This document shows, piece by piece, positions 1 through 64,000 of a stretch of DNA of 64,000 nt. Each line of letters starts with the position of its first letter. Position 1 is the first letter of the stretch. A program made the translations under genes and the position numbers. The stretch is from Mycobacterium noviomagense (GTDB lineage Bacteria; Actinomycetota; Actinomycetes; Mycobacteriales; Mycobacteriaceae): NCBI RefSeq assembly GCF_010731635.1, contig NZ_AP022583.1, positions 2,356,001 to 2,420,000 of the forward strand, read 5' to 3'. The notes beneath the pieces are model-generated. The model was given only the letters and a program-made list of their open reading frames with translations. It did no database searches and was not told the origin of the DNA.

Positions 1-297
1 TTCTGTTGTGGCTTCGATGAATTGAAGCATGCGATCCCACCCCGCGGCATTGACCACGACATTGGGCACCCCGACTTCGGCCCGTGTCCGGTCACGCAAC
101 ACGTCCACCTTCTTACGGTCGGCGACGTCGACCGGCAGCGCGGTGATCAGGTCCGGCTGCTCCTTGGCAGTAGCCTCGGCGGCCGCTTCGTCGATGTCGG
201 CGGCGACGACGCGATCGCCTTGAGCGGCGAATCCCAACGCGATCGCCTTGCCGATACCCGAGCCTGCGCCCGTCACGAGGGCGAGTTTGGCGGTCAT
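1..297 (-). CDS. Short-chain dehydrogenase/reductase (partial)
   Basis: This is the N-terminal 99 residues of an SDR-family NAD(P)-dependent oxidoreductase; the rest lies beyond the left edge. The cofactor motif TGAGSGIG is at residues 9-16. An acidic DID follows the second strand, which in this family often favours NAD over NADP, and the VNAAG segment that lines the cofactor site comes later. ATG at 297 is chosen; an in-frame ATG at 303 is equally possible. The catalytic Tyr-x-x-x-Lys lies outside the window, so the substrate cannot be inferred. It is divergent from the DUF3054 gene at 383. Confidence 0.85.
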   Translation of the reverse strand, partial: MTAKLALVTGAGSGIGKAIALGFAAQGDRVVAADIDEAAAEATAKEQPDLITALPVDVADRKKVDVLRDRTRAEVGVPNVVVNAAGWDRMLQFIEATTE

Positions 298-382
298 CGG
301 CATCTGGGTGAATCGGCATTCATTCGTGCCGAAGCTACATTCGTCATGCTCGCGAGATCAAGGTGGCAGGTACTGTCACGGC

Positions 383-742
383 ATGCAACGTGCGCCGTGG
401 CTGGGCTTCGATGTCGGCTGCGTGCTGGTGTTCTGCGCGCTCGGCCGCCGCAGCCACGACGAAGGGCTCGACCTGGCAGGCGTCGCGACGACGGCGTGGC
501 CGTTTCTGACTGGAACGGTCGTGGGCTGGCTGATCTCGCGGGCCTGGCGACGCCCGACCGCACTGGCCCCGACGGGGGTCGTCGTGTGGCTGTGCACGGT
601 GGCGGTCGGCATGCTGTTGCGCAAAGTTACCGGGGCCGGTGTGGCCGCCAGCTTTGTCGCGGTGGCCGCAGCGGTCACCGCGGTGCTGCTGCTGGGGTGG
701 CGGGCCGCGGCCGCGGTGGTGCGGCGCCACTCCGACGCGTGA
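383..742 (+). CDS. DUF3054 family membrane protein
   Basis: A small integral membrane protein of 119 residues with about four hydrophobic segments. An Arg-rich loop (SRAWRRPTA) follows the second. Length and the pattern of a short N-terminus, a TWPFLTG-like segment and a final GWR match DUF3054 proteins common in actinobacteria, whose function is unknown. The ATG at 383 is preferred over an upstream in-frame start at 248 because the upstream residues are hydrophilic and overlap the divergent SDR gene. It ends 10 bp before the methyltransferase, so co-transcription is likely. Confidence 0.75.
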   Translation: MQRAPWLGFDVGCVLVFCALGRRSHDEGLDLAGVATTAWPFLTGTVVGWLISRAWRRPTALAPTGVVVWLCTVAVGMLLRKVTGAGVAASFVAVAAAVTAVLLLGWRAAAAVVRRHSDA

Positions 743-752
743 CGGGAGCGAG

Positions 753-1676
753 ATGGCGCGCACTGACGACGACACGTGGAACCCCACCAGCGTCGAAGCC
801 ACGGCGACCCTGGCGGCGACAGCCCGCGCGGTGGCGACCAAGCGCGGACTGATCAGCGATCCGTTCGCCGACCCGTTGGTCCGTGCCGTCGGGATCGACT
901 TCTTCACCCGGCTAGCGGACGGCGAGCTCGACATAGCCGACCTCGGCGACGATTTCGTGTTCGGGACGATGACCGACCTGTTGGCCGTGCGCACCCGTTT
1001 CTTCGACGGTTTTTGCGCCGATGCCGGGATCGCGGGCATCGGCCAAGTGGTGATTCTGGCCTCCGGGCTCGATGCCCGCCCCTATCGGCTGTGGTGGCCG
1101 CCCGGCACCACGGTGTACGAACTCGACAAGCCGGACGTGATCGAGTTCAAGACCCAGACCCTGCGCTCACTCGGCGCCGCGCCGACGGCCAACCGCCGCG
1201 CGGTGGGCGTCGATCTGCGCCAGGACTGGCCCGCGGCGCTGCGGCGAGTCGGTTTCGACGCCAGCCGGCCCAGTGCGTGGATCGCCGAAGGGTTGCTGAT
1301 CGGATTGCTACCGCCCGACGCCCAGGATCGCCTGCTCGACAACATCACTGCGCTCAGCGCCGCCGGCAGCCGGTTCGCCGCCGACCACGGCGCAAGCCAG
1401 GCGCAGGCCGGCTACGACCCTGCCCTGGCTGCCCGATGGCGACAACACGGCCTGGGCATCGACATGAGCAAGCTGACCTTCCCGGGCGAGCACAACGACG
1501 TCGCCGAGTACCTGGCCGGCCACGGCTGGGAGACGGTCGACACCACGCTGGCCGACGTGTGCGGCATCACCGGTCTGCCCGGCCTGTGGCGCGGCCAGCG
1601 GGCCGACGCGCCGGTCGCGAGCTCGTATGTCACCGCGGTGCGTGTGGGGCAAGCTCGGAATGCGCGCGGCCGGTAG
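753..1676 (+). CDS. SAM-dependent methyltransferase, PF04072 family
   Basis: A 307-residue class I methyltransferase of the leucine carboxyl methyltransferase-like family (TIGR00027), which is greatly expanded in mycobacteria. Visible family signatures are the N-terminal MARTDDDTW, SDPFADPLVRAVG, the SAM-site region VVILASGLDARPYRL, the acidic YELDKPDV and the VDLRQDWP segment. ATG at 753 has a good upstream GGGAGCG. The substrate is unknown; M. tuberculosis relatives are generic putative methyltransferases. A decayed paralogue lies at 55039-55820. It begins 10 bp after the DUF3054 gene. Confidence 0.9.
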   Translation: MARTDDDTWNPTSVEATATLAATARAVATKRGLISDPFADPLVRAVGIDFFTRLADGELDIADLGDDFVFGTMTDLLAVRTRFFDGFCADAGIAGIGQVVILASGLDARPYRLWWPPGTTVYELDKPDVIEFKTQTLRSLGAAPTANRRAVGVDLRQDWPAALRRVGFDASRPSAWIAEGLLIGLLPPDAQDRLLDNITALSAAGSRFAADHGASQAQAGYDPALAARWRQHGLGIDMSKLTFPGEHNDVAEYLAGHGWETVDTTLADVCGITGLPGLWRGQRADAPVASSYVTAVRVGQARNARGR

Positions 1677-1694
1677 GCGTTAGACAGTTGAGTG

Positions 1695-2198
1695 ATGTCC
1701 CAACCGCTGCAGTCCACCGCGGCGGGCCGACTGCGGTTCGTGTCGGCCGGCCAAGATGATCCGCTGGCGCAGCCGCTGCTGGCCGAGCTGGCCGTCGAAT
1801 ACGCTCAGCGCTATGGCGGCACGCCGCAAACCCACCTGACGTGGCTGCGGGTTCCGTCCGGCGAGTTGGCGCCGCCCGACGGCGGTTTGGTGATCGGCGT
1901 GGTCGACGACATGCCGGTCACCGGTGGGGCGTTTCGCCGCTACGACGCTCAGACCGTCGAATTCAAGCGGATCTGGACCGATCGCGCGCATCGCCGCCGC
2001 GGTTACGCCAAGGCGCTGCTGGCGGCGCTCGAGGACGAGACCGCTGCGCGCGGATACCGGCGGGTGTACCTGATCACCGGCAATCGGCAGCCGGAGGCCG
2101 AGGCTCTCTATGAAGCCAGCGGCTACACCCGCCTCGACGAGCCGCTGCCGTCCTGGGGGCCGTTTGAACCCATCGCGTTCGAAAAGTGGCTGCCGTGA
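1695..2198 (+). CDS. GNAT family N-acetyltransferase
   Basis: A GNAT acetyltransferase of about 167 residues. The acetyl-CoA binding motif A reads RIWTDRAHRRRGYAKALL (R-x-x-G-x-A), followed by a helix ending ALEDE. The C-terminal NRQPEAEALYEASGY segment with its conserved Tyr is also typical. ATG at 1695 is preferred; GTG at 1692 is directly upstream in the same frame. The TGA stop overlaps the GTG start of the following decayed gene (GTGA), so the pair was once translationally coupled. The substrate cannot be told from the sequence. Confidence 0.85.
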   Translation: MSQPLQSTAAGRLRFVSAGQDDPLAQPLLAELAVEYAQRYGGTPQTHLTWLRVPSGELAPPDGGLVIGVVDDMPVTGGAFRRYDAQTVEFKRIWTDRAHRRRGYAKALLAALEDETAARGYRRVYLITGNRQPEAEALYEASGYTRLDEPLPSWGPFEPIAFEKWLP

Positions 2199-2549
2199 GC
2201 GCGCCGCTGCAACTGGGCGTCGCGCTCGGGCCACGCGATCGGCGCTCGTTACGCCGACGCGGTGTTCACGTTGCACTCGACGCTAGACGACGCCCAGCGC
2301 TACTACTTCGACGTCAGGCGCCGGGCCGCGTCATGCGGACGAGACCCTAACGCGCTCAAGGTTTTTCTGGCTGCCACGTTCGTGCTGGGCGAGGTCGCCG
2401 AGGCCGAGAACCTGTCGACGCCGCACGGGCTAGACGAATTCGTCGACAAGGTGGTGCCGCTGTTGCAGGAACGCGGCGTGTTCCGTACCGAATACAGCGG
2501 CACCACCCTGCGCGATCATCTCGGGTTGGCGCCGGTTAGCCGGCCATGA
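2195..2549 (+). pseudogene. Internally deleted LLM-class flavin monooxygenase (NtaA/DszA type)
   Basis: A GTG at 2195 opens with [12 protein letters not shown], a plausible N-terminus for the NtaA/SnaA/DszA monooxygenases. After about 12 codons the match jumps, in another frame, to [13 protein letters not shown] and continues to the C-terminal [14 protein letters not shown]...LRDHLGL of the same family. Intact members have about 430-450 residues; under 120 codons remain. The central TIM-barrel region is therefore gone, and another gap probably falls after NALKVF. The first frame overlaps the GNAT stop. This is a non-functional remnant. Confidence 0.75.
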
Positions 2550-2937
2550 ATTCGTTGTAGGCCGACTGCAGGTCGGGCGACAATGCGGTGGTGTTGCACT
2601 GGCGCTCCGTGTCACCGATCGGCGCCAAGATGCCCCGCAGGTCGTAGTACTCCTGCGGGTGGGCGGTGAAGTAGCTACGCAGGTTGGCCGCCGCCTGGGG
2701 ACGCGGCTGACTGAACGCTGATGTCACCGCCGCGTTGGCGTCCGGATGCGCGTCGAGGTATTGGCGCGCTTGATCCGTCGAGGAGCTGACGGTGTTGTTC
2801 ACCGCGGCCGGGCTGCAGTCGGGCGCAGCAGAGGCGCTCGGTGCCGCCATGGTGGTCGCCGCCAGACCCCCGAGTACACAGGCGGTCGCAGCGATGCCGA
2901 CGGCTTGGCTGCGCATGGTCATACCACTGGGTTTCAT
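2536..2937 (-). CDS. Secreted hemophore-related protein
   Basis: A 133-residue exported protein with a classical signal peptide: a short basic start, a hydrophobic stretch near residues 10-30 and an AxA site (ASAAP) near 34-38. The mature part has two cysteines (in APDCSP and RQCNTT), which could form a disulfide, and a helical region with repeated Tyr/His and [17 protein letters not shown] motifs. This matches the small mycobacterial hemophore-related family to which the heme-binding protein Rv0203 belongs. ATG at 2937 is preceded by AAGGAAC. Heme binding is inferred from family only. Its 3' end overlaps the convergent pseudogene by 14 bp. Confidence 0.75.
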
Positions 2938-3176
2938 GCTTGCTTGTTCCTTTACGTTGCACATTCGGTCACAGATCCCCCGACCCGACAGCCAACGTAC
3001 GCGAGACACTCGGCGGCTACCGGTCGCTGACGGCAACGAAAACCGCTGCTGGACAAGCGTTACCGGCAAAAGCGCGAGTTTTGCCGTAACTCAGGGCGAT
3101 TTTCTTAGAGTACGCGCTCGATACTTAACAAATCGTGACAGTAAGCGTGATCGAATTGTGACGTATTGATCGGCGC

Positions 3177-3643
3177 TTAACGGGTACCGATCGACTCCAC
3201 GAGCGCGGCGAGCTTGTCGAGCGCCATCCGGGTACCGAGCTCGTTGTCCGCAGCTGAAACTCCTGGCGGCAAGCCGTCGTGCAGCACGACCACGTCCGTG
3301 CCGTCAGCTGCCCCACGAGCGTTGTCGTCATCTGCATCAACGCCGCGCAGCGCAGGGTCCGCGGTTTCGAATTCGAGCTCTTCGACCACCCGCTCGTTGG
3401 GCACCAGTTCGACGAAACGGCCGTGATAGGTGTCGGTCGGTCCGGCGGTCTTGCCCGGCTGGTCCGCCGAGTTGTATGTCAGCGAGACGCGAAACGCACC
3501 GCCGACGCGGGGCTCGAACCTGTGCACCACGGCCGTCATCCCGTCCGCACCCGCCAATTGGCGATGGCGTCCGCCGAGACCAGCGCGTGAAAAATCGTCG
3601 CGCGGTCAGCGCGAATGTGCCGGGCGGTGCGGGTTCGGGTCAC
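3177..3643 (-). pseudogene. SRPBCC (AHSA1-like) domain protein, frameshifted
   Basis: Translation from GTG 3643 gives RHIRADRATIFHALVSADAIANW, then shifts frame near 3550 to continue as GMTAVVHRFEPRVGGAFRVSLTY, the signature of SRPBCC/AHSA1 proteins of about 150 residues. A second disturbance near 3304-3348 puts about 13 residues out of frame: the other frame there reads MQMTTTLVG, as the family expects. The normal frame then returns for the C-terminal LHDGLPPGV...MALDKLAALVE. The lesions look like single-base changes, so they could be real decay or base-calling errors. The GTG start overlaps the stop of the metallo-hydrolase (TAGTG). Confidence 0.75.
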
Positions 3644-4383
3644 TAGCGGGCCAGCGCCGCGGCCTTCCCGGTGGCTTCCTGGATCGGGCCACGCCACAGG
3701 TCGCCGTGGCCGGGCGCCAGGATCTCGGTCTCCAGCAGCGCCAGCGCGGCAAGGCTGCGGACACAGTCGTTCTGGCTGTGGCTGAACACCGCGGGCAGGA
3801 GTTGCGGACCGCTGCGGCGCAGCAGCGGATGCCCGGTGACCAGGGCGTCGCCGCTGGCCAGCACACCGTCGACCACATACGAGCAGTGCCCGCTGGTGTG
3901 CCCCGGGGTGGGGATGGCCATCGGGTGGCCGGGCAGCTGGGCGGCGATGTCGGTGGTCAACGGTTGTGTGGTCGGGATGCCGTCGCGGATCAGACCGCCG
4001 TTGCGCACCACATGCGCACCCCACACCGCCCACCGGGGTCGCCAGATCCGCAAGGCGACGTCCACCGGGGAGGCTTGTTGCAGATACTCACGCTTGGCGT
4101 GCCCGACCTCGTCGGGGTGGCAATACACCGGGGTGCCGTGCTCTTTGGCGAACCAGATGGCCGAGCCCAAGTGGTCGATGTGGGCGTGCGTCAGCAAGAT
4201 CGCCGTCACGTCGCCCGGCTGGTGGCCAAGCTGGCGCAGCGAGGCCAGCACGTCGTCGCGGTCACCGGGGTAGCCGGAATCGATCAGCATGACCCCGCTG
4301 TCGTCGCGGACGATCAGCCAGTTGACCGCTTCCCCCTGGGCGAGGTGCACGATGTCGGTGACATTTGTGAGCACCGGTGCCAT
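3643..4383 (-). CDS. MBL-fold metallo-hydrolase
   Basis: A 246-residue metallo-beta-lactamase-fold hydrolase. The zinc-binding signature THAHIDH, an IDSG segment before it, PGHTSGH after it and the C-terminal APGHGD are all present, so both metal ions can be bound. Position next to fgd1 corresponds to Rv0406c of M. tuberculosis, a beta-lactamase-like protein without a proven substrate. ATG at 4383 is the first start after the repeat array. Translation is coupled to the downstream SRPBCC remnant. The divergent promoter region shared with fgd1 is filled by 55-bp repeats. Confidence 0.88.
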   Translation of the reverse strand: MAPVLTNVTDIVHLAQGEAVNWLIVRDDSGVMLIDSGYPGDRDDVLASLRQLGHQPGDVTAILLTHAHIDHLGSAIWFAKEHGTPVYCHPDEVGHAKREYLQQASPVDVALRIWRPRWAVWGAHVVRNGGLIRDGIPTTQPLTTDIAAQLPGHPMAIPTPGHTSGHCSYVVDGVLASGDALVTGHPLLRRSGPQLLPAVFSHSQNDCVRSLAALALLETEILAPGHGDLWRGPIQEATGKAAALAR

Positions 4384-4404
4384 GCCCGCGAGTTTAGGCA
4401 CCGG

Positions 4405-4613
4405 GCGATCGCAAGCTCGGCGAAGCCGGGCGCAGCGGGTCGCCCGCCCGACCAGTATGGCGATCGCAAGCTCGGCGAAGCCGGGCGCAGCGGGTCGCCC
4501 GCCCGACCAGTATGGCGATCGCAAGCTCGGCGAAGCCGGGCGCAGCGGGTCGCCCGCCCGACCAGTATGGCGATCGCAAGCTCGGCGAAGCCGGGCGCAG
4601 CGGGTCGCCCGCC
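4405..4613. repeat. 55-bp tandem repeat, 3.8 copies
   Basis: Copies start at 4405, 4460, 4515 and 4570 with an exact 55-bp period; the last stops after 44 bp. Each begins GCGATCGCAAGCTCGGCGAA and ends CCGACCAGTATG; the copies I compared are identical. The array fills almost the whole 254-bp region between the divergent metallo-hydrolase (start 4383) and fgd1 (start 4638). A 40-bp near-identical core recurs inside pta at 5783-5822. There are no spacers, so it is not a CRISPR. It behaves like a mycobacterial interspersed or VNTR repeat. Confidence 0.95.
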
Positions 4614-4637
4614 AAAAACAGGGAGTAGAAAAGACTG

Positions 4638-5648
4638 GTGGCTGAACTGAAACTGGGATACAAAGCGTCGGCAGAACAATTCGGGCCGCGCGAACTCGTC
4701 GAACTCGGAGTCGCCGCCGAAGCCCACGGCATGGACAGCGCCACCGTCAGCGACCACTTCCAGCCGTGGCGCCACAAGGGTGGGCACGCCCCGTTCTCGC
4801 TGTCGTGGATGACCGCCGTCGGCGAGCGCACGAAGAAGATCCAGTTGGGCACCTCGGTGCTCACCCCGACCTTCCGGTACAACCCCGCGGTCGTCGCCCA
4901 GGCCTTCGCCACCATGAGCTGCCTTTATCCGGGCCGGATCTTCCTGGGGGTCGGCACCGGCGAAGCGTTGAATGAGATCGCCACCGGCTACGAGGGCGCC
5001 TGGCCGGAGTTCAAGGAGCGGTTCGCCCGGTTGCGCGAGGCGGTTCGGCTGATGCGCGAGCTGTGGCGCGGCGACCGCGTCGACTTCGACGGCGAGTTCT
5101 ACCACCTCAAGGGCGCCTCGATCTACGACGTGCCCGAGGGCGGAGTGCCGATCTACGTCGCCGCCGGCGGCCCGGCCGTGGCCAAATACGCCGGACGCGC
5201 CGGCGATGGGTTCATCTGCACCTCCGGCAAGGGCGAGGAGCTGTACCGCGAGAAGCTGATGCCGGCGGTGCAGGAGGGGGCCAAGGCCGCCGATCGCAAT
5301 GTCGACGACATCGACAAGATGATCGAGATCAAGATCTCCTACGACCCCGACCCGAAGCTGGCGCTGGAGAACACCCGGTTTTGGGCGCCGCTGTCGCTGA
5401 CCGCCGAGCAGAAGCATTCCATCGACGACCCGATCGAGATGGAGAAGGCCGCCGACGAGCTGCCGATCGAGCAGGTCGCCAAACGCTGGATCGTCGCGTC
5501 GGATCCCGACGAGGCGGTCGAGAAGGTCGGCCAATACGTCGAATGGGGACTCAACCACCTGGTGTTCCACGCACCGGGCCACGACCAGCGCCGCTTCCTG
5601 CAGCTCTTCGAAAAGGACCTGGCACCGAGGCTGCGGCGGCTGGCCTGA
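4638..5648 (+). CDS. fgd1: F420-dependent glucose-6-phosphate dehydrogenase
   Basis: Fgd1 oxidises glucose 6-phosphate to 6-phosphogluconolactone while reducing coenzyme F420, the main source of F420H2 in mycobacteria and hence needed for activation of nitroimidazole prodrugs. The 336-residue protein is the same length as M. tuberculosis Fgd1 and nearly identical in long stretches. It has the luciferase-like TIM barrel, the SDHFQPW segment with the active-site His, [11 protein letters not shown] for the F420 phosphate and TSGKGEELY. The start is GTG with GGGAG just upstream. It lies 1 bp before pta. Confidence 0.97.
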
Positions 5649-5649
5649 T

Positions 5650-7764
5650 GTGTCTGGCATCTACATCGCCGCGCCCGAGGGAGACACCGGCAAGTCGACG
5701 ATCGCGCTGGGCGTCCTGCACCGACTGACCGCGACCGTCCCCAAGGTCGGGGTGTTCCGGCCCATAGTCCGGTCGGGCCGCGGCGATCGCAAGCGCGGCG
5801 AAGCCGGGCGCGGCGGGTCGCCGCGAGTCGATGATCGCGACTACATCCTCGAGCTCCTGCTGACACATGCCAGCGCCGGCCTGCCATACGAGCGCTGTGT
5901 CGGCGTGACCTACCAGCAGCTGCACGCCGACGGCGACGCCGCGATCGCCGACATCGTCGAGCGCTACCACGCGATGGCCGACCAGTGCGACGCGGTGATG
6001 GTCGTGGGCAGCGACTACACCGACGTCACCAGCCCCGCCGAGCTGTCGGTCAACGCACGCATCGCGGCCAACCTCGGCGCACCGGTGCTGCTGGTGGTGC
6101 GGGCCAAAGGCCGCAGCGCCGACGACGTCGCGCACCTGGTCGAGGTCTGTCTGGCCGAGCTGGCCGAGCAGCACGCCCACACCGCGGCCGTAGTGGCGAA
6201 CCGCTGTGAGCCCTCGCAACTTCGCGCGGTCGCCAAGGCGCTCGCCCGATTCACCCCGCGGACGTATGCGCTGCCTGACGAGCCGTTGCTGGTGGCGCCC
6301 ACGGTGGCCGATCTGCAGCAGGCGGTGAACGGAAACCTGGTCAGCGGTGATCCCGCGCTGATGGGACGCGAAGTGATGGGGGTGGTGGTCGCCGGGATGA
6401 TCGCCGAGCATGTGCTGGAACGGCTTTCCGAGGGTGCTGCGGTCATCACGCCTGGTGACCGCTCCGACGTTGTGCTGGCGGTAGCCAGCGCCCATGCGGC
6501 CGAAGGGTTTCCGTCGCTGTCGTGCATGATCCTCAACGGCGGGTTCCAGCTGCACCCGTCGATCGCGGCGTTGGTGGCAGGGCTGCGGTTGCGGCTGCCG
6601 ATGATCGCCACCACGCTGGGCACGTTCGACACGGCCAGCGCCGTGGCGTCGGCGCGCGGCCGCGTCACCGTGGGATCGCAGCGCAAGATCGACACCGCGC
6701 TGGCGTTGGTCGAACGCCACGTCGACGTGTCGGACCTGTTGGCGCAGCTGGCCATCCCGATTCCGACGGTCACCACACCGCAGATGTTCACCTACCAGCT
6801 GCGAGAGCGGGCGCGCGCGGATCGCAAGCACATCGTGCTGCCCGAAGGCGACGACGACCGCATTCTCAAAGCGGCCGGGCGAGTGCTCCAGCGCAAAGTG
6901 GCCCAGCTGACCATCCTCGGTGACGAGAACCGAATCCGGTCGCGAGCAGCCGAACTCGGCGCCAACCTCGACGATGCCGCGGTAATCGATCCGACGTCGA
7001 GTGAGTTGTGCGACCAGTTCGCCGCCCAATATGCGCGATTGCGCAAGGGCAGAGGCGTGACCGTGGAACACGCCCGGGAGATCATGTGCGACGTCTCGTA
7101 TTTCGGCACCATGCTGGTCTACAACGGCATCGTCGACGGCATGGTGTCAGGTGCTGCGCACACCACCGCGCACACCGTGCGTCCGGCGTTCGAAATCATC
7201 CGAACCGCACCAGGTGTCTCCACGGTGTCGAGTATTTTCCTGATGTGCCTACCGGATCGAGTGCTGGCGTACGGCGACTGCGCGATCGTTCCCGATCCGA
7301 CGCCCGAGCAGCTCGCCGACATTGCAATCAGCTCCGCCCGCACCGCCGCGCAGTTCGGAATCGAGCCCCGGGTGGCGATGCTGTCGTACTCCACCGGCGA
7401 ATCCGGTGCTGGCGCCGATGTCGACAAGGTCAGGACCGCAACACGATTGGTACGAAGCCGGGCGCCGCAGTTGCTGGTCGAGGGACCGATCCAATACGAC
7501 GCCGCGGTGGACCCGTCAGTGGCGGCCACCAAGATGCATGACTCGCCCGTGGCCGGCCGGGCGACGGTGCTGATCTTCCCCGACCTCAACACCGGCAACA
7601 ACACCTACAAGGCCGTCCAGCGCAGCGCCGGTGCGATCGCGATCGGCCCGGTGCTGCAGGGCCTGAACAGACCCGTCAACGACCTATCCCGTGGCGCGCT
7701 GATCGAAGACATCGTCAACACCATCGCCATCACTGCGATCCAAGCCCAGGGCACCCATGACTGA
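5650..7764 (+). CDS. pta: Phosphate acetyltransferase, with an in-frame repeat insertion
   Basis: Pta interconverts acetyl-CoA and acetyl phosphate; with AckA it links CoA metabolism to acetate and ATP. At 704 residues it is the long form: an N-terminal P-loop/BioD-like region ([10 protein letters not shown] at 8-17), a central DRTGG domain, and the C-terminal catalytic PTA_PTB domain from about 385 ([47 protein letters not shown]). Residues about 44-58 are encoded by a copy of the intergenic repeat; M. tuberculosis Pta lacks this segment. The start is GTG at 5650. It overlaps ackA by 8 bp. Confidence 0.95.
5783..5822 (+). repeat. Repeat core inserted in frame inside pta
   Basis: Forty bases starting GCGATCGCAAGCGCGGCGAA match the 55-bp unit at 4405-4613 with about two substitutions. 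The stretch just upstream (5764-5779) resembles the reverse complement of that unit's end. The reading frame of pta stays open through it, adding a Gly/Arg-rich peptide ([14 protein letters not shown]) between the first strand region and DYILELL. Confidence 0.85.
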
Positions 7765-8917
7765 GTCCGTCGTGCTGGTGATCAACTCCGGTTCGTCATC
7801 GCTGAAATACCGCCTGCTCGAACCTGATTCAGGCAAGTCGCGGATAGACGGCATCGTCGAGCAGATCGGGGAGCGCTCCTCGCCGGTCGCCGACCACGAG
7901 GCGGCACTGCATTTGGCGTTCGACCGGTTCGCGCAGGCCGGCATTGACTTGGACAACTGTGGTCTGGTCGCGGTGGGCCACCGGGTGGTGCACGGAGGCA
8001 AGACGTTCTACCGGCCCACCGTCATAGACGAGGCCTTGATCGCCAAGGTGAAGGAACTCGCGCCGCTGGCGCCGCTGCACAACCCGCCCGCGGTGCAAGG
8101 GATCGAAGTGGCGCGCCGACTGCTGCCCGACGTGCCGCATGTCGCAGTGTTCGACACCGCGTTTTTCCACGACCTGCCCGCGGCGGCCGCGACGTATGCC
8201 ATCGACCGGGAGGTCGCGGAAAAGTGGCGGATCCGCCGCTACGGATTTCACGGCACGTCGCACCAGTACGTCAGCGAGCAGGCCGCCGCTTTCCTGGGCA
8301 AACCGCTGGATAGTTTGAATCAGATTGTGCTGCATTTGGGTAACGGATCGTCGGCGTCGGCGATCGCCGCTGGAAGGCCGGTCGAGACGTCGATGGGACT
8401 GACCCCGATGGAGGGCCTGGTGATGGGAACCCGCAGCGGTGACATCGATCCCGGCATCATCAGCTACCTGTACCGGTCAGCGCAGATGAGCGTCGAGGAC
8501 ATCGAGTCCATGCTCAACCACCGCTCCGGGGTGCTGGGTATTGCCGGTGAACAGGACTTCCGACGATTGCGCGAAATGATCGAATCAGGCGACCATACAG
8601 CACAATTGGCCTATGACGTGTTCATCCACCGGCTGCGCAAATACATCGGCGCGTACCTTGCGGTGCTGGGCCGCACCGACGTGCTGACGTTCACCGCCGG
8701 CATCGGCGAAAACGCCGCGCAGGTGCGCCGCGATGCGCTGGCCGGGATGGCTGGCCTCGGCATCGAACTCGACGAGCACCGCAATACTGCCGCGGCCACC
8801 GAGGCGCGGCGGATCTCCGCAGACAACTCGACCGTCACCGTGCTGGTAATCCCGACCAACGAAGAACTGGCCATCGCTCGAGACTGCGTGCAAGCGATCG
8901 GGCAAGGCGATGGCTGA
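7757..8917 (+). CDS. ackA: Acetate kinase
   Basis: AckA transfers phosphate between acetyl phosphate and ADP, completing the Pta-AckA pathway. The 386-residue protein shows the acetate kinase signatures: N-terminal [28 protein letters not shown], the phosphate motif [10 protein letters not shown] and FTAGIGENA near the end. ATG at 7757 lies inside the 3' end of pta, and its own stop lies inside the start of the kinase-like gene at 8910, so three genes are translationally coupled. Confidence 0.97.
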
Positions 8918-10790
8918 CGAGCTTGACGACCGGCGTGTCGGAACCCGACTGGGGCGCTATGAGGTTCGGGCACTGCTCGCCCAGACCGGCGTAGGCCGGC
9001 TCTACCAGGCCCTCGACACCGCCAACAACCGCACGGTCGCGCTTACCCTGCTGCCGCCCGGCGTCGATCGCCAGCGGTTCGTCACCGAGTTGGCCATCGT
9101 CGCGCGGACCACTGACCCGCATCTCATCCCCGTTCACGATTGGGGTGAGATCGACGGTGTCTGCTACGTCGCGACACCGTTGACACGCGGTGAGACGCTG
9201 CGGTCGCTGCTGTCCACGTTCGGCCCGATGAGCCCGCAGCGGGCGGTGGCGATCGTCGGACAGGTTGCCGCAGCCCTAGATGCCGCCCGTGCCCATCGGT
9301 TGATCCACCGGGACGTCCGACCGGAGAACATCCTCGTCACTGACGACGACGTCGCCTACCTCCTGGGGTTCGGCGTCGCCGACCCGGAATTGTGCGCGCA
9401 GCGACCGACAGCTGGCTCGTATGCGTATACCGCACCGGAGCGTTTCGACAACGCGCTGCCCAGCACCCGGGCCGACGTGTATTCGCTTGCCTGCGTGCTG
9501 ACCGAACTGCTGACCGGCGACCGCCCTTACCCGGCTGCGACGACGGTGGGCCAAGTAATCAAGGCCCACTTGACCGCAGCGCCGCCCAAGCCGAGCCTGG
9601 TTCGTCCGCAAGCGGTTTCACCCCGCTTCGACGCGGTGATCGCGCGGGGCATGGCCAAGAATCCGCAGCACCGGTACGCGACCGCGGGCGACCTCGCTCA
9701 TGCAGCCCGCGAGGCGCTCTCGGCCGACGCGGTTGCAGAGCAGCCCACGATGGTTGGGCGGGCCAGCGACTTCGCCGCGGTGGCCGCCAAACGGCGGCCA
9801 CCGCAATGCGTTTCGGAGCAGGTTCCCGAGGCGGACCCCTACGCGGATTCGCACCAGGACTTCTACTCCGAGTCCTACGCCGACGAGGTCGCCGAGCCGA
9901 CGTGGCAGCGCTCGGCGCTGCTGACGCTGGCCCTCGCCGTGATGGTGGTGCTGGTGCTCGCGGCCGCCGGCATCGTCGTTTGGCGGCTCGCAGCCACTCA
10001 CGGCCAACTGCCCGGGTCAACGAAACCCGCACCGACGGCTTATCGGGCCACCATTCTGCCGTTCACCGGCTTGACCGGGCCGGAGGGAGTGGCGGTGGAC
10101 GCGGTTGGCAGCGTCTACGTGAGCAACATCGAAAACGACCGGGTGGTAAAGCTGCCGCCCGACTCCACCAGGCAGACCGTGCTGCCGTTCATCAACCTCA
10201 AGGAACCGTACGGCTTGGCAGTAGACAAGGACGGTGGCGTCTACGTCGGCGACACCGACAACGATCGCGTGGTGAAACTGGCCGCGGGGTCCACCAGCCA
10301 GACCGTGCTGCCGTTCAACGGCCTGAAGCGCCCGGAAGGATTGGCGGTGGGCAAAGACGGGAGTGTCTACGTCGTCGACACCGGCAACGACCGGGTGGTG
10401 CAACTGGCCGCGGGGTCGACCACCCAGACGGTGCTGCCGTTCAGCGACCTTGAACGTCCCAAGGGTGTGGCGGTGGACAAGGACGGCAGCGTCTACGTCG
10501 CCGATACCGGCAACAACCGGGTGTTGAAGCTGGCGACTGGATCAACCAGCCAGACCGTACTGCCGTTCACCAGCCTGAGGGATCCATCCGGTTTAGCGGT
10601 GGACCAGTCCAATAGCCTCTATGTCACCGACGGCAGTCGGGTGGTGAGATTGAACGCGGGGGCGACCAAACAGGTTGTGCTGCCGGTTCCCCAGCTCAAC
10701 TACACCCACGGTGTGGCAGTGGACGGCGCGGGCAACATCTACGTCAGCGATTACGGCAACGACCAGGTGGTCAAGCTGGTCGCGAGTTGA
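8910..10790 (+). CDS. PknD-like membrane receptor: pseudokinase plus NHL beta-propeller
   Basis: 626 residues: an N-terminal Ser/Thr kinase-like domain (about 15-268), an acidic Tyr-rich linker, one membrane helix (335-358) and an extracellular domain of six 40-42-residue NHL repeats (about 381-626; each begins TVLPF and contains a GxAVD...VYV core). That is the M. tuberculosis PknD layout. Key catalytic residues are missing, however. The VAIK lysine is Thr46 (VALTLL), the DFG aspartate is Gly153 (GFG), and the glycine loop is weak. HRD (D135), N140 and APE remain. It is probably a sensor with an inactive or ATP-free kinase fold. The 8-bp overlap with ackA suggests a link to acetate metabolism. 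Confidence 0.88.
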
Positions 10791-10801
10791 CGAGCCCGAA
10801 C

Positions 10802-10849
10802 AGACACAAAAGTCCCCGAAACCCACTCGGATTAGGAGCTTTTGCGTCT
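10802..10849 (+). terminator. Rho-independent terminator-like hairpin (TRIT type)
   Basis: An imperfect inverted repeat pairs AGACACAAAAGTCC with GGAGCTTTTGCGTCT around a short loop. It resembles the mycobacterial TRIT terminators (AGACGCAAAAGCCCC...GGGGCTTTTGCGTCT). It begins 12 bp after the pseudokinase stop and would end the fgd1-pta-ackA-pseudokinase transcript; being symmetric it may act on both strands. Confidence 0.75.
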
Positions 10850-12440
10850 CACTCGAAAATGAGGCGACCCCTTGCTGATGAGTCGCTGGCATTAGGTGTT
10901 AGGCGGCTTGGGTGGGTGGCTCGAGGGTGACTTTGTATCCCAGGCTCTCCAATTGCTTGATGGCTCGTGCCTTGGCTTTGCCGGGCTGGTGTCGGGTGTA
11001 GTAGTCGGGGCCGGGATCGCGGTAGAAGGCGCCGTTGGTCAGCATGTTCCAGGCGTCGGTGAGCATCTTGTGTTCGATGGAGACTAGGGCGATCTGGCCG
11101 GCGATCGACATACCGGCGGTTTTGTCTCTGCGCGATTGGGCGGCCCGGCGCCGGCCGGCGATGCGCCGGTAGCGGATGCTGTAGTAGGTGTCTTTGGTGC
11201 GAGCGGCCGACAGGGCTGCCACGCCGAGCGCGGCTTTAAGGTGACGGTTGCCCGGGCGGGTGGCGCCCGATTTGACCCGGCCTGCTGACTCGTCGCAGCC
11301 CGGCACCACCCGGCCCACGACGCCAGGTGCGCGGCGGTGGGAAATACGCTCATGTCCGCACCGGTTTCGGCGATGAACACATCGGCCACCAGCCGCGACC
11401 AGCCCGGGATGCTCATCAGCAACTCCCGGATGGGTCGAAGGAGCGATCGCCTCCTCGATGCGTGCATCCAGGCGGGCGATATCGGCGGTGTGGGCATCGA
11501 TGCGATCCAAATACAACCGCACCATAAAGGCGTGATGCTCGGTGAACCGTCCGCGCAGCGCCTCGGTGAGCGCTGGGATCTTTTGACGCATCCGTTGTTT
11601 GGCCAGATCAGCGAGGACCACCGAATCGCGTTGGCCGGCGATCAGCGCTTCTAGCATTGCCCGCCCGGAGACTCCGACGATGTTGGAGGCCACCGCGGAG
11701 AGTTTGATTCCGGTGTCTTCGAGCAGCTTCTCCAGCCGCTGAATCTCTTTGGTGCGCGCCCGGGTGATGGTGGTGCGAGCCCGGGTCAGATCGCGTAACA
11801 CCCGAATCGGCTCCGGCGGCACAAACGAGGCGCGCAGCAGCCCGTGGGCGCCCAGATCGGCCAGCCACGCCGCATCCGAGACATCGGTCTTGCGCCCGGG
11901 CACATTGCGCGCCGCCTTGGCATTGACCAGCATCACGTTCAGCTGGCCTTCGAGTAGGTAGTAAAACGGCTTCCAGTAATCGGAGGTGGATTCGATCACC
12001 ACACAGGAGACCCGCTCAGCGAGCAGATGCTCGCGTAACGCCAGGATCTCGCCGGTGGTCGACCCCCACGTACTGACCGTTGTCGACGTGCCACGCCGCC
12101 CTCGGCCCTGAACCCGAACGCAGACCTTCGCGTCTTTCTTCGACACATCAATGCCCGCGCACCGCGGATGGATCACCTCCATGGCCGATCACACCCTTTC
12201 CGTCCAGATATCTTGTGGTGGAGCGTGTTTCGGAGAGGGCGAAAACAAAACAGGAGTCTCACTCACGTGCTCACAGGCAACAATCCACCGCCCCCGCACA
12301 ACCACCAGGGGGTGCCCTCCAGCCACCAAGCTGCTCGCCGTGCTCACCGGCAACACAGACGCAACGGGGTCACCGAAACACCCCTAAAGCGTCAACCCGC
12401 ACCGGCCCGCGAAGCAACCACCCACCCAGCCGAACGGCCA
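10850..12440 (-). mobile_element. IS110-family insertion element (ends approximate)
   Basis: The element comprises the transposase at 10899-12182 and non-coding flanks. It sits between the converging ends of the pseudokinase gene and pknG, which in M. tuberculosis are separated by no such element. IS110 elements lack clear terminal inverted repeats and make no usual target duplication, so I cannot place the ends exactly. The left limit is taken just after the terminator hairpin, the right limit before the pknG 3' region. Confidence 0.5.
10899..12182 (-). CDS. IS110-family transposase, core frame-shifted
   Basis: A 427-codon frame encodes an IS110-group recombinase. The N-terminal RuvC-like DEDD domain is intact (GIDVSKKDAKV, VVIESTSDYWKP, GRKTDVSDAAWLADL). 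In the C-terminal Transposase_20 domain, two opposite frameshifts (near 11440-11460 and 11310-11325) put about 45 residues out of frame. The alternate frame there reads RELLMSIPGWSRLVADVF and FPTAAHLASWAG, which holds the family's conserved serine region. As written, the product lacks that active site. A programmed or erroneous frameshift could restore it. Confidence 0.85.
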   Translation of the reverse strand: MEVIHPRCAGIDVSKKDAKVCVRVQGRGRRGTSTTVSTWGSTTGEILALREHLLAERVSCVVIESTSDYWKPFYYLLEGQLNVMLVNAKAARNVPGRKTDVSDAAWLADLGAHGLLRASFVPPEPIRVLRDLTRARTTITRARTKEIQRLEKLLEDTGIKLSAVASNIVGVSGRAMLEALIAGQRDSVVLADLAKQRMRQKIPALTEALRGRFTEHHAFMVRLYLDRIDAHTADIARLDARIEEAIAPSTHPGVADEHPGLVAAGGRCVHRRNRCGHERISHRRAPGVVGRVVPGCDESAGRVKSGATRPGNRHLKAALGVAALSAARTKDTYYSIRYRRIAGRRRAAQSRRDKTAGMSIAGQIALVSIEHKMLTDAWNMLTNGAFYRDPGPDYYTRHQPGKAKARAIKQLESLGYKVTLEPPTQAA

Positions 12441-12506
12441 GTGCTAATTTTCATCTTCCACCGCGGGGCGAAGCCCCCCTGGCAGCTGCTCGCGCAATCA
12501 GCGCAA
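12183..12506 (-). other. Non-coding stretch upstream of the IS110 transposase
   Basis: This 324-bp gap between the transposase start and the pknG stop has no convincing coding frame. In IS110-group elements this side carries the non-coding end that encodes the bridge RNA and the transposase promoter, so 12183 to about 12440 may hold one. A short GGGGC-TTC-GCCCC stem-loop at about 12464-12480 (read on the minus strand) lies downstream of pknG but has no T-run, so it is at best a weak terminator. Confidence 0.4.
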
Positions 12507-15762
<3,256 letters not shown>

Positions 15763-15763
<1 letters not shown>

Positions 15764-17109
15764 CACCGGTACTCGTTCAGCCGGGGCCACAGACCCAGCG
15801 CGACCGCGATCGCAGCGCTCAAGCTGAGCACCACGCCGCCCACCGTGGCGCCGGACAGCCCGCGTCGCGCATTGAGGATGTCGGTACGCAGTTGGTCGCG
15901 GCTCTGCTCCATGGTCTTGCCCAGCGCCTCGTCGAGCTTGTCGAACGCCGGGGTGGAGTCGTCTTCGCCATGGCCCAACGCCACCTCGGTGGCGGCCCGG
16001 TAGTTGCCGACCGCGATGTAGGTGTTGATCCGGTCGTTGGCCTGCCGCCACCGGGCCAGCAACTGGTCGGCGCCTTGCAGGTCGGTTTTGTCCACGGCGT
16101 CGGGGCGCGACAGGTACTCCGCGAGCTGTTTGTGCATGCTGGCGATGCGCTGATAGAAGGACTGCTTGCGAACATCTTCGTCGCCGCGGCGGATCAAGGA
16201 CAGCGTCTCGTCGGCACGCGCTTGCTGGGCGGTGATCGAAAGGTTCGTGATCGTCTTAAGCGATTCTGCCGCAGTGTTTTTCGCATTGCGGCTGCCTGTC
16301 GTGGAAATTGTCAGCGCCGTCCCCACCCAAATCACCATAACGAGAATCGCCAGCGCGCCGGCGACCAGACCCGGGTTGATCCGCCGTTTGGTGCGCCGGG
16401 CCAGCCAGCGGTGTGAGTACGCGCCGAACAGCACAGTGGTGGCCACGATGAGGATCACCGGGGCAGGAATCTGGGTCGACGCCGTGGTTTCGCTGTCCAC
16501 CCGCGCCGACGTCGCCTGGTAAAGACATTGCGCGTCGGGCAGGATCATCGACTGCATCAGCGCCGACGCCTCCGACAGATACGATGCGCCGACGGGGTTA
16601 CCCGCCCGGTTGTTGGTGCGGGCGATCTCGATCAATCCGGTGTAAACGGACAGTTCGGCGTTGATCCGGCCCAACAACAGCACCCCCGACTCGCCGCGGT
16701 CACAGGTGCCCAGCGGCTCGTCGGTCAGCCCGCTGGACGCCCGGGTCACCGCGACTGCGGCGTCGGTGATGGCCTGCTCGTAGCGCTGGCGCACGGCGCG
16801 CGGCTCGGCCTGAGCGATGAACGCGGTCGCGGCTGCGGCGTCGGCCACCGACAGCGTGGTGTAGAGCCGGCCGGCGGCGAAGGCGAGCGGCTCGGTGTGG
16901 TTGAGCACCGTGGACAGCGCCTGTTGGCGGTGGTTGATGGTCGTCGAGGTCGCAAATGCGGTCGCACCGCCCAGCGCCGCCAAGATGATGCCGATGGTCA
17001 GGATGCGACCTGGTGTGGTCGAGATGAACCACCAACGCCGGTGAGCTGGTTCAGTCGGCGACCGCGACCCCAACGGCTCGGTCGACGGGTGCGCCAACTC
17101 AACGGTCAC
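15763..17109 (-). CDS. glnX: Membrane signalling protein GlnX
   Basis: A 448-residue integral membrane protein homologous to Rv0412c. Hydrophobic helices lie near 35-54, 213-231, 247-268 and 418-441. The first pair encloses an extracytoplasmic helical domain, the second a long helical region (about 270-415), as in chemoreceptor-like sensors. It is thought to pass the GlnH ligand signal to PknG. Translation starts at GTG 17109, and the gene leads the glnX-glnH-pknG operon. An AT-rich stretch at about 17140-17180 (with TATATA) probably holds its promoter and that of the divergent mutT3. Confidence 0.93.
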
Positions 17110-17218
17110 GTCTGTTCCGACCCCATCATCTTTCGGCCGATCCCCAAATTAACTGAAACGAACTATATAAGCGAAGTCTAAGAGCCGAAGTCGCTGACGG
17201 TGTGGCTTGCCGATAGAT

Positions 17219-17911
17219 GTGTCTAGCGCGCGGCCATCTAAGCGGCCCGCATCGTCGCCGGGCGAATATCCTGGCTCCGTGCGCGGCGACGGTGACGGAT
17301 GGGTGATCTCCGACAGCGGCGTCCGCTACTGGGGACGCTACGGTGCGGCCGGTCTATTGTTGCGCGCGCCGCGCCCCGACGGCACACCGGCCGTGCTGCT
17401 GCAGCATCGAGCTTGGTGGAGTCACCAAGGCGGCACCTGGGGCCTGCCCGGTGGCGCCCGCGACAGCCATGAGACGCCCGAGCAGACCGCGGTCCGGGAA
17501 GCCTCGGAGGAGGCGGGCTTGCCCGCCGAGCGCGTCGCGGTGCGTGGGGCGGTCGTCACCGCCGAGGTTTTCGGCGCCAGGGGTGCTCACTGGACCTACA
17601 CCACGGTCGTCGCCGACGCCGACGAGTTGCTCTACACCACCCCGAACGGCGAAAGCGCCGAGCTGCGCTGGGTCGCCGAAGAGGACGTGGCCGACCTGCC
17701 CCTGCATCCGGGGTTTGCCGCCAGCTGGCAGCGCTTGCGCACCGCGGCGGCCACCGTGCCGCTGCATGACAGCGACGAGCGGCGGGTGCAGCTCCCATGC
17801 ACGGTGCAGGTCGAGCCGGGCGTCTTCGTCTGGTGCATGCCGGGCCCGCCAGATCATGCACCCTCTCAGCTGAGTGACCGGATCAGCGCGCTGCTGCGAG
17901 CACCGAACTGA
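17219..17911 (+). CDS. mutT3: NUDIX hydrolase MutT3
   Basis: A NUDIX pyrophosphatase of about 230 residues, orthologous to Rv0413. The full Nudix box is present: Gly, five residues, Glu, seven residues, REASEEAGL. MutT3 is one of four mycobacterial MutT-like enzymes proposed to clean oxidised nucleotides; biochemical support is weaker than for MutT1. The start is uncertain: GTG 17219 is listed, TTG 17207 lies upstream, and GTG 17279 (VRGDGDGW) is where homology becomes strong. The 3' end overlaps convergent thiE by 29 bp. Confidence 0.9.
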
Positions 17912-18554
17912 GCCGTTGGGCCGCCGCCGCCGGGTCGCCGGCCGCGGTGATCGCCCGCACCACCACGACCCGCCGGGCGCCGGCCTCGAGCACCTGCGGC
18001 AGCCGCTCCTCGTCGATGCCGCCGATCGCAAACCACGGCTTCTGGCCGGCCAACTCCGCCGCGGCCCGCACCAGCTGCAGGCCAGGCGCCCGCCGGCCGG
18101 GCTTGGTGGGAGTCGGCCAGCACGGGCCGACGCAGAAGTAGTCGACGTCGTCGGTGACGGCGCCCGCGATTTGATCGACGTCGTGGGTGGAGCGGCCGAC
18201 CAGGGCGCCGGGCCGCACTATCTCCCGGGCCACCGACAACGGCAAATCGCGTTGGCCCAGATGCAGTACGTCGGCGCCGGCGGCGCGGGCGATGTCGGCG
18301 CGGTCGTTGACCGCCACCAAGGCGCTATGGCGGCGTGCCGCGTCGGCGAGAATCTCCAGCGCTGCCAGCTCGTCGCGCGCCTCCAGCGGGCCGAACCGCC
18401 GCTCACCTTCCGAGCCTTTGTCGCGCAGCTGGATGATGTCGACACCGCCGGCCAGGGCCGCATCGGCGAACTCGGCCAAGTCGCCGCGCTCGCGGCGGGC
18501 GTCGGTGCACAGGTAGAGCCTGGCTGTAGCCAGCCGCTTGGAAGCTTCGTGCAC
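17883..18554 (-). CDS. thiE: Thiamine-phosphate synthase
   Basis: ThiE joins HMP pyrophosphate and thiazole phosphate to give thiamine phosphate. The 223-residue TIM barrel shows the family motifs [41 protein letters not shown] and AIGGI. It starts with GTG/ATG at 18554, divergent from the thiO riboswitch. Its 3' end overlaps mutT3. Confidence 0.96.
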
Positions 18555-18591
18555 ACCGCGACGCTAGCCGCTAGCGTGGAAAGCTGACGAA

Positions 18592-18680
18592 TCACGGGAG
18601 TCCCAGGAACGGGGTCTGAGAGTGGGCGCGCCTGCCCTTACCGTTCGACCTGATCCGGATGATGCCGGCGAAGGGAGCGC
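18592..18680 (+). promoter_or_regulatory. TPP riboswitch upstream of thiO
   Basis: The thi-box layout is clear: a GGGAGTCCC closing stem side, the CTGAGAG core, then CCTGATCCGGATGATGCCGGCG and GAAGGGAG just before the thiO ATG at 18687. Binding of thiamine pyrophosphate should repress the thiO-thiS-thiG operon. Because the element ends within about 10 bases of the start codon, control of translation initiation by hiding the ribosome site is likely. Confidence 0.95.
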
Positions 18681-18686
18681 AAGGAA

Positions 18687-19693
18687 ATGTCACTCGGATC
18701 GCTGGCCGTGATCGGCGGCGGCGTCATCGGCCTGTCGGTGGCGCGCAGAGCCGCCCAGGCCGGCTGGTCGGTGCGGGTGCATCGCAGCGGTGAACCCGGC
18801 GCGTCGTGGGTGGCCGCAGGCATGCTCGCCCCACACAGCGAAGGCTGGCCCGGCGAAGAACGGTTGCTGCAGCTGGGTTTGGAGTCGCTGCGGCTCTGGC
18901 ACCAGGGCGACTACCTGGACGGGCTGCCGGCGCAGGTGATCACCGCGCGCGAATCGCTGGTGGTGGCCGTCGACTCCGCCGACGCCGCCGAGCTGCGCAC
19001 CGTCGCCGACTGGCTGGCCGCGCAAGGCCACCCAGTGGTGTGGGAGTCGGCCGCCCGCGACGTGGAACCGCTTCTGGCGCAAGGTATTCGGCATGGTTTT
19101 CGGGCGCCCACCGAGCTTGCGGTCGACAACCGCACCCTGTTGGCCGGGCTGGCAGCGGCATGCGAGCGGCTGGGCGTGCAGTGGGCGCCGCCGGTACGCG
19201 ACCTCTCAGACGTCGAGCCCGACGCGGTCGTGATCGCCAACGGCATCGACGCCCCGGCGTTGTGGCCCGGCCTCCCGATCCGGCCGGTGAAGGGCGAGGT
19301 ACTGCGGCTTCGCTGGCGCAAGGGCTGCATGCCGGTGCCGCAGCGGGTGATCCGGGCTCGCGTGCACGGTCGGCAGGTGTACCTGGTGCCGCGCCCCGAC
19401 GGTGTCGTTGTCGGCGCCACACAGTACGAGCGCGGCCGCGACACCGCACCGGTCGTCTCGGGCGTGCGAGATCTGCTCGACGACGCCTGCGCGGTGCTGC
19501 CGGCCCTCGGCGAATACGAGCTGGCCGAATGTAGCGCCGGTTTGCGGCCGATGACGCCCGACAACCAGCCGCTCGTGCAGCGTCTTGACGAACGTACGCT
19601 GGTGGCGGCCGGCCACGGGCGCAACGGTTTCCTACTGGCGCCCTGGACCGCCGAACAGATTGCGTCCGAACTGGTTCCGATCGGAGCACACCC

Positions 19694-19697
<4 letters not shown>
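18687..19697 (+). CDS. thiO: Glycine oxidase ThiO
   Basis: A 336-residue FAD-dependent oxidase of the DAO family that makes the iminoglycine used by ThiG. The dinucleotide motif is GGGVIGLSVARRA at 9-21, followed by GASWVAAGMLAPHSEG and the C-terminal GHGRNGFLLAPWTA. The start ATG follows the TPP riboswitch with AAGGAA upstream. It overlaps thiS by 4 bp (ATGA). Confidence 0.95.
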
Positions 19698-20642
<945 letters not shown>

Positions 20643-20694
20643 AGGCGACGGCGAGTAAGTGGAGCTTACGAGCAAGGAGCCGAGCCATCAACCG

Positions 20695-21471
20695 ATGACA
20701 AAACGCTATGTGGCCCTGGGCAGTTCGATGGCAGCCGGTCCAGGTATCCAGCCGCGTGCCAAGGGCGCTCCGTGGGGCTCGGGCCGATCGGCCCGCAACT
20801 ATCCGCATCTGGTGGCCCAGCGCCTGAACCTCGATCTGGTCGATGTGACGTTTTCCGGCGCGACCACCGCCAATATCCTCTCCGAACGTCAGCGCGGGGC
20901 ACCGCCGCAGATCGAGGCGCTCAACGGTTCGGAAGCGCTGGTGACAATCACCATCGGTGGCAATGACGTCGGCTATGTCCCGCTGCTGATGGCCGCCTCC
21001 CTGCCCGTCCCTGCCCGGCTCATCCCGAAGATCGGTGGCCTGCTCGACCGCGACGCCCGCAACGAGGCGCTTGGCCACGTCGGCGACTCGCTACGCGCGG
21101 TCGGTGCGGCGGTGCGCCGGCGGGCCCCGGACGCGCGGGTGCTCTTCATCGACTACCTCACGCTGCTGCCGCCGGACGGGCAAAAAGCCGCGCCCCTGTC
21201 GAGGGCCGACGCCGACCTGGGCCGTCACGTCGCCGCCCGCTTGGAGGAATCCACCGCAGCAGCTGCACAGGCCAGCGGCTGCGAATTGGTGCGGGCGGGG
21301 CAGGCCAGCCGCGAACACCACGCCTGGTCGCAGGACCCCTGGACCGTCGGCGCGGTGTTGCCGCTGCCGTGGCGGCCGGCGCCGTTTCACCCCAACGCCG
21401 CGGGTATGCGCGCGGTCTCCGACCGGGTTACTGCACATGTGGGCAGGGACAATGGACGCGCGCGCCTCTGA
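20695..21471 (+). CDS. SGNH/GDSL-type esterase
   Basis: A hydrolase of about 258 residues. The four SGNH blocks are visible: the nucleophile block ALGSSMAAGPG (GSS in place of GDS), a Gly in block II (FSGATTANIL), GGND in block III and FHPNAAGM with the catalytic His in block V. There is no signal peptide: the chain begins right at block I, so the enzyme is probably cytosolic. ATG 20695 is chosen with AAGGAGC about 14 bp upstream; GTG 20659 is an in-frame alternative. The substrate (ester, lipid or acylated metabolite) is unknown. It is the first gene after thiG and may read through from that operon. Confidence 0.8.
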   Translation: MTKRYVALGSSMAAGPGIQPRAKGAPWGSGRSARNYPHLVAQRLNLDLVDVTFSGATTANILSERQRGAPPQIEALNGSEALVTITIGGNDVGYVPLLMAASLPVPARLIPKIGGLLDRDARNEALGHVGDSLRAVGAAVRRRAPDARVLFIDYLTLLPPDGQKAAPLSRADADLGRHVAARLEESTAAAAQASGCELVRAGQASREHHAWSQDPWTVGAVLPLPWRPAPFHPNAAGMRAVSDRVTAHVGRDNGRARL

Positions 21472-21552
21472 TTAAGCTGCCGTCACACCGGGTAGGCCCC
21501 GGCCGGAGCCAACTTGCTGGCTCTGCGCAGCGCTACCAAGTGGAGCCACCAC

Positions 21553-22518
21553 ATGACCGCGAGTACACCGGCTCACGACGCCGGCTTTGTGCACTCGGCG
21601 CTGTTCTATCGGTCAGAGCAGCAGTATCTGGATTTCGTGGTGAGGTCCGTCAGCGAAGCTCTGAACAACTATGAGCCGGTATGGGTGGCGGTACCGGGCG
21701 ACAAGCTGGCAGCGCTGTCCGAGGCGTTAGGACCCGCGGCCGACGACACCGAGGTGACATTGGCCGACATGGCCGACGTGGGCCGTAATCCGGGCCGGCT
21801 GCTGGGTGTGGCGGGTGCGTTCGTGGAGCGGCATCGGCATCGGCCGGTGCGGTTGATCGGCGAACCGGTGTGGGCCGGTCGCACGGCGGTCGAATACCCC
21901 GCCTGCGTGCAGCATGAGGCGTTGGTGAACCTCGCGCTCGACGGGCACCGGGCGACGGCGGTTTGCCTGTACGACGCCTCCCAACTGGCCGAGGGCGTGT
22001 TGGCGGACGCCCGGACCACCCACCCACTGATCTGCGTGGACGGTTCCTATCAGCACAGCGCTGACTATGCATTCGACGTCGCCCTGCAGCGCTGTAACGA
22101 ACCGCTGACGACGAGCCCGGCCGCGGTGACGTACACGGTCTCGGAATTGGCGAATCTCAGCGCCGCTCGCCAGCAGGGCAGCCGGTACGGCCGATTGCTC
22201 GGCATGGCGGCAGAGAGCATCGCCAACCTGCAACTGATCATCACCGAGCTGGCCACCAACAGCCTGCAGCACGGCGACGGGACATGCCGGCTTGCCTTCT
22301 GGGAACACAGCGGATATCTGGTCTGCGAGGCTCGCGACACGGGAATCCTCGACGACCCGCTGGCTGGGCGACGCCCGCCGAACGGGGACGGGAAAAGCCC
22401 GCGCGGGCTGTTCGTCGTCAATGCACTGGCCGACCTGGTGCGTATTCACGCCACCCCGGCCGGCACGACGATCCAGGTGTTTCTGCGCCTGGACCGGCCC
22501 GCCGAGGACGCCTCTTGA
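21553..22518 (+). CDS. MEDS-domain sensor with RsbW-like ATPase (anti-sigma kinase)
   Basis: 321 residues in two parts. Residues about 10-175 form a MEDS (DcmR-type sensory) domain: FVHSALFYRSEQQYLDF, GRLLGVAGAFVERHRHRPVRLIGEPVWAGR and CLYDASQL. Residues about 205-313 form a HATPase_c_2 domain with the N-box ELATNSLQHG, an ARDTGILDD motif and SPRGLFVVNALADL. Proteins of this build act as RsbA/RsbW-like anti-sigma regulators that phosphorylate a STAS partner. The stop overlaps the next gene (TGATG), which carries a STAS domain and is the likely partner. A deleted second copy lies at 23405. Confidence 0.85.
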   Translation: MTASTPAHDAGFVHSALFYRSEQQYLDFVVRSVSEALNNYEPVWVAVPGDKLAALSEALGPAADDTEVTLADMADVGRNPGRLLGVAGAFVERHRHRPVRLIGEPVWAGRTAVEYPACVQHEALVNLALDGHRATAVCLYDASQLAEGVLADARTTHPLICVDGSYQHSADYAFDVALQRCNEPLTTSPAAVTYTVSELANLSAARQQGSRYGRLLGMAAESIANLQLIITELATNSLQHGDGTCRLAFWEHSGYLVCEARDTGILDDPLAGRRPPNGDGKSPRGLFVVNALADLVRIHATPAGTTIQVFLRLDRPAEDAS

Positions 22519-23396
22519 TGCGCCGCCACGGCGTGGTCACCTCGGCCGTGGACCTTGTCCCGTTCGCTCACCTGGGCTGGGGATATCGCGACCGGGACGA
22601 CTTCGGTGCCCGCGCCGCCGAATGCATTGTCGGCGCCCTTCGCGGCGACCAGCGCATCGAGTACGTCGGTAACGCCGGCCGCGAAGCCTTGCGCGCTGAA
22701 CTGGCCGACCTCGGCTTCGACGAGCAGCTGCGGTCGGGGCGGATCCGGGTGATGCCGGTAGAGGACTCCTACGAGTTCTATCCCGATAGTGACGTCGTGG
22801 ACGCTGAAGCGACGGTGGCCGAACGCGTCGAGGCGACCGACCAAGCGATCGCCGACGGCTACCGCGGCTTGTGCACGGTGAACGACGCGATCGAGCTGAC
22901 GCGCACACCCGAGCAGCGCGACGCATGGGCGGCCTTCGAGTTTCTCATCGACCAAAGGATGCCGGTTCTGCCGTTTTCGGCGCTGTGCGCCTACGACGTC
23001 AACGGTCTGGGTCGGGCTGCGGCGGAGTTATTGTGCCTGCACCCGTTTGTGGGCCCAGATGAGGTGGGCTTTCGCATGTTCGCCGAGCCCGGCGTGGATT
23101 TCGTGCTGGTCGGCGAAATCGACGCGGCCAACGACGACGCCTTCACCGCGGCATTGCGCAGAACCTGGCCGCTGCTGGGCGAGGGCACCATCGTCATCGA
23201 CGCGCACGGGCTTTCCTTCATCACCCACACGCAGCTGCGCACCCTCGACGACTACGCCCGCGCACAGGGCCGCCAAGTGGTGCTGCAAACCGACCAGTGC
23301 ATCGTCGCCCGAGTCGCGGAGCTGCTCGAGTTGACCAACGTACGGGTGCAGGGCGCATCACCGGTGCGATCTTCGTGGCAGAGCTGTGACGCCTGA
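22518..23396 (+). CDS. MEDS-STAS protein, copy 1
   Basis: 292 residues: an N-terminal MEDS domain (about 15-185, FAHLGWGYRDRDDFGARAAE, PFSALCAYDV) and a C-terminal STAS domain (about 190-275, FVLVGEIDAANDDAF, IVIDAHGLSFITHTQL). In RsbV-type STAS domains the segment reads hxDSxG, with Ser as phosphate acceptor. Here the aligned residues are Thr-His-Thr, so the usual Ser is absent. It is coupled to the upstream MEDS-ATPase by TGATG. The likely role is anti-anti-sigma signalling or a scaffold; no sigma gene is adjacent. Confidence 0.82.
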   Translation: MRRHGVVTSAVDLVPFAHLGWGYRDRDDFGARAAECIVGALRGDQRIEYVGNAGREALRAELADLGFDEQLRSGRIRVMPVEDSYEFYPDSDVVDAEATVAERVEATDQAIADGYRGLCTVNDAIELTRTPEQRDAWAAFEFLIDQRMPVLPFSALCAYDVNGLGRAAAELLCLHPFVGPDEVGFRMFAEPGVDFVLVGEIDAANDDAFTAALRRTWPLLGEGTIVIDAHGLSFITHTQLRTLDDYARAQGRQVVLQTDQCIVARVAELLELTNVRVQGASPVRSSWQSCDA

Positions 23397-23404
23397 CTCG
23401 GCGA

Positions 23405-23872
23405 TTGGGGACCCGGTTGCTGGATGAAACCTCCGACAGGACTACGCCCCCCGTCCACGACGTCGTGCACACGGCGCTTTTCGACCGCTCAGAGCGCGAA
23501 TATCTCAATTCCCTGGTGCCGCTGATATCCGGATGGTTGAGTAAGGCCGAGCCGGTCTTGGTCGCACTACCGGGAAACAAGATCGCGTTGCTGCAGGATG
23601 CGTTTGGCGCGCCGGCGGGGGATGTGACTGTGAACCTGACGATGACGGACATCACCGAGGCAGGCCGCGATCCCGGCCGAATCCTCGGGCTGGTGGCTGA
23701 CTTAATGCAGGGGCATCCCAACCGGTCGGTGCACCTCATCGGTGAATCGGTGTGGCCCGAGCGCAGCGAGGTCGAATACCCCGCATGCGTCCAGCACGAG
23801 GCGCTGGTCAACATCGCCACCATTCACGCTTATCTGCGGCTTGACCGGTTCTCGAAGGGCGATGTCCCGTGA
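23405..23872 (+). pseudogene. MEDS-ATPase copy 2 with ATPase domain deleted
   Basis: 155 codons matching the 21553 gene at both ends: the MEDS start (HDVVHTALFDRSEREYLNSL to PACVQHEALVNIA, residues about 10-128 of copy 1) is joined directly to TIHAYLRLDR, the last dozen residues of copy 1. About 177 residues, the rest of MEDS and the whole ATPase, are missing. The frame stays open, so a small MEDS fragment may still be made. The start would be TTG at 23405 or 23417. The stop overlaps the following MEDS-STAS gene. Confidence 0.8.
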
Positions 23873-24738
23873 TGCGCCAGCAGGGTGTGCTCACCTCCGC
23901 TGCAGGCCTCACCCCGTTCGGCCACGTGGGGTGGGGGTATCGGGACCAGTCGGAATTTCTGGCTCGCGCCGCGGAGTACATCGCCGATGGCCTGTCGCGC
24001 AACCAGCGGATCCTGTACGCGCGCGACAGCGGCCGTGCGGCGTTACGCGCGGAATTGCAGGAGATGGGGTTCGGCGACGCGGTCAGGTCAGGTCAGATCG
24101 CGGTGACGCCGGTCGACGAGCACTACATGTTTGTGCCTGGCACCGACGTGGTCGACCCCGAGGCGACGGTGGCTGCCGGCGTCGCCGCGATGGAGTACGT
24201 GGTCGCCATGGGCTGCAGTGGCTGCCGTGGGGTGGTCGACGCGGCGGTATTGGCGCGTGAACCCGAGCAGCGCGCCGCGTTCAGCCGCCTGGAATATCTC
24301 GTCGACCAGAAGATGGCGGTGCTGCCGTTCTCGGCGTTGTGCGCTTACAACCTGACACTGTTGGGGGAGACGGCCAAGCAGATGGTGTGCTTGCATCCGT
24401 TGGTCGGCCGCGGCACGGTCAGCTTCCGGCTTTATGCCCAACTCGGGATGGACTTCGGGTTGGCCGGTGAAATCGACGCCGCCGACAGCGAGGCGTTTAT
24501 GTCCGCGCTACAACGGATCTGGCCGCTGGCGGCCGGCCACGAGGTGATCGTCGACGCGCGAGGTCTGGAGTTCGTTACGCACCGCGAGCTGATGACGTTG
24601 GACGAGCAGGCCGGCGCCGAGGGCCGGCGGGTTGTCCTGCGGACCGACCAGTGCGTGCTCGCGCGCCTGGTTGAACTGCTCGAATTGGAAAACGTCCGCG
24701 TCGAAGCATATCCGCGGCCCGTTGCGGACGCGTGCTGA
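23872..24738 (+). CDS. MEDS-STAS protein, copy 2
   Basis: 288 residues, paralogous to the 22518 gene along its whole length: MEDS (PFGHVGWGYRDQSEFLARAAEY, PFSALCAYNLTLLG) followed by STAS (FGLAGEIDAADSEAF, IVDARGLEFVTHRELMTL). The STAS phospho-site is again changed, here Thr-His-Arg. ATG 23872 overlaps the stop of the truncated copy; GTG 23869 is just upstream. The gene is intact although its ATPase partner is not, so it either works alone or is served by the intact ATPase at 21553. Confidence 0.82.
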   Translation: MRQQGVLTSAAGLTPFGHVGWGYRDQSEFLARAAEYIADGLSRNQRILYARDSGRAALRAELQEMGFGDAVRSGQIAVTPVDEHYMFVPGTDVVDPEATVAAGVAAMEYVVAMGCSGCRGVVDAAVLAREPEQRAAFSRLEYLVDQKMAVLPFSALCAYNLTLLGETAKQMVCLHPLVGRGTVSFRLYAQLGMDFGLAGEIDAADSEAFMSALQRIWPLAAGHEVIVDARGLEFVTHRELMTLDEQAGAEGRRVVLRTDQCVLARLVELLELENVRVEAYPRPVADAC

Positions 24739-24783
24739 CTGGCGCCGGTCCTGCTGGCCGCCGAGACGCTTGAGCCGTCTAAC

Positions 24784-26286
24784 GTGGTCGCCGTGAAAAA
24801 CACATCGAAGGCGGTGCTTTCAGCGGTTGCGGTCCTTGTGCTTTTTGTCGCCGGATGCGGGGGCGCGGCGAGCACTTCTCAGCCGGCACGTGAGAAACCC
24901 GCCGGAGTCCAGTTCGGCGAGGGGTTACGTGGCCGGGTCACCACCGACGCGATGATGGCGCACCTGTCGAAACTGCAAGACATCGCCAATGCCAACAACG
25001 GCACCCGCGCGGTGGGCACCCCCGGTTATGACGCCAGTGTCGACTATGTGGCTAATACGTTGCGCGGCAAGGGCTTCGACGTGCAGACCCCAGAGTTCAC
25101 CGCCCGCGTTTTTCACGCCGACCCGGGATCGGTGACGGTGGACGGCAAGACCGTCGAGGCGCATGCTGTGCAGTTCAGCTTGCCCACTCCGCCGGACGGA
25201 GTGAGCGGGCCGCTGGTGCCCGCGCCCGCCGATGACAGTCCCGGCTGCACCGCCTCCGACTACGACGGGTTGCCGGTGCAAGGCGCTGTGGTGTTGGTGG
25301 ATCGTGGCACGTGCCCGTTCTCGCAGAAGGAAGACGCCGTCGTGCAGCGCGGTGCGGTGGCGCTGATCGTGGCCGACAACGTCGACGAGAAGGAGATGGG
25401 CGGCACCCTGGGCGAGCACACCGACGTCAAGATCCCGGTGGTCAGTGTCACCAAGGGCGACGGGGCGGCGCTGCGTGCCCAGCCCGGACCGACGACTGTC
25501 AAACTCAATGCGAACACCCAGGACCTGCGGGCTCGCAATGTCATTGCCCAGACGAAGACCGGCTCGACCGCCGACGTGGTGATGGCCGGCGCACATCTTG
25601 ACAGCGTGCCGGAGGGCCCCGGCATCAACGACAACGGCTCCGGGGTCGCTGCTGTTCTGGAAACCGCTCTGCAGCTGGGTAATTCGCCGAAAGTACACAA
25701 TACGGTGCGGTTCGCTTTCTGGGGTGCCGAGGAACTCGGGTTGATCGGGTCGCGTAAGTACGTCGAGTCTTTGGATGTCGAGGGGCTCAAAGACATTGCG
25801 CTGTATCTGAATTTCGACATGCTGGCCTCGCCCAATCCCGGCTATTTCACCTACGACGGGGACCAATCGCTGCCGGCGGACCAGCGGGGTAACCCGGTGG
25901 TTCCAGAGGGTTCAGCGGGTATCGAGCGCTCGCTGGTGGGCTACCTGAAGTCGGTCGGCAAGACCGCGCAGGACACGTCGTTCGACGGCCGGTCCGACTA
26001 CGACGGATTCACCCGGGCCGGTGTCCCGTCGGGGGGACTGTTCTCCGGCGCTGAAAACAAGATGTCCGACGAGCAAGCCAAGCTGTGGGGCGGTACGGCC
26101 GGCGAGCCGTTCGACCCTAACTACCACAAGAAAACCGACACGTTGGATCAGATCAACCGCACGCCACTGGGCATCCTCGGTGGCGGCGTTGCCTATGCGG
26201 TCGGCCTGTACGCGCAGGATCTGAGCGGGCGCAACGGTATTCCGGTCCGGGATGACCGCACCCGCCACGTCGTCACCACGCCATGA
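24784..26286 (+). CDS. lpqL: Lipoprotein aminopeptidase LpqL
   Basis: A 500-residue lipoprotein, the same length as Rv0418 LpqL and very similar. The signal peptide ends in the lipobox VAGC. A PA domain (about 130-240, VVLVDRGTCPFSQKEDA) is set inside an M28 zinc peptidase with metal ligands in GAHLDSV, INDNGSG, WGAEELGL, YLNFDML and NYHKKTDT. It is predicted to release N-terminal amino acids outside the membrane. The start is GTG 24784 (or GTG 24793). The stop overlaps the next gene by 4 bp. Confidence 0.93.
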   Translation: MVAVKNTSKAVLSAVAVLVLFVAGCGGAASTSQPAREKPAGVQFGEGLRGRVTTDAMMAHLSKLQDIANANNGTRAVGTPGYDASVDYVANTLRGKGFDVQTPEFTARVFHADPGSVTVDGKTVEAHAVQFSLPTPPDGVSGPLVPAPADDSPGCTASDYDGLPVQGAVVLVDRGTCPFSQKEDAVVQRGAVALIVADNVDEKEMGGTLGEHTDVKIPVVSVTKGDGAALRAQPGPTTVKLNANTQDLRARNVIAQTKTGSTADVVMAGAHLDSVPEGPGINDNGSGVAAVLETALQLGNSPKVHNTVRFAFWGAEELGLIGSRKYVESLDVEGLKDIALYLNFDMLASPNPGYFTYDGDQSLPADQRGNPVVPEGSAGIERSLVGYLKSVGKTAQDTSFDGRSDYDGFTRAGVPSGGLFSGAENKMSDEQAKLWGGTAGEPFDPNYHKKTDTLDQINRTPLGILGGGVAYAVGLYAQDLSGRNGIPVRDDRTRHVVTTP

Positions 26287-27743
26287 TTCGGCCGGCGGGT
26301 GCGGCCTTGGTGTTGACGGTCGTCCTGCTGGCGGGGTGCTCGTCGTCGCAGCCTGCGCCGCCGCGCTTGGGTGATGCGTTGGCTGCCAAGGTAACCGTGG
26401 ATGCGATGTTCGACCACCTGCGCGCCCTGCAGGATATCGCCAACGCGAACAAGGGGAATCGGGCCGAGGGCACGCGAGGCTTTGACGCCAGTGTTGACTA
26501 CGTCGTAAAAACGCTGCGCGACAAGGGTTTCGCTGTATCGACGCCGCAGTTTGACCGGCTGTACACGGCTGCGCCGGGACAACCGACGCTGACAGTGGAC
26601 GGGCGCAACTACGCCGTTGATCAGGCGTCGCTGCTGGTGCGTACACCGCCCGGCGGGATAACGGCCCCGGTGGTGCGGCCGATCAAAGCGGCGGGGTGTG
26701 CCGCGAGCGACTACCCGGGCACTGTCCCGAAGGCTGCGATCGCCGTCGTCGACGACAGCGGCTGCACGGTGGTCGACAAGCAAAAAGCCGCGCTGGCCAA
26801 AGGTGCCGCCGCGGTGGTCGTCGTCAGCGAGCCCGGAAACCAGGGCGCGCCGCCCAAGCTGTTCAACTCCGGTTACTACAACCAGCTGACCGTGCCGGTC
26901 GCGGTCGTCGGCGCTGACGGGGCGTCCGCACTGCGCGACACCGCCGGGCCGGTGCGGCTCACGCTCGACACCGCCACCGTCAAGGTCACGTCGCGGAATG
27001 TCTTTGCGCAGACCAAGACCGGCTCCAGCCACGATGTCGTCGTGGTGGGCGCGCACCTGGACAGCGTTCACGAGGGGCCGGGCATCAACGACAACGCCAC
27101 CGGGGTGGCCGCAGTGCTGGAGACCGCGCTGCAACTGGGCCCGTCACCGCAGGCGACGAACGCAGTGCGCTTCGCGTTCTGGGGTGGGGAGGAGTCAGGG
27201 CTGAACGGTTCGCTGGACTACGTCTTCGGCTTGCGCCGCGACGAACTCAACGACATCGCGCTGTATCTGAACTTCGACATGCTCGGTTCGCCGAACGCCG
27301 GCTTCTTCACCGACGACGGAGACCAGTCGTCCCCCGGCCCGGGTGTCGCGCCGCAGGACGTGCCCGCCGGTTCGGCCGGTATCGAACGCACGCTGGCGGC
27401 CTATCTGAACCTGGCCGGCAAGCGGCCTGAGGATCTGCCGCTGGGCACCCAGAGCGACTACAGCCCCTTCCTGGTTGCGGGTGTGCCGATCGGCGGCATG
27501 ACGACCGGTTCGTCGCAGACGAAAACCCCTGTGCAGGCGCGGCTCTGGGGCGGCCAGGCCGGGGTGGCCTTCGACCCCAACTACCACACTGCCCGCGACA
27601 CCGTGGACAAGGTGAACCGGGATGCGTTGGGAATCATGGGCGGCGGCGTCGCGTTCGCCGTCGGCACGTACGCACAGTCCATCGACGGCGTCAACGGCGT
27701 GCCGCCCCACGACAAGCGGAATCGAAAGCAAGTGCGCCCGTAG
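26283..27743 (+). CDS. LpqL-type lipoprotein M28 peptidase, second copy
   Basis: 486 residues, a tandem paralogue of LpqL. It has the lipobox LAGC near residue 19, a PA domain (about 115-225) and the M28 zinc ligands GAHLDSV, INDNATG, WGGEESGL, YLNFDML and NYHTARDT, all conserved, so it should be active. The PA domain is more diverged than the peptidase part. M. tuberculosis has the unrelated peptidase LpqM at this place, so the tandem copy is a lineage-specific arrangement. It starts ATG 26283 within lpqL (ATGA overlap). Confidence 0.88.
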   Translation: MIRPAGAALVLTVVLLAGCSSSQPAPPRLGDALAAKVTVDAMFDHLRALQDIANANKGNRAEGTRGFDASVDYVVKTLRDKGFAVSTPQFDRLYTAAPGQPTLTVDGRNYAVDQASLLVRTPPGGITAPVVRPIKAAGCAASDYPGTVPKAAIAVVDDSGCTVVDKQKAALAKGAAAVVVVSEPGNQGAPPKLFNSGYYNQLTVPVAVVGADGASALRDTAGPVRLTLDTATVKVTSRNVFAQTKTGSSHDVVVVGAHLDSVHEGPGINDNATGVAAVLETALQLGPSPQATNAVRFAFWGGEESGLNGSLDYVFGLRRDELNDIALYLNFDMLGSPNAGFFTDDGDQSSPGPGVAPQDVPAGSAGIERTLAAYLNLAGKRPEDLPLGTQSDYSPFLVAGVPIGGMTTGSSQTKTPVQARLWGGQAGVAFDPNYHTARDTVDKVNRDALGIMGGGVAFAVGTYAQSIDGVNGVPPHDKRNRKQVRP

Positions 27744-27776
27744 GGGTGTGGGTTCTTGTAAATTCGCCGAATCTAC

Positions 27777-29297
27777 TCAAAACGGTGGTGGATCGTCGTC
27801 GTCGGCTGCGGGCGGGGCGGGTCCGAGGTCGAAGTAGCTGAGGCGTTTTTCTCGGTTGGCGATGCGGGCGTTGTGGTTGTGGCGGCGTTCGGTGGCGATG
27901 CGCTGGGCTCGGTCTTGGGCTCGGGTGCGCCGGCGCTTGGGCATCATCGCCGTGCGCTCGGCGCAGTAGTTAGCCGGCGGCTCGGCTGGCGGCACCGGCG
28001 GTTGGCCGGTGGGCCGGCACAGACTCGGGAACAGCAGCGCGCTGCCCGGGGTAGTGACATAGGTGTGCCCGCTCGGCGCGGTCACGATCAGCGTGCCATC
28101 CGGCAGCTGCTGGTCGCGCCAGCCCCAAAACGTCTTCACCAAATGATGCGCGCGGCAATAACATTTGAGGTTCGATGCATGCGTGGGCCCGCCCGCGGCA
28201 TAGGGGATCGTGTGATCCAGGTCGCAGTCGAAGGCGGGGCGGTCGCAGCCCGGCCAGCGGCAGGTCAAATCCCGGCACCGCACAAAATCGGCCAGCGCCG
28301 TCGACGGCGCATAGCCGCGCTCGGGTGGGGCATCAGCGGGATGAGCCAGCGCCACCAGCTTGGCCGACTTGGCTAGTTCGGCCACCATTTCCGGGGAGAT
28401 GAGCCCCTCGGCGCCGACCAGCGCCCCGGGCTCGCTTGCCGTGCCGGCGATGGTGGCCTGTTCGGCGATCACATGAACCACCACCGGCGAGGCGGGCCGC
28501 CGATCCCCGGCCACACAATCGGGGCGCGCGCAGCGACACCCCAACCGATCCGCCCCGGCCGCCAACGCCCCCAGCGCGTCGGCGCGGCGCTGGGCGCGGG
28601 TGCGCGGATCGTGCGCGCACACCGTGCCCGCCAACGTGTCCAGCCGCTGGTCCAGCGCCTGGGCGTCGGTGCTGAACAAGGTGCCGTGAATCTCGGCGGT
28701 GCCCTCCACCTCAGCGCCGATCCAGACCTCCCGATCGTTCTGGTACTGCTTGCGCCGGCGCACCGCGTCGGCATCGGCTGCAGCGACGATCTTGTCGATC
28801 TGTCCGGCCAGCCGGCCCTGGGTCAGCGACGGCCAGCGCGCCACCTGGATCGCCAGCTCGGCGTCGACGGCGGCCAGCACCGCGGGGTCGGTGATCAAAT
28901 CGGTGCGAAACACGATGGTCTGAAACAGCCGCAACCCGATCTCGCCGGCTTCAAACACCGCGGCCACCTTGGGTAGCCGCTCCCGCATGGCCCGCGCATA
29001 GCGCAGCCGACTGCCCGCGAGCCCGCGGCTGATCCGCAACGCGGCGCCCACCTCGGCGCTCACCGCTTCTTCGGTGTCGATGGCCCAGTCTTCGGTCTCC
29101 GAGCAGCGGGATAGCCGATAGCCAAACAACTCACCAATGGCGACCAACTGCGCGGCCGCGGCCCGATTTTCGGCCCGCGCCGAGGCACAGATCTGATCGA
29201 TAAGCGCCGCCGACTCGCGCGTGGTCGAGGGATGCCGGCGCTCGAAGAGCTCGTCAAAGCGAGCAATCACCTCCGCCCGCGCCGCCTCATCGAACAT
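27777..29297 (-). CDS. 13E12-family DUF222/HNH endonuclease-like protein
   Basis: 506 residues. It has an N-terminal DUF222 helical domain (about 1-300, typical EEAVSAEVGAALRIS, GSRLRYARAMRERLP) and a C-terminal HNH nuclease motif around 355-420: CRWPGCDRPAF, CDLDHTIPYAAGGPT, NLKCYCRAHHLVKTFWGW. This is the REP13E12 family, present in many copies in mycobacteria and often associated with repeats and phage attachment sites. ATG 29297 is chosen over GTG 29327. Actual nuclease activity is not known. Isolated between unrelated genes, it may be a mobile or repeat-borne unit. Confidence 0.9.
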   Translation of the reverse strand: MFDEAARAEVIARFDELFERRHPSTTRESAALIDQICASARAENRAAAAQLVAIGELFGYRLSRCSETEDWAIDTEEAVSAEVGAALRISRGLAGSRLRYARAMRERLPKVAAVFEAGEIGLRLFQTIVFRTDLITDPAVLAAVDAELAIQVARWPSLTQGRLAGQIDKIVAAADADAVRRRKQYQNDREVWIGAEVEGTAEIHGTLFSTDAQALDQRLDTLAGTVCAHDPRTRAQRRADALGALAAGADRLGCRCARPDCVAGDRRPASPVVVHVIAEQATIAGTASEPGALVGAEGLISPEMVAELAKSAKLVALAHPADAPPERGYAPSTALADFVRCRDLTCRWPGCDRPAFDCDLDHTIPYAAGGPTHASNLKCYCRAHHLVKTFWGWRDQQLPDGTLIVTAPSGHTYVTTPGSALLFPSLCRPTGQPPVPPAEPPANYCAERTAMMPKRRRTRAQDRAQRIATERRHNHNARIANREKRLSYFDLGPAPPAADDDDPPPF

Positions 29298-29379
29298 GCG
29301 TGCGAGTATGCCACGGTGGCCCGACAAATCACGCTGCCGACTTACGGGCTACGGAGAAACCAGATGCTCGCCGGCTGCG

Positions 29380-30249
29380 TCAACTGATTTCACGCAGCTT
29401 GGGCACCAACTCGTCGCCGAGGCGGCGCACAAACCCGACGGGATCGGGGTTGCCGGGCAGCGGACCGACATTGATCAAATCGACACCCAACTCGGCGTAG
29501 CGCTCGACGGTCCTCAGGTACGCCGGCATATCAGCGAACGGGTCGTTGAGCAGCCCTACGGTCTTTCGGATCTGCGCAGGATCCCGGCCGACCGTGCCGC
29601 AATGCCGGTTCAGCACGTCGATCTTGTGTATGAGCTCGTCGACGTCGGACACTGTGCTGTTCCACACATCGGCATACTGGGCAACCAGCCGCAATGTCTT
29701 CTTCTCGCCGGACCCGCCGATCAGGACTGGAGGAAGCCGAATCGGTTGCGGCACACAGATTGTCTCGGCCAACCGATAATGCTTGCCCTCGTAGGGCCCG
29801 TTGTTGTCGCTCCACATCTGAGCGCAGATTTGCAGCGCCTCCTCCAGCATCTCGAAGCGCTCACGCACCGGCGGATACGGGACACCGAGCGCTAAGTGCT
29901 CACGCTCGTACCATGCCGCCCCGATTCCGAGCATCGAGCGACCCTGCGAAAGCACGTCTAAAGTGCTGACCGTTTTCGCCAGCAATCCCGGATAGCGATA
30001 CGTGACCCCGGTAACCAGCATGGTCAGTGTGATCGTCTGAGTCTGCCCCGCCAGAAAGCCCAGGGACGTGTAACCCTCGAGAAATGGATCGTCAGCCCGC
30101 CCAACGGTTTCCATTTGGAAGAAGTGATCTGCCAGCGTGAACGTCGTCGCGCCGCCTTGCTCTGCGGCCTGCGCTGTTGCCGCCAGCGTCGGGCCAAGCT
30201 TCGCTGGATCGCCGGGTAGGAAATCGATGAAATGCACGCCTAGTTGCAT
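29380..30249 (-). CDS. LLM-class F420-dependent oxidoreductase
   Basis: A 289-residue luciferase-like TIM-barrel enzyme. Signatures are the N-terminal MQLGVHFIDF, TFTLADHFFQM, RSMLGIGAAWYEREH, YPPVRERFEMLEEAL and GGSGEKKTLRLVAQYADVWN, which place it with the F420-dependent LLM oxidoreductases. With fgd1 in the same window it could use F420H2, although its substrate is unknown. It stands alone on the minus strand, 82 bp from the 13E12 gene, with slightly lower GC than its neighbours. Confidence 0.88.
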   Translation of the reverse strand: MQLGVHFIDFLPGDPAKLGPTLAATAQAAEQGGATTFTLADHFFQMETVGRADDPFLEGYTSLGFLAGQTQTITLTMLVTGVTYRYPGLLAKTVSTLDVLSQGRSMLGIGAAWYEREHLALGVPYPPVRERFEMLEEALQICAQMWSDNNGPYEGKHYRLAETICVPQPIRLPPVLIGGSGEKKTLRLVAQYADVWNSTVSDVDELIHKIDVLNRHCGTVGRDPAQIRKTVGLLNDPFADMPAYLRTVERYAELGVDLINVGPLPGNPDPVGFVRRLGDELVPKLREIS

Positions 30250-30323
30250 TGCGGTGTCCTTGCCTCGTTAGTCGTCAGACGCTCAAGTAGGCACAACGCA
30301 TCGAGGACGACCGACGTTCCCGG

Positions 30324-30653
30324 CTAGGCGCGCGAAGGTTCCTCCTCCGGTTTCGGTTGGTGGTGCACCCAGGCGATCAGGAAACCGGTGACCAGCACCC
30401 ATCCGGCGATCGCGGCCGGGATCGCCCAGACGCGACGCAGGAGCAGCGCGGTGCCGCACCGCTCGACGACGTGGTGGCCGTCAGGGCCGGCGAGAGCATC
30501 CGGTGAGATACCGGCGCTAAACCCTCTGCCGCAGCTGATCTGAACGCCGTACTGGTCGTACTGGTCGATGTAGACCGGCCACCACAGGGCCATGAGGCCT
30601 AACGCGACCAGCAGTGCGCCGACCAGACCGGCCAGCAATTGACGATCGCGCAC
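30324..30653 (-). CDS. Small two-helix membrane protein
   Basis: 109 residues with membrane helices at about 5-27 and 75-96, an extracytoplasmic loop with Cys41 and Cys66 that could pair, and a charged Pro/Glu-rich cytoplasmic tail. I do not recognise a family. GTG 30653 is chosen because AAGGAGG lies just upstream; a start at 30722 would precede that site. It follows the 74-residue membrane protein by about 70 bp on the same strand. Confidence 0.6.
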   Translation of the reverse strand: MRDRQLLAGLVGALLVALGLMALWWPVYIDQYDQYGVQISCGRGFSAGISPDALAGPDGHHVVERCGTALLLRRVWAIPAAIAGWVLVTGFLIAWVHHQPKPEEEPSRA

Positions 30654-30722
30654 ATGCCTCCTTCCAACGAACGATGTGAATCTCGATACGCCGCTACCCG
30701 TACGCTGCCGTGGCGTCGGCAC

Positions 30723-30947
30723 TCATGTCATGCAGACATTGGCAAACAACAGCACCGGCCAGCACACGATGGAACCGAGGAACGATACCGCCAGATCGAT
30801 GCCGTGCATGTGGTGCAAATGCTCGGTATGGGTGGTCGACCAGATCACGCCGATCAGCAGGTATGGCGTTCCGAGGATCAACGCGATGCCGATCAGTTCG
30901 GCGATCGTGAGCTGGAAGCTGAGAGCTCGGCGAACTTTCTCCAGCAT
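30723..30947 (-). CDS. Small membrane protein with a His-rich loop
   Basis: 74 residues: a short basic N-terminus, two membrane helices (about 13-36 and 50-72) and a connecting loop with five histidines (HTEHLHHMH, residues 40-48), a possible metal-binding site. The ATG at 30947 has GGAGG upstream. The family is not recognised. It is the first gene of a likely two-gene unit with 30324-30653 and diverges from the double TetR gene, which may control it. Confidence 0.6.
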   Translation of the reverse strand: MLEKVRRALSFQLTIAELIGIALILGTPYLLIGVIWSTTHTEHLHHMHGIDLAVSFLGSIVCWPVLLFANVCMT

Positions 30948-30981
30948 GGCCGTTCCTCCGACGGGTCTCTAGCACGTCCGC

Positions 30982-31011
30982 GCGTGGCGCAGAACCCCTG
31001 CCATGCCACGC
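30982..31011. promoter_or_regulatory. Inverted repeat between the small membrane genes and tetR
   Basis: GCGTGGC and GCCACGC form a perfect 7-bp inverted repeat with a 16-bp spacer in the 137-bp divergent region (30948-31084). It could be an operator for the adjacent TetR-type regulator, or a transcript hairpin. No -35/-10 pair is obvious, though 31021-31040 is AT-rich. Confidence 0.35.
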
Positions 31012-31084
31012 AAGCATCCATTTATGTTAATAGTCATTCTGACCTTGCGGTAGGTCTTCGCGGCATCAATCGCCGGGTTAGGGT

Positions 31085-32338
31085 ATGGCGATGCCTACCA
31101 CTCGCGCCGCCACCGGGCCACCCGTCGTTCGGCGGCGACCCAAGGACCGCAAGGCTCAGATCGCCCGCGTGGCGGCGGAGTCGTTCAGCGTGCTGGGCTA
31201 TCACGCGGTGAGCATGGAGGCGATCGCCGCTGAGGTGGGCATCTCCGCGGCCGCGCTGTACCGGCACTACGCGAACAAATACGACCTGTTCCGCGGTGCC
31301 GTCCTGAATCTCGGCCAACAACTCGTCGACTGCACCGACTTCGTTGACAATGAACCGGTCGATGCCGACCCGACGGCGACACTGGACCGATTGATCCACG
31401 CGCTGATCGACGTGACTTTGCTGAACCGGCAGTCCGGTGGGCTGTACCGGTGGCACGCACGCTACCTGCATGGCGACGACGAGGCGCAGCTGATGGACCA
31501 ATTGCGGGTGGTCAACCGTCGAATTCAGCGGCCGCTCACCGCGATTCGGCCGTCACTGAGCTCTCGAGAGCGCTGGACACTGTCGTCGGGATTGCTCAGC
31601 GTCATTGGCAGCATCGTCGACCACCGCGTACGGCTGCCGTCTGACCAGATCCGCGAGGTCATCGCCGCCGCCGCCACGGCGGTGCTGGCCGCGAAGCTCC
31701 CCCGCCCGAAAGACGTCCTCAAGCGGCCGGCGGCACCGCGCATCTTCTCCTCGGACGCCGGGGTCTACGAGGCGTTGCTCCACGCGTCGATGGTGTTGTT
31801 CCACGACCGTGGATACCCCGAGACCAGCATGGCGCAGATCGCCGCGGCCGTCGGCATCCCGGTATCCGGCATCTACCGGTACTTCTCCGGCAAGTCCGAG
31901 ATTTTGTCGACCGGTCTTCGCCGCGCCGCCGACCGGGTCTCCGCCCAGCTGGCGGCAGCCATGGACGGCCTCGGCGAACCGCGCGACGTTTTGAACCTGC
32001 TGATCGAGGCTTACGTGGCAACGTCTTTCGCCAACCCGGAGCTTGCCTCGATCTACTACACCGAGCGGGTCAACCTGTCACCGGCCGACCAGGAGTTGCT
32101 GCGCAACGTCCAGCGATCGACCATCGACTCCTGGGTGCGGCTGCTGACTGCCACACGCGGATTGGTGACCGCAACCCAGGCACGGTTTTTGGTGCATGGC
32201 GCGATGGCGTTGGTGGTCGACCTTGGACGGCTGGTCCACTACGAGGACTTGACCGACACCGGCTCCGACGAGTCGGCATACGCGCAGGCGTGTGTACGAA
32301 AACTGATGCAGGCTACGCTGTTTGGCGGTTGCGGATAA
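31085..32338 (+). CDS. Double TetR/AcrR-family transcriptional regulator
   Basis: 417 residues made of two TetR units in one chain. The first HTH is at about 22-70 (QIARVAAESFSVLGYHAVSM, ISAAALYRHYANKYDLF), the second at about 226-285 (MVLFHDRGYPETSMAQIAAA, IPVSGIYRYFSGKSEIL); each is followed by a helical ligand-binding part. Such fusions mimic a TetR dimer in one polypeptide. ATG 31085 is used. The ligand is unknown; the divergent small membrane operon is one possible target, the monooxygenase region downstream another. The 3' end overlaps the convergent DoxX-like gene. Confidence 0.88.
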   Translation: MAMPTTRAATGPPVVRRRPKDRKAQIARVAAESFSVLGYHAVSMEAIAAEVGISAAALYRHYANKYDLFRGAVLNLGQQLVDCTDFVDNEPVDADPTATLDRLIHALIDVTLLNRQSGGLYRWHARYLHGDDEAQLMDQLRVVNRRIQRPLTAIRPSLSSRERWTLSSGLLSVIGSIVDHRVRLPSDQIREVIAAAATAVLAAKLPRPKDVLKRPAAPRIFSSDAGVYEALLHASMVLFHDRGYPETSMAQIAAAVGIPVSGIYRYFSGKSEILSTGLRRAADRVSAQLAAAMDGLGEPRDVLNLLIEAYVATSFANPELASIYYTERVNLSPADQELLRNVQRSTIDSWVRLLTATRGLVTATQARFLVHGAMALVVDLGRLVHYEDLTDTGSDESAYAQACVRKLMQATLFGGCG

Positions 32339-32588
32339 CGCTACCGACCAGGTACCCGGCGTAGCCGATCAACCCGACGATCGTCAGGCTCCGAGTCTTT
32401 GGGTTGCTGAAACCCAGGCCCAGCACCGTCTCGATTCCGCCGTTGGTGTAGATATGACGGCGGGTGCGGCGCGGGAACACCGGCTTGACGATCGGTTCCC
32501 ACAACTGCGGGCTGGCGAAGTGGGTCAGCCCAGCACCGGCCAAAGCCAAACCGGAGAACCATGCGACGCGCCTACTTCTCCTCGACAT
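32313..32588 (-). CDS. Small DoxX-like membrane protein
   Basis: 91 residues with hydrophobic segments near 8-25 and 66-84. The pattern THFASPQLWEPIVKPVFP followed by IYTNGGIETVLGLG resembles DoxX-like proteins, though it is shorter than usual. Function is unknown. It lies 8 bp downstream of the monooxygenase gene on the same strand, so the two are probably one operon. Its 3' end overlaps tetR by 26 bp. Confidence 0.65.
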   Translation of the reverse strand: MSRRSRRVAWFSGLALAGAGLTHFASPQLWEPIVKPVFPRRTRRHIYTNGGIETVLGLGFSNPKTRSLTIVGLIGYAGYLVGSVIRNRQTA

Positions 32589-32596
32589 CGGTCCTC

Positions 32597-34081
32597 CTAG
32601 GCGATCGCGTAGTCGCTCAGCGGGAATCGCGACCCTTCCCGGACCGCATTGCGCCTCGATGTGGGTCGCAACAGGGTGGCCTCGCCATGGTGGTTGAAGT
32701 AGTAGGACCGCGACGTGGCGCAGTTGCCGCGGTAGAACACCGAGTTGTCGAGCGCCTTGGTCATCCGGTCCAGGAAACGCGCGTTGGCTTCTTCGGTGAC
32801 CTCGAACGTTGTTGCGCCCCGGCGCTTGACTTCACCGAACAGCCGGTCCATGTGCCGCATCTGGTATTCCATCGTGTTGAAGAACGACAAGCCGGAAAAG
32901 GCGAACGGGCTGGCCAGGCTGAGGTAGTTGGGGAAATACGGGATCGACACCCCTTGGTAGGCCTGGAACCTGTTCTCCCGCCACCACTTTCCGAGGTTTC
33001 GGCCCTGCCGGCCGATCACCTCGATAGCCGGGAAATTGGCGTCCCACAGATCGAATCCCGTCGCGAGGACCAGGGTGTCGATCTGGGTCGTGTGGCCGTC
33101 CGCGGTGACGATACCGTCGGGTTCGATCCGCTCGATGCTGTTGGTCTCCAGGTGCACGTGCGGTTTGGTGAAGGTGCGGTAGTAACTGTTGGACCACGTC
33201 GGCCGCTTGCAGCCGAAGTCGTAGTCGGGCGTCAACTTGCGGCGCAGCTCCTTGTCACGCACCGAGATGAACCGGTTGATCTTCGCCAGGTCCGCCGCGG
33301 CGATGTTCAGCCGCCGAAACTGCCGGTAGTGCAGCACGGCGGTGACCGTCCCCAGCTCGAAAAGCGTGTCGGTCACCAGCCGGAAGGCTCGGTGCACCAA
33401 CGGCACCCGGGAGAATACCTTCTGCAGCCAGGGCGGGATGCTGAAGTCGATCTTGGGGACGACGTGGATCGCGGTGCGCTGGTAGACGGTCAGGTCGGCG
33501 GCCTGTTTGGCCAGTTCGGGGATCAGCTGCACAGCGGTCGCGCCGGTGCCGATGATCGCAACCCGACGACCCGTGAACTCGTAGCTGTCATCCCAGGCGG
33601 TGGTATGGATGATCTTGCCGTCGAAGCTGGCGATGCCAGGGATATCCGGCATGTGGGGCTGTGACAAGAAGCCGGTTGCGGTGATCAAAAAGCGAGTGGT
33701 CAAGGTTTCACCGCCCGCCAAAGCGACCCGCCACAACTTCACGTCCTCGTCCCAACGGGCTCCTTCGACCGTCGTGTTGAACCGCATGTACCGGCGTACG
33801 TCGTGCTTGTCGGCAACCCGTTCGGCATATTGCTTGAGCTCGTGGCCCGGCGCGAACAACCGCGACCAATACGGATTGGGTTCGAACCAGTACGAATACG
33901 TCGTCGAGGGGATGTCGACGGCAAGGCCGGGATAGCGATTGACATGCCAGGTTCCCCCGAGATCCGCCTCACGATCCAGGATGACCATGTTGTCGTATCC
34001 GAGGCGCCTGAGCTGGATGGCCGCGCCGATGCCGCCGAAGCCTGCGCCAACGATGACGAAGTCATACTGCGGTGAATCCAT
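32597..34081 (-). CDS. Baeyer-Villiger flavin monooxygenase
   Basis: 494 residues. It shows the FAD motif GAGFGGIG (near residue 11), the NADPH motif IIGTGATAVQLIPEL, and the diagnostic FxGxxxHxxxW fingerprint as FDGKIIHTTAW, with an ATGFLSQP segment before it. These define type I Baeyer-Villiger monooxygenases, which turn ketones into esters or lactones using NADPH and O2. Mycobacteria carry many, EthA among them; this one cannot be tied to a named enzyme. ATG 34081 is chosen. Co-transcription with the DoxX-like gene is likely. Confidence 0.92.
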   Translation of the reverse strand: MDSPQYDFVIVGAGFGGIGAAIQLRRLGYDNMVILDREADLGGTWHVNRYPGLAVDIPSTTYSYWFEPNPYWSRLFAPGHELKQYAERVADKHDVRRYMRFNTTVEGARWDEDVKLWRVALAGGETLTTRFLITATGFLSQPHMPDIPGIASFDGKIIHTTAWDDSYEFTGRRVAIIGTGATAVQLIPELAKQAADLTVYQRTAIHVVPKIDFSIPPWLQKVFSRVPLVHRAFRLVTDTLFELGTVTAVLHYRQFRRLNIAAADLAKINRFISVRDKELRRKLTPDYDFGCKRPTWSNSYYRTFTKPHVHLETNSIERIEPDGIVTADGHTTQIDTLVLATGFDLWDANFPAIEVIGRQGRNLGKWWRENRFQAYQGVSIPYFPNYLSLASPFAFSGLSFFNTMEYQMRHMDRLFGEVKRRGATTFEVTEEANARFLDRMTKALDNSVFYRGNCATSRSYYFNHHGEATLLRPTSRRNAVREGSRFPLSDYAIA

Positions 34082-34142
34082 GACGCGACTATACAGAACC
34101 CGCGGTACCGGCAAGAAGCTCAAGCCAGCTGCGTGCCGCCTT

Positions 34143-34520
34143 CTAGGCGCTGGAACTTTTGTCCTGGGCCGTCTTGCTTTGATGCGTCTTCGAGCCGGCG
34201 GTGCGGCTGCGCTTGTCTGATTTCAGCCGCATGTTGGCGGCGCGCAGGGCGGCGTTGTCGTCTTCTAGGTCCAAAATGCGTGCGATGCCTGCCAAGTTGA
34301 CGCCAGCGGCGACCAACTCGGTGATGCGCTGCAGCCGAACCAAATCGTCCGCGCTGTAGCGGCGGGTACCGCCCTCACTGCGGGCCGGTGTGACGAGGCC
34401 ATGGCGTTCGTAGAGCCGCAGGGACTGCGTGCCCGCCCCGGAAAGTTCAGCGGCCACGGAGATGCCGTACACGCCCTGATCGGGGGCAGGCACACCCCCC
34501 GGCACGGGCTGATCGCTCAT
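34143..34520 (-). CDS. MerR-family HspR-like regulator
   Basis: 125 residues. The MerR helix-turn-helix starts [27 protein letters not shown] and continues [11 protein letters not shown] and [14 protein letters not shown], close to HspR, the repressor of heat-shock genes in actinobacteria. A short coiled region and a Lys/Ser-rich tail follow. It diverges from the hsp18 gene at 34660, with two palindromes between them, so regulation of hsp18 and of itself is likely. ATG 34520 is used. Confidence 0.88.
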
Positions 34521-34566
34521 GGCAGCACCGTTGGAATCCCTCACAGAAAACCTATTTACCACACTT

Positions 34567-34619
34567 GCACTGCTTTCGCATCAGTGCTATATCAAATCTG
34601 TATTCTGCGACATAGATTT
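34567..34619. promoter_or_regulatory. Two palindromes in the merR-hsp18 divergent promoter
   Basis: GCACTG-N9-CAGTGC (34567-34587) and AAATCT-N14-AGATTT (34594-34619) are perfect 6-bp inverted repeats within an AT-rich 139-bp region. They are candidate operators for the MerR protein or, for the second, part of a promoter. Neither matches the HAIR consensus (CTTGAGT-N7-ACTCAAG) bound by HspR of other actinobacteria. Confidence 0.5.
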
Positions 34620-34659
34620 ATGCCGCACCGGACCTCAGATAGAGCTAGGGGTGACCATG

Positions 34660-35109
34660 ATGCTGATGCGTACGGACCCGTTCCGGGAGCTGGACCGCCT
34701 CACCCAGCAACTACCGGGCACCGCCGCCCGCCCAGCCGCTATGCCGATGGACGCGTGGCGGGAGGGTGACAAGTTCGTCGTCGAGTTCGACCTCCCGGGC
34801 ATCAACGAAGACTCGCTGGACCTCGGGATCGAGCGCAATGTGGTGACGGTGCGGGCGGAGCGCCCGGGCGTCGACCCGAACCACGAGATGCTGGCCGCCG
34901 AGCGGCCCCGAGGAGTGTTCAGCCGCCAGTTGGTACTCGGCGAAAACCTCGACACCGACCGGATCGAGGCCTCCTACCACGATGGCGTCTTGCGGCTGGA
35001 CATCCCCGTCGCCGAGCGGGCCAAGCCACGGAAGATCACCGTCGCGCACGGCAACGGGCACCAGCCCGTCGGCGACACGACCGCCCAGCGGGAAGCCGTC
35101 AACGCCTAA
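34660..35109 (+). CDS. hsp18: Hsp20-family small heat-shock protein (18 kDa antigen)
   Basis: 149 residues, matching the M. leprae 18 kDa antigen nearly end to end ([71 protein letters not shown]). It is an alpha-crystallin type chaperone that holds unfolding proteins. ATG 34660 matches the M. leprae start; ATG 34657 and GTG 34651 are upstream in frame. An AGGGG ribosome site is at 34646-34651. As I recall, M. tuberculosis lacks a direct orthologue. The divergent MerR gene is its probable regulator. Confidence 0.92.
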
Positions 35110-35117
35110 GTCGTCCG

Positions 35118-35315
35118 GTGGGCGACGCGGCGGAGCGATCCGCAACGGCGGCAACGGTTCTCGGCGCTGGCGAGCCGGCGCACCTCCCGGACGCCGGGCA
35201 GCGGCACTGCCTCCCACCCGACACGGTAGTGCTGTTGGCCGGGGACGCTTGCGCTGCGGGCCCGCCGCCGCCCACCGGCACCTCCAGGTGCCCCCCGTGC
35301 TCAGGCCCGCAGTAG
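35118..35315 (+). CDS. Small hypothetical ORF after hsp18
   Basis: A 65-codon frame from GTG 35118. The product is Ala/Pro/Gly-rich with a CPPC near its end and no recognised domain. It starts 8 bp after hsp18 and fills the 190-bp gap to the convergent hydrolase gene, overlapping its end by 15 bp. It could be a real small protein or chance in high-GC DNA; no clear ribosome site is seen. Confidence 0.25.
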   Translation: MGDAAERSATAATVLGAGEPAHLPDAGQRHCLPPDTVVLLAGDACAAGPPPPTGTSRCPPCSGPQ

Positions 35316-35917
35316 CTGCAGGGCCGTGTCGACCGCGAGCGCGGGCACGTCGTCGGTTTTCGAGCGCAGGTCGTGTCGGGCGCCCGTGATCTGGAGGACC
35401 TGTGTCGGCGCGGGTATCAATGCGGCGGCAGCGCGTATCTCGTCGGGTGTGCCGAACGGGTCGGAAGTGCCGTGGGTGAACACCGTCGGCACCGCGATCG
35501 CGGACAGGTGCTCGATGCGCAGACGTTCCGGCTTGCTCGGCGGATGCAGCGGATAAGAGAACAGCATCAGCAGGTCCGCCTGTGCCGAACCGTCCGCTAC
35601 CACCATCGAGGTCTGCCGCCCGCCGTAGGAATGCCCGCCGGCGATCAACGGCCCGTTGGCGAGGCCGCGACACACCTCGATCGCCTCGACGATCCCGGCG
35701 CGGTCAGCGCCGCCCGAGCCCGACGGCGGGCCCGTCGGCCGGCGCCGCCGGTAGGGCAGGTTGTAGCGCACCGCCAGCCACCCGCGCCGCGCCCACTCCT
35801 GGCAAACCTGTTGCAGTAGCGGCGATTCCCGGCTTCCGCCGGCACCGTGGGTCAACACCACCACACCGGTCGTCTCACCGTCGGGTTCATGCGCGACACC
35901 GGCGATGCGCTCGAGAT

Positions 35918-35921
<4 letters not shown>
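35301..35921 (-). CDS. Alpha/beta hydrolase (Rv0421c homologue)
   Basis: 206 residues of the dienelactone hydrolase/KANL3-Tex30-like alpha/beta hydrolase group. It has VVLTHGAGGS (oxyanion loop), the nucleophile elbow GGHSYGG, THGTSDPFG with the acid and ITGARHDLR with the His. The substrate is unknown. ATG 35921 overlaps the thiD stop by 4 bp (ATGA), so it is read from the thiC-thiD operon and falls under the TPP riboswitch. Confidence 0.88.
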
Positions 35922-38470
<2,549 letters not shown>

Positions 38471-38573
38471 ATGTGATGGTGTCCACGCTAGCGCAGCACG
38501 ACAGCAGTGCACACCCCGATGATCCGGACCAATCGGAGCCTGGAAGCTGTGGCTGCCAAGTGCCCGGCGTGGG

Positions 38574-39302
38574 ATGATCGCCAACGTGCAACACAAGCCC
38601 AATAGCGCGGGCGCACCGGCGGACGGCAAACCCGTAACCGCGGCGATGGCGTCTGTCGCCGGCGAGAACCTGAACGTCGGTGCCTTCCGCTTTTGGTTTA
38701 TCGGCCAGCGTTGGGAGTGGTCCGACGAGGTGGCAAGGATGCACGGCTACGAGCCCGGGTCGGTGCAGCCGACGACCGAACTGATGTTGTCGCACAAGCA
38801 TCCCGACGATCGCGCGCACGTCCAGGAGCTTCTGGACTACGCACTGCAGTCGCAGGCGTCGTTCTCCAGTCGTCACCGCTTTATCGACACCGCTGGCAAG
38901 GTGCACGACGCGATCGTGGTGGCCGACCGGATGCTGGACGACAACGGCACAGTGGTGGGCACGGAAGGCTACTACATCGACCTCACCGACGTCTTCGACG
39001 AGACCCGCGACGAGACCCGTCAGGAGGTTCTCGACGAGGCCTTGCCGGATGTGCTGGAAGCCCGGGCGGTGATCGAGCAAGCCAAGGGCATGCTGATGGC
39101 CATCTATCGGATCAGCGCCGACCAGGCCTTCCGCATCCTGCAGTGGCGCTCGCAGGAGACCAACACCAAACTGCGGGTGCTGGCAAGGCAGCTGGTCTCT
39201 GAAGTGGTCACCCTGGTGCCCACGTCCTCAGCGGTGCAAACCCAGTTCGACCACCTGCTGCTGACGGTCCACGAGCGCATCGCGTCCGAGCCTGCTAAGT
39301 AA
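38574..39302 (+). CDS. PAS-ANTAR RNA-binding regulator
   Basis: 242 residues. A PAS domain lies at about 40-140 (WEWSDEVARMHGYEPG, HPDDRAHVQELLDYAL, RHRFIDTAGKVHDAIVVADR). An ANTAR domain follows at about 158-212 (LEARAVIEQAKGMLMAIYRIS, AFRILQWRSQETNTKLRVLA), the fold that binds paired RNA hairpins to prevent transcription termination. PAS-ANTAR proteins are frequent in mycobacteria. The ATG at 38574 is listed; GTG 38586 is possible. It lies 155 bp ahead of the STAS gene, so a link to that pathway is plausible but unproven. Confidence 0.88.
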   Translation: MIANVQHKPNSAGAPADGKPVTAAMASVAGENLNVGAFRFWFIGQRWEWSDEVARMHGYEPGSVQPTTELMLSHKHPDDRAHVQELLDYALQSQASFSSRHRFIDTAGKVHDAIVVADRMLDDNGTVVGTEGYYIDLTDVFDETRDETRQEVLDEALPDVLEARAVIEQAKGMLMAIYRISADQAFRILQWRSQETNTKLRVLARQLVSEVVTLVPTSSAVQTQFDHLLLTVHERIASEPAK

Positions 39303-39456
39303 CGGCGACGGTCCCTACCAACTGGACCTGACCCCGGGTTAGGCTCTGAATCATCTTGTACGGCGAAGACGGCGGATCGGGCACCGCGCCTTGTCTCTCG
39401 ACCGGACCCTGCACACATGGTCTTAGGGCCGGCTGGAAGGAGCCGAGGCGAAAGCA

Positions 39457-39828
39457 ATGGAAGCGTTGACGGTCCACCGTGAGCATGACGACGACGGGAT
39501 CGTGGTACGGGTCAAGGGCGACATCGACTCTGGCACCGTCGGCGACCTCGTCACCGAGCTGACAACCGCGCTGAACCTAGCCTCCACGCACCCGGCTCGG
39601 CTGCTCGTCGTCGACCTGCAGGCGGTGACCTTCTTCGGAAGTGCCGGCCTGAACGCGGTGCTCAACTGTCACGACCAAGGCGCCGCCGCAGGGACATCGG
39701 TTCGTCTCGTGGCCAACCACGCCGAGGTGGTGCGCCCTATCGAGGTGACAAACCTGGACGGGGTGCTCGACGTCTATCCCACGCTCGACGACGCGCTGCG
39801 CTCACCCGAACCCGACAACCAAGCATGA
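39457..39828 (+). CDS. STAS-domain anti-anti-sigma factor
   Basis: A 123-residue single STAS domain. Signatures are VVRVKGDIDSGTVGDLVTEL and VVDLQAVTFFGSAGLNAVL, in which the phosphorylatable Ser of RsbV-type proteins is kept although the usual Asp before it is Gly. Its ATG has GAAGGAG upstream. The stop overlaps the start of the 1279-residue protein by 4 bp (ATGA), which contains both a PP2C phosphatase and an RsbW-like kinase able to act on it. Confidence 0.9.
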   Translation: MEALTVHREHDDDGIVVRVKGDIDSGTVGDLVTELTTALNLASTHPARLLVVDLQAVTFFGSAGLNAVLNCHDQGAAAGTSVRLVANHAEVVRPIEVTNLDGVLDVYPTLDDALRSPEPDNQA

Positions 39829-42800
39829 GCCGGCCCGGCGCCTTGCCGGCCGACCTTGCCGCGGCGGTCGCGCTGGGTGGCGAGATGGGACGTCGGTTCG
39901 CCGAATTCGATTGGGCTGCACACCCATTGGGCTCCCCTGAGCACTGGCCCGTCGAGATGCGCACCATGGTTGCGACGACGCTGACTTCGCGGTTTCCGAT
40001 CGTGCTCTGGCTGGGGCCGCAGGATCTGTTCTTGGTCTACAACGACGCCTACGTTCCGATTTTCGGTGACCGTCACCCGGCGTCGCTCGGGCGGCGCGGC
40101 CGCGAAGTGTGGTGGGACATCTGGGACCAGATCGGGCCCATGCTCGACAGTGTCATCGCCACCGGGAAGGCCACCTGGTCCGACGACTTGATGCTGCCTA
40201 TCGTCACCGGTGGCCGCCGGCAAGAACGGCGCTTCACCTTCAGCTACGGCCCGCTGCTGGGAGATGACAAGGTACACGGCGTATTTGCGGCGGTCAGCGA
40301 GACGACCGAGCGGGTCTTGAGCCAACGCCGCATGCAGGTGCTCAACGCGGTCGGGTCTGCGGTGATGGAGACCCGAACGATCGACGACGCGGTGGCCGCC
40401 GCGGTTGCGGTGTGCGCCGAGCAACCCGCCGATCTGGCGTTTGTCGCCGTCTACGTCAGCGACCCGCAGAGCGGGGACATCACGCTACGGGGTACGACAT
40501 CTTCGGTGCGGTCGTTGTTGCCGAGCTCTCTGGCGGCGGTGACCGAGTTCCATCCGACGGGGCGATCGCGCGGTGAAGCGCACGTCATCGACGACGTCGC
40601 AGCGGTGATTCCCGGCATTGGCGCATTGGGCGACGACTGCCCTGAGCAGGCGCTTGTGTTGCCGGTGGGTGAGGAGGCGACGGCCGGGGCGTTGCTGATC
40701 GGACTGAATCCGCGTCTGCGGTTCGACACCCAATACCGCGGTTTCTGCGAACTACTCGCCGACCAGCTCTCCTCTGCTTTGGCCTCGGCGGTTTCGTACG
40801 AGCAGCAACGACAGCGAGCCGAAGCGCTAGCCGAACTCGACCGCGCCAAGACAGCCTTTTTGACGAATGTCAGCCACGAGTTCCGCACGCCGCTGACCCT
40901 GCTGCTTGGGCCGCTCGAGGATGCGTTGGCCGAAGCCGAGCCGGAAAGCGTGCTCGCCGAGCGGCTCAGCACGGCCCGGCGTAATGCCCAGCGACTGCGG
41001 CGCTTGGTGGACTCCCTGCTCGATTTCTCCCGGATCGAAGCCGGCCGGGCCGCCGCAAGGCTGGTGTGCACCGACGTCGGCGCACTGACCGCGAACATCG
41101 CCTCGTCGTTCACCGAACTCTGCCAGCGCGCCGGACTTGACCTCGTGATCGACTGCCCGCCGGTGCTGGCCGACATCGACCCGGACATGTGGGAGACGAT
41201 CATCCTCAACTTGCTGTCCAATGCGGTGAAATACACGATGCAGGGCACGATTTCGGTCGAGGCGCGCAGCGACTCGGAAGGGTGCCGCATCAGCATCCGC
41301 GACACCGGTGTCGGTATCGCCGAGGACGACCTGAAAAGGCTGGGGGAGCGCTTCTTTCGCGCCGACACCGGCCGCGGACGCAGCGTGGAGGGCACCGGGA
41401 TCGGCTTGTCGCTGGTGCGCGGGCTCGTCGAGCTGCTGCACGGAACCGTGGAGATCGACAGCGAACCGGACGGCGGCACCACCGTCACCATTTGGCTGCC
41501 CCTGTCGCTCGACAGCAGACCCGTGGAGCATGTGCCTGCCGGGCTCGAGGACAACCCCTACGTCGTGGAGGCAAGCCAGTGGCTGGCGGGAGCCCGGCTG
41601 CCCGACGGATCCTCGGAGCGACGCCGCGAGCTGGTCCTGGTCGCCGACGACAACGCCGACATGCGCGCTCATCTGCAGCGCGTGCTATCCCCGCACTGGG
41701 ACACGGTTTTCGTCGCCGACGGCAAATCGGCGTTGAACGCCACCCGCGAGCTCCGCCCGGATGCGGTGGTGACTGACGTGATGATGCCGGAGATGGACGG
41801 GTTCAGCTTCGTTGCCGCGATTCGCGCCGATCCGGAGCTGGCGGCGACTCCGGTGTTGATGTTGTCGGCCCGGGCCGGCGCCGAAGCGGTCAGCGAAGGC
41901 TACGCCGGCGGCGCAGATGACTACCTGCCCAAACCCTTCCGCTCCCAGGAGCTCATCGATCGGCTCGCGGCGCGGTTGTCGGCGGCCGCCCGTGAGCGCG
42001 CGAGTCAGCGACAGCGGGAAGCCGAGGTGCGACGGGCCGCCGCATTGGCCGAACTCGACACGGCGCTGGAGTCCGCCGACTCGGTAGCCGAAATCCTCGA
42101 AGCGCTGTCTGGTTTATCGCTCGGTGGATCCGAGGCTCCCGCGGTGATCTCGCTCGGTGTACTCGACCGGCAAGCGAAGATTGTGCGATTCGAATTCGCC
42201 GGTGCGGTTCCCGCGGAGTACCGCGACCGCTACCACGTGGCGTCGTTGGACGCGCCGCTGGTGCCGGTCGACGTCATCAAGACCGGCGAGCCGATGATCA
42301 TCCCCGACACCTTCGCTCTGCCCGCGCGATATCAGCACGTCGTGCAGCAAACCGAAAGCGGTGTCCGCGCCTGCGTCAGCCAGCCGTTGCGCGATCACGG
42401 TGGTCGCGTCATCGGCTCGCTGGGGTTGCTGTGGGCAACCCCGCGGCAGTTCGACCCGGTCGAGCTCGAGTTGTTCGCTCGGATGGCCCAGCACACCCAG
42501 TCGGCGCTCGACCGGATTTGCGCCCTGGAGCGGGAGCGCCATATCGCCGTCGAATTTCAAGAACAACTTCTCGACCTCGACCGTGGGCAGACGGCTGCAG
42601 TGGTTGCGGCCGTGTACCAGCCGGCGGCGGAGGCGATGCGGGTCGGCGGCGACTGGTACCTGGTCACCCCGCTCGACCGCCCCGGCAGGGTCGGCATATC
42701 TGTCGGAGACGTGGTCGGACACGGGTTATCCGCCGCGATTGTGATGAGCAGGCTGCGCGCCGCAGTGGCGGCAACGGCCCTCACCCATTCCGATCCTGCA

Positions 42801-43664
42801 GCGGTGCTGGGCGTCTTGGACCGCTATGCGGCGACGGTTGAGGGTGGGCGGTGCGCGACGGTCACCTACGCCGTCGTCGACGCAGACAGCGATATCGGGA
42901 CCGCCACACTCAGCTACACCAGCGCTGGCCATCCCTATCCGCTGCTGGTACCGCCGGACGGTCCGCCGGTTTTCTTGCAGGCCGGTCGACGTCCGCCGGT
43001 GGCCGCAGGCGCGATCCCGGCCGCCTACAGTCCGGCGCAGACCGAGCTGGCGCCCGGCAGCCTGATCCTGCTCTACACCGACGGGCTGATCGAACGTCCC
43101 GGTGACACGCTCGACCACGGATTCGCTCGGCTGCGGCAGGCGGTTGCGCACTGCGCGGACCGGCCGGTGGGCGATATCTGTGCGCAGCTGCTTGAGCGGA
43201 TGTGCCCGCCCGGCGGCTACACCGACGACGTCGTGCTGCTGGCGCTGCGGCCGCGCCACAGCACCGCGCGGAGCATGGCCACCGTGCTGCCCGCTGAGCC
43301 GTCACGCATCCGCGAGGCACGCCTGCAGCTGGGCGGCTGGCTGACCGGCATCGGTGTCGACCCGAGCCGCAAGCACGACATCGTGTTGGCGACCGCTGAA
43401 GCGGTCACCAACGCGATCGAGCACGGCAGCCACTGCGATGCCCGCCGAACGGTGTCCATCGAGGCGTTCCTGCGCGGTGACACCGTGGCCGCGACCGTCA
43501 GCGACTCCGGTCAGTGGTCGGGTGATTCCGCGGCCAGCCTGCGCAATCAGCAGGGCGGTCGAGGTCTCACCCTGATCAACGGACTCGCCGACCACGTCGA
43601 CACCGTCCGCAGCGCGCACGGCACTCGGATCACCTTGCGGTTCGACCACGCGGCGCAGCGGTAG
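39825..43664 (+). CDS. Hybrid histidine kinase / SpoIIE phosphatase / anti-sigma kinase
   Basis: 1279 residues with, in order: PAS-like (about 25-165); GAF (about 175-325); HisKA with phospho-His351 (NVSHEFRTPL); HATPase_c (N466, DTGVGIA 493-499, GTGIGLS 523-529); receiver domain (about 602-715; DD 608-609, phospho-Asp651, Lys703); GAF (about 745-895); SpoIIE/RsbU PP2C phosphatase (about 920-1143; GGDW 941-944, GDVVGHG 961-967, YTDGL 1084-1088, TDD 1133-1135); RsbW-like HATPase_c_2 (about 1152-1274; EAVTNAIEHG, GGRGLTLI). All key catalytic residues are present. No membrane segment is seen, so it is a cytosolic sensor. It is coupled to the STAS gene and should control a sigma factor by partner switching. 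Confidence 0.93.
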   Translation: MSRPGALPADLAAAVALGGEMGRRFAEFDWAAHPLGSPEHWPVEMRTMVATTLTSRFPIVLWLGPQDLFLVYNDAYVPIFGDRHPASLGRRGREVWWDIWDQIGPMLDSVIATGKATWSDDLMLPIVTGGRRQERRFTFSYGPLLGDDKVHGVFAAVSETTERVLSQRRMQVLNAVGSAVMETRTIDDAVAAAVAVCAEQPADLAFVAVYVSDPQSGDITLRGTTSSVRSLLPSSLAAVTEFHPTGRSRGEAHVIDDVAAVIPGIGALGDDCPEQALVLPVGEEATAGALLIGLNPRLRFDTQYRGFCELLADQLSSALASAVSYEQQRQRAEALAELDRAKTAFLTNVSHEFRTPLTLLLGPLEDALAEAEPESVLAERLSTARRNAQRLRRLVDSLLDFSRIEAGRAAARLVCTDVGALTANIASSFTELCQRAGLDLVIDCPPVLADIDPDMWETIILNLLSNAVKYTMQGTISVEARSDSEGCRISIRDTGVGIAEDDLKRLGERFFRADTGRGRSVEGTGIGLSLVRGLVELLHGTVEIDSEPDGGTTVTIWLPLSLDSRPVEHVPAGLEDNPYVVEASQWLAGARLPDGSSERRRELVLVADDNADMRAHLQRVLSPHWDTVFVADGKSALNATRELRPDAVVTDVMMPEMDGFSFVAAIRADPELAATPVLMLSARAGAEAVSEGYAGGADDYLPKPFRSQELIDRLAARLSAAARERASQRQREAEVRRAAALAELDTALESADSVAEILEALSGLSLGGSEAPAVISLGVLDRQAKIVRFEFAGAVPAEYRDRYHVASLDAPLVPVDVIKTGEPMIIPDTFALPARYQHVVQQTESGVRACVSQPLRDHGGRVIGSLGLLWATPRQFDPVELELFARMAQHTQSALDRICALERERHIAVEFQEQLLDLDRGQTAAVVAAVYQPAAEAMRVGGDWYLVTPLDRPGRVGISVGDVVGHGLSAAIVMSRLRAAVAATALTHSDPAAVLGVLDRYAATVEGGRCATVTYAVVDADSDIGTATLSYTSAGHPYPLLVPPDGPPVFLQAGRRPPVAAGAIPAAYSPAQTELAPGSLILLYTDGLIERPGDTLDHGFARLRQAVAHCADRPVGDICAQLLERMCPPGGYTDDVVLLALRPRHSTARSMATVLPAEPSRIREARLQLGGWLTGIGVDPSRKHDIVLATAEAVTNAIEHGSHCDARRTVSIEAFLRGDTVAATVSDSGQWSGDSAASLRNQQGGRGLTLINGLADHVDTVRSAHGTRITLRFDHAAQR

Positions 43665-43666
43665 CG

Positions 43667-43942
43667 TCAGACCTCTTCCATCGCTTCGCCGAGCTGCTCG
43701 AGGAGCTTGTTGTGGTGGTTACTGGCCATGATGTGTCCGGCGGCGATGACCAGGGCGACCGGCCAGTCGATGAGCTCGAACATGGCCAGCGCCGCCAAGC
43801 CGCCGTAGTAGGCCAGCTGCTCGGGCCGCGGAACTTCTACTTGGCCCACCACGGGAACATTCACCATGAACGACTCACCGCGGCGTATCTGTTCGACCGC
43901 CTCACTTTGCGATGTACTGCGCCGCGACTTCCTTTCAACCAT
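43667..43942 (-). CDS. Rv0424c-like small membrane protein
   Basis: 91 residues. The N-terminus is basic and Ser-rich, followed by VVGQVEVPRPEQLAYYGGLAALAM and one or two hydrophobic segments (about 43-70) ending in a His/Asn-rich ASNHHNKLLEQLGEAMEEV. Length and position next to ctpH match Rv0424c. Function is unknown. It lies 49 bp downstream of ctpH on the same strand and 2 bp from the convergent signalling gene. Confidence 0.8.
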   Translation of the reverse strand: MVERKSRRSTSQSEAVEQIRRGESFMVNVPVVGQVEVPRPEQLAYYGGLAALAMFELIDWPVALVIAAGHIMASNHHNKLLEQLGEAMEEV

Positions 43943-43991
43943 GATTCGCCTTTCGGTAACTAAGGATTTGCCGTCGAGCCGGGTGCTCCGG

Positions 43992-46900
43992 TCACTGTCG
44001 GACGTATGGCGACGACGGATGCTCTGGCCGACCCGCTAGTTTCAGCGGTGGGCGCGCTGCTGACTGTTCCCCTGGTGCATTTGTACGCGCTGGGGTGGCG
44101 TTTCGGCGTCGTGGACGTCGTGCAGAGCGATCGCTCGTCGGCTCAGCCGGAATCGACGGCTGCTCTGGCCCTGATGCTCGCTGACCAGCGACGAGGCGGT
44201 TTAGCACACCCACCGCGGCGGTTGCGGCGGTCGCCGAACCCAGCGCCTGCGCCCACGCGACTGGACCCAGCGGTGTACAGCCGAGCAGCTGGCTGACGCC
44301 AGGGATGCTGATCAACGTCCCCATCACGATCAGCGAGCCGCCGGCGGTGATCACCACCAGCGGGGCGTGCGAATCCAACAACGTCTGGCCCAGCTGAGTC
44401 GTCACCAACGCGACCAGCGCCGCGGTCGATGCCCGCTGCGGCCGTCCGGTGACGCTCGCCATCGCCCACGCCGCGGTGGCCGCCGCCGCGGTCGTCGCCC
44501 CGCGAACACCGACGGCGCGCCACAGCGCGCGCTCGTCGAGGCCGCGGGTGCCGGGCTTGCCGGCGCTGGTCGTCGGGCTCACCGCGAGGGCCGCCGCCGG
44601 CAGCGCGTCGGTCAACATGTTGACCAGCAGCAGCTGACGGGTGTTCAGGGGCGACTGTCCGGTGATCGCGCTGCCAATGATGGCGAACACCACCTCGCCG
44701 GCGTTGCCGCCGAGCAGCACGGACACCGCGGCCTGCACGCGCCGCCACAGTTCGCGGCCTTCGTCGATGGCTTGCGGCAGCGCTTCGATGCGGGCGTCGG
44801 TCAGCACGACGTCGGCGACCGTGTGGGCAGGGTCGCTGCCGCGCGCCACCACCCCGATACCGACGGTGGCGGCCCGGATCGCGGCGGCGTCGTTGGAGCC
44901 GTCGCCGACCATCGCGCACACCCGACCGGTGCGCTCCAGGGTCTGGACGATCTGCACCTTGTTCTCCGGCGACATCCGGGCGAACACCACACGCTCGGCG
45001 ACCGCATGCTCCTGGCCCTTGCGCGACATCGCGTCCCACTCCGAACCACTGATGACCTGATCCAGCGACACCGGCATGCCCAGCTCCGCGGCGATCGCCG
45101 CGGCGGTGATCGGGTGGTCGCCGGTGATCAGCCGGATGGCCACGTCGCGTTCGCGCAGATCGGCGAGTAGTCCCTTGGCCTCGGGCCGCGGGGTGTCGGA
45201 GAGCCCGAGCAGCCCGACCAACGACAACTCGCCGGCACACAAGTCGGCGATCGCATCGTCGGGGTCGTCGTCGACGGCTCGCATCTGTCCCTGGTTGAGC
45301 TGCCGGCGCGCTACCGCGATCACCCGCAGTCCGCTGGCCGCCAGCTGACGGACCGTGTCGTCCATGCCGGGGCCGACGTTTCGGCAGCGGGCCAATACCA
45401 CCTCCGGTGCCCCCTTGACGGTCAGCTCGTCATCGGTCACCGAGGCCGAGAACGACCGGCCGGAGCGGAACGGCAGATGCGCGTCGGGCTCGCCCGCCGG
45501 GTGTGAACCGTTGACGGCCAGCGCCGCCTCCGTGATCGCGACATCGGTGGCGTGGATCTGCGGGCCGCCGTTGACTGTCGGGGCGGCGTGCGCGGCGCAC
45601 CGCAACACCTCTTCCTGCGAGTAGCCGTCGACGGTATGGACCTGCGCCACCCGCAGCCGGTTCTCGCTGAGCGTCCCGGTCTTGTCGAAGCACACCACGT
45701 CGACGCGTCCCAGCGCCTCCACCGAGCGTGGCACCCGCACAAGCGCACCGAAGTTGGTCAGCCGCCGCGCCGACGCCTGCTGGGCGAGGGTGGCCACCAG
45801 CGGCATGCCCTCGGGCACCGCGGCCACCGTGACGGCGATGCCGCTGGCCACCGCTTCGCGTAATCCCCTGCGGCGCAACAACCCCAGCGCGCTGACCAGA
45901 GCGCCGCCGGTGGCGCTGATCGGCCACGCCCGGTTGGTGAGCTGGCTGAGCTGGTGCTGCAGCCCGATTTCGGGAAGGTCGCCGGATACCAGTTCGGCGG
46001 CGCGCCGCACCTGGGTCTCCGGCCCGACCGCGGTCACCAGCGCAACGCCGGTGCCTGCCACCACGGTGGTCCCGGCGTAGAGCATGCAGCGCCGCTCGGC
46101 CAGGTCGGCGCCGGGTGTGGGGTCGACCTGCTTGGGCACCGACAGTGATTCGCCGGTGAGCGTCGACTCGTCGACCTCGAGGTCTTCTTCCTCGATCAGC
46201 CGCGCGTCGGCAGGTACCACCTCGTGGGTGCGTACCTCGATCACGTCGCCGGGCCGCAGTTGCTCGGCAGGCACCATGGTGTAGACCGGCGTTCCGTCTG
46301 CTTCAGTGCGGACCTTGCGGGCCGGCGGAACCTGTTGCGCCAGCAGCCGATTCAGCCGGTTCTCGGCGCGCAGCCGCTGACTGGCCGCCAGGATCGAGTT
46401 TCCGGTCAGCACCGAACCGACCATCACCGCGTCGACGGGCGACCCGAGCACCGCGCTGGCCGCCGAGCCCAGCGCCAGGACCGGGGTGAGCGGGTCGGAC
46501 AATTCGGCCCGCACCGCCTTGAGGAACTGCCAGACCGCCCGGCTCGGTGTTCCGGTCACCTGAGCGCCACGCTGGGCGGTGGCCAGCGCACGCGTCGCCA
46601 TCGGCCCGTGGCGCGGCTCCGCTGCTTCTTCGGGGGGCGGCAATATTTTGCGCACCTGCTCGACCGACATCGCGTGCCACTCGTGGACGGGTGCGGGAAT
46701 CGGGGTGGGCGCCGAAACCACCCGGCGGGCCAACAGGTAGCCGGACAGCAGACCGGCCGCGGCGCCGGTGGTCACCGGGCCGGGCCCGCGGCCCCGCACG
46801 CCGGGCAGCATGAACAGCGCCCCCAAAGCCGAAGCGCCGGCGGCGATTTCCATGCCGCGCCGGGTCGCCGCCTTGGCGGCCGGAAGCGCGTGCAACACCC

Positions 46901-48563
46901 GCCAGGCGGCCGCGAGGTCGGGCAGTATCAAGTCCGCATGCCACGGCGGCGGCTGGGTTTCGTCGGCCGGCATGACACCCAGCGCCAAGTCGGCGGATGA
47001 AAGTGCTTGGGCTGCAGCCGAAGACAACACCGCGACGGTGCGGCCGTTGCGTTGGCACGCGGCCACCGCGGCGGCCAGCGCATCGTCGACCGACCCGTTG
47101 CCGATCGGCTGAATCTCGTCGAACGCCGGGCGCAGTTCGCCGAGATCCTCGGTGTCGACCGAGATCAGCTCGACCCCGGAATGGCGCGCCTCGGTGACCA
47201 TGCCGGAGGCCAGCGGGTCGTGCGCGGGGCAGATCAGCGCCTCGACGTCGCGCGGGGCTCGCTGCCGCGACGTGGCGGGCACGCGGTGCCAGCCGGGACT
47301 CAGGTCGGCGTCGTCGAGCAGGGCCTGGGCGCGGGTCCAGGCCGCAGGGATCTCGTCTTCGTCGGAGCCACGGACCCGCACCACTCGCAACCGGTCGGTG
47401 CACAGTACCCGGGGGTCGACGATCAGCGCGTCCACCCGATCCAACGTGCGCAGGCTTTCCCGGCGCAGCGGCAATACCGCGTGCCGGTCGGCCAATCCCT
47501 GCCCCAGCGTGGCGGCAAACGACTCCCGGGTGGTGCGGCTGGCCTTGGGCGCGGTCACCAGCGTCGCGGTGGCGGCCATGTCGATGCTGCGGGTAGCCGC
47601 CCCAGCCACTGCGGCGGCGGCCACCTGCACGAGCGCGCTGGCCCGGGCATGACGGTCTACAAAGCCCGCCGGCCGCGGCACCGGGCGCGCCGCCGGGTGG
47701 ACGGTCTGCTGCTCGGCATGCCGGGCCAACTCCGGTTCTTGGCGGCTCCAGGCGCGCGCCGCAGCGCGGGATTCGGCCGCCCTGAGAGTCTCCGTTCCCA
47801 AGTCCACCGCGAGCGACGCCGGCGAGCGGGTGACGACATGGGCGACGGTATGAGCCAGCGCCAGCACGTTGTCCGTCGCGTAGTGGCCGATACGGTCCTC
47901 GAGCAGCCGGCGCAGCCACGGCTGGTAGTCGACGGCGACCACGGCCGCGTCGAAAATGGTCGGCAGCCGCGGCACGCGAAGCACCTGGCCGGCCAATGCG
48001 GCGCCCAAGCCGACCACGTGGGCACTGACCAGCGCCGCGCGGGTGGCCAGCACAAGATCGTCGCCGGGCAGGCCCTTCGACGACGGCGGGGTTCGACGGC
48101 CAGCCTGCTTGTCGGCCGTCCGCGCCGGCCTGGCGGCGGTTGCCATCCGCGCTTCGGCGTCCTCGACCGCGCGGCACAGGTCGCGCAGCGACGCCTGCTC
48201 GCCGTCGATGTCCACGACGACCCGCGACAACGGACGGTTCAGCCTGGCGGCCGTCACCCCGGGCTGGGCGGTGACCTCGTCGAGCACGAGCTTTCCGAGT
48301 TCGTCTCCGTCGGGACCGGCTAACCCGTGCACCTCGATCCAGGCGCGGGTGTCGCCTTGCCAGCAGTGCCGAGTGAGGGTCGAGCCGGAAAGCCCCCGCG
48401 AGAGCACCTTGGCCCCTTCGCGAACCGGCATGGTGGCGATCTCGAAGCTGGTTGATGCCAGCGACGTCGCGGTGGTGGTTGCCGTGTTAACCGACGCGCC
48501 GACGAGCGCTGACGTTGCCTGTATTCCCATCGCGACCGCGCGCAGCGGCGTGGATCTTGCCAC
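43992..48563 (-). CDS. ctpH: P-type cation ATPase CtpH
   Basis: An unusually long P-type ATPase of about 1523 residues, like M. tuberculosis CtpH. The N-terminal ~600 residues are mycobacteria-specific and contain an HMA-like start. The core follows: TGES actuator motif (about 800), PEGMP membrane motif, phosphorylation site CFDKTGTLS (Asp about 959), KGAPE nucleotide site and the hinge GDGSNDAAA (about 1214). PEGxP resembles type II Ca2+-type pumps; the ion is unproven. A basic Pro-rich tail ends the protein. The start is GTG 48563 (TTG 48581 is upstream). Confidence 0.93.
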   Translation of the reverse strand: MARSTPLRAVAMGIQATSALVGASVNTATTTATSLASTSFEIATMPVREGAKVLSRGLSGSTLTRHCWQGDTRAWIEVHGLAGPDGDELGKLVLDEVTAQPGVTAARLNRPLSRVVVDIDGEQASLRDLCRAVEDAEARMATAARPARTADKQAGRRTPPSSKGLPGDDLVLATRAALVSAHVVGLGAALAGQVLRVPRLPTIFDAAVVAVDYQPWLRRLLEDRIGHYATDNVLALAHTVAHVVTRSPASLAVDLGTETLRAAESRAAARAWSRQEPELARHAEQQTVHPAARPVPRPAGFVDRHARASALVQVAAAAVAGAATRSIDMAATATLVTAPKASRTTRESFAATLGQGLADRHAVLPLRRESLRTLDRVDALIVDPRVLCTDRLRVVRVRGSDEDEIPAAWTRAQALLDDADLSPGWHRVPATSRQRAPRDVEALICPAHDPLASGMVTEARHSGVELISVDTEDLGELRPAFDEIQPIGNGSVDDALAAAVAACQRNGRTVAVLSSAAAQALSSADLALGVMPADETQPPPWHADLILPDLAAAWRVLHALPAAKAATRRGMEIAAGASALGALFMLPGVRGRGPGPVTTGAAAGLLSGYLLARRVVSAPTPIPAPVHEWHAMSVEQVRKILPPPEEAAEPRHGPMATRALATAQRGAQVTGTPSRAVWQFLKAVRAELSDPLTPVLALGSAASAVLGSPVDAVMVGSVLTGNSILAASQRLRAENRLNRLLAQQVPPARKVRTEADGTPVYTMVPAEQLRPGDVIEVRTHEVVPADARLIEEEDLEVDESTLTGESLSVPKQVDPTPGADLAERRCMLYAGTTVVAGTGVALVTAVGPETQVRRAAELVSGDLPEIGLQHQLSQLTNRAWPISATGGALVSALGLLRRRGLREAVASGIAVTVAAVPEGMPLVATLAQQASARRLTNFGALVRVPRSVEALGRVDVVCFDKTGTLSENRLRVAQVHTVDGYSQEEVLRCAAHAAPTVNGGPQIHATDVAITEAALAVNGSHPAGEPDAHLPFRSGRSFSASVTDDELTVKGAPEVVLARCRNVGPGMDDTVRQLAASGLRVIAVARRQLNQGQMRAVDDDPDDAIADLCAGELSLVGLLGLSDTPRPEAKGLLADLRERDVAIRLITGDHPITAAAIAAELGMPVSLDQVISGSEWDAMSRKGQEHAVAERVVFARMSPENKVQIVQTLERTGRVCAMVGDGSNDAAAIRAATVGIGVVARGSDPAHTVADVVLTDARIEALPQAIDEGRELWRRVQAAVSVLLGGNAGEVVFAIIGSAITGQSPLNTRQLLLVNMLTDALPAAALAVSPTTSAGKPGTRGLDERALWRAVGVRGATTAAAATAAWAMASVTGRPQRASTAALVALVTTQLGQTLLDSHAPLVVITAGGSLIVMGTLISIPGVSQLLGCTPLGPVAWAQALGSATAATAAVGVLNRLVAGQRASGPEQPSIPAEPTSDRSARRPRRRNATPARTNAPGEQSAARPPLKLAGRPEHPSSPYVRQ

Positions 48564-48603
48564 GGATCCGACGGTACTCAATCGCTACTCAATGTCCTTT
48601 GGA

Positions 48604-49068
48604 CTACTGCCTGCCACGGGACTGGCCACTGCGCGAGCGCTTGGCGGGGGCCTTTGCGGCCTTGGAGGTCGTCTGCTTTTTGGCTGGCTGGGACGCTTTC
48701 TTGGCAGGTTCGGAAGCTGCGGATGCATTCGACTTGGCCGGCGCAGCCTTCGTCGGCGGGCCGATTGCCGTCGCGCCGGACTGCCGGTTCAGCTGTCGCA
48801 GCACCAGGGCGGCCCCGCCGACCGCCAGCACCAACGGCCATGCGACCAGGCCCGTGGCGCCCAACGCGCCCAAGGTCAATGCCGCCGCAGGGGTGGAGGT
48901 GCTACCGCTGGCCGCTCCGCGCTGGGCTCCTTCCGCGGCGCCTTTCACCGCGCCGACGATACCGTTGACCGCGGCGCCGCCCACCGCGCCCGCGGCCATC
49001 GTGGTTGCATTTGCCGCGCGACCCACCGTTCGACCTACGCCGCGTACCGCGTCGCCGACACCCATCAT
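48604..49068 (-). CDS. Rv0426c-like membrane protein with Lys/Ala-rich tail
   Basis: 154 residues: a Gly/Ala-rich N-terminal helical region, a hydrophobic stretch at about 62-90 and a C-terminal tail of repeated AKK/PAKK units ending RSRSGQSRGRQ, similar to histone H1-like tails. It corresponds by place to Rv0426c. Function is unknown; the basic tail may bind nucleic acid or membranes. It lies about 40 bp upstream of ctpH on the same strand. ATG codons at 49068 and 49065 are adjacent. Confidence 0.78.
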   Translation of the reverse strand: MMGVGDAVRGVGRTVGRAANATTMAAGAVGGAAVNGIVGAVKGAAEGAQRGAASGSTSTPAAALTLGALGATGLVAWPLVLAVGGAALVLRQLNRQSGATAIGPPTKAAPAKSNASAASEPAKKASQPAKKQTTSKAAKAPAKRSRSGQSRGRQ

Positions 49069-49254
49069 GACTCCCTGACCCCTGCTGATCCCCCTGCAGA
49101 ACGGTTCGTCACGCTATACCCGCTAACGGGCCGTCCTGCCGGGAACAGCAAGATTCTGTCCAATATCTCTAAATCGCGAGTCTCGCAGCAAGCAAATACG
49201 CAGAAGATGCACAGCAGGCTGCCAGCCAACGCGCCGGTATTTCGACAATACGTC

Positions 49255-50076
49255 TTAATCACGGCGCAAATCCACCATTACCGGTGCATGGTCGCTCGGT
49301 GCTTTGCCTTTGCGCTCATCGCGGACGATCTGCGCGTCGACGACCCGTGCCGCCAGTGCGGGGGAGGCAAGGATGAAGTCGATACGCATCCCTTGTCCCT
49401 TTGGGAAGCGCAGCGAGGTGTAGTCCCAGTAGGTATAGGCGCCCGGTCCGGGCGCGAAAGGTCGTACCACATCGGTGAATTGGGCGTCGACGATGGCGTT
49501 GAACGCCTTGCGTTCGGGCTCGGAGACATGGGTGCAGCCCCGGTAGAACTCCACGCTCCACACGTCGTCGTCGGTGGGGGCGATGTTCCAGTCACCGACT
49601 AGGGCGATCTGCGCCGACGGGTCGTCGCGTAGCCACCCTTCGGCTGTATCCCGCAGGGCGGCAAGCCAATTCAGCTTGTATGTGTAGTGCGGATCGCCCA
49701 CGGCGCGGCCGTTGGGAACGTAGAGGCTCCACACCCGCACACCGGCGCAGGTGGCGGCCAGTGCGCGTGCCTCGGCCGCGGCCGTGGCGGTGGGGTTGCT
49801 GCTCCAGGTGGGCTGTCCGGCGAAGCCGACTTCGATGTCGTCGAGGCCGACCCGCGAGGCGATCGCGACGCCGTTCCACTGGTTGAACCCGCAGTGCGCC
49901 ACCTCGTAGCCGAGTTCGAAGAACGGCAAGGTGGGGAACTGGTCGTCGGCGCACTTGGTTTCCTGCATCGCGAGCACGTCGACGTCGGCGCGGCGCAGCC
50001 AGTCGAGCACCCGATCCAGGCGCGTGCGAATCGAATTGACATTCCACGTTGCCAACCGCAGCGGGTCGTCAGGCAT
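49255..50076 (-). CDS. xthA: Exodeoxyribonuclease III
   Basis: XthA is an AP endonuclease and 3'-5' exonuclease in base excision repair. The 273-residue EEP-fold protein shows LRLATWNVNSIRTRL, AMQETKCAD with the metal-binding Glu, LYVPNGRAVGDPHYTYK, GDWNIAP and the C-terminal SDHAPVMVDL. ATG 50076 lies 8 bp inside the 3' end of the upstream GNAT gene. A 186-bp AT-richer gap (49069-49254) with no visible gene follows it. Confidence 0.94.
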   Translation of the reverse strand: MPDDPLRLATWNVNSIRTRLDRVLDWLRRADVDVLAMQETKCADDQFPTLPFFELGYEVAHCGFNQWNGVAIASRVGLDDIEVGFAGQPTWSSNPTATAAAEARALAATCAGVRVWSLYVPNGRAVGDPHYTYKLNWLAALRDTAEGWLRDDPSAQIALVGDWNIAPTDDDVWSVEFYRGCTHVSEPERKAFNAIVDAQFTDVVRPFAPGPGAYTYWDYTSLRFPKGQGMRIDFILASPALAARVVDAQIVRDERKGKAPSDHAPVMVDLRRD

Positions 50077-50962
50077 GGCCCGACCCTAGCCCCGCTGTGA
50101 CGGTCAGGTAGCGGCTGCGGTGGTGCAGCCGAAAACCAAGCGATTCGATTACGCCGGCGAGGATCGTTGCCTCGTCGCTGAGGCGGATATAGCCACGGGT
50201 TGCTCCGCGGCTTGCGCCCCAGGACAGCAGCGCTTCGCACAACGCCGTGGCGTGCCGGTCGGTCGCGATGCGTAGCGCCGACAAGCCGACCCATCGCGTG
50301 CCGTCGGGCGCTGCCGTCATCGCAGCGCGGCCGACCGCTTCATCCGCCCATCTGCCGAACGTCAACTCGCCGTCGAGAATCGCGGTCAGCACGTCGATCG
50401 GCACCGGGCGGTCATAGAGCCGCAGCCAGTCGTCGTCGGGGCGGGACACCAGCGACACGGACGGGTCGAGATCGGTTACGTGGGCGTCGCGCACCAGCAT
50501 CCGGCGCGGCTGTCCACCGGTGACGGGCCGCCGCAGCAGGCGATCCGGGACGGCCAGTCGCGGTGTCAGCCCGCGCCGGCCATACCAGTCAACGATGGCG
50601 GGGATGGCATTGGTGTTAGCCGAAACATCAAGCGGCACAGCAGAATTCGCTGCCAACGTGACGCCGTGGCCGGCGCGCAGCAGCCAGCCGTCCAGCCAGG
50701 ATTGCTCGACGCCCGGCCACGCGAAAGCCGCGGCGTGCTCGAGCGAGCGGATCTGCGAGGTGCGCACCGGCGCGTCCGTCAACACACGCAACGCCACCGC
50801 GTCGGCGGGCGCGAATTGCACCACGCCGGTTTTCGTGCGGACCCGCACCACCGGGTCGATCTGCAGCAGGTGACCGACCGCGTCGGTCAGCGGCGGCACC
50901 GACCCGGGGGGCCGGCGGTAGCGCACCGTCACCCGCGTTCCCAGATCAGGCCAGGAAAGCAT
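50069..50962 (-). CDS. GNAT acetyltransferase (Rv0428c homologue)
   Basis: 297 residues. An N-terminal SH3-like region (TRVTVRYRRPPGS) is followed by two GNAT-like halves; the C-terminal half has GLSALRIATDRHATALCEALLSWG, a motif A variant, and GYIRLSDEA. It is about the size of Rv0428c, a GNAT enzyme of unknown target. ATG 50962 overlaps the def stop by one base (TGATG) and its stop overlaps the xthA start, so def, this gene and xthA are coupled. Whether it acetylates N-termini freed by Def is only a guess. Confidence 0.88.
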   Translation of the reverse strand: MLSWPDLGTRVTVRYRRPPGSVPPLTDAVGHLLQIDPVVRVRTKTGVVQFAPADAVALRVLTDAPVRTSQIRSLEHAAAFAWPGVEQSWLDGWLLRAGHGVTLAANSAVPLDVSANTNAIPAIVDWYGRRGLTPRLAVPDRLLRRPVTGGQPRRMLVRDAHVTDLDPSVSLVSRPDDDWLRLYDRPVPIDVLTAILDGELTFGRWADEAVGRAAMTAAPDGTRWVGLSALRIATDRHATALCEALLSWGASRGATRGYIRLSDEATILAGVIESLGFRLHHRSRYLTVTAGLGSGHA

Positions 50963-51555
50963 CAGTGACCGAACGGATCGGGCCCCTCGCCCGGTGTCCA
51001 GGACAGTCCTGGTACACCCCAGCCGTGCGCTTTGACCGCGCGCTTGGCGGCGCGGGCGTGTCGGCCGACCAAGCGGTCCAGGTACAAGAATCCGTCCAGG
51101 TGTCCGGTTTCGTGCTGCAGCATCCGCGCAAACAGCCCAGTGCCTTCCACCGTCACCGGATTGCCGTCGGCGTCGAGTCCGGTGACCCGCGCCCATTTCG
51201 CGCGTCCGGTCGGAAACGACTCCCCGGGCACCGACAGGCAGCCTTCGTCGTCGTTGTCGGGATCGGGCATGGTCTCTGGTATTTCAGACGTTTCCAGCAC
51301 CGGGTTGATGATCACGCCACGGCGGCGGGCGGATTTCCCACGCTCATCGGGGCAGTCGTAGACGAACACACGCAGCCCGACGCCAATCTGGTTGGCGGCC
51401 AAGCCCACCCCGTAGGCGGCCTCCATGGTGTCGTACAAGGTGGCGATCAATTCCGGCAGATCGGCGGGCAGCGAGCCGTCGGGGCCGACCGGCACCGGGC
51501 TGGTCGGGGTATGCAGGACTGGATCGCCCACGATACGAATGGGTACGACGGCCAT
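50962..51555 (-). CDS. def: Peptide deformylase
   Basis: Def removes the formyl group from new proteins. The 197-residue metalloenzyme is the same length as the M. tuberculosis one and has all three motifs: [17 protein letters not shown] and QHETGHLDG, which supply Cys and two His to the metal. ATG 51555 ([12 protein letters not shown]) is chosen over 51564. It heads the def-GNAT-xthA operon, divergent from the DUF3263 gene. Confidence 0.96.
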
Positions 51556-51710
51556 GCTCGGCAAGCTTATTCGTCTAGAAGTGGCCCGACTCGCGGGCCT
51601 GGGTTACCGGCCAACAGTTGAGGGCGTGGTTGAATATCGCCGAAGCATGCCACTTCATAAAGACATTCAAGCCATTTGGGAATTCGCCGGAAGGGTCCAG
51701 GGGAAGCGAT

Positions 51711-52019
51711 ATGGACAGCGCCATGGCGCGGGCAAATCGATCGGGGGACGACTCCGAAATCGCCGATGGCCTGACCCGCCGCGAACATGACATCTTGGCA
51801 TTCGAACGCCAATGGTGGAAATACGCGGGGGCCAAAGAAGAAGCCATCAAAGAGTTGTTCTCGATGTCAGCGACACGCTATTACCAAGTTCTCAACGCCC
51901 TGATCGACCGGCCCGAGGCGTTGGCGGCCGACCCGATGCTGGTGAAACGGCTGCGCCGGCTGCGCGCCAGTCGGCAAAAGGCCCGCGCCGCGCGGCGGCT
52001 GGGTTTCGAGGTCACCTGA
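51711..52019 (+). CDS. DUF3263 protein (Rv0430 homologue)
   Basis: 102 residues, the same size as Rv0430. The segment LTRREHDILAFERQWWKYAGAKEEAIKELF with SATRYYQVLNAL has the shape of a helix-turn-helix, and the basic C-terminus (RRLRASRQKARAARRLGFEV) could contact DNA. Function is unproven. ATG 51711 matches the Rv0430 start; the longer frame from 51618 is unlikely. It is followed after 52 bp by virR. Confidence 0.88.
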   Translation: MDSAMARANRSGDDSEIADGLTRREHDILAFERQWWKYAGAKEEAIKELFSMSATRYYQVLNALIDRPEALAADPMLVKRLRRLRASRQKARAARRLGFEVT

Positions 52020-52071
52020 CGCTGCACCTGTATTTGCGCCGTTGCGGGCACCGCTGGATACAGTTGGCTCG

Positions 52072-52542
52072 ATGAACGAACGCGTTCCGGACTCCTCAGG
52101 ATTGCCCCTGCGCGCCATGGTGATGGTGCTGCTGTTCCTCGGTGTGATCTTCCTGCTGGTCGGACTGCAGGCGATGGGCTCTCACGGGAGCTCCGATGAC
52201 GACGACTCGACGCCGGTGTCCACTGTGACGACGAGCACGCCTGCCCCTGCCAAAGGCGCATCGGCCGTGCACCGCTCCGATGTGCGGGTCTACAACATCT
52301 CCGGGCAAGAAGGTGTGGCCGGGCGCACCGCAGACCAACTCAAAAGCGCAGGGTTCAACGTCACCGAGGTCGGCAATCTCTCACTGCCCGACGTCGCGGC
52401 CACCACGGTGTACTTCGGCAACGCCGCAGGCGAGCGCGACACCGCCGATGCGATCGGCAAACAGTTGAATGCGCCGGTCAAGCCACGTATCGCCGCCGTC
52501 GCGGATCAACCGCCGGGCGTCATCGTGGCAGTCGCGGGCTAA
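52072..52542 (+). CDS. virR: LytR_C-domain membrane protein VirR
   Basis: 156 residues: a short cytoplasmic start, one membrane helix (about 13-33, VLLFLGVIFLLVGLQAMG), a Ser/Thr/Pro-rich linker and a LytR_C domain (about 77-155, VRVYNISGQEGVAGRTADQLKSAGF). It is the homologue of Rv0431 (VirR, once called tuberculin-related peptide), which limits vesicle release and takes part in cell-envelope linkage. ATG 52072 is chosen. It lies 35 bp before sodC. Confidence 0.88.
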   Translation: MNERVPDSSGLPLRAMVMVLLFLGVIFLLVGLQAMGSHGSSDDDDSTPVSTVTTSTPAPAKGASAVHRSDVRVYNISGQEGVAGRTADQLKSAGFNVTEVGNLSLPDVAATTVYFGNAAGERDTADAIGKQLNAPVKPRIAAVADQPPGVIVAVAG

Positions 52543-52577
52543 CCCCATCTGGGGCGGCGAGGCGATAGGCTCTCGCT

Positions 52578-53285
52578 ATGGTCAAGCCCGCGAAAACCCG
52601 CACAGTTGCTGCCGCAACGACGTTCGGGGCGCTCGCCGTCCCCGTTGCGCTGTTGGGTGCGTGCACCCCGAACCAACCCCCGGCGAGCACGCCCGGCACC
52701 ACTCCGTCGGTGTGGCACGGAAGCCCTGCGCCGGTGAACACACCCCCCGAAGGGGGACCGGTGCCACCCGAGACCATCACCACGCGGTTGCGGGCACCCG
52801 ACGGCACCAAGGTCGCCGACGCCCAGTTCGAATTCGACAACGGGTACGTCACCATCACGGTGCGCACGACCGGGCTGGGCCAGTTGACTCCGGGATTCCA
52901 CGGCCTGCACATCCACTCGGTGGGCAAATGCGAGGCCAACTCCGTCGCACCCACCGGCGGTCCGCCCGGCGACTTCCTCTCCGCCGGCGGACATTTCCAG
53001 GCGCCCGGGCACACCGGGTCGCCGGAAAGCGGTGACCTCACGTCGCTGCAGGTGCGCAAGGATGGGGCGGCGCTACTGGTGACCACCACCGACGCGTTCA
53101 CCAAGCAGGACCTGATGTCCGGCGCCAAGACAGCGATCATCATCCACGCCGGCCCCGACAACTTCGCCAACATCCCGGCGGAGCGCTATACACAGGTCAA
53201 CGGCGCACCCGGTCCCGATGCCATGACCATGTCCACCGGCGACGCCGGCAAGCGGGTGGCGTGCGGTGTCATTAGTACCGGCTAG
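52578..53285 (+). CDS. sodC: Periplasmic Cu superoxide dismutase (lipoprotein)
   Basis: SodC dismutes superoxide at the cell surface and protects against host oxidative burst. The 235-residue protein has a signal peptide with lipobox LGAC, a Pro/Thr-rich linker and the SodC fold with copper ligands in [19 protein letters not shown] and IIIHAGPDN, plus a Cys pair (KCEAN / RVACGV). As in M. tuberculosis SodC, the zinc loop is reduced. It overlaps the Rv0433-like gene at its 3' end. Confidence 0.96.
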
Positions 53286-54417
53286 GCCGCCGGCCAGCAG
53301 GTCAGCCTGCCGTATCGACTTCGCCGGGTCACCCCGACCGACCGTCGGCGTGGAATGGGAGTTCGCGCTCGTCGACGCTCAGACCCGAGACCTGAGCAAC
53401 GAAGCCACCGCGGTCATCGCCGAAATCGGCGAAAACCCAAGAGTGCACAAGGAATTACTGCGCAACACCGTCGAAGTCGTCAGCGGCATCTGCGACTCCA
53501 CTGCGCAGGCGATGGACGATCTGCGCTGCACCTTGCAAACCGCGCGCAAAATCGTGCGCGAGCGCGGCATGGAGCTGTTCTGCGCGGGCGCTCACCCCTT
53601 CGCCCGGTGGTCCGCCCAGAAGCTCACCGACGCGCCTCGCTACGCCGAGCTGATCAAGCGCACCCAGTGGTGGGGCCGGCAGATGCTGATCTGGGGCGTG
53701 CACGTGCACGTCGGAATCTCCTCGGCGCACAAGGTGATGCCGATCATGACGGCCCTGCTGCAGTATTACCCGCACCTGTTGGCACTCTCGGCGTCTTCAC
53801 CCTGGTGGAGCGGCGAGGACACCGGGTATGCCAGCAACCGGGCGATGATGTTTCAGCAGCTGCCCACCGCCGGTCTGCCGTTTCACTTTCAGAAGTGGGC
53901 CGAGTTCGAAGGCTTTGTCTACGACCAGAAGAAGACCGGAATCATCGACCACATGGACGAGATTCGGTGGGACATCAGGCCCTCACCCCATAAAGGCACA
54001 CTCGAGGTGCGCGTCTGCGACGGGGTGCCCAACTTGCGTGAGCTGGCCGCGTTGGTGGCGTTGACGCATTGTCTGGTAGTCGATTTGGACCGCAGGCTCG
54101 AAGCCGGCGAGACGCTGCCGAACATGCCGCCCTGGCATGTGCAAGAGAACAAGTGGCGCGCGGCCCGCTACGGCCTGGACGCGATCATCATCCTCGACGC
54201 CAACAGCAACGAACGCCTGGTCACCGACGACCTGGTCGATGTGCTCAACCGCTTGGAGCCGGTGGCAAAGTCGTTGCACTGCGCCGACGAGCTGGCTGCG
54301 GTCGCCGACATCCCCCGGGTGGGGGCCTCTTATCAGCGGCAGCGCCGCGTTGCCGAAGAGCACGACGGTGACTTGCGGGCAGTGGTCGACGCGCTGATTG
54401 GCGAGCTGGACATCTGA
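53266..54417 (+). CDS. Carboxylate-amine ligase, GCS2 family (YbdK-like)
   Basis: 383 residues of the glutamate-cysteine ligase type 2 family, orthologous to Rv0433. It has [13 protein letters not shown] with the metal-binding Glu, [20 protein letters not shown] and [16 protein letters not shown]. The true substrate in mycobacteria is unknown; these organisms make mycothiol rather than glutathione. GTG 53266 lies within sodC (20-bp overlap) and its stop overlaps the next gene (TGATG), so sodC, this gene and the Lon-like gene are coupled. Confidence 0.9.
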
Positions 54418-55073
54418 TGGCCCTCGGCACGGAACCCGTTGAGGTGCCGATGTTTCCGCTGGAATCGGCGTTCCTGCCCGGCGATGACCTGCCGTTGCGG
54501 ATCTTCGAGCCGCGCTATGTCGCGCTGGTGCGCGACTGCATGCGCGAGGACGATCCGTGCTTCGGTGTGGTGTTGATCTCCCGTGGCCGCGAGGTCGGCG
54601 GCGGTGACACCCGGTGCGACGTCGGCGCGCTGGCCGGCATTGTGCAGTGCATCGATTTGGGCGCGGATCGCTACGGTCTGCGGTGCCGGGTGGGTGAGCG
54701 GATCCGGGTGTGCGACTGGCTGCCCGACGACCCCTACCCGCGGGCGGTCGTGCAGGTCTGGCCCGACGAGCCGGGCGATCCGGTCAGCGAGATCCAGTTG
54801 CGTGAGCTCGAAGATCGGGTGGTGGCGCTGTTCGAACGAGTCGCCACCGCTCGTGGCGCGCCGCCCGCTGACCGCGAGACGGTGTTGGGTTATGGGGAGC
54901 ACGGACCCCGCGATGTCGGTGAGCGACTGTACGCCTTGGCATCTCGGCTACCGATCGGCCCGGCCGACCGTTACGCTGTGCTGTCGGCGCCCTCGGCTGC
55001 GCAGCGGCTGGCGGCTCTGGGCGACGCCGTGGATTCCGTCACGGCGATGGTGGAGTTCCAGCTCTCGGAGTGA
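54417..55073 (+). CDS. Lon N-terminal (LonSB) domain protein
   Basis: 218 residues, homologue of Rv0434. It consists only of the substrate-binding LON domain: VPMFPLESAFLPGDDLPLRIFEPRYVALVRDC, DVGALAGIVQ and RCRVGERIRV. There is no ATPase or protease part, so it is not a protease; such stand-alone domains may act as adaptors. ATG 54417 overlaps the previous stop. Its 3' end overlaps the decayed methyltransferase on the other strand by 35 bp. Confidence 0.9.
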   Translation: MALGTEPVEVPMFPLESAFLPGDDLPLRIFEPRYVALVRDCMREDDPCFGVVLISRGREVGGGDTRCDVGALAGIVQCIDLGADRYGLRCRVGERIRVCDWLPDDPYPRAVVQVWPDEPGDPVSEIQLRELEDRVVALFERVATARGAPPADRETVLGYGEHGPRDVGERLYALASRLPIGPADRYAVLSAPSAAQRLAALGDAVDSVTAMVEFQLSE

Positions 55074-55820
55074 GGACTGCCAGTCGGCCTTCGATGAACC
55101 ACAAGTCTTGCGCCGGCGACATGTTGGCCTCGCTCGCCTCGCGTAGCCGGCGCATCTTCTCGCTGCGGCGCTTCAGGTATTCGGGGTCGAAAAAGCTGGC
55201 GCTGAACGTGTCCACGGCCAACCGGCGGCCCGGCGCGCTGTGACCGGCGACCCGCTCGAACAGCAGATCCTGGTCGGCCGCCGACAAATACGGGATCAGC
55301 CCTTCGGCACACCATGCCGTCGCTGCCGATGGGTCAAAACCCACCCCGCGCAATGTCTTCGGCCAGTCTTGCCGTAGATCCACCGGGACCGCGAGGTAGT
55401 CGACGGCGGGTTGACTGCCGCGCCTCGACAGCGTGTCGGACTTGAACCGCAGCACTTTGGGCTGGTCGATCTCGTAGACGACAGTGCCGTCCACCCACGG
55501 CAGCCCCCAGGCGCGGGTATCCAGGCCCGCGCCCAGAACGACCACCTGCTGGATGCCGTTGGCGCCGGCGATGAAGTACTCGTCGAACCACTTGATCCGC
55601 GCCGCGGCGTATCCGCCGATCGCTCGTAGCCGCTCGGCCATCGTCCTGATGACGGAGGCTGCCGACCCCGTTCGGCGGCAGCATCGATGAACGATTACGG
55701 GTATGGGTCGGTGAACAGCGTGCACTCGCATTCCGATTCCGCGGTGCGCGCCACGCCCGGCGCTGTGGCGCCGACGCCTTCGGTGATGTCCCAGCTGTCG
55801 CTGTCGGTTCTGGCCTTGAC
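55039..55820 (-). pseudogene. Decayed PF04072-family methyltransferase
   Basis: Two frames together spell a methyltransferase like that at 753. Upstream (about 55690-55820) one frame reads [17 protein letters not shown] and TLFTDPY, then meets a TAA. A second frame carries the middle: AERLRAIGGYAAARIKWFDEYF, VVVLGAGLDTRAWGLPW, YEIDQPKV, VDLRQDWPKTL. No start codon precedes the first part and the C-terminus ends early at 55039. About 30-40 residues between the two parts look rearranged. M. tuberculosis has no gene here between Rv0434 and Rv0435c. Confidence 0.75.
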
Positions 55821-55983
55821 TGCTCGGCAGTCTACCGGCCCGGCCGAATGTCGGGTTGAATTGGAGATCAGTGTATGCGTTGGCGCACAAAGCTGTTCGC
55901 TGCATCAGCCGGGGCCGAGCTTTCGCGGAGGAGCTGTATGGGGAGAACGACGTCGCGGTGGCGGCGCGCGCGCTGCTGGTGAG

Positions 55984-58134
55984 CTACGGCGAGGCGGCGA
56001 ATGCGCGCAGCGACTCGAGCTGAAGCGGATCCAGTGAGGCCCGGACCTTTTCCCGCGCGGCCGCCACGTCGTCGACGGTGACGTCGGCGGCGTCGATGGA
56101 GCGTCGCATCGCGGCGAGCGCGGCCTCCCGCAGCAAGGCCACACAGTCTGCGGCACTGTAGCCGTCGAGCTCGGCGGCCAGGGTGTCGATGTCGACGTCG
56201 GCGGCCAGCGGGATCGACTTGCCCGCGGTGCTCAGGATGTCGCGGCGCGCCGCGGCGTCCGGCGGCTCAACGAACACCAGCCGCTCCAACCGCCCCGGTC
56301 GCAGCAGCGCGGGGTCGATCAGCTCCGGTCGGTTGGTGGCGCCCAGCACGACGACGTCGCGCAGCGGATTGATGCCGTCGAGCTCGGTCAGGAGCGCGGC
56401 CACCACCCGGTCGCTGACACCGCTGTCGAAGCTTTGGCCGCGCCGCGGCGCCAGCGCGTCGACCTCGTCGAGGAACACCAGGGAGGGCGCCGAATCACGG
56501 GCCCGGCGAAACAAGTCACGAACAGCTCGCTCGCTGCTGCCCACCCACTTGTCCATCAGCTCGGAGCCTTTCACGGCGTGCACGGACAGTTGCCCGGTGC
56601 TGGCCAGTGCGCGCACCAGGAACGTCTTGCCGCAGCCCGGTGGGCCATAGAGCAGCACCCCGCGCGGCGGCTCGATGCCGAGCCGGGCGAAGGTGTCGGG
56701 GTGCTGCAGCGGCCACAGCATCGACTCCGTCAGCGCCTGTTTGGTGTCGGCCATGTCGCCGACGTCGTCGAGCGTGATGCTGCCGACCGCCACCTCTTCG
56801 GCCGAGCGGGACAGCGGCCGGATCACTTGCAAGGCGCCCATCAGGTCGTCTTGGGTCAGGGCCGGCGGTTTACCGTCGGCGCTGGCTCGCGCCGCTGCCC
56901 GCAGCGCGGCCTCACGCACCAATGCGGCCAGGTCGGCTACGACAAATCCCGGTGTGCGGCTGGCGATTTCGTCGAAGTCGAGGTTGCTTGTCGGAACCGA
57001 CTGCAGCAGCGCCTGCAGTTGTGCGGCGCGGGTGGCGGCGTCGGGCAGCGGAACGACGAGCTCCCGGTCGCACAGATCGGGTCCCCGAAGCCTGGTGTCG
57101 AGGTTGTCCGGCACGGCGGAGGTGGCGATGAACGCCACACCGTGGGTGGCGATCGCCGCGCGCAGTTCGGCCAGGATCAAGGTGGCCACCGGCTCGACGG
57201 CGGCTGGCAACAGCGCGTCGATGTCGGTGATCAGCAGGACTCCGCCGTTGTCGCGGACGGATGCGGTCGCGGACGTCACCGCTTTGAGTCGGTCTTCGGC
57301 GGCCAGCGCGCCGACCTCCGGGCCGTCCAGCTCCACCAGCCGGCGACCGCCGCATACCGCGCGCACCAGCGTCGCCTTGCCCACGCCCCCAGGACCGGAC
57401 ACCAGCACGCCGAGCCGGGCGTCGGCGCCCAGGGTCTGCAACAGGTGCGGCTCGTCGAGCGCGAGCTTGAGCCACTCGGTCAGCTTGGCCGCCTGCGCGT
57501 GCATGCCCTTGAGGTCGTCGACGCTGACGGGGCGAACGGTTGGTTGTTGGGCGGCTTCCGGCACACCGGTTCCCCAGCTCACCGACGAGTTAGGCTGCAC
57601 GCTCACCGGCCCGGCCGGGTCGACGCCGGTGACGGTGAGCAGCTCGGAGGTCCAGCTGATACCGACTGCCGATGCCAGCGCAGTGGCAGCCGCTCGGCTG
57701 CCGGCAGAAGCCGAGGTGCCGGGCCCGAGATCGCGGGGCAGCAGCGATACCGCGTCGCCGACTGTGAGCACCTTGCCCAGCAGGGCTTGCCGCAGCGTGG
57801 CCGGGGCGACGGACTGGGTGGTCAGCGGTGAGCCGCTCAGCGTCACCGACCGCGCTCCATACACGGTCACCGCGGCGACGATCACCTGCGTGTCCTCGCG
57901 CAGTCCGGCATTGGACAGCGTCAGGTCGTCGAGCAGGATCGTGCCGACCGGCGTGTCTGCTCCCGCTATGCCGGCGACCGCCGCTGTCGTCCGCGACCCG
58001 GTCAACGACACCGCATCCCATTCCCGAATGCCAAGGGCGGCAATAGCTTTCGGGTGCAGCCTGACGACTCCGCGCCGGGAGTCCACCGGCGAGGTGTTCA
58101 GCCGAGCGGTCAGCGTCAGCCGTGGGGGCGTCAT
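55984..58134 (-). CDS. CDC48/p97-like AAA+ ATPase (Rv0435c homologue)
   Basis: 716 residues: a CDC48-type N-domain (about 1-190, RLHPKAIAALGIREWDAVSL) followed by two AAA modules. D1 has Walker A GPGGVGKAT near 247, but its Walker B reads ITDIDALLP where DE is expected. D2 is canonical, with Walker A GPPGCGKTFL near 497, Walker B VFLDEVDAL near 551 and GATNRPELIDPALLRPGRL. It is probably a hexameric unfoldase; the mycobacterial role is unknown. ATG 58134 overlaps the pssA stop (ATGA). Confidence 0.92.
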   Translation of the reverse strand: MTPPRLTLTARLNTSPVDSRRGVVRLHPKAIAALGIREWDAVSLTGSRTTAAVAGIAGADTPVGTILLDDLTLSNAGLREDTQVIVAAVTVYGARSVTLSGSPLTTQSVAPATLRQALLGKVLTVGDAVSLLPRDLGPGTSASAGSRAAATALASAVGISWTSELLTVTGVDPAGPVSVQPNSSVSWGTGVPEAAQQPTVRPVSVDDLKGMHAQAAKLTEWLKLALDEPHLLQTLGADARLGVLVSGPGGVGKATLVRAVCGGRRLVELDGPEVGALAAEDRLKAVTSATASVRDNGGVLLITDIDALLPAAVEPVATLILAELRAAIATHGVAFIATSAVPDNLDTRLRGPDLCDRELVVPLPDAATRAAQLQALLQSVPTSNLDFDEIASRTPGFVVADLAALVREAALRAAARASADGKPPALTQDDLMGALQVIRPLSRSAEEVAVGSITLDDVGDMADTKQALTESMLWPLQHPDTFARLGIEPPRGVLLYGPPGCGKTFLVRALASTGQLSVHAVKGSELMDKWVGSSERAVRDLFRRARDSAPSLVFLDEVDALAPRRGQSFDSGVSDRVVAALLTELDGINPLRDVVVLGATNRPELIDPALLRPGRLERLVFVEPPDAAARRDILSTAGKSIPLAADVDIDTLAAELDGYSAADCVALLREAALAAMRRSIDAADVTVDDVAAAREKVRASLDPLQLESLRAFAASP

Positions 58135-58994
58135 GTCCGGCCGGCTGGCTTGCGCAGGCCCAGCCGCGCCATGGAGCGGCGGTTGGGCTGGGCCCGGCGG
58201 ATCGCCCGGCGCACGGCGCGCCGCTGCTTGGGCCGCTCGCCCCAGACCTCGGGATGCTCGGCCAGCCAGCGGTGGCTGCGAACCGAGAACGGGATGTGGC
58301 ACAGGTAGGCCGCGATGGCCACCATGACCAACACGTAGGGAAACAGGAATGCGGCCGCGGCGACGATCGCCAACACCGCCAGCAGCAGCGCGGCCAGGTT
58401 CGGCGGCACCGCAACCGCATGCATCTTCTTCATAGGGAGCCGGCTGACCACCAGCAGGGAACACGCTGCCACCCAGGCACAGACGAACCACGGGGAACTC
58501 CACCAGCCGCCGCCGAACTGCAGTTTGGCGGCCAGCGGCCCGAGCACCGCGATCGCACCGGCCGGGGCGGGCATGCCGACGAAGAACTCCCGGGTGTAGG
58601 CCGGCAGGGTGGCGTCGTCGAGCAGCGCGTTGAACCGCGCCAGCCGCAGCACGATCGACACCGCATACAACAACACCACCACCCAGCCCGCGGGCGATGC
58701 GGACAGCAGCGATGCGTAGACCACCATCGCCGGCGCCACCCCGAAGTTCACCGCATCGGCCAGCGAGTCGATCTCCTCGCCCATCCGCGACTCGGCGTCG
58801 AAGAAGCGCGCCACCCGCCCGTCCAGCCCGTCGAGGATGGCGGCCGCGACGATCAGCGCCATCGCGGCATGCGGCTGGCCTTGCAGCGCGAACCGAATCG
58901 ACGTGAGGCCCGCGCAGATCGCCAGCACGCTCATCGAGCTGGGCAGGATGCGCAGGTTGACCGACGGCCTGCCGCGGGGCTTGGCGGTGATCAC
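58131..58994 (-). CDS. pssA: CDP-diacylglycerol-serine O-phosphatidyltransferase
   Basis: PssA makes phosphatidylserine from CDP-diacylglycerol and serine. The 287-residue membrane protein has about six to eight hydrophobic segments and the CDP-alcohol phosphotransferase motif DG-x2-DG-x2-AR-x8-G-x3-D-x3-D ([20 protein letters not shown] then IDSLAD, near residue 55-80). The basic C-terminal tail is longer than usual. GTG 58994 overlaps the psd stop (GTGA); the product is the substrate of the adjacent Psd. Confidence 0.94.
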
Positions 58995-59701
58995 AGTTCG
59001 GCCAGCACGGTTTCACCCGCGAGGGCCCGCTGCCCGACACTGACCAGCGGCTCGGCTCCCGCGGGAAGGTAGGTGTCCAGTCGCGAACCGAACCGGATCA
59101 AGCCGTAGGTGTCGCCGATCGACAGCTTGTCGCCGGCCTGCGCGTCACAGACGATGCGCCTGGCAAGCAGCCCGGCGATCTGCACGACGACGATCTGTGC
59201 ACCGTTCTCGGTGCGAAGCAGCATGCTGGTGCGCTCGTTGTGTTCGCTGGCCGCAGCCAGGTCGGCCGAGCCGAAGCGGCCTGGCCGGTGTTGCACGTCG
59301 ACCACCTCGCCGCTGACCGGCGCCCGCTGCACGTGGGCGTCGAGCAGCGACAGGAAGACGCTGACCCGGGGTAGCGGCGCGTCGGGTAGGCCGAGTTCGG
59401 CGGGCGGAGCCGCGGTGTCGACCAGGCAGACCAACCCGTCGGCGGGCGCGACGACGACACCCGGCCGGGTGGGCGGCACTCGCCGCGGATGACGGAACAA
59501 CCCCGCGCAGGCGCCGGCGGTCAGCAACCCCGTCCGGCGCGCCCAGCGGTGACGGCGTCCCGCCACGGCCACTGCCAGCCCCGCGCCGATGAACGGCAGA
59601 CCGGCCCGGTGCACCGGTGGAATCGTCGAGCGCAGCAACGCGAGGAGGCGCTGCGGGCCGGATTTCAGGTCGTCTCCGGCGGGGCGGGGGCGTCGTGCCA
59701 C
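58991..59701 (-). CDS. psd: Phosphatidylserine decarboxylase
   Basis: Psd converts phosphatidylserine to phosphatidylethanolamine. The 236-residue short-form enzyme has the self-cleavage site [12 protein letters not shown] near residue 203, where cleavage between Gly and Ser makes the pyruvoyl group. It also has VVAPADGLV and [18 protein letters not shown] with the conserved His. Hydrophobic segments near 36-70 anchor it to the membrane. GTG 59701 lies 9 bp after moeA2; the stop overlaps pssA. Confidence 0.94.
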
Positions 59702-59710
59702 GCGGTCATC

Positions 59711-60934
59711 TTACGGAGCCGACAGGTCCCAAACTTCCACCTGCGATCCAGCCGGTATCTCGGTGACTTCCGCGGGGATGTCCAGCAGGCAGTTCGCCGA
59801 CGCCAGCCAGCGCAGATGGTGCGAGGCCGGCGGGCCGTAGCTGGTGACGGTGCCCGCGGCGGCGTCGAGCACGCCGCGACGGAACTGGCGCTTGCCGCTC
59901 GGCGAGGTCAGCGTCTCGGTGAGCACCGCCGACCGGCGCGGCCGATCCGCAGCGGGCAGCCCCATCGCGGTGCGCAGCGCGGGCCGGATGAACACCTCGA
60001 AGGACACCAGCGCGCTGACCGGGTTGCCCGGCAGCGTGACGATCGGCGTGCCGGCCACCCGGCCGACGCCCTGCGGCATCCCCGGCTGCATCGCCACCTT
60101 GACGAACTCCACGCCTTGGTCGCCGGCCCGGCCGAACGCGTCCTTGACCACCTCGTAGGCACCCGCGCTGACCCCGCCGCTGGTGATGATCAAGTCGGCC
60201 TCGGCGGCGTAGCGATCGAGTACCGCGGCGAACTGCGCGACGTCGTCGCCGGCGGTCGGGGTGGCGACGACCCTGGCGCCGGCGTCGCGGACCGCGGCGG
60301 CCAGCATTGCCGCGTTGGATTCATAGATCTGGCCCGGCCGCAGCGGCGTGCCTGGCGACACCAGCTCCGATCCGGTGGAGATCACCAGCACCCGCTGCCG
60401 CGGGAGCACGGTCAGCTCGGCCAACCCCAGCGCCGCGGCCAGCCCGACCACCGCGGGGGTGACCAGTTGCCCGGCTCGCAGCACCGTGGTGCCCGCGGTG
60501 ACGTCCTCACCGGCGCGGCGGATGTGGCGACCCTCCGGGGCGGGCGCGTAGATCGCCACCGTCTCGGTGCCGGCGTCGGTGTTCTCCACGGGAACCACGG
60601 CGGTGGCCCCGGCCGGCATCGGAGCACCGGTCATGATGCGGTGCGCGGTGCCTGGCTGCAGTGTCGGGATGTCGGTGCGCCCGGCCGGAATGTCTTCGGC
60701 CACAGGCAGTTTCACGGCGTTATCCGACGCCGCCGAGGCTATGTCGTCGGCCCGCACCGCGTAGCCGTCCATCGCGGAGTTGTCGAACACCGGCAGCGAC
60801 AGCGGGGCGGCGACGTCGTCGGCCAGGACCAGGCCCAGCGCTTCGGCGAGCCCGGTGGCGGTGGCGCGCCGGGCGGTGATCAGGTCGGCGACGACGCGCT
60901 GGTGTTCCTCGACTGACCGCATCAGACCGGGCAT
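59711..60934 (-). CDS. moeA2: Molybdopterin molybdotransferase MoeA2
   Basis: MoeA inserts molybdate into adenylated molybdopterin. The 407-residue protein matches Rv0438c: VFDNSAMDGYAVRA, VAEDIPAGR, HRIMTGAPMPAGA, RRAGEDV, TGSELVSPG, ITSGGVSAGAYEVV and VTLPGNPVSALVSFEVF. ATG 60934 overlaps the upstream SDR stop (TGATG). ATG 60922 (MRSVEEHQ) matches the M. tuberculosis start and is equally possible. It is coupled with the SDR upstream, and psd follows closely. Confidence 0.95.
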   Translation of the reverse strand: MPGLMRSVEEHQRVVADLITARRATATGLAEALGLVLADDVAAPLSLPVFDNSAMDGYAVRADDIASAASDNAVKLPVAEDIPAGRTDIPTLQPGTAHRIMTGAPMPAGATAVVPVENTDAGTETVAIYAPAPEGRHIRRAGEDVTAGTTVLRAGQLVTPAVVGLAAALGLAELTVLPRQRVLVISTGSELVSPGTPLRPGQIYESNAAMLAAAVRDAGARVVATPTAGDDVAQFAAVLDRYAAEADLIITSGGVSAGAYEVVKDAFGRAGDQGVEFVKVAMQPGMPQGVGRVAGTPIVTLPGNPVSALVSFEVFIRPALRTAMGLPAADRPRRSAVLTETLTSPSGKRQFRRGVLDAAAGTVTSYGPPASHHLRWLASANCLLDIPAEVTEIPAGSQVEVWDLSAP

Positions 60935-61857
60935 CAGACTGGGAACGTGACGCCGGTGAGCTCTTCGGACACGGCCCACAATCTGCGCTGCAGCTCTTCG
61001 TCGTGGGATTGCCCGCTGGACTCCACGAGCTTGGGATATCCACGCTGCTGGGCGAAACCGTCGGGGCCGTAGTACTGGCCGCCCTGCGCGTCGGGATCGG
61101 TGGCCGCCCGCAGTGTCGGCAGCGCACCCATCGCGGCGCTTTGAAACACCAGCGGCCCGAACACGGCGACGGCGGGTTTGAGCACGATGGGCAGGTTGCG
61201 GGTGAGCTCGGTGCTGGAGCTACCTGGATGCGCGGCCACGGCGATCGTGGGCGCCTTCTTCGCGGCCAGCCGCCGCTGCAGTTCGTACGTGAACAGCAGA
61301 TTGGCCAGCTTGGACTGCCCGTAGGCGGCGACCCGGTCGTAGTGGCGCTCCCAGCTCAGGTCGTCGAAGTGAATCGACGCGCGAAAGCGGTGCGCGTTGC
61401 TGCTCACCGTCACCACTCGCGACCCGCGGACTTTCAGCAGGTTGTCGAGCACCAGCCCGGTCAGCGCGAAGTGGCCCAGATGGTTGGTGCCGAACTGCAG
61501 CTCGAAGCCGTCGCGGGTGAGCTGCTTGGTCGTATACATCACGCCGGCGTTGTTGATCAGCAGATCGATGCGCGGGTAAGCGCGGCGCAGCGCTTCGGCA
61601 GCGGCACGGATCGAGTCCAGCGAAGACAAGTCGAGCTCTTGCAGCGTGACGTCGGCGCCGGGACTGGCAGCGACGATTTTCGCGAGCGCGACGTTGCCCT
61701 TCTCCAGGTCGCGTACCGCCAGCACGACGCGCGCGCCCCGCTGGGCGAGCACCGCGGCGGTGTGGTAGCCGATTCCGGTGTTGGCGCCGGTGACGATCGC
61801 GACGCGGCCGCTCTGGTCCGCCACGTCGGCGGCGGACCATTTGCCGTTAGCGCCCAT
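60934..61857 (-). CDS. Short-chain dehydrogenase/reductase (Rv0439c homologue)
   Basis: 307 residues of the classical SDR family related to retinol dehydrogenase/WWOX-like enzymes. It has TGANTGIG near 24-31, NNAGVMYT, the catalytic YGQSK and HPGSSSTEL. The substrate is unknown. ATG 61857 is used. It heads the run SDR-moeA2-psd-pssA-AAA ATPase, whose genes overlap or lie within 10 bp, so it is probably one operon. Confidence 0.92.
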   Translation of the reverse strand: MGANGKWSAADVADQSGRVAIVTGANTGIGYHTAAVLAQRGARVVLAVRDLEKGNVALAKIVAASPGADVTLQELDLSSLDSIRAAAEALRRAYPRIDLLINNAGVMYTTKQLTRDGFELQFGTNHLGHFALTGLVLDNLLKVRGSRVVTVSSNAHRFRASIHFDDLSWERHYDRVAAYGQSKLANLLFTYELQRRLAAKKAPTIAVAAHPGSSSTELTRNLPIVLKPAVAVFGPLVFQSAAMGALPTLRAATDPDAQGGQYYGPDGFAQQRGYPKLVESSGQSHDEELQRRLWAVSEELTGVTFPV

Positions 61858-61927
61858 GGCCGAGACGATACCGACCACTCGGCGACGAGCCGAGCCGCGG
61901 GCACGGGCAGGCTGGGCCCCGATTGTG

Positions 61928-63489
61928 CTAGGCGGTCAGTTTCCGCGCGGCTTCGATGCGCGCCTTGAGCTGATCGCTGGTCGCCGCGGCCACCGGCGGC
62001 CCACCGCAGATTCGGCGCAGCTCGTTGTGGATCCAGCCGTGCGGCTTGCCGGTGCGGTGGTGCGCCAGCGCGACTTGCTGGTTGAGCTCGCGGCGCAGTT
62101 GGTGCAGCCGCCGGTGTGGCGCAACCGGCGCGGATGCCGCGCCGCTCGCGGTCGCCCTGGCGAGCTGCTCTTCCTGGCGGCGCCGCAACAGGTTTCGCAT
62201 CTGCTCGGCGTCCAGCAGGCCGGGGATCCCCAAGTAGTCGGCCTCTTCGTCGCTGCCAGCTGGGGTTGCGGTTCCAAACGAGGCGCCGTCGAAGATGACC
62301 TGGTCCAGTTCGGCGTCCGCGCCCAGCGAGGTAAACCCGTTGCCGGTCTCGGACGGCTCGGTTCGGTGGCGGTTGGCGGCGGTCAACTCGTCGCCGAGTG
62401 CATCCCGGTGTGGCTTGCCGAGAACGTGATCGCGTTGCGCCTCCAGCTCGCTGGCCAACCGCAGCAGCGGCGGCACCGAGGGCAGAAAGATGCTGGCGGT
62501 TTCGCCCGGGCGGCGCGAGCGCACGAACCGGCCGATGGCTTGCGCGAAGAACAGCGGAGTCGATGCGCTGGTGGCGTAGACTCCGACGGCCAGCCGCGGC
62601 ACGTCGACTCCCTCGGACACCATGCGGACCGCGACCAGCCAGCGGCTGGTGCTGGCAGCGAACTGCGAGATGTGGTCTGAGGATTTCGGGTCGTCGGACA
62701 GTGCCACGGTCGGCGCCTCGCCGGTGATCGTGGTCAGCAATCCGGCGTAGGCGCGCGCGGCCTTGTGGTCGGAGGCGATCACCATGCCGCCGGCGTCGGG
62801 AACTCCGTTGTCGCGCAACTGCCGCAGCCGGGTATCGGCGGCGGAGATGACCGCCGACATCCACTCGCCGGCCGGGTCGAGCGCCGTGCGCCATGCCCGG
62901 GCGGTGTGCTCGGCGGTCAGCGGCTCGCCGAGCCGCGCGGCGTGCTCTTCGCCCGCGCTGTTTCGCCACCGGGCCTCCCCGGAGTAGGCCAGGAACACGA
63001 CCGGGCGCACCACGCCGTCGGCCAGCGCCTCGGCATACCCATAGGTGTGGTCGGCCACCGACCGCAGCAGGCCGTCGCCGTCGGGCGCGTAGTCGACGAA
63101 CGGGATAGCGGCGTCGTCGCTGCGAAAAGGCGTGCCGGTCAACGCCAGCCGCCGGGTGGCGTCGCTGAACGCTTCCCGGGTGGCGTCGCCCCAGCTTTTG
63201 GCGTCGCCGCCGTGGTGGATCTCGTCGAAGATCACCAGGGTGCGCCTGCTTTCGGTGCGCACCCGATGGCGGGGCGGGTGGCTGGCGACTTGGGCATAGG
63301 TGACGACGATGCCGTGGTATTCGGAGGAGGTGTGCGCAGCGGCGTTGCTGAAGCGCGGATCCAGTGCGAGTCCGTCGGCGGCCGCTGCCAGCGCCCACTG
63401 TGTCTTGAGGTGTTCGGTGGGCACCACCACTGTGATCGTGTCGACGCTGCGGTCGGCCAGTAGTTCTGCGGCGATGCGCAGAGCAAACG
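61928..63489 (-). pseudogene. SF2 DEAD/DEAH-type helicase, 5' part cut by an ISL3 element
   Basis: About 520 codons remain: FALRIAAELLADRSVDTITVVVPTEHLKTQW (motif Ia region), DEIHHGGDAKSWG (motif II, DEIH), LALTGTPFRSD (motif III), SEGVDVPRL (motif V) and QAIGRFVRSRRPGE (motif VI), then a helical C-terminal tail with a GKPHGWIHNELRRICGG segment. The frame enters the insertion element at about 63490, just where the Walker A GKT should be. Motif I and the N-terminus are therefore absent, and the ATPase must be inactive unless the missing part lies beyond the IS. Confidence 0.85.
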
Positions 63490-64000
63490 GGCTCTTCGTA
63501 ATTCACAGTGCATTGACGAGTGTGTGGAGTGCGCCGCTGTGCAGCAGTGATCGCCATCGGTAGTGGACAAGGTTGCGGAATCCAAGGGCGTTGCGGCGCA
63601 GGGCTTCTAGGCGGCCGTTGATGGCTTCGGTGGGTCCGTTGGAGGCGTGGTGGTCGAAGAAGGCCAGGATGTCATGGCGGCGGCGCCACAGGGTGCGGCC
63701 GAGTTGGGCTATCTCTTCTAGCCCGGCGGGCACGCCGCGGCGAATCGAGTCGATCAAGCTGGTCATCGCTTGCTTGCCGCGGCGGCGGTTGGGGTCGGCG
63801 TAGGCGGCGATGATCTTCTGGTAGATCACGTAGGCGACCTTGACAGCGATGTGCTCGTCGGCGTCGAGCACCCCGGTCAAGCTGTGGTGTTGGCGCGCCG
63901 AGAGAAGGGTTGTGCGGGTGCGGGCGATGCGCCGGATCCCATACAGCGGATCCCCGGTATGGCCACGCCGCCCAAGTGTCTGCTGCTGGATGCGCTGGCG
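63490..64000 (-). mobile_element. ISL3-family insertion element (partial)
   Basis: The end GGCTCTTCGTAATTCACAG fits the GGCTCTTC-type terminus of ISL3 elements and stands 13 bp from the transposase stop. The other end is beyond the window. It has inserted into the helicase gene. ISL3 elements usually make 8-bp target duplications; the partner copy is outside the window, so this cannot be checked. Confidence 0.85.
63503..64000 (-). CDS. ISL3-family transposase (C-terminal part)
   Basis: The frame is open from the window edge to TGA at 63503, giving 165 residues. The sequence RRRGKQAMTSLIDSIRRG, LWRRRHDILAFFDHHASNGPTEAINGRLEALRRNALGFRN is the C-terminal part of a DDE_Tnp_ISL3 transposase; the final catalytic Glu lies in NGPTEAINGRLE. 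The remainder, with both catalytic Asp residues, is outside the window. No disruption is seen in the visible part, so the element may be active. Confidence 0.9.
   Translation of the reverse strand, partial: RQRIQQQTLGRRGHTGDPLYGIRRIARTRTTLLSARQHHSLTGVLDADEHIAVKVAYVIYQKIIAAYADPNRRRGKQAMTSLIDSIRRGVPAGLEEIAQLGRTLWRRRHDILAFFDHHASNGPTEAINGRLEALRRNALGFRNLVHYRWRSLLHSGALHTLVNAL

What the first reader, a model, noticed from the sequence alone, without database searches (positions are those of the whole stretch)
39825..43664. One protein carries a phosphorelay and a full partner-switching switch
Seen: PAS-like, GAF, HisKA (H351), HATPase, receiver (D651), GAF, SpoIIE phosphatase and RsbW-like kinase in a single 1279-residue chain, all with catalytic residues, and a 4-bp overlap with a STAS gene. 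Known: RsbU-type phosphatases and RsbW-type kinases act oppositely on a STAS protein; M. tuberculosis Rv1364c fuses PAS-RsbU-RsbW-RsbV but lacks the histidine kinase and receiver. Inference: histidine-to-aspartate phosphotransfer inside the chain sets the balance between phosphatase and kinase on the coupled STAS protein.
Basis: partly seen in the sequence, partly recalled or inferred. Interest (0 to 1): 0.8.

Follow-up and report, generated by a model that had tools for sequence, protein, structure and literature searches.

The report
Sensor kinase fused to stress switch
A mycobacterial protein joins a complete sensor (histidine kinase plus receiver) to both enzymes of a stress switch, which are expected to put a phosphate on and take it off a small neighbouring partner protein; the protein is real and has widespread relatives, and related genomes repeatedly lack it (probably by loss) while keeping the partner and a predicted RNA-binding gene, which hints at an unexpected output.

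Summary
Window 39825-43664 encodes one 1279-residue chain with HisKA (H351), HATPase, receiver (D651), GAF, SpoIIE-type PP2C phosphatase and RsbW-type kinase, all above Pfam cut-offs; it overlaps a STAS gene by 4 bp. Catalytic residues hold in nearly all of 77 long relatives. It is not unique: the best 120 of 3073 homologues all list this domain set, 84 of 148 genomes of the genus match, and full copies occur in Rhodococcus and Streptomyces. Characterised systems are split differently (RsfS/RsfR, RsbK/RsbY, HsbR, SypE, Rv1364c); I found no functional study of the fused form. Intrachain phosphotransfer is likely (no Hpt match in the genome) but untested; its sign is unknown. The phosphorelay is a detachable input on a STAS switch. 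SigF control is the default output; ANTAR is a weaker alternative.

The parts
38574..39302 (+). PAS-ANTAR protein (242 aa), predicted RNA-binding antiterminator; first gene of the operon
   Evidence: PF03861 ANTAR E 2.2e-19, PF08447 PAS_3 E 5.1e-11; a homologue upstream of STAS in 42 of 44 loci with an upstream STAS
39457..39828 (+). STAS-domain protein (123 aa), presumed substrate; Ser62 (codon 39640-39642) is the presumed phosphosite
   Evidence: PF01740 E 8.7e-15; TIGR00377 ant_ant_sig over its cut-off; Ser62 in 44 of 44 upstream STAS and in 10 of 10 STAS of hybrid-less loci
39825..43664 (+). Hybrid protein (1279 aa): PAS-GAF-HisKA-HATPase-REC-GAF-PP2C-RsbW
39846..40304 (+). PAS-like domain (residues about 8-160)
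   Evidence: below cut-off here, over the cut-off in short relative L170; AF2 model read by eye
40332..40799 (+). first GAF-like domain (residues about 170-325)
   Evidence: AF2 model read by eye; GAF_2 over its cut-off at this place in relatives L195, L226, L227
40845..41045 (+). HisKA, phospho-accepting H351 (codon 40875-40877)
   Evidence: PF00512 E 6.6e-15; H in 77 of 77 long relatives
41178..41507 (+). HATPase_c (catalytic domain of the histidine kinase)
   Evidence: PF02518 E 1.1e-35; N466, D493, G495, G525 in 77 of 77
41634..41966 (+). Receiver domain, D651 (codon 41775-41777)
   Evidence: PF00072 E 4.4e-23; D651, S681, K703 in 77 of 77
42090..42512 (+). second GAF domain
   Evidence: PF13185 E 8.7e-21
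42513..42599 (+). GAF-to-PP2C linker (residues 897-925), candidate transmission element
   Evidence: 79% identity within clade I and 82% against three short forms, against 63% and 60% in the GAF before it; linker role by analogy with PMC12143880
42600..43250 (+). SpoIIE-type PP2C phosphatase
   Evidence: PF07228 E 1e-39; D943 and D962 in 77 of 77, D1086, D1134 and D1135 in 76 of 77
43287..43640 (+). RsbW-type (HATPase_c_2) serine kinase domain
   Evidence: PF13581 E 9.8e-32; E1192, N1196, D1227 and the Gly residues in 76 of 77, one gap

Best explanation
The operon PAS-ANTAR / STAS / hybrid is a cytoplasmic partner-switching module with its own sensor. The PAS and first GAF domains set the autophosphorylation of H351; phosphate passes to D651 of the same chain or of its dimer mate; the receiver acts through the helix at 715-755, the second GAF and the conserved 897-925 linker on the PP2C domain. 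The PP2C domain removes, and the C-terminal RsbW-type domain adds, phosphate at Ser62 of the STAS protein encoded just upstream. The state of the STAS protein is the output. Unphosphorylated STAS most likely releases a SigF-type sigma factor by binding its RsbW-type anti-sigma factor. Shown: domains, conserved residues, operon order, conserved STAS pairing, optional nature of the HK-receiver part. Inferred: intrachain transfer, linker route, STAS as substrate, SigF as target. Open: the sign of receiver control (I lean weakly to lowering the phosphatase, as in RsfR) and the signal.
For: Domains; conserved residues over 77 long forms; HisKA, HATPase and receiver are as conserved as PP2C (78-84% against 73% within clade I); same-strand STAS partner upstream in 24 of 26 clade I and 4 of 4 short forms, downstream in 49 of 51 clade II; invariant phosphosite Ser; closest solved relative Rv1364c, whose kinase and phosphatase act on its own STAS domain at Ser600 (passages of PMC10950880); no Hpt match in the genome, while 8 of 14 control genomes ring; one relative carries STAS in the same chain behind PP2C and RsbW (L231, 1700 aa, STAS_2 just over its cut-off); the four short forms keep PAS-GAF-PP2C-RsbW or GAF-PP2C-RsbW beside the same STAS (Pfam on two of the four), so the HK-receiver part is an input, not the core; a receiver-PP2C phosphatase acting on a STAS protein is shown in M. 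smegmatis (RsfR on RsfB, PMC10950880). SigF link: a SigB/SigF-family sigma gene two genes upstream of a hybrid on an M. gordonae plasmid; SigF-like promoters before 4 of 51 clade II hybrids against 0.3% of 3240 random stretches.
Against: No SigF-like promoter before any clade I hybrid (0 of 26) or at this operon, and no SigF-family sigma gene in the window (the three matches in the genome lie elsewhere). The own genome holds at least four other STAS/RsbW/PP2C sets, so the target is not pinned. The STAS gene is intact, Ser included, in 10 of 10 loci that lack the hybrid, so the hybrid is not its only reason to be kept; but 4 of these 10 genomes (G007, G107, G094, G042) have a clade II hybrid elsewhere that could act on it. 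All four genomes with a short form (G047, G006, G119, G045) also have a clade II hybrid elsewhere, so the short forms do not prove that the organism can do without the phosphorelay; and one short form (L173) has Asn for the first PP2C metal Asp. Two clade I hybrids (L167, L168) have no same-strand STAS neighbour. Intrachain transfer has no direct test here; in B. cereus RsbK the receiver acts as an inhibitory element rather than a relay step (PMC4574943, passages).
Confidence: 0.6

Rival explanations
1. Same enzyme, different output: the STAS protein switches between the hybrid's RsbW domain and the PAS-ANTAR protein encoded beside it, so the switch gates RNA binding (antitermination) rather than a sigma factor.
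For: A PAS-ANTAR homologue is present in 42 of 44 hybrid loci with an upstream STAS (one of the two misses, L190, is cut by its contig end) and in 0 of 37 without; each of the ten hybrid-less orthologues of this STAS (47% identity or more) has ANTAR next to it; hybrid presence needs at least 7 changes on a 43-row tree and STAS presence 4, with ANTAR the last gene left, as expected if ANTAR lies at the output end; in two genomes of the order the same HK-receiver module is fused directly to ANTAR (L241, L243).
Against: ANTAR, STAS and hybrid lie in that order, so stepwise loss from one end could give the same series. L145 keeps STAS and hybrid without ANTAR, and in L157 and L169, also with STAS and full hybrid, the ANTAR gene is matched only in broken or partial form. 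No STAS gene is listed beside PAS-ANTAR in five Rhodococcus plasmid records (that gene table is incomplete). Other ANTAR-type genes sit before hybrids without this STAS (annotated in R. ruber L226; by eye in L180). Not corrected for shared ancestry; no binding data.
Confidence: 0.18
2. The receiver is a phosphate sink or brake on the histidine kinase and does not drive the phosphatase; PAS/GAF signals reach PP2C and RsbW without His-Asp phosphorylation.
For: Short forms keep PAS-GAF-PP2C-RsbW without HK and receiver; the receiver of B. cereus RsbK is inhibitory (PMC4574943, passages); the receiver-to-GAF2 linker is less conserved (66% within clade I) than the GAF2-to-PP2C linker (79%).
Against: The residues for transfer are conserved in 77 of 77, bar D608 (Glu in 2); related proteins put the receiver before PP2C, RsbW or ANTAR outputs, which fits a receiver that drives outputs.
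Confidence: 0.25
3. The C-terminal RsbW domain is itself the anti-sigma factor, holding SigF or another sigma factor directly, with the STAS protein as its antagonist.
For: Rv1364c was reported to bind SigF in vitro (cited in PMC10950880 and PMC7693655, passages); CrsR-type proteins hold a sigma factor with such a domain (PMC6482189, passages).
Against: A separate RsbW-like gene lies beside the SigF-family gene in the own genome (HATPase_c_2 match at 2952597, sigma at 2953028); in M. smegmatis the RsfB kinase RsbW2 gave no two-hybrid growth with SigF, unlike RsbW1 (PMC7693655, passage).
Confidence: 0.12

Closest known systems
RsfS/RsfR/RsfB/RsbW2 of Mycobacterium smegmatis (PMC10950880, PMC7693655)
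   Same: His-Asp signalling controls a PP2C phosphatase that, against an RsbW-type kinase, sets the phosphorylation of a STAS protein.
   Different: Four separate proteins, membrane CHASE3 sensor, receiver on the PP2C protein. The window's genome has a locus of like domain order too (L004/L135 near 2247-2250 kb; REC-SpoIIE confirmed; orthology not tested) besides the fused one.
Rv1364c of M. tuberculosis (PDB 3ke6)
   Same: PP2C plus RsbW kinase in one chain; best solved match.
   Different: PAS sensor only, STAS fused at the C terminus, no histidine kinase or receiver (domain list as given in PMC10950880, passages).
HsbR (Pseudomonas) and SypE (Vibrio fischeri)
   Same: Receiver, PP2C and RsbW domains in one chain acting on a STAS protein (HsbA, SypA).
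   Different: The histidine kinase is a separate protein; HsbR gets phosphate through the Hpt protein HptB (PMC6482189, PMC12826045, passages).
RsbK/RsbY of Bacillus cereus
   Same: Hybrid histidine kinase drives a receiver-PP2C phosphatase on RsbV.
   Different: Two proteins; no kinase domain fused; receiver of RsbK is inhibitory (PMC4574943, passages).
SCO7327/OsaD of Streptomyces coelicolor
   Same: Listed as a hybrid kinase with receiver, without transmembrane helix and with no known partner, in a genome said to lack Hpt proteins (PMC9739842, passages); called OsaD and linked to osmotic stress sensing (PMC9739823, passage). That it carries PP2C-RsbW is recalled, not tested; the S. fungicidicus relative L227 does.
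   Different: Its cascade is described as unclear; STAS genes lie on both sides of the S. fungicidicus relative, and no ANTAR gene is listed there.

Membership tests
Hybrid histidine kinase | HisKA with His, HATPase_c with N/G boxes, receiver with phospho-Asp, in one chain | tested here: met
Hybrid histidine kinase | autophosphorylation and transfer to the receiver | not testable with these tools
   needs purified protein
SpoIIE/RsbU-type PP2C phosphatase | PF07228 with metal-binding Asp residues | tested here: met
   E 1e-39; 76-77 of 77
RsbW-type serine kinase | PF13581 with conserved E/N box, D-x-G and G-x-G | tested here: met
   E 9.8e-32; 76 of 77, one gap
RsbV-type STAS antagonist | STAS domain over cut-off with Ser/Thr at the phosphosite | tested here: met
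   the residue before Ser is Gly, not the Asp of the downstream STAS
RsbV-type STAS antagonist | binds an anti-sigma factor when unphosphorylated | not testable with these tools
   no binding data
Rv1364c family (PAS-PP2C-RsbW-STAS) | STAS fused to the C terminus | tested here: not met
   STAS is a separate upstream gene
Rv1364c family (PAS-PP2C-RsbW-STAS) | PP2C-RsbW homologous over the whole tandem | tested here: met
SigF partner-switching pathway | acts on RsbW1/UsfX-SigF | tested here: inconclusive
   no SigF-family gene in the window, one elsewhere in the genome at 54% identity to the M. gordonae plasmid sigma; sigma-hybrid neighbourhood on that plasmid
HsbR/SypE-type response regulator | receiver fused to PP2C and RsbW with a separate histidine kinase | tested here: not met
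   kinase is in the same chain

The most novel reading that the evidence does not exclude
The hybrid and its STAS protein gate a PAS-ANTAR RNA-binding antiterminator by partner switching: a two-component sensor, a serine phosphorylation switch and an RNA-level output in one three-gene operon, in which the sensor enzyme has been shed several times while STAS and ANTAR stayed.
Probability: 0.16. Interest if true: 0.82.

Novelty: new variant of a known kind. Interest (0 to 1): 0.5.

Why it matters
How SigF-type partner switches receive signals in mycobacteria is an open question: PMC8115616 concludes that unknown alternative pathways exist, and PMC9739842 notes that three hybrid kinases of Streptomyces coelicolor have unclear cascades and no Hpt partners. 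A chain that carries kinase, receiver, phosphatase and serine kinase together suggests a direct answer: the output sits on the same protein. The natural series (full hybrid, hybrid without HK-receiver, no hybrid) makes the role of the phosphorelay testable by comparing related species, and the tie between this STAS and an ANTAR gene raises a testable RNA-level output.

Tried and rejected
Chance ORF or misread domains: rejected. Uniqueness: rejected. A DNA-binding or Hpt output: no such Pfam hit in the chain, no Hpt match in the genome. A conserved structured leader between ANTAR and STAS: the stretches vary from 0 to 157 nt and the consensus fold of 26 rows is empty, on a gappy alignment, so a weak test; Rfam over 36500-44200 found only the thiC TPP riboswitch above its gathering score. 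SigF-type promoter for this operon: none. Short forms as the ancestral state: the best tree nests them inside the long clade I and 0 of 200 bootstrap trees hold the long forms as one clade, but the AU test does not reject it (p 0.125); loss is also favoured because the outgroups that I chose for that tree are all long. Against this, the own Rv1364c-like protein, which lacks HK and receiver, falls inside clade II in a FastTree run, so the module has come or gone more than once. The genome-contig scan kept 80 of 590 relatives, by their match mostly distant hybrid kinases, and was not used. Loose downstream-STAS matches in three clade I loci (L145, L150, L169) were looked at but not counted as partners.

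Limits: of the clade II rows, 51 loci were fetched and the weakest were not. The 20 loci were picked by hand for variety of frame length, so their counts are not frequencies; 8 of the 20 were scanned with Pfam, the other 12 rest on BLAST coverage. The presence/absence series rests on 43 of 148 genomes in which the locus was found and fetched; the other 105 were not examined there. The tree is a quick one without bootstrap, and its change counts do not tell gain from loss. Gene calls in fetched loci come from my own GC-frame caller, which missed some small genes; neighbour counts use the all-ORF BLAST, recounted. The longest-ORF rule hides true starts: the exact 4-bp STAS-hybrid overlap is seen in 15 of 24 clade I, 4 of 4 short and 9 of 16 clade II loci with an upstream STAS.

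Full report
What is there. The chain at 39825-43664 is a complete ORF of 1279 residues. Pfam gives HisKA, HATPase_c, Response_reg, GAF_2, SpoIIE and HATPase_c_2 in that order, all above cut-off. The N-terminal PAS is below cut-off in this protein, but a model of residues 1-345 (pLDDT 80.9) has strand/helix orders that I read as PAS then GAF, and relatives pass the PAS or GAF cut-offs there. The STAS gene 39457-39828 overlaps by 4 bp. Upstream lies a PAS-ANTAR gene, 38574-39302, which the finding does not mention. The three genes sit between a thiC gene (36742-38382, minus strand; named by eye, with a TPP riboswitch at 38367-38476) and a conserved 91-aa gene without a Pfam match (43667-43942, minus).

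How common it is. The best 120 of 3073 homologues all list HisKA, HATPase_c, receiver, SpoIIE and HATPase_c_2. In the genus 84 of 148 genomes match at E <= 1e-60, falling into two groups. Clade I (60-70% identity; 26 loci with the window) lies at the thiC locus in 24 of 26. Clade II (about 42%; 51 loci fetched) lies elsewhere and has a STAS gene downstream in 49 of 51. Over these 77 long forms H351, N466, D493, G525, D609, D651, S681, K703, D943 and D962 are invariant; D608 is Asp in 75 and Glu in 2; the other PP2C and RsbW residues checked hold in 76 or 77 of 77. Full architecture is confirmed by Pfam in a clade II protein and in Rhodococcus ruber and Streptomyces fungicidicus plasmid copies. 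In the order, 90 of 200 genomes match at E <= 1e-100, outside clade I nearly always over the sensor half in the best-scoring piece. Eight proteins picked for variety show the same HK-receiver module with different ends: PP2C+RsbW (L234), PP2C+RsbW+STAS (L231), PP2C alone (L240), RsbW alone (L244, L247), ANTAR (L241, L243), none (L236).

The STAS partner. A same-strand STAS gene lies just upstream in 24 of 26 clade I loci and 4 of 4 short forms, and in 16 of 51 clade II loci. Its phosphosite Ser is invariant (44 of 44), as is the Asp-Ser of the clade II downstream STAS (49 of 49). A PAS-ANTAR homologue accompanies the upstream STAS in 42 of 44 loci and is missing in all 37 loci without it (Fisher p 5e-21, not corrected for ancestry). 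Of the two misses L190 is cut by its contig end, while L145 truly lacks it; in L157 and L169 the ANTAR gene is broken or partial.

A natural series. At the same locus 24 genomes keep the full hybrid. Four keep a short one: L170-L172 retain PAS-GAF-PP2C-RsbW (707-709 aa) and L173 only GAF-PP2C-RsbW (538 aa), the latter with Asn for the first PP2C metal Asp. Eight keep ANTAR-STAS only, one of them (L255) with a broken remnant of the hybrid's start, and seven keep ANTAR only. With two further loci (L258, L260) ten hybrid-less STAS genes were read; all are intact and keep the Ser. On a quick tree of the flanking proteins plus ANTAR (43 rows) hybrid presence needs at least 7 changes and STAS presence 4; with the remnant in L255 I read this as repeated loss. 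The best tree of the PP2C-RsbW part puts the short forms inside the long ones, but the opposite is not rejected (p 0.125). A caution: all four genomes with a short form, and four of the ten with hybrid-less STAS, have a clade II hybrid elsewhere, which could act in trans. So the HK-receiver part is a detachable input at this locus, and STAS and ANTAR are kept without the local hybrid.

Mechanism. Established families give the frame: PP2C removes and RsbW adds phosphate on a STAS Ser. In M. smegmatis a receiver-PP2C protein (RsfR) acts on RsfB and its phosphorylation lowers the phosphatase; in B. cereus RsbKY the effect is the reverse (PMC10950880; abstract, passages and first part of the Discussion read). 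Because no Hpt protein was found in the genome, the receiver most likely acts on its own chain. The 29-residue linker between the second GAF and PP2C is 79% identical within clade I and 82% against three short forms, well above the GAF before it (63% and 60%); PMC12143880 (passages read) shows that such linkers drive PP2C dimerisation in RsbU. I therefore place the convergence of HK-receiver and GAF signals there. This route is inference.

Output. The own genome has a SigF-family gene (54% identity to the M. gordonae plasmid sigma) with an RsbW-like gene beside it, a STAS-RsbW-HK-REC/PP2C locus resembling RsfB-RsbW2-RsfS-RsfR, an Rv1364c-like protein with separate STAS, an RsbRST-like cluster and a further STAS-RsbW pair (names by domain, orthology not tested). 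SigF is the default target: a SigB/SigF-family sigma gene lies near the hybrid on an M. gordonae plasmid, and SigF-like promoters precede 4 of 51 clade II hybrids, but none of 26 clade I hybrids. The ANTAR association argues for a second, less likely possibility, an RNA-level output.

Relation to the known. Each part is known; the fusion of histidine kinase, receiver, PP2C and RsbW in one chain is common in databases (annotated SpoIIE family protein phosphatase), but I found no functional study of it in the held library (searches; that library lacks most subscription journals, and de Been 2011 on RsbK-type kinases was not held). SCO7327/OsaD is named as a hybrid kinase of unclear cascade (PMC9739842 and PMC9739823, passages); that it has this architecture is recalled. 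PMC8115616 (abstract and two sections read) asks for unknown SigF-activating routes in mycobacteria and does not mention this protein in those parts. I rate it a new variant of a known kind.

Noticed in passing
window 21514-24738: Cluster of MEDS-domain genes: MEDS-HATPase_c_2 (21514-22518), MEDS (23405-23872), MEDS-STAS_2 (23869-24738): another possible anti-sigma/antagonist set about 14 kb from the operon.
   Followed up: partly
window 38367-38476 (-): TPP riboswitch just above its gathering score in front of thiC, divergent from the operon.
   Followed up: no
L231 740-5842: 1700-aa chain with HK, receiver, PAS, GAFs, PP2C, RsbW and STAS_2 together: the whole phosphorelay and switch in one protein.
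   Followed up: partly
L241, L243, L244, L247: The same HK-receiver module fused to ANTAR (two) or to an RsbW domain without phosphatase (two) in other genomes of the order.
   Followed up: partly
L225 (M. gordonae plasmid p1): Hybrid two genes behind a SigB/SigF-family sigma gene; no STAS gene listed beside it, and its annotated C-terminal end looks out of frame.
   Followed up: no
clade II loci, upstream of hybrid: SigF-like promoter pattern in 4 of 51 against 0.3% of 3240 random 250-nt stretches.
   Followed up: partly
L125 152-2497 and L002: RsbR-RsbS-RsbT-RsbX-like cluster followed by a PP2C-RsbW protein in the window's genome (RsbRD_N slightly below its cut-off).
   Followed up: partly
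L157 and L169: ANTAR gene broken (two frames) or partial (matched residues 167-240) although STAS and the full hybrid stand.
   Followed up: partly
window 43667-43942 (-): 91-aa protein without Pfam match, with a homologue next to the operon in all 43 loci of the series.
   Followed up: no
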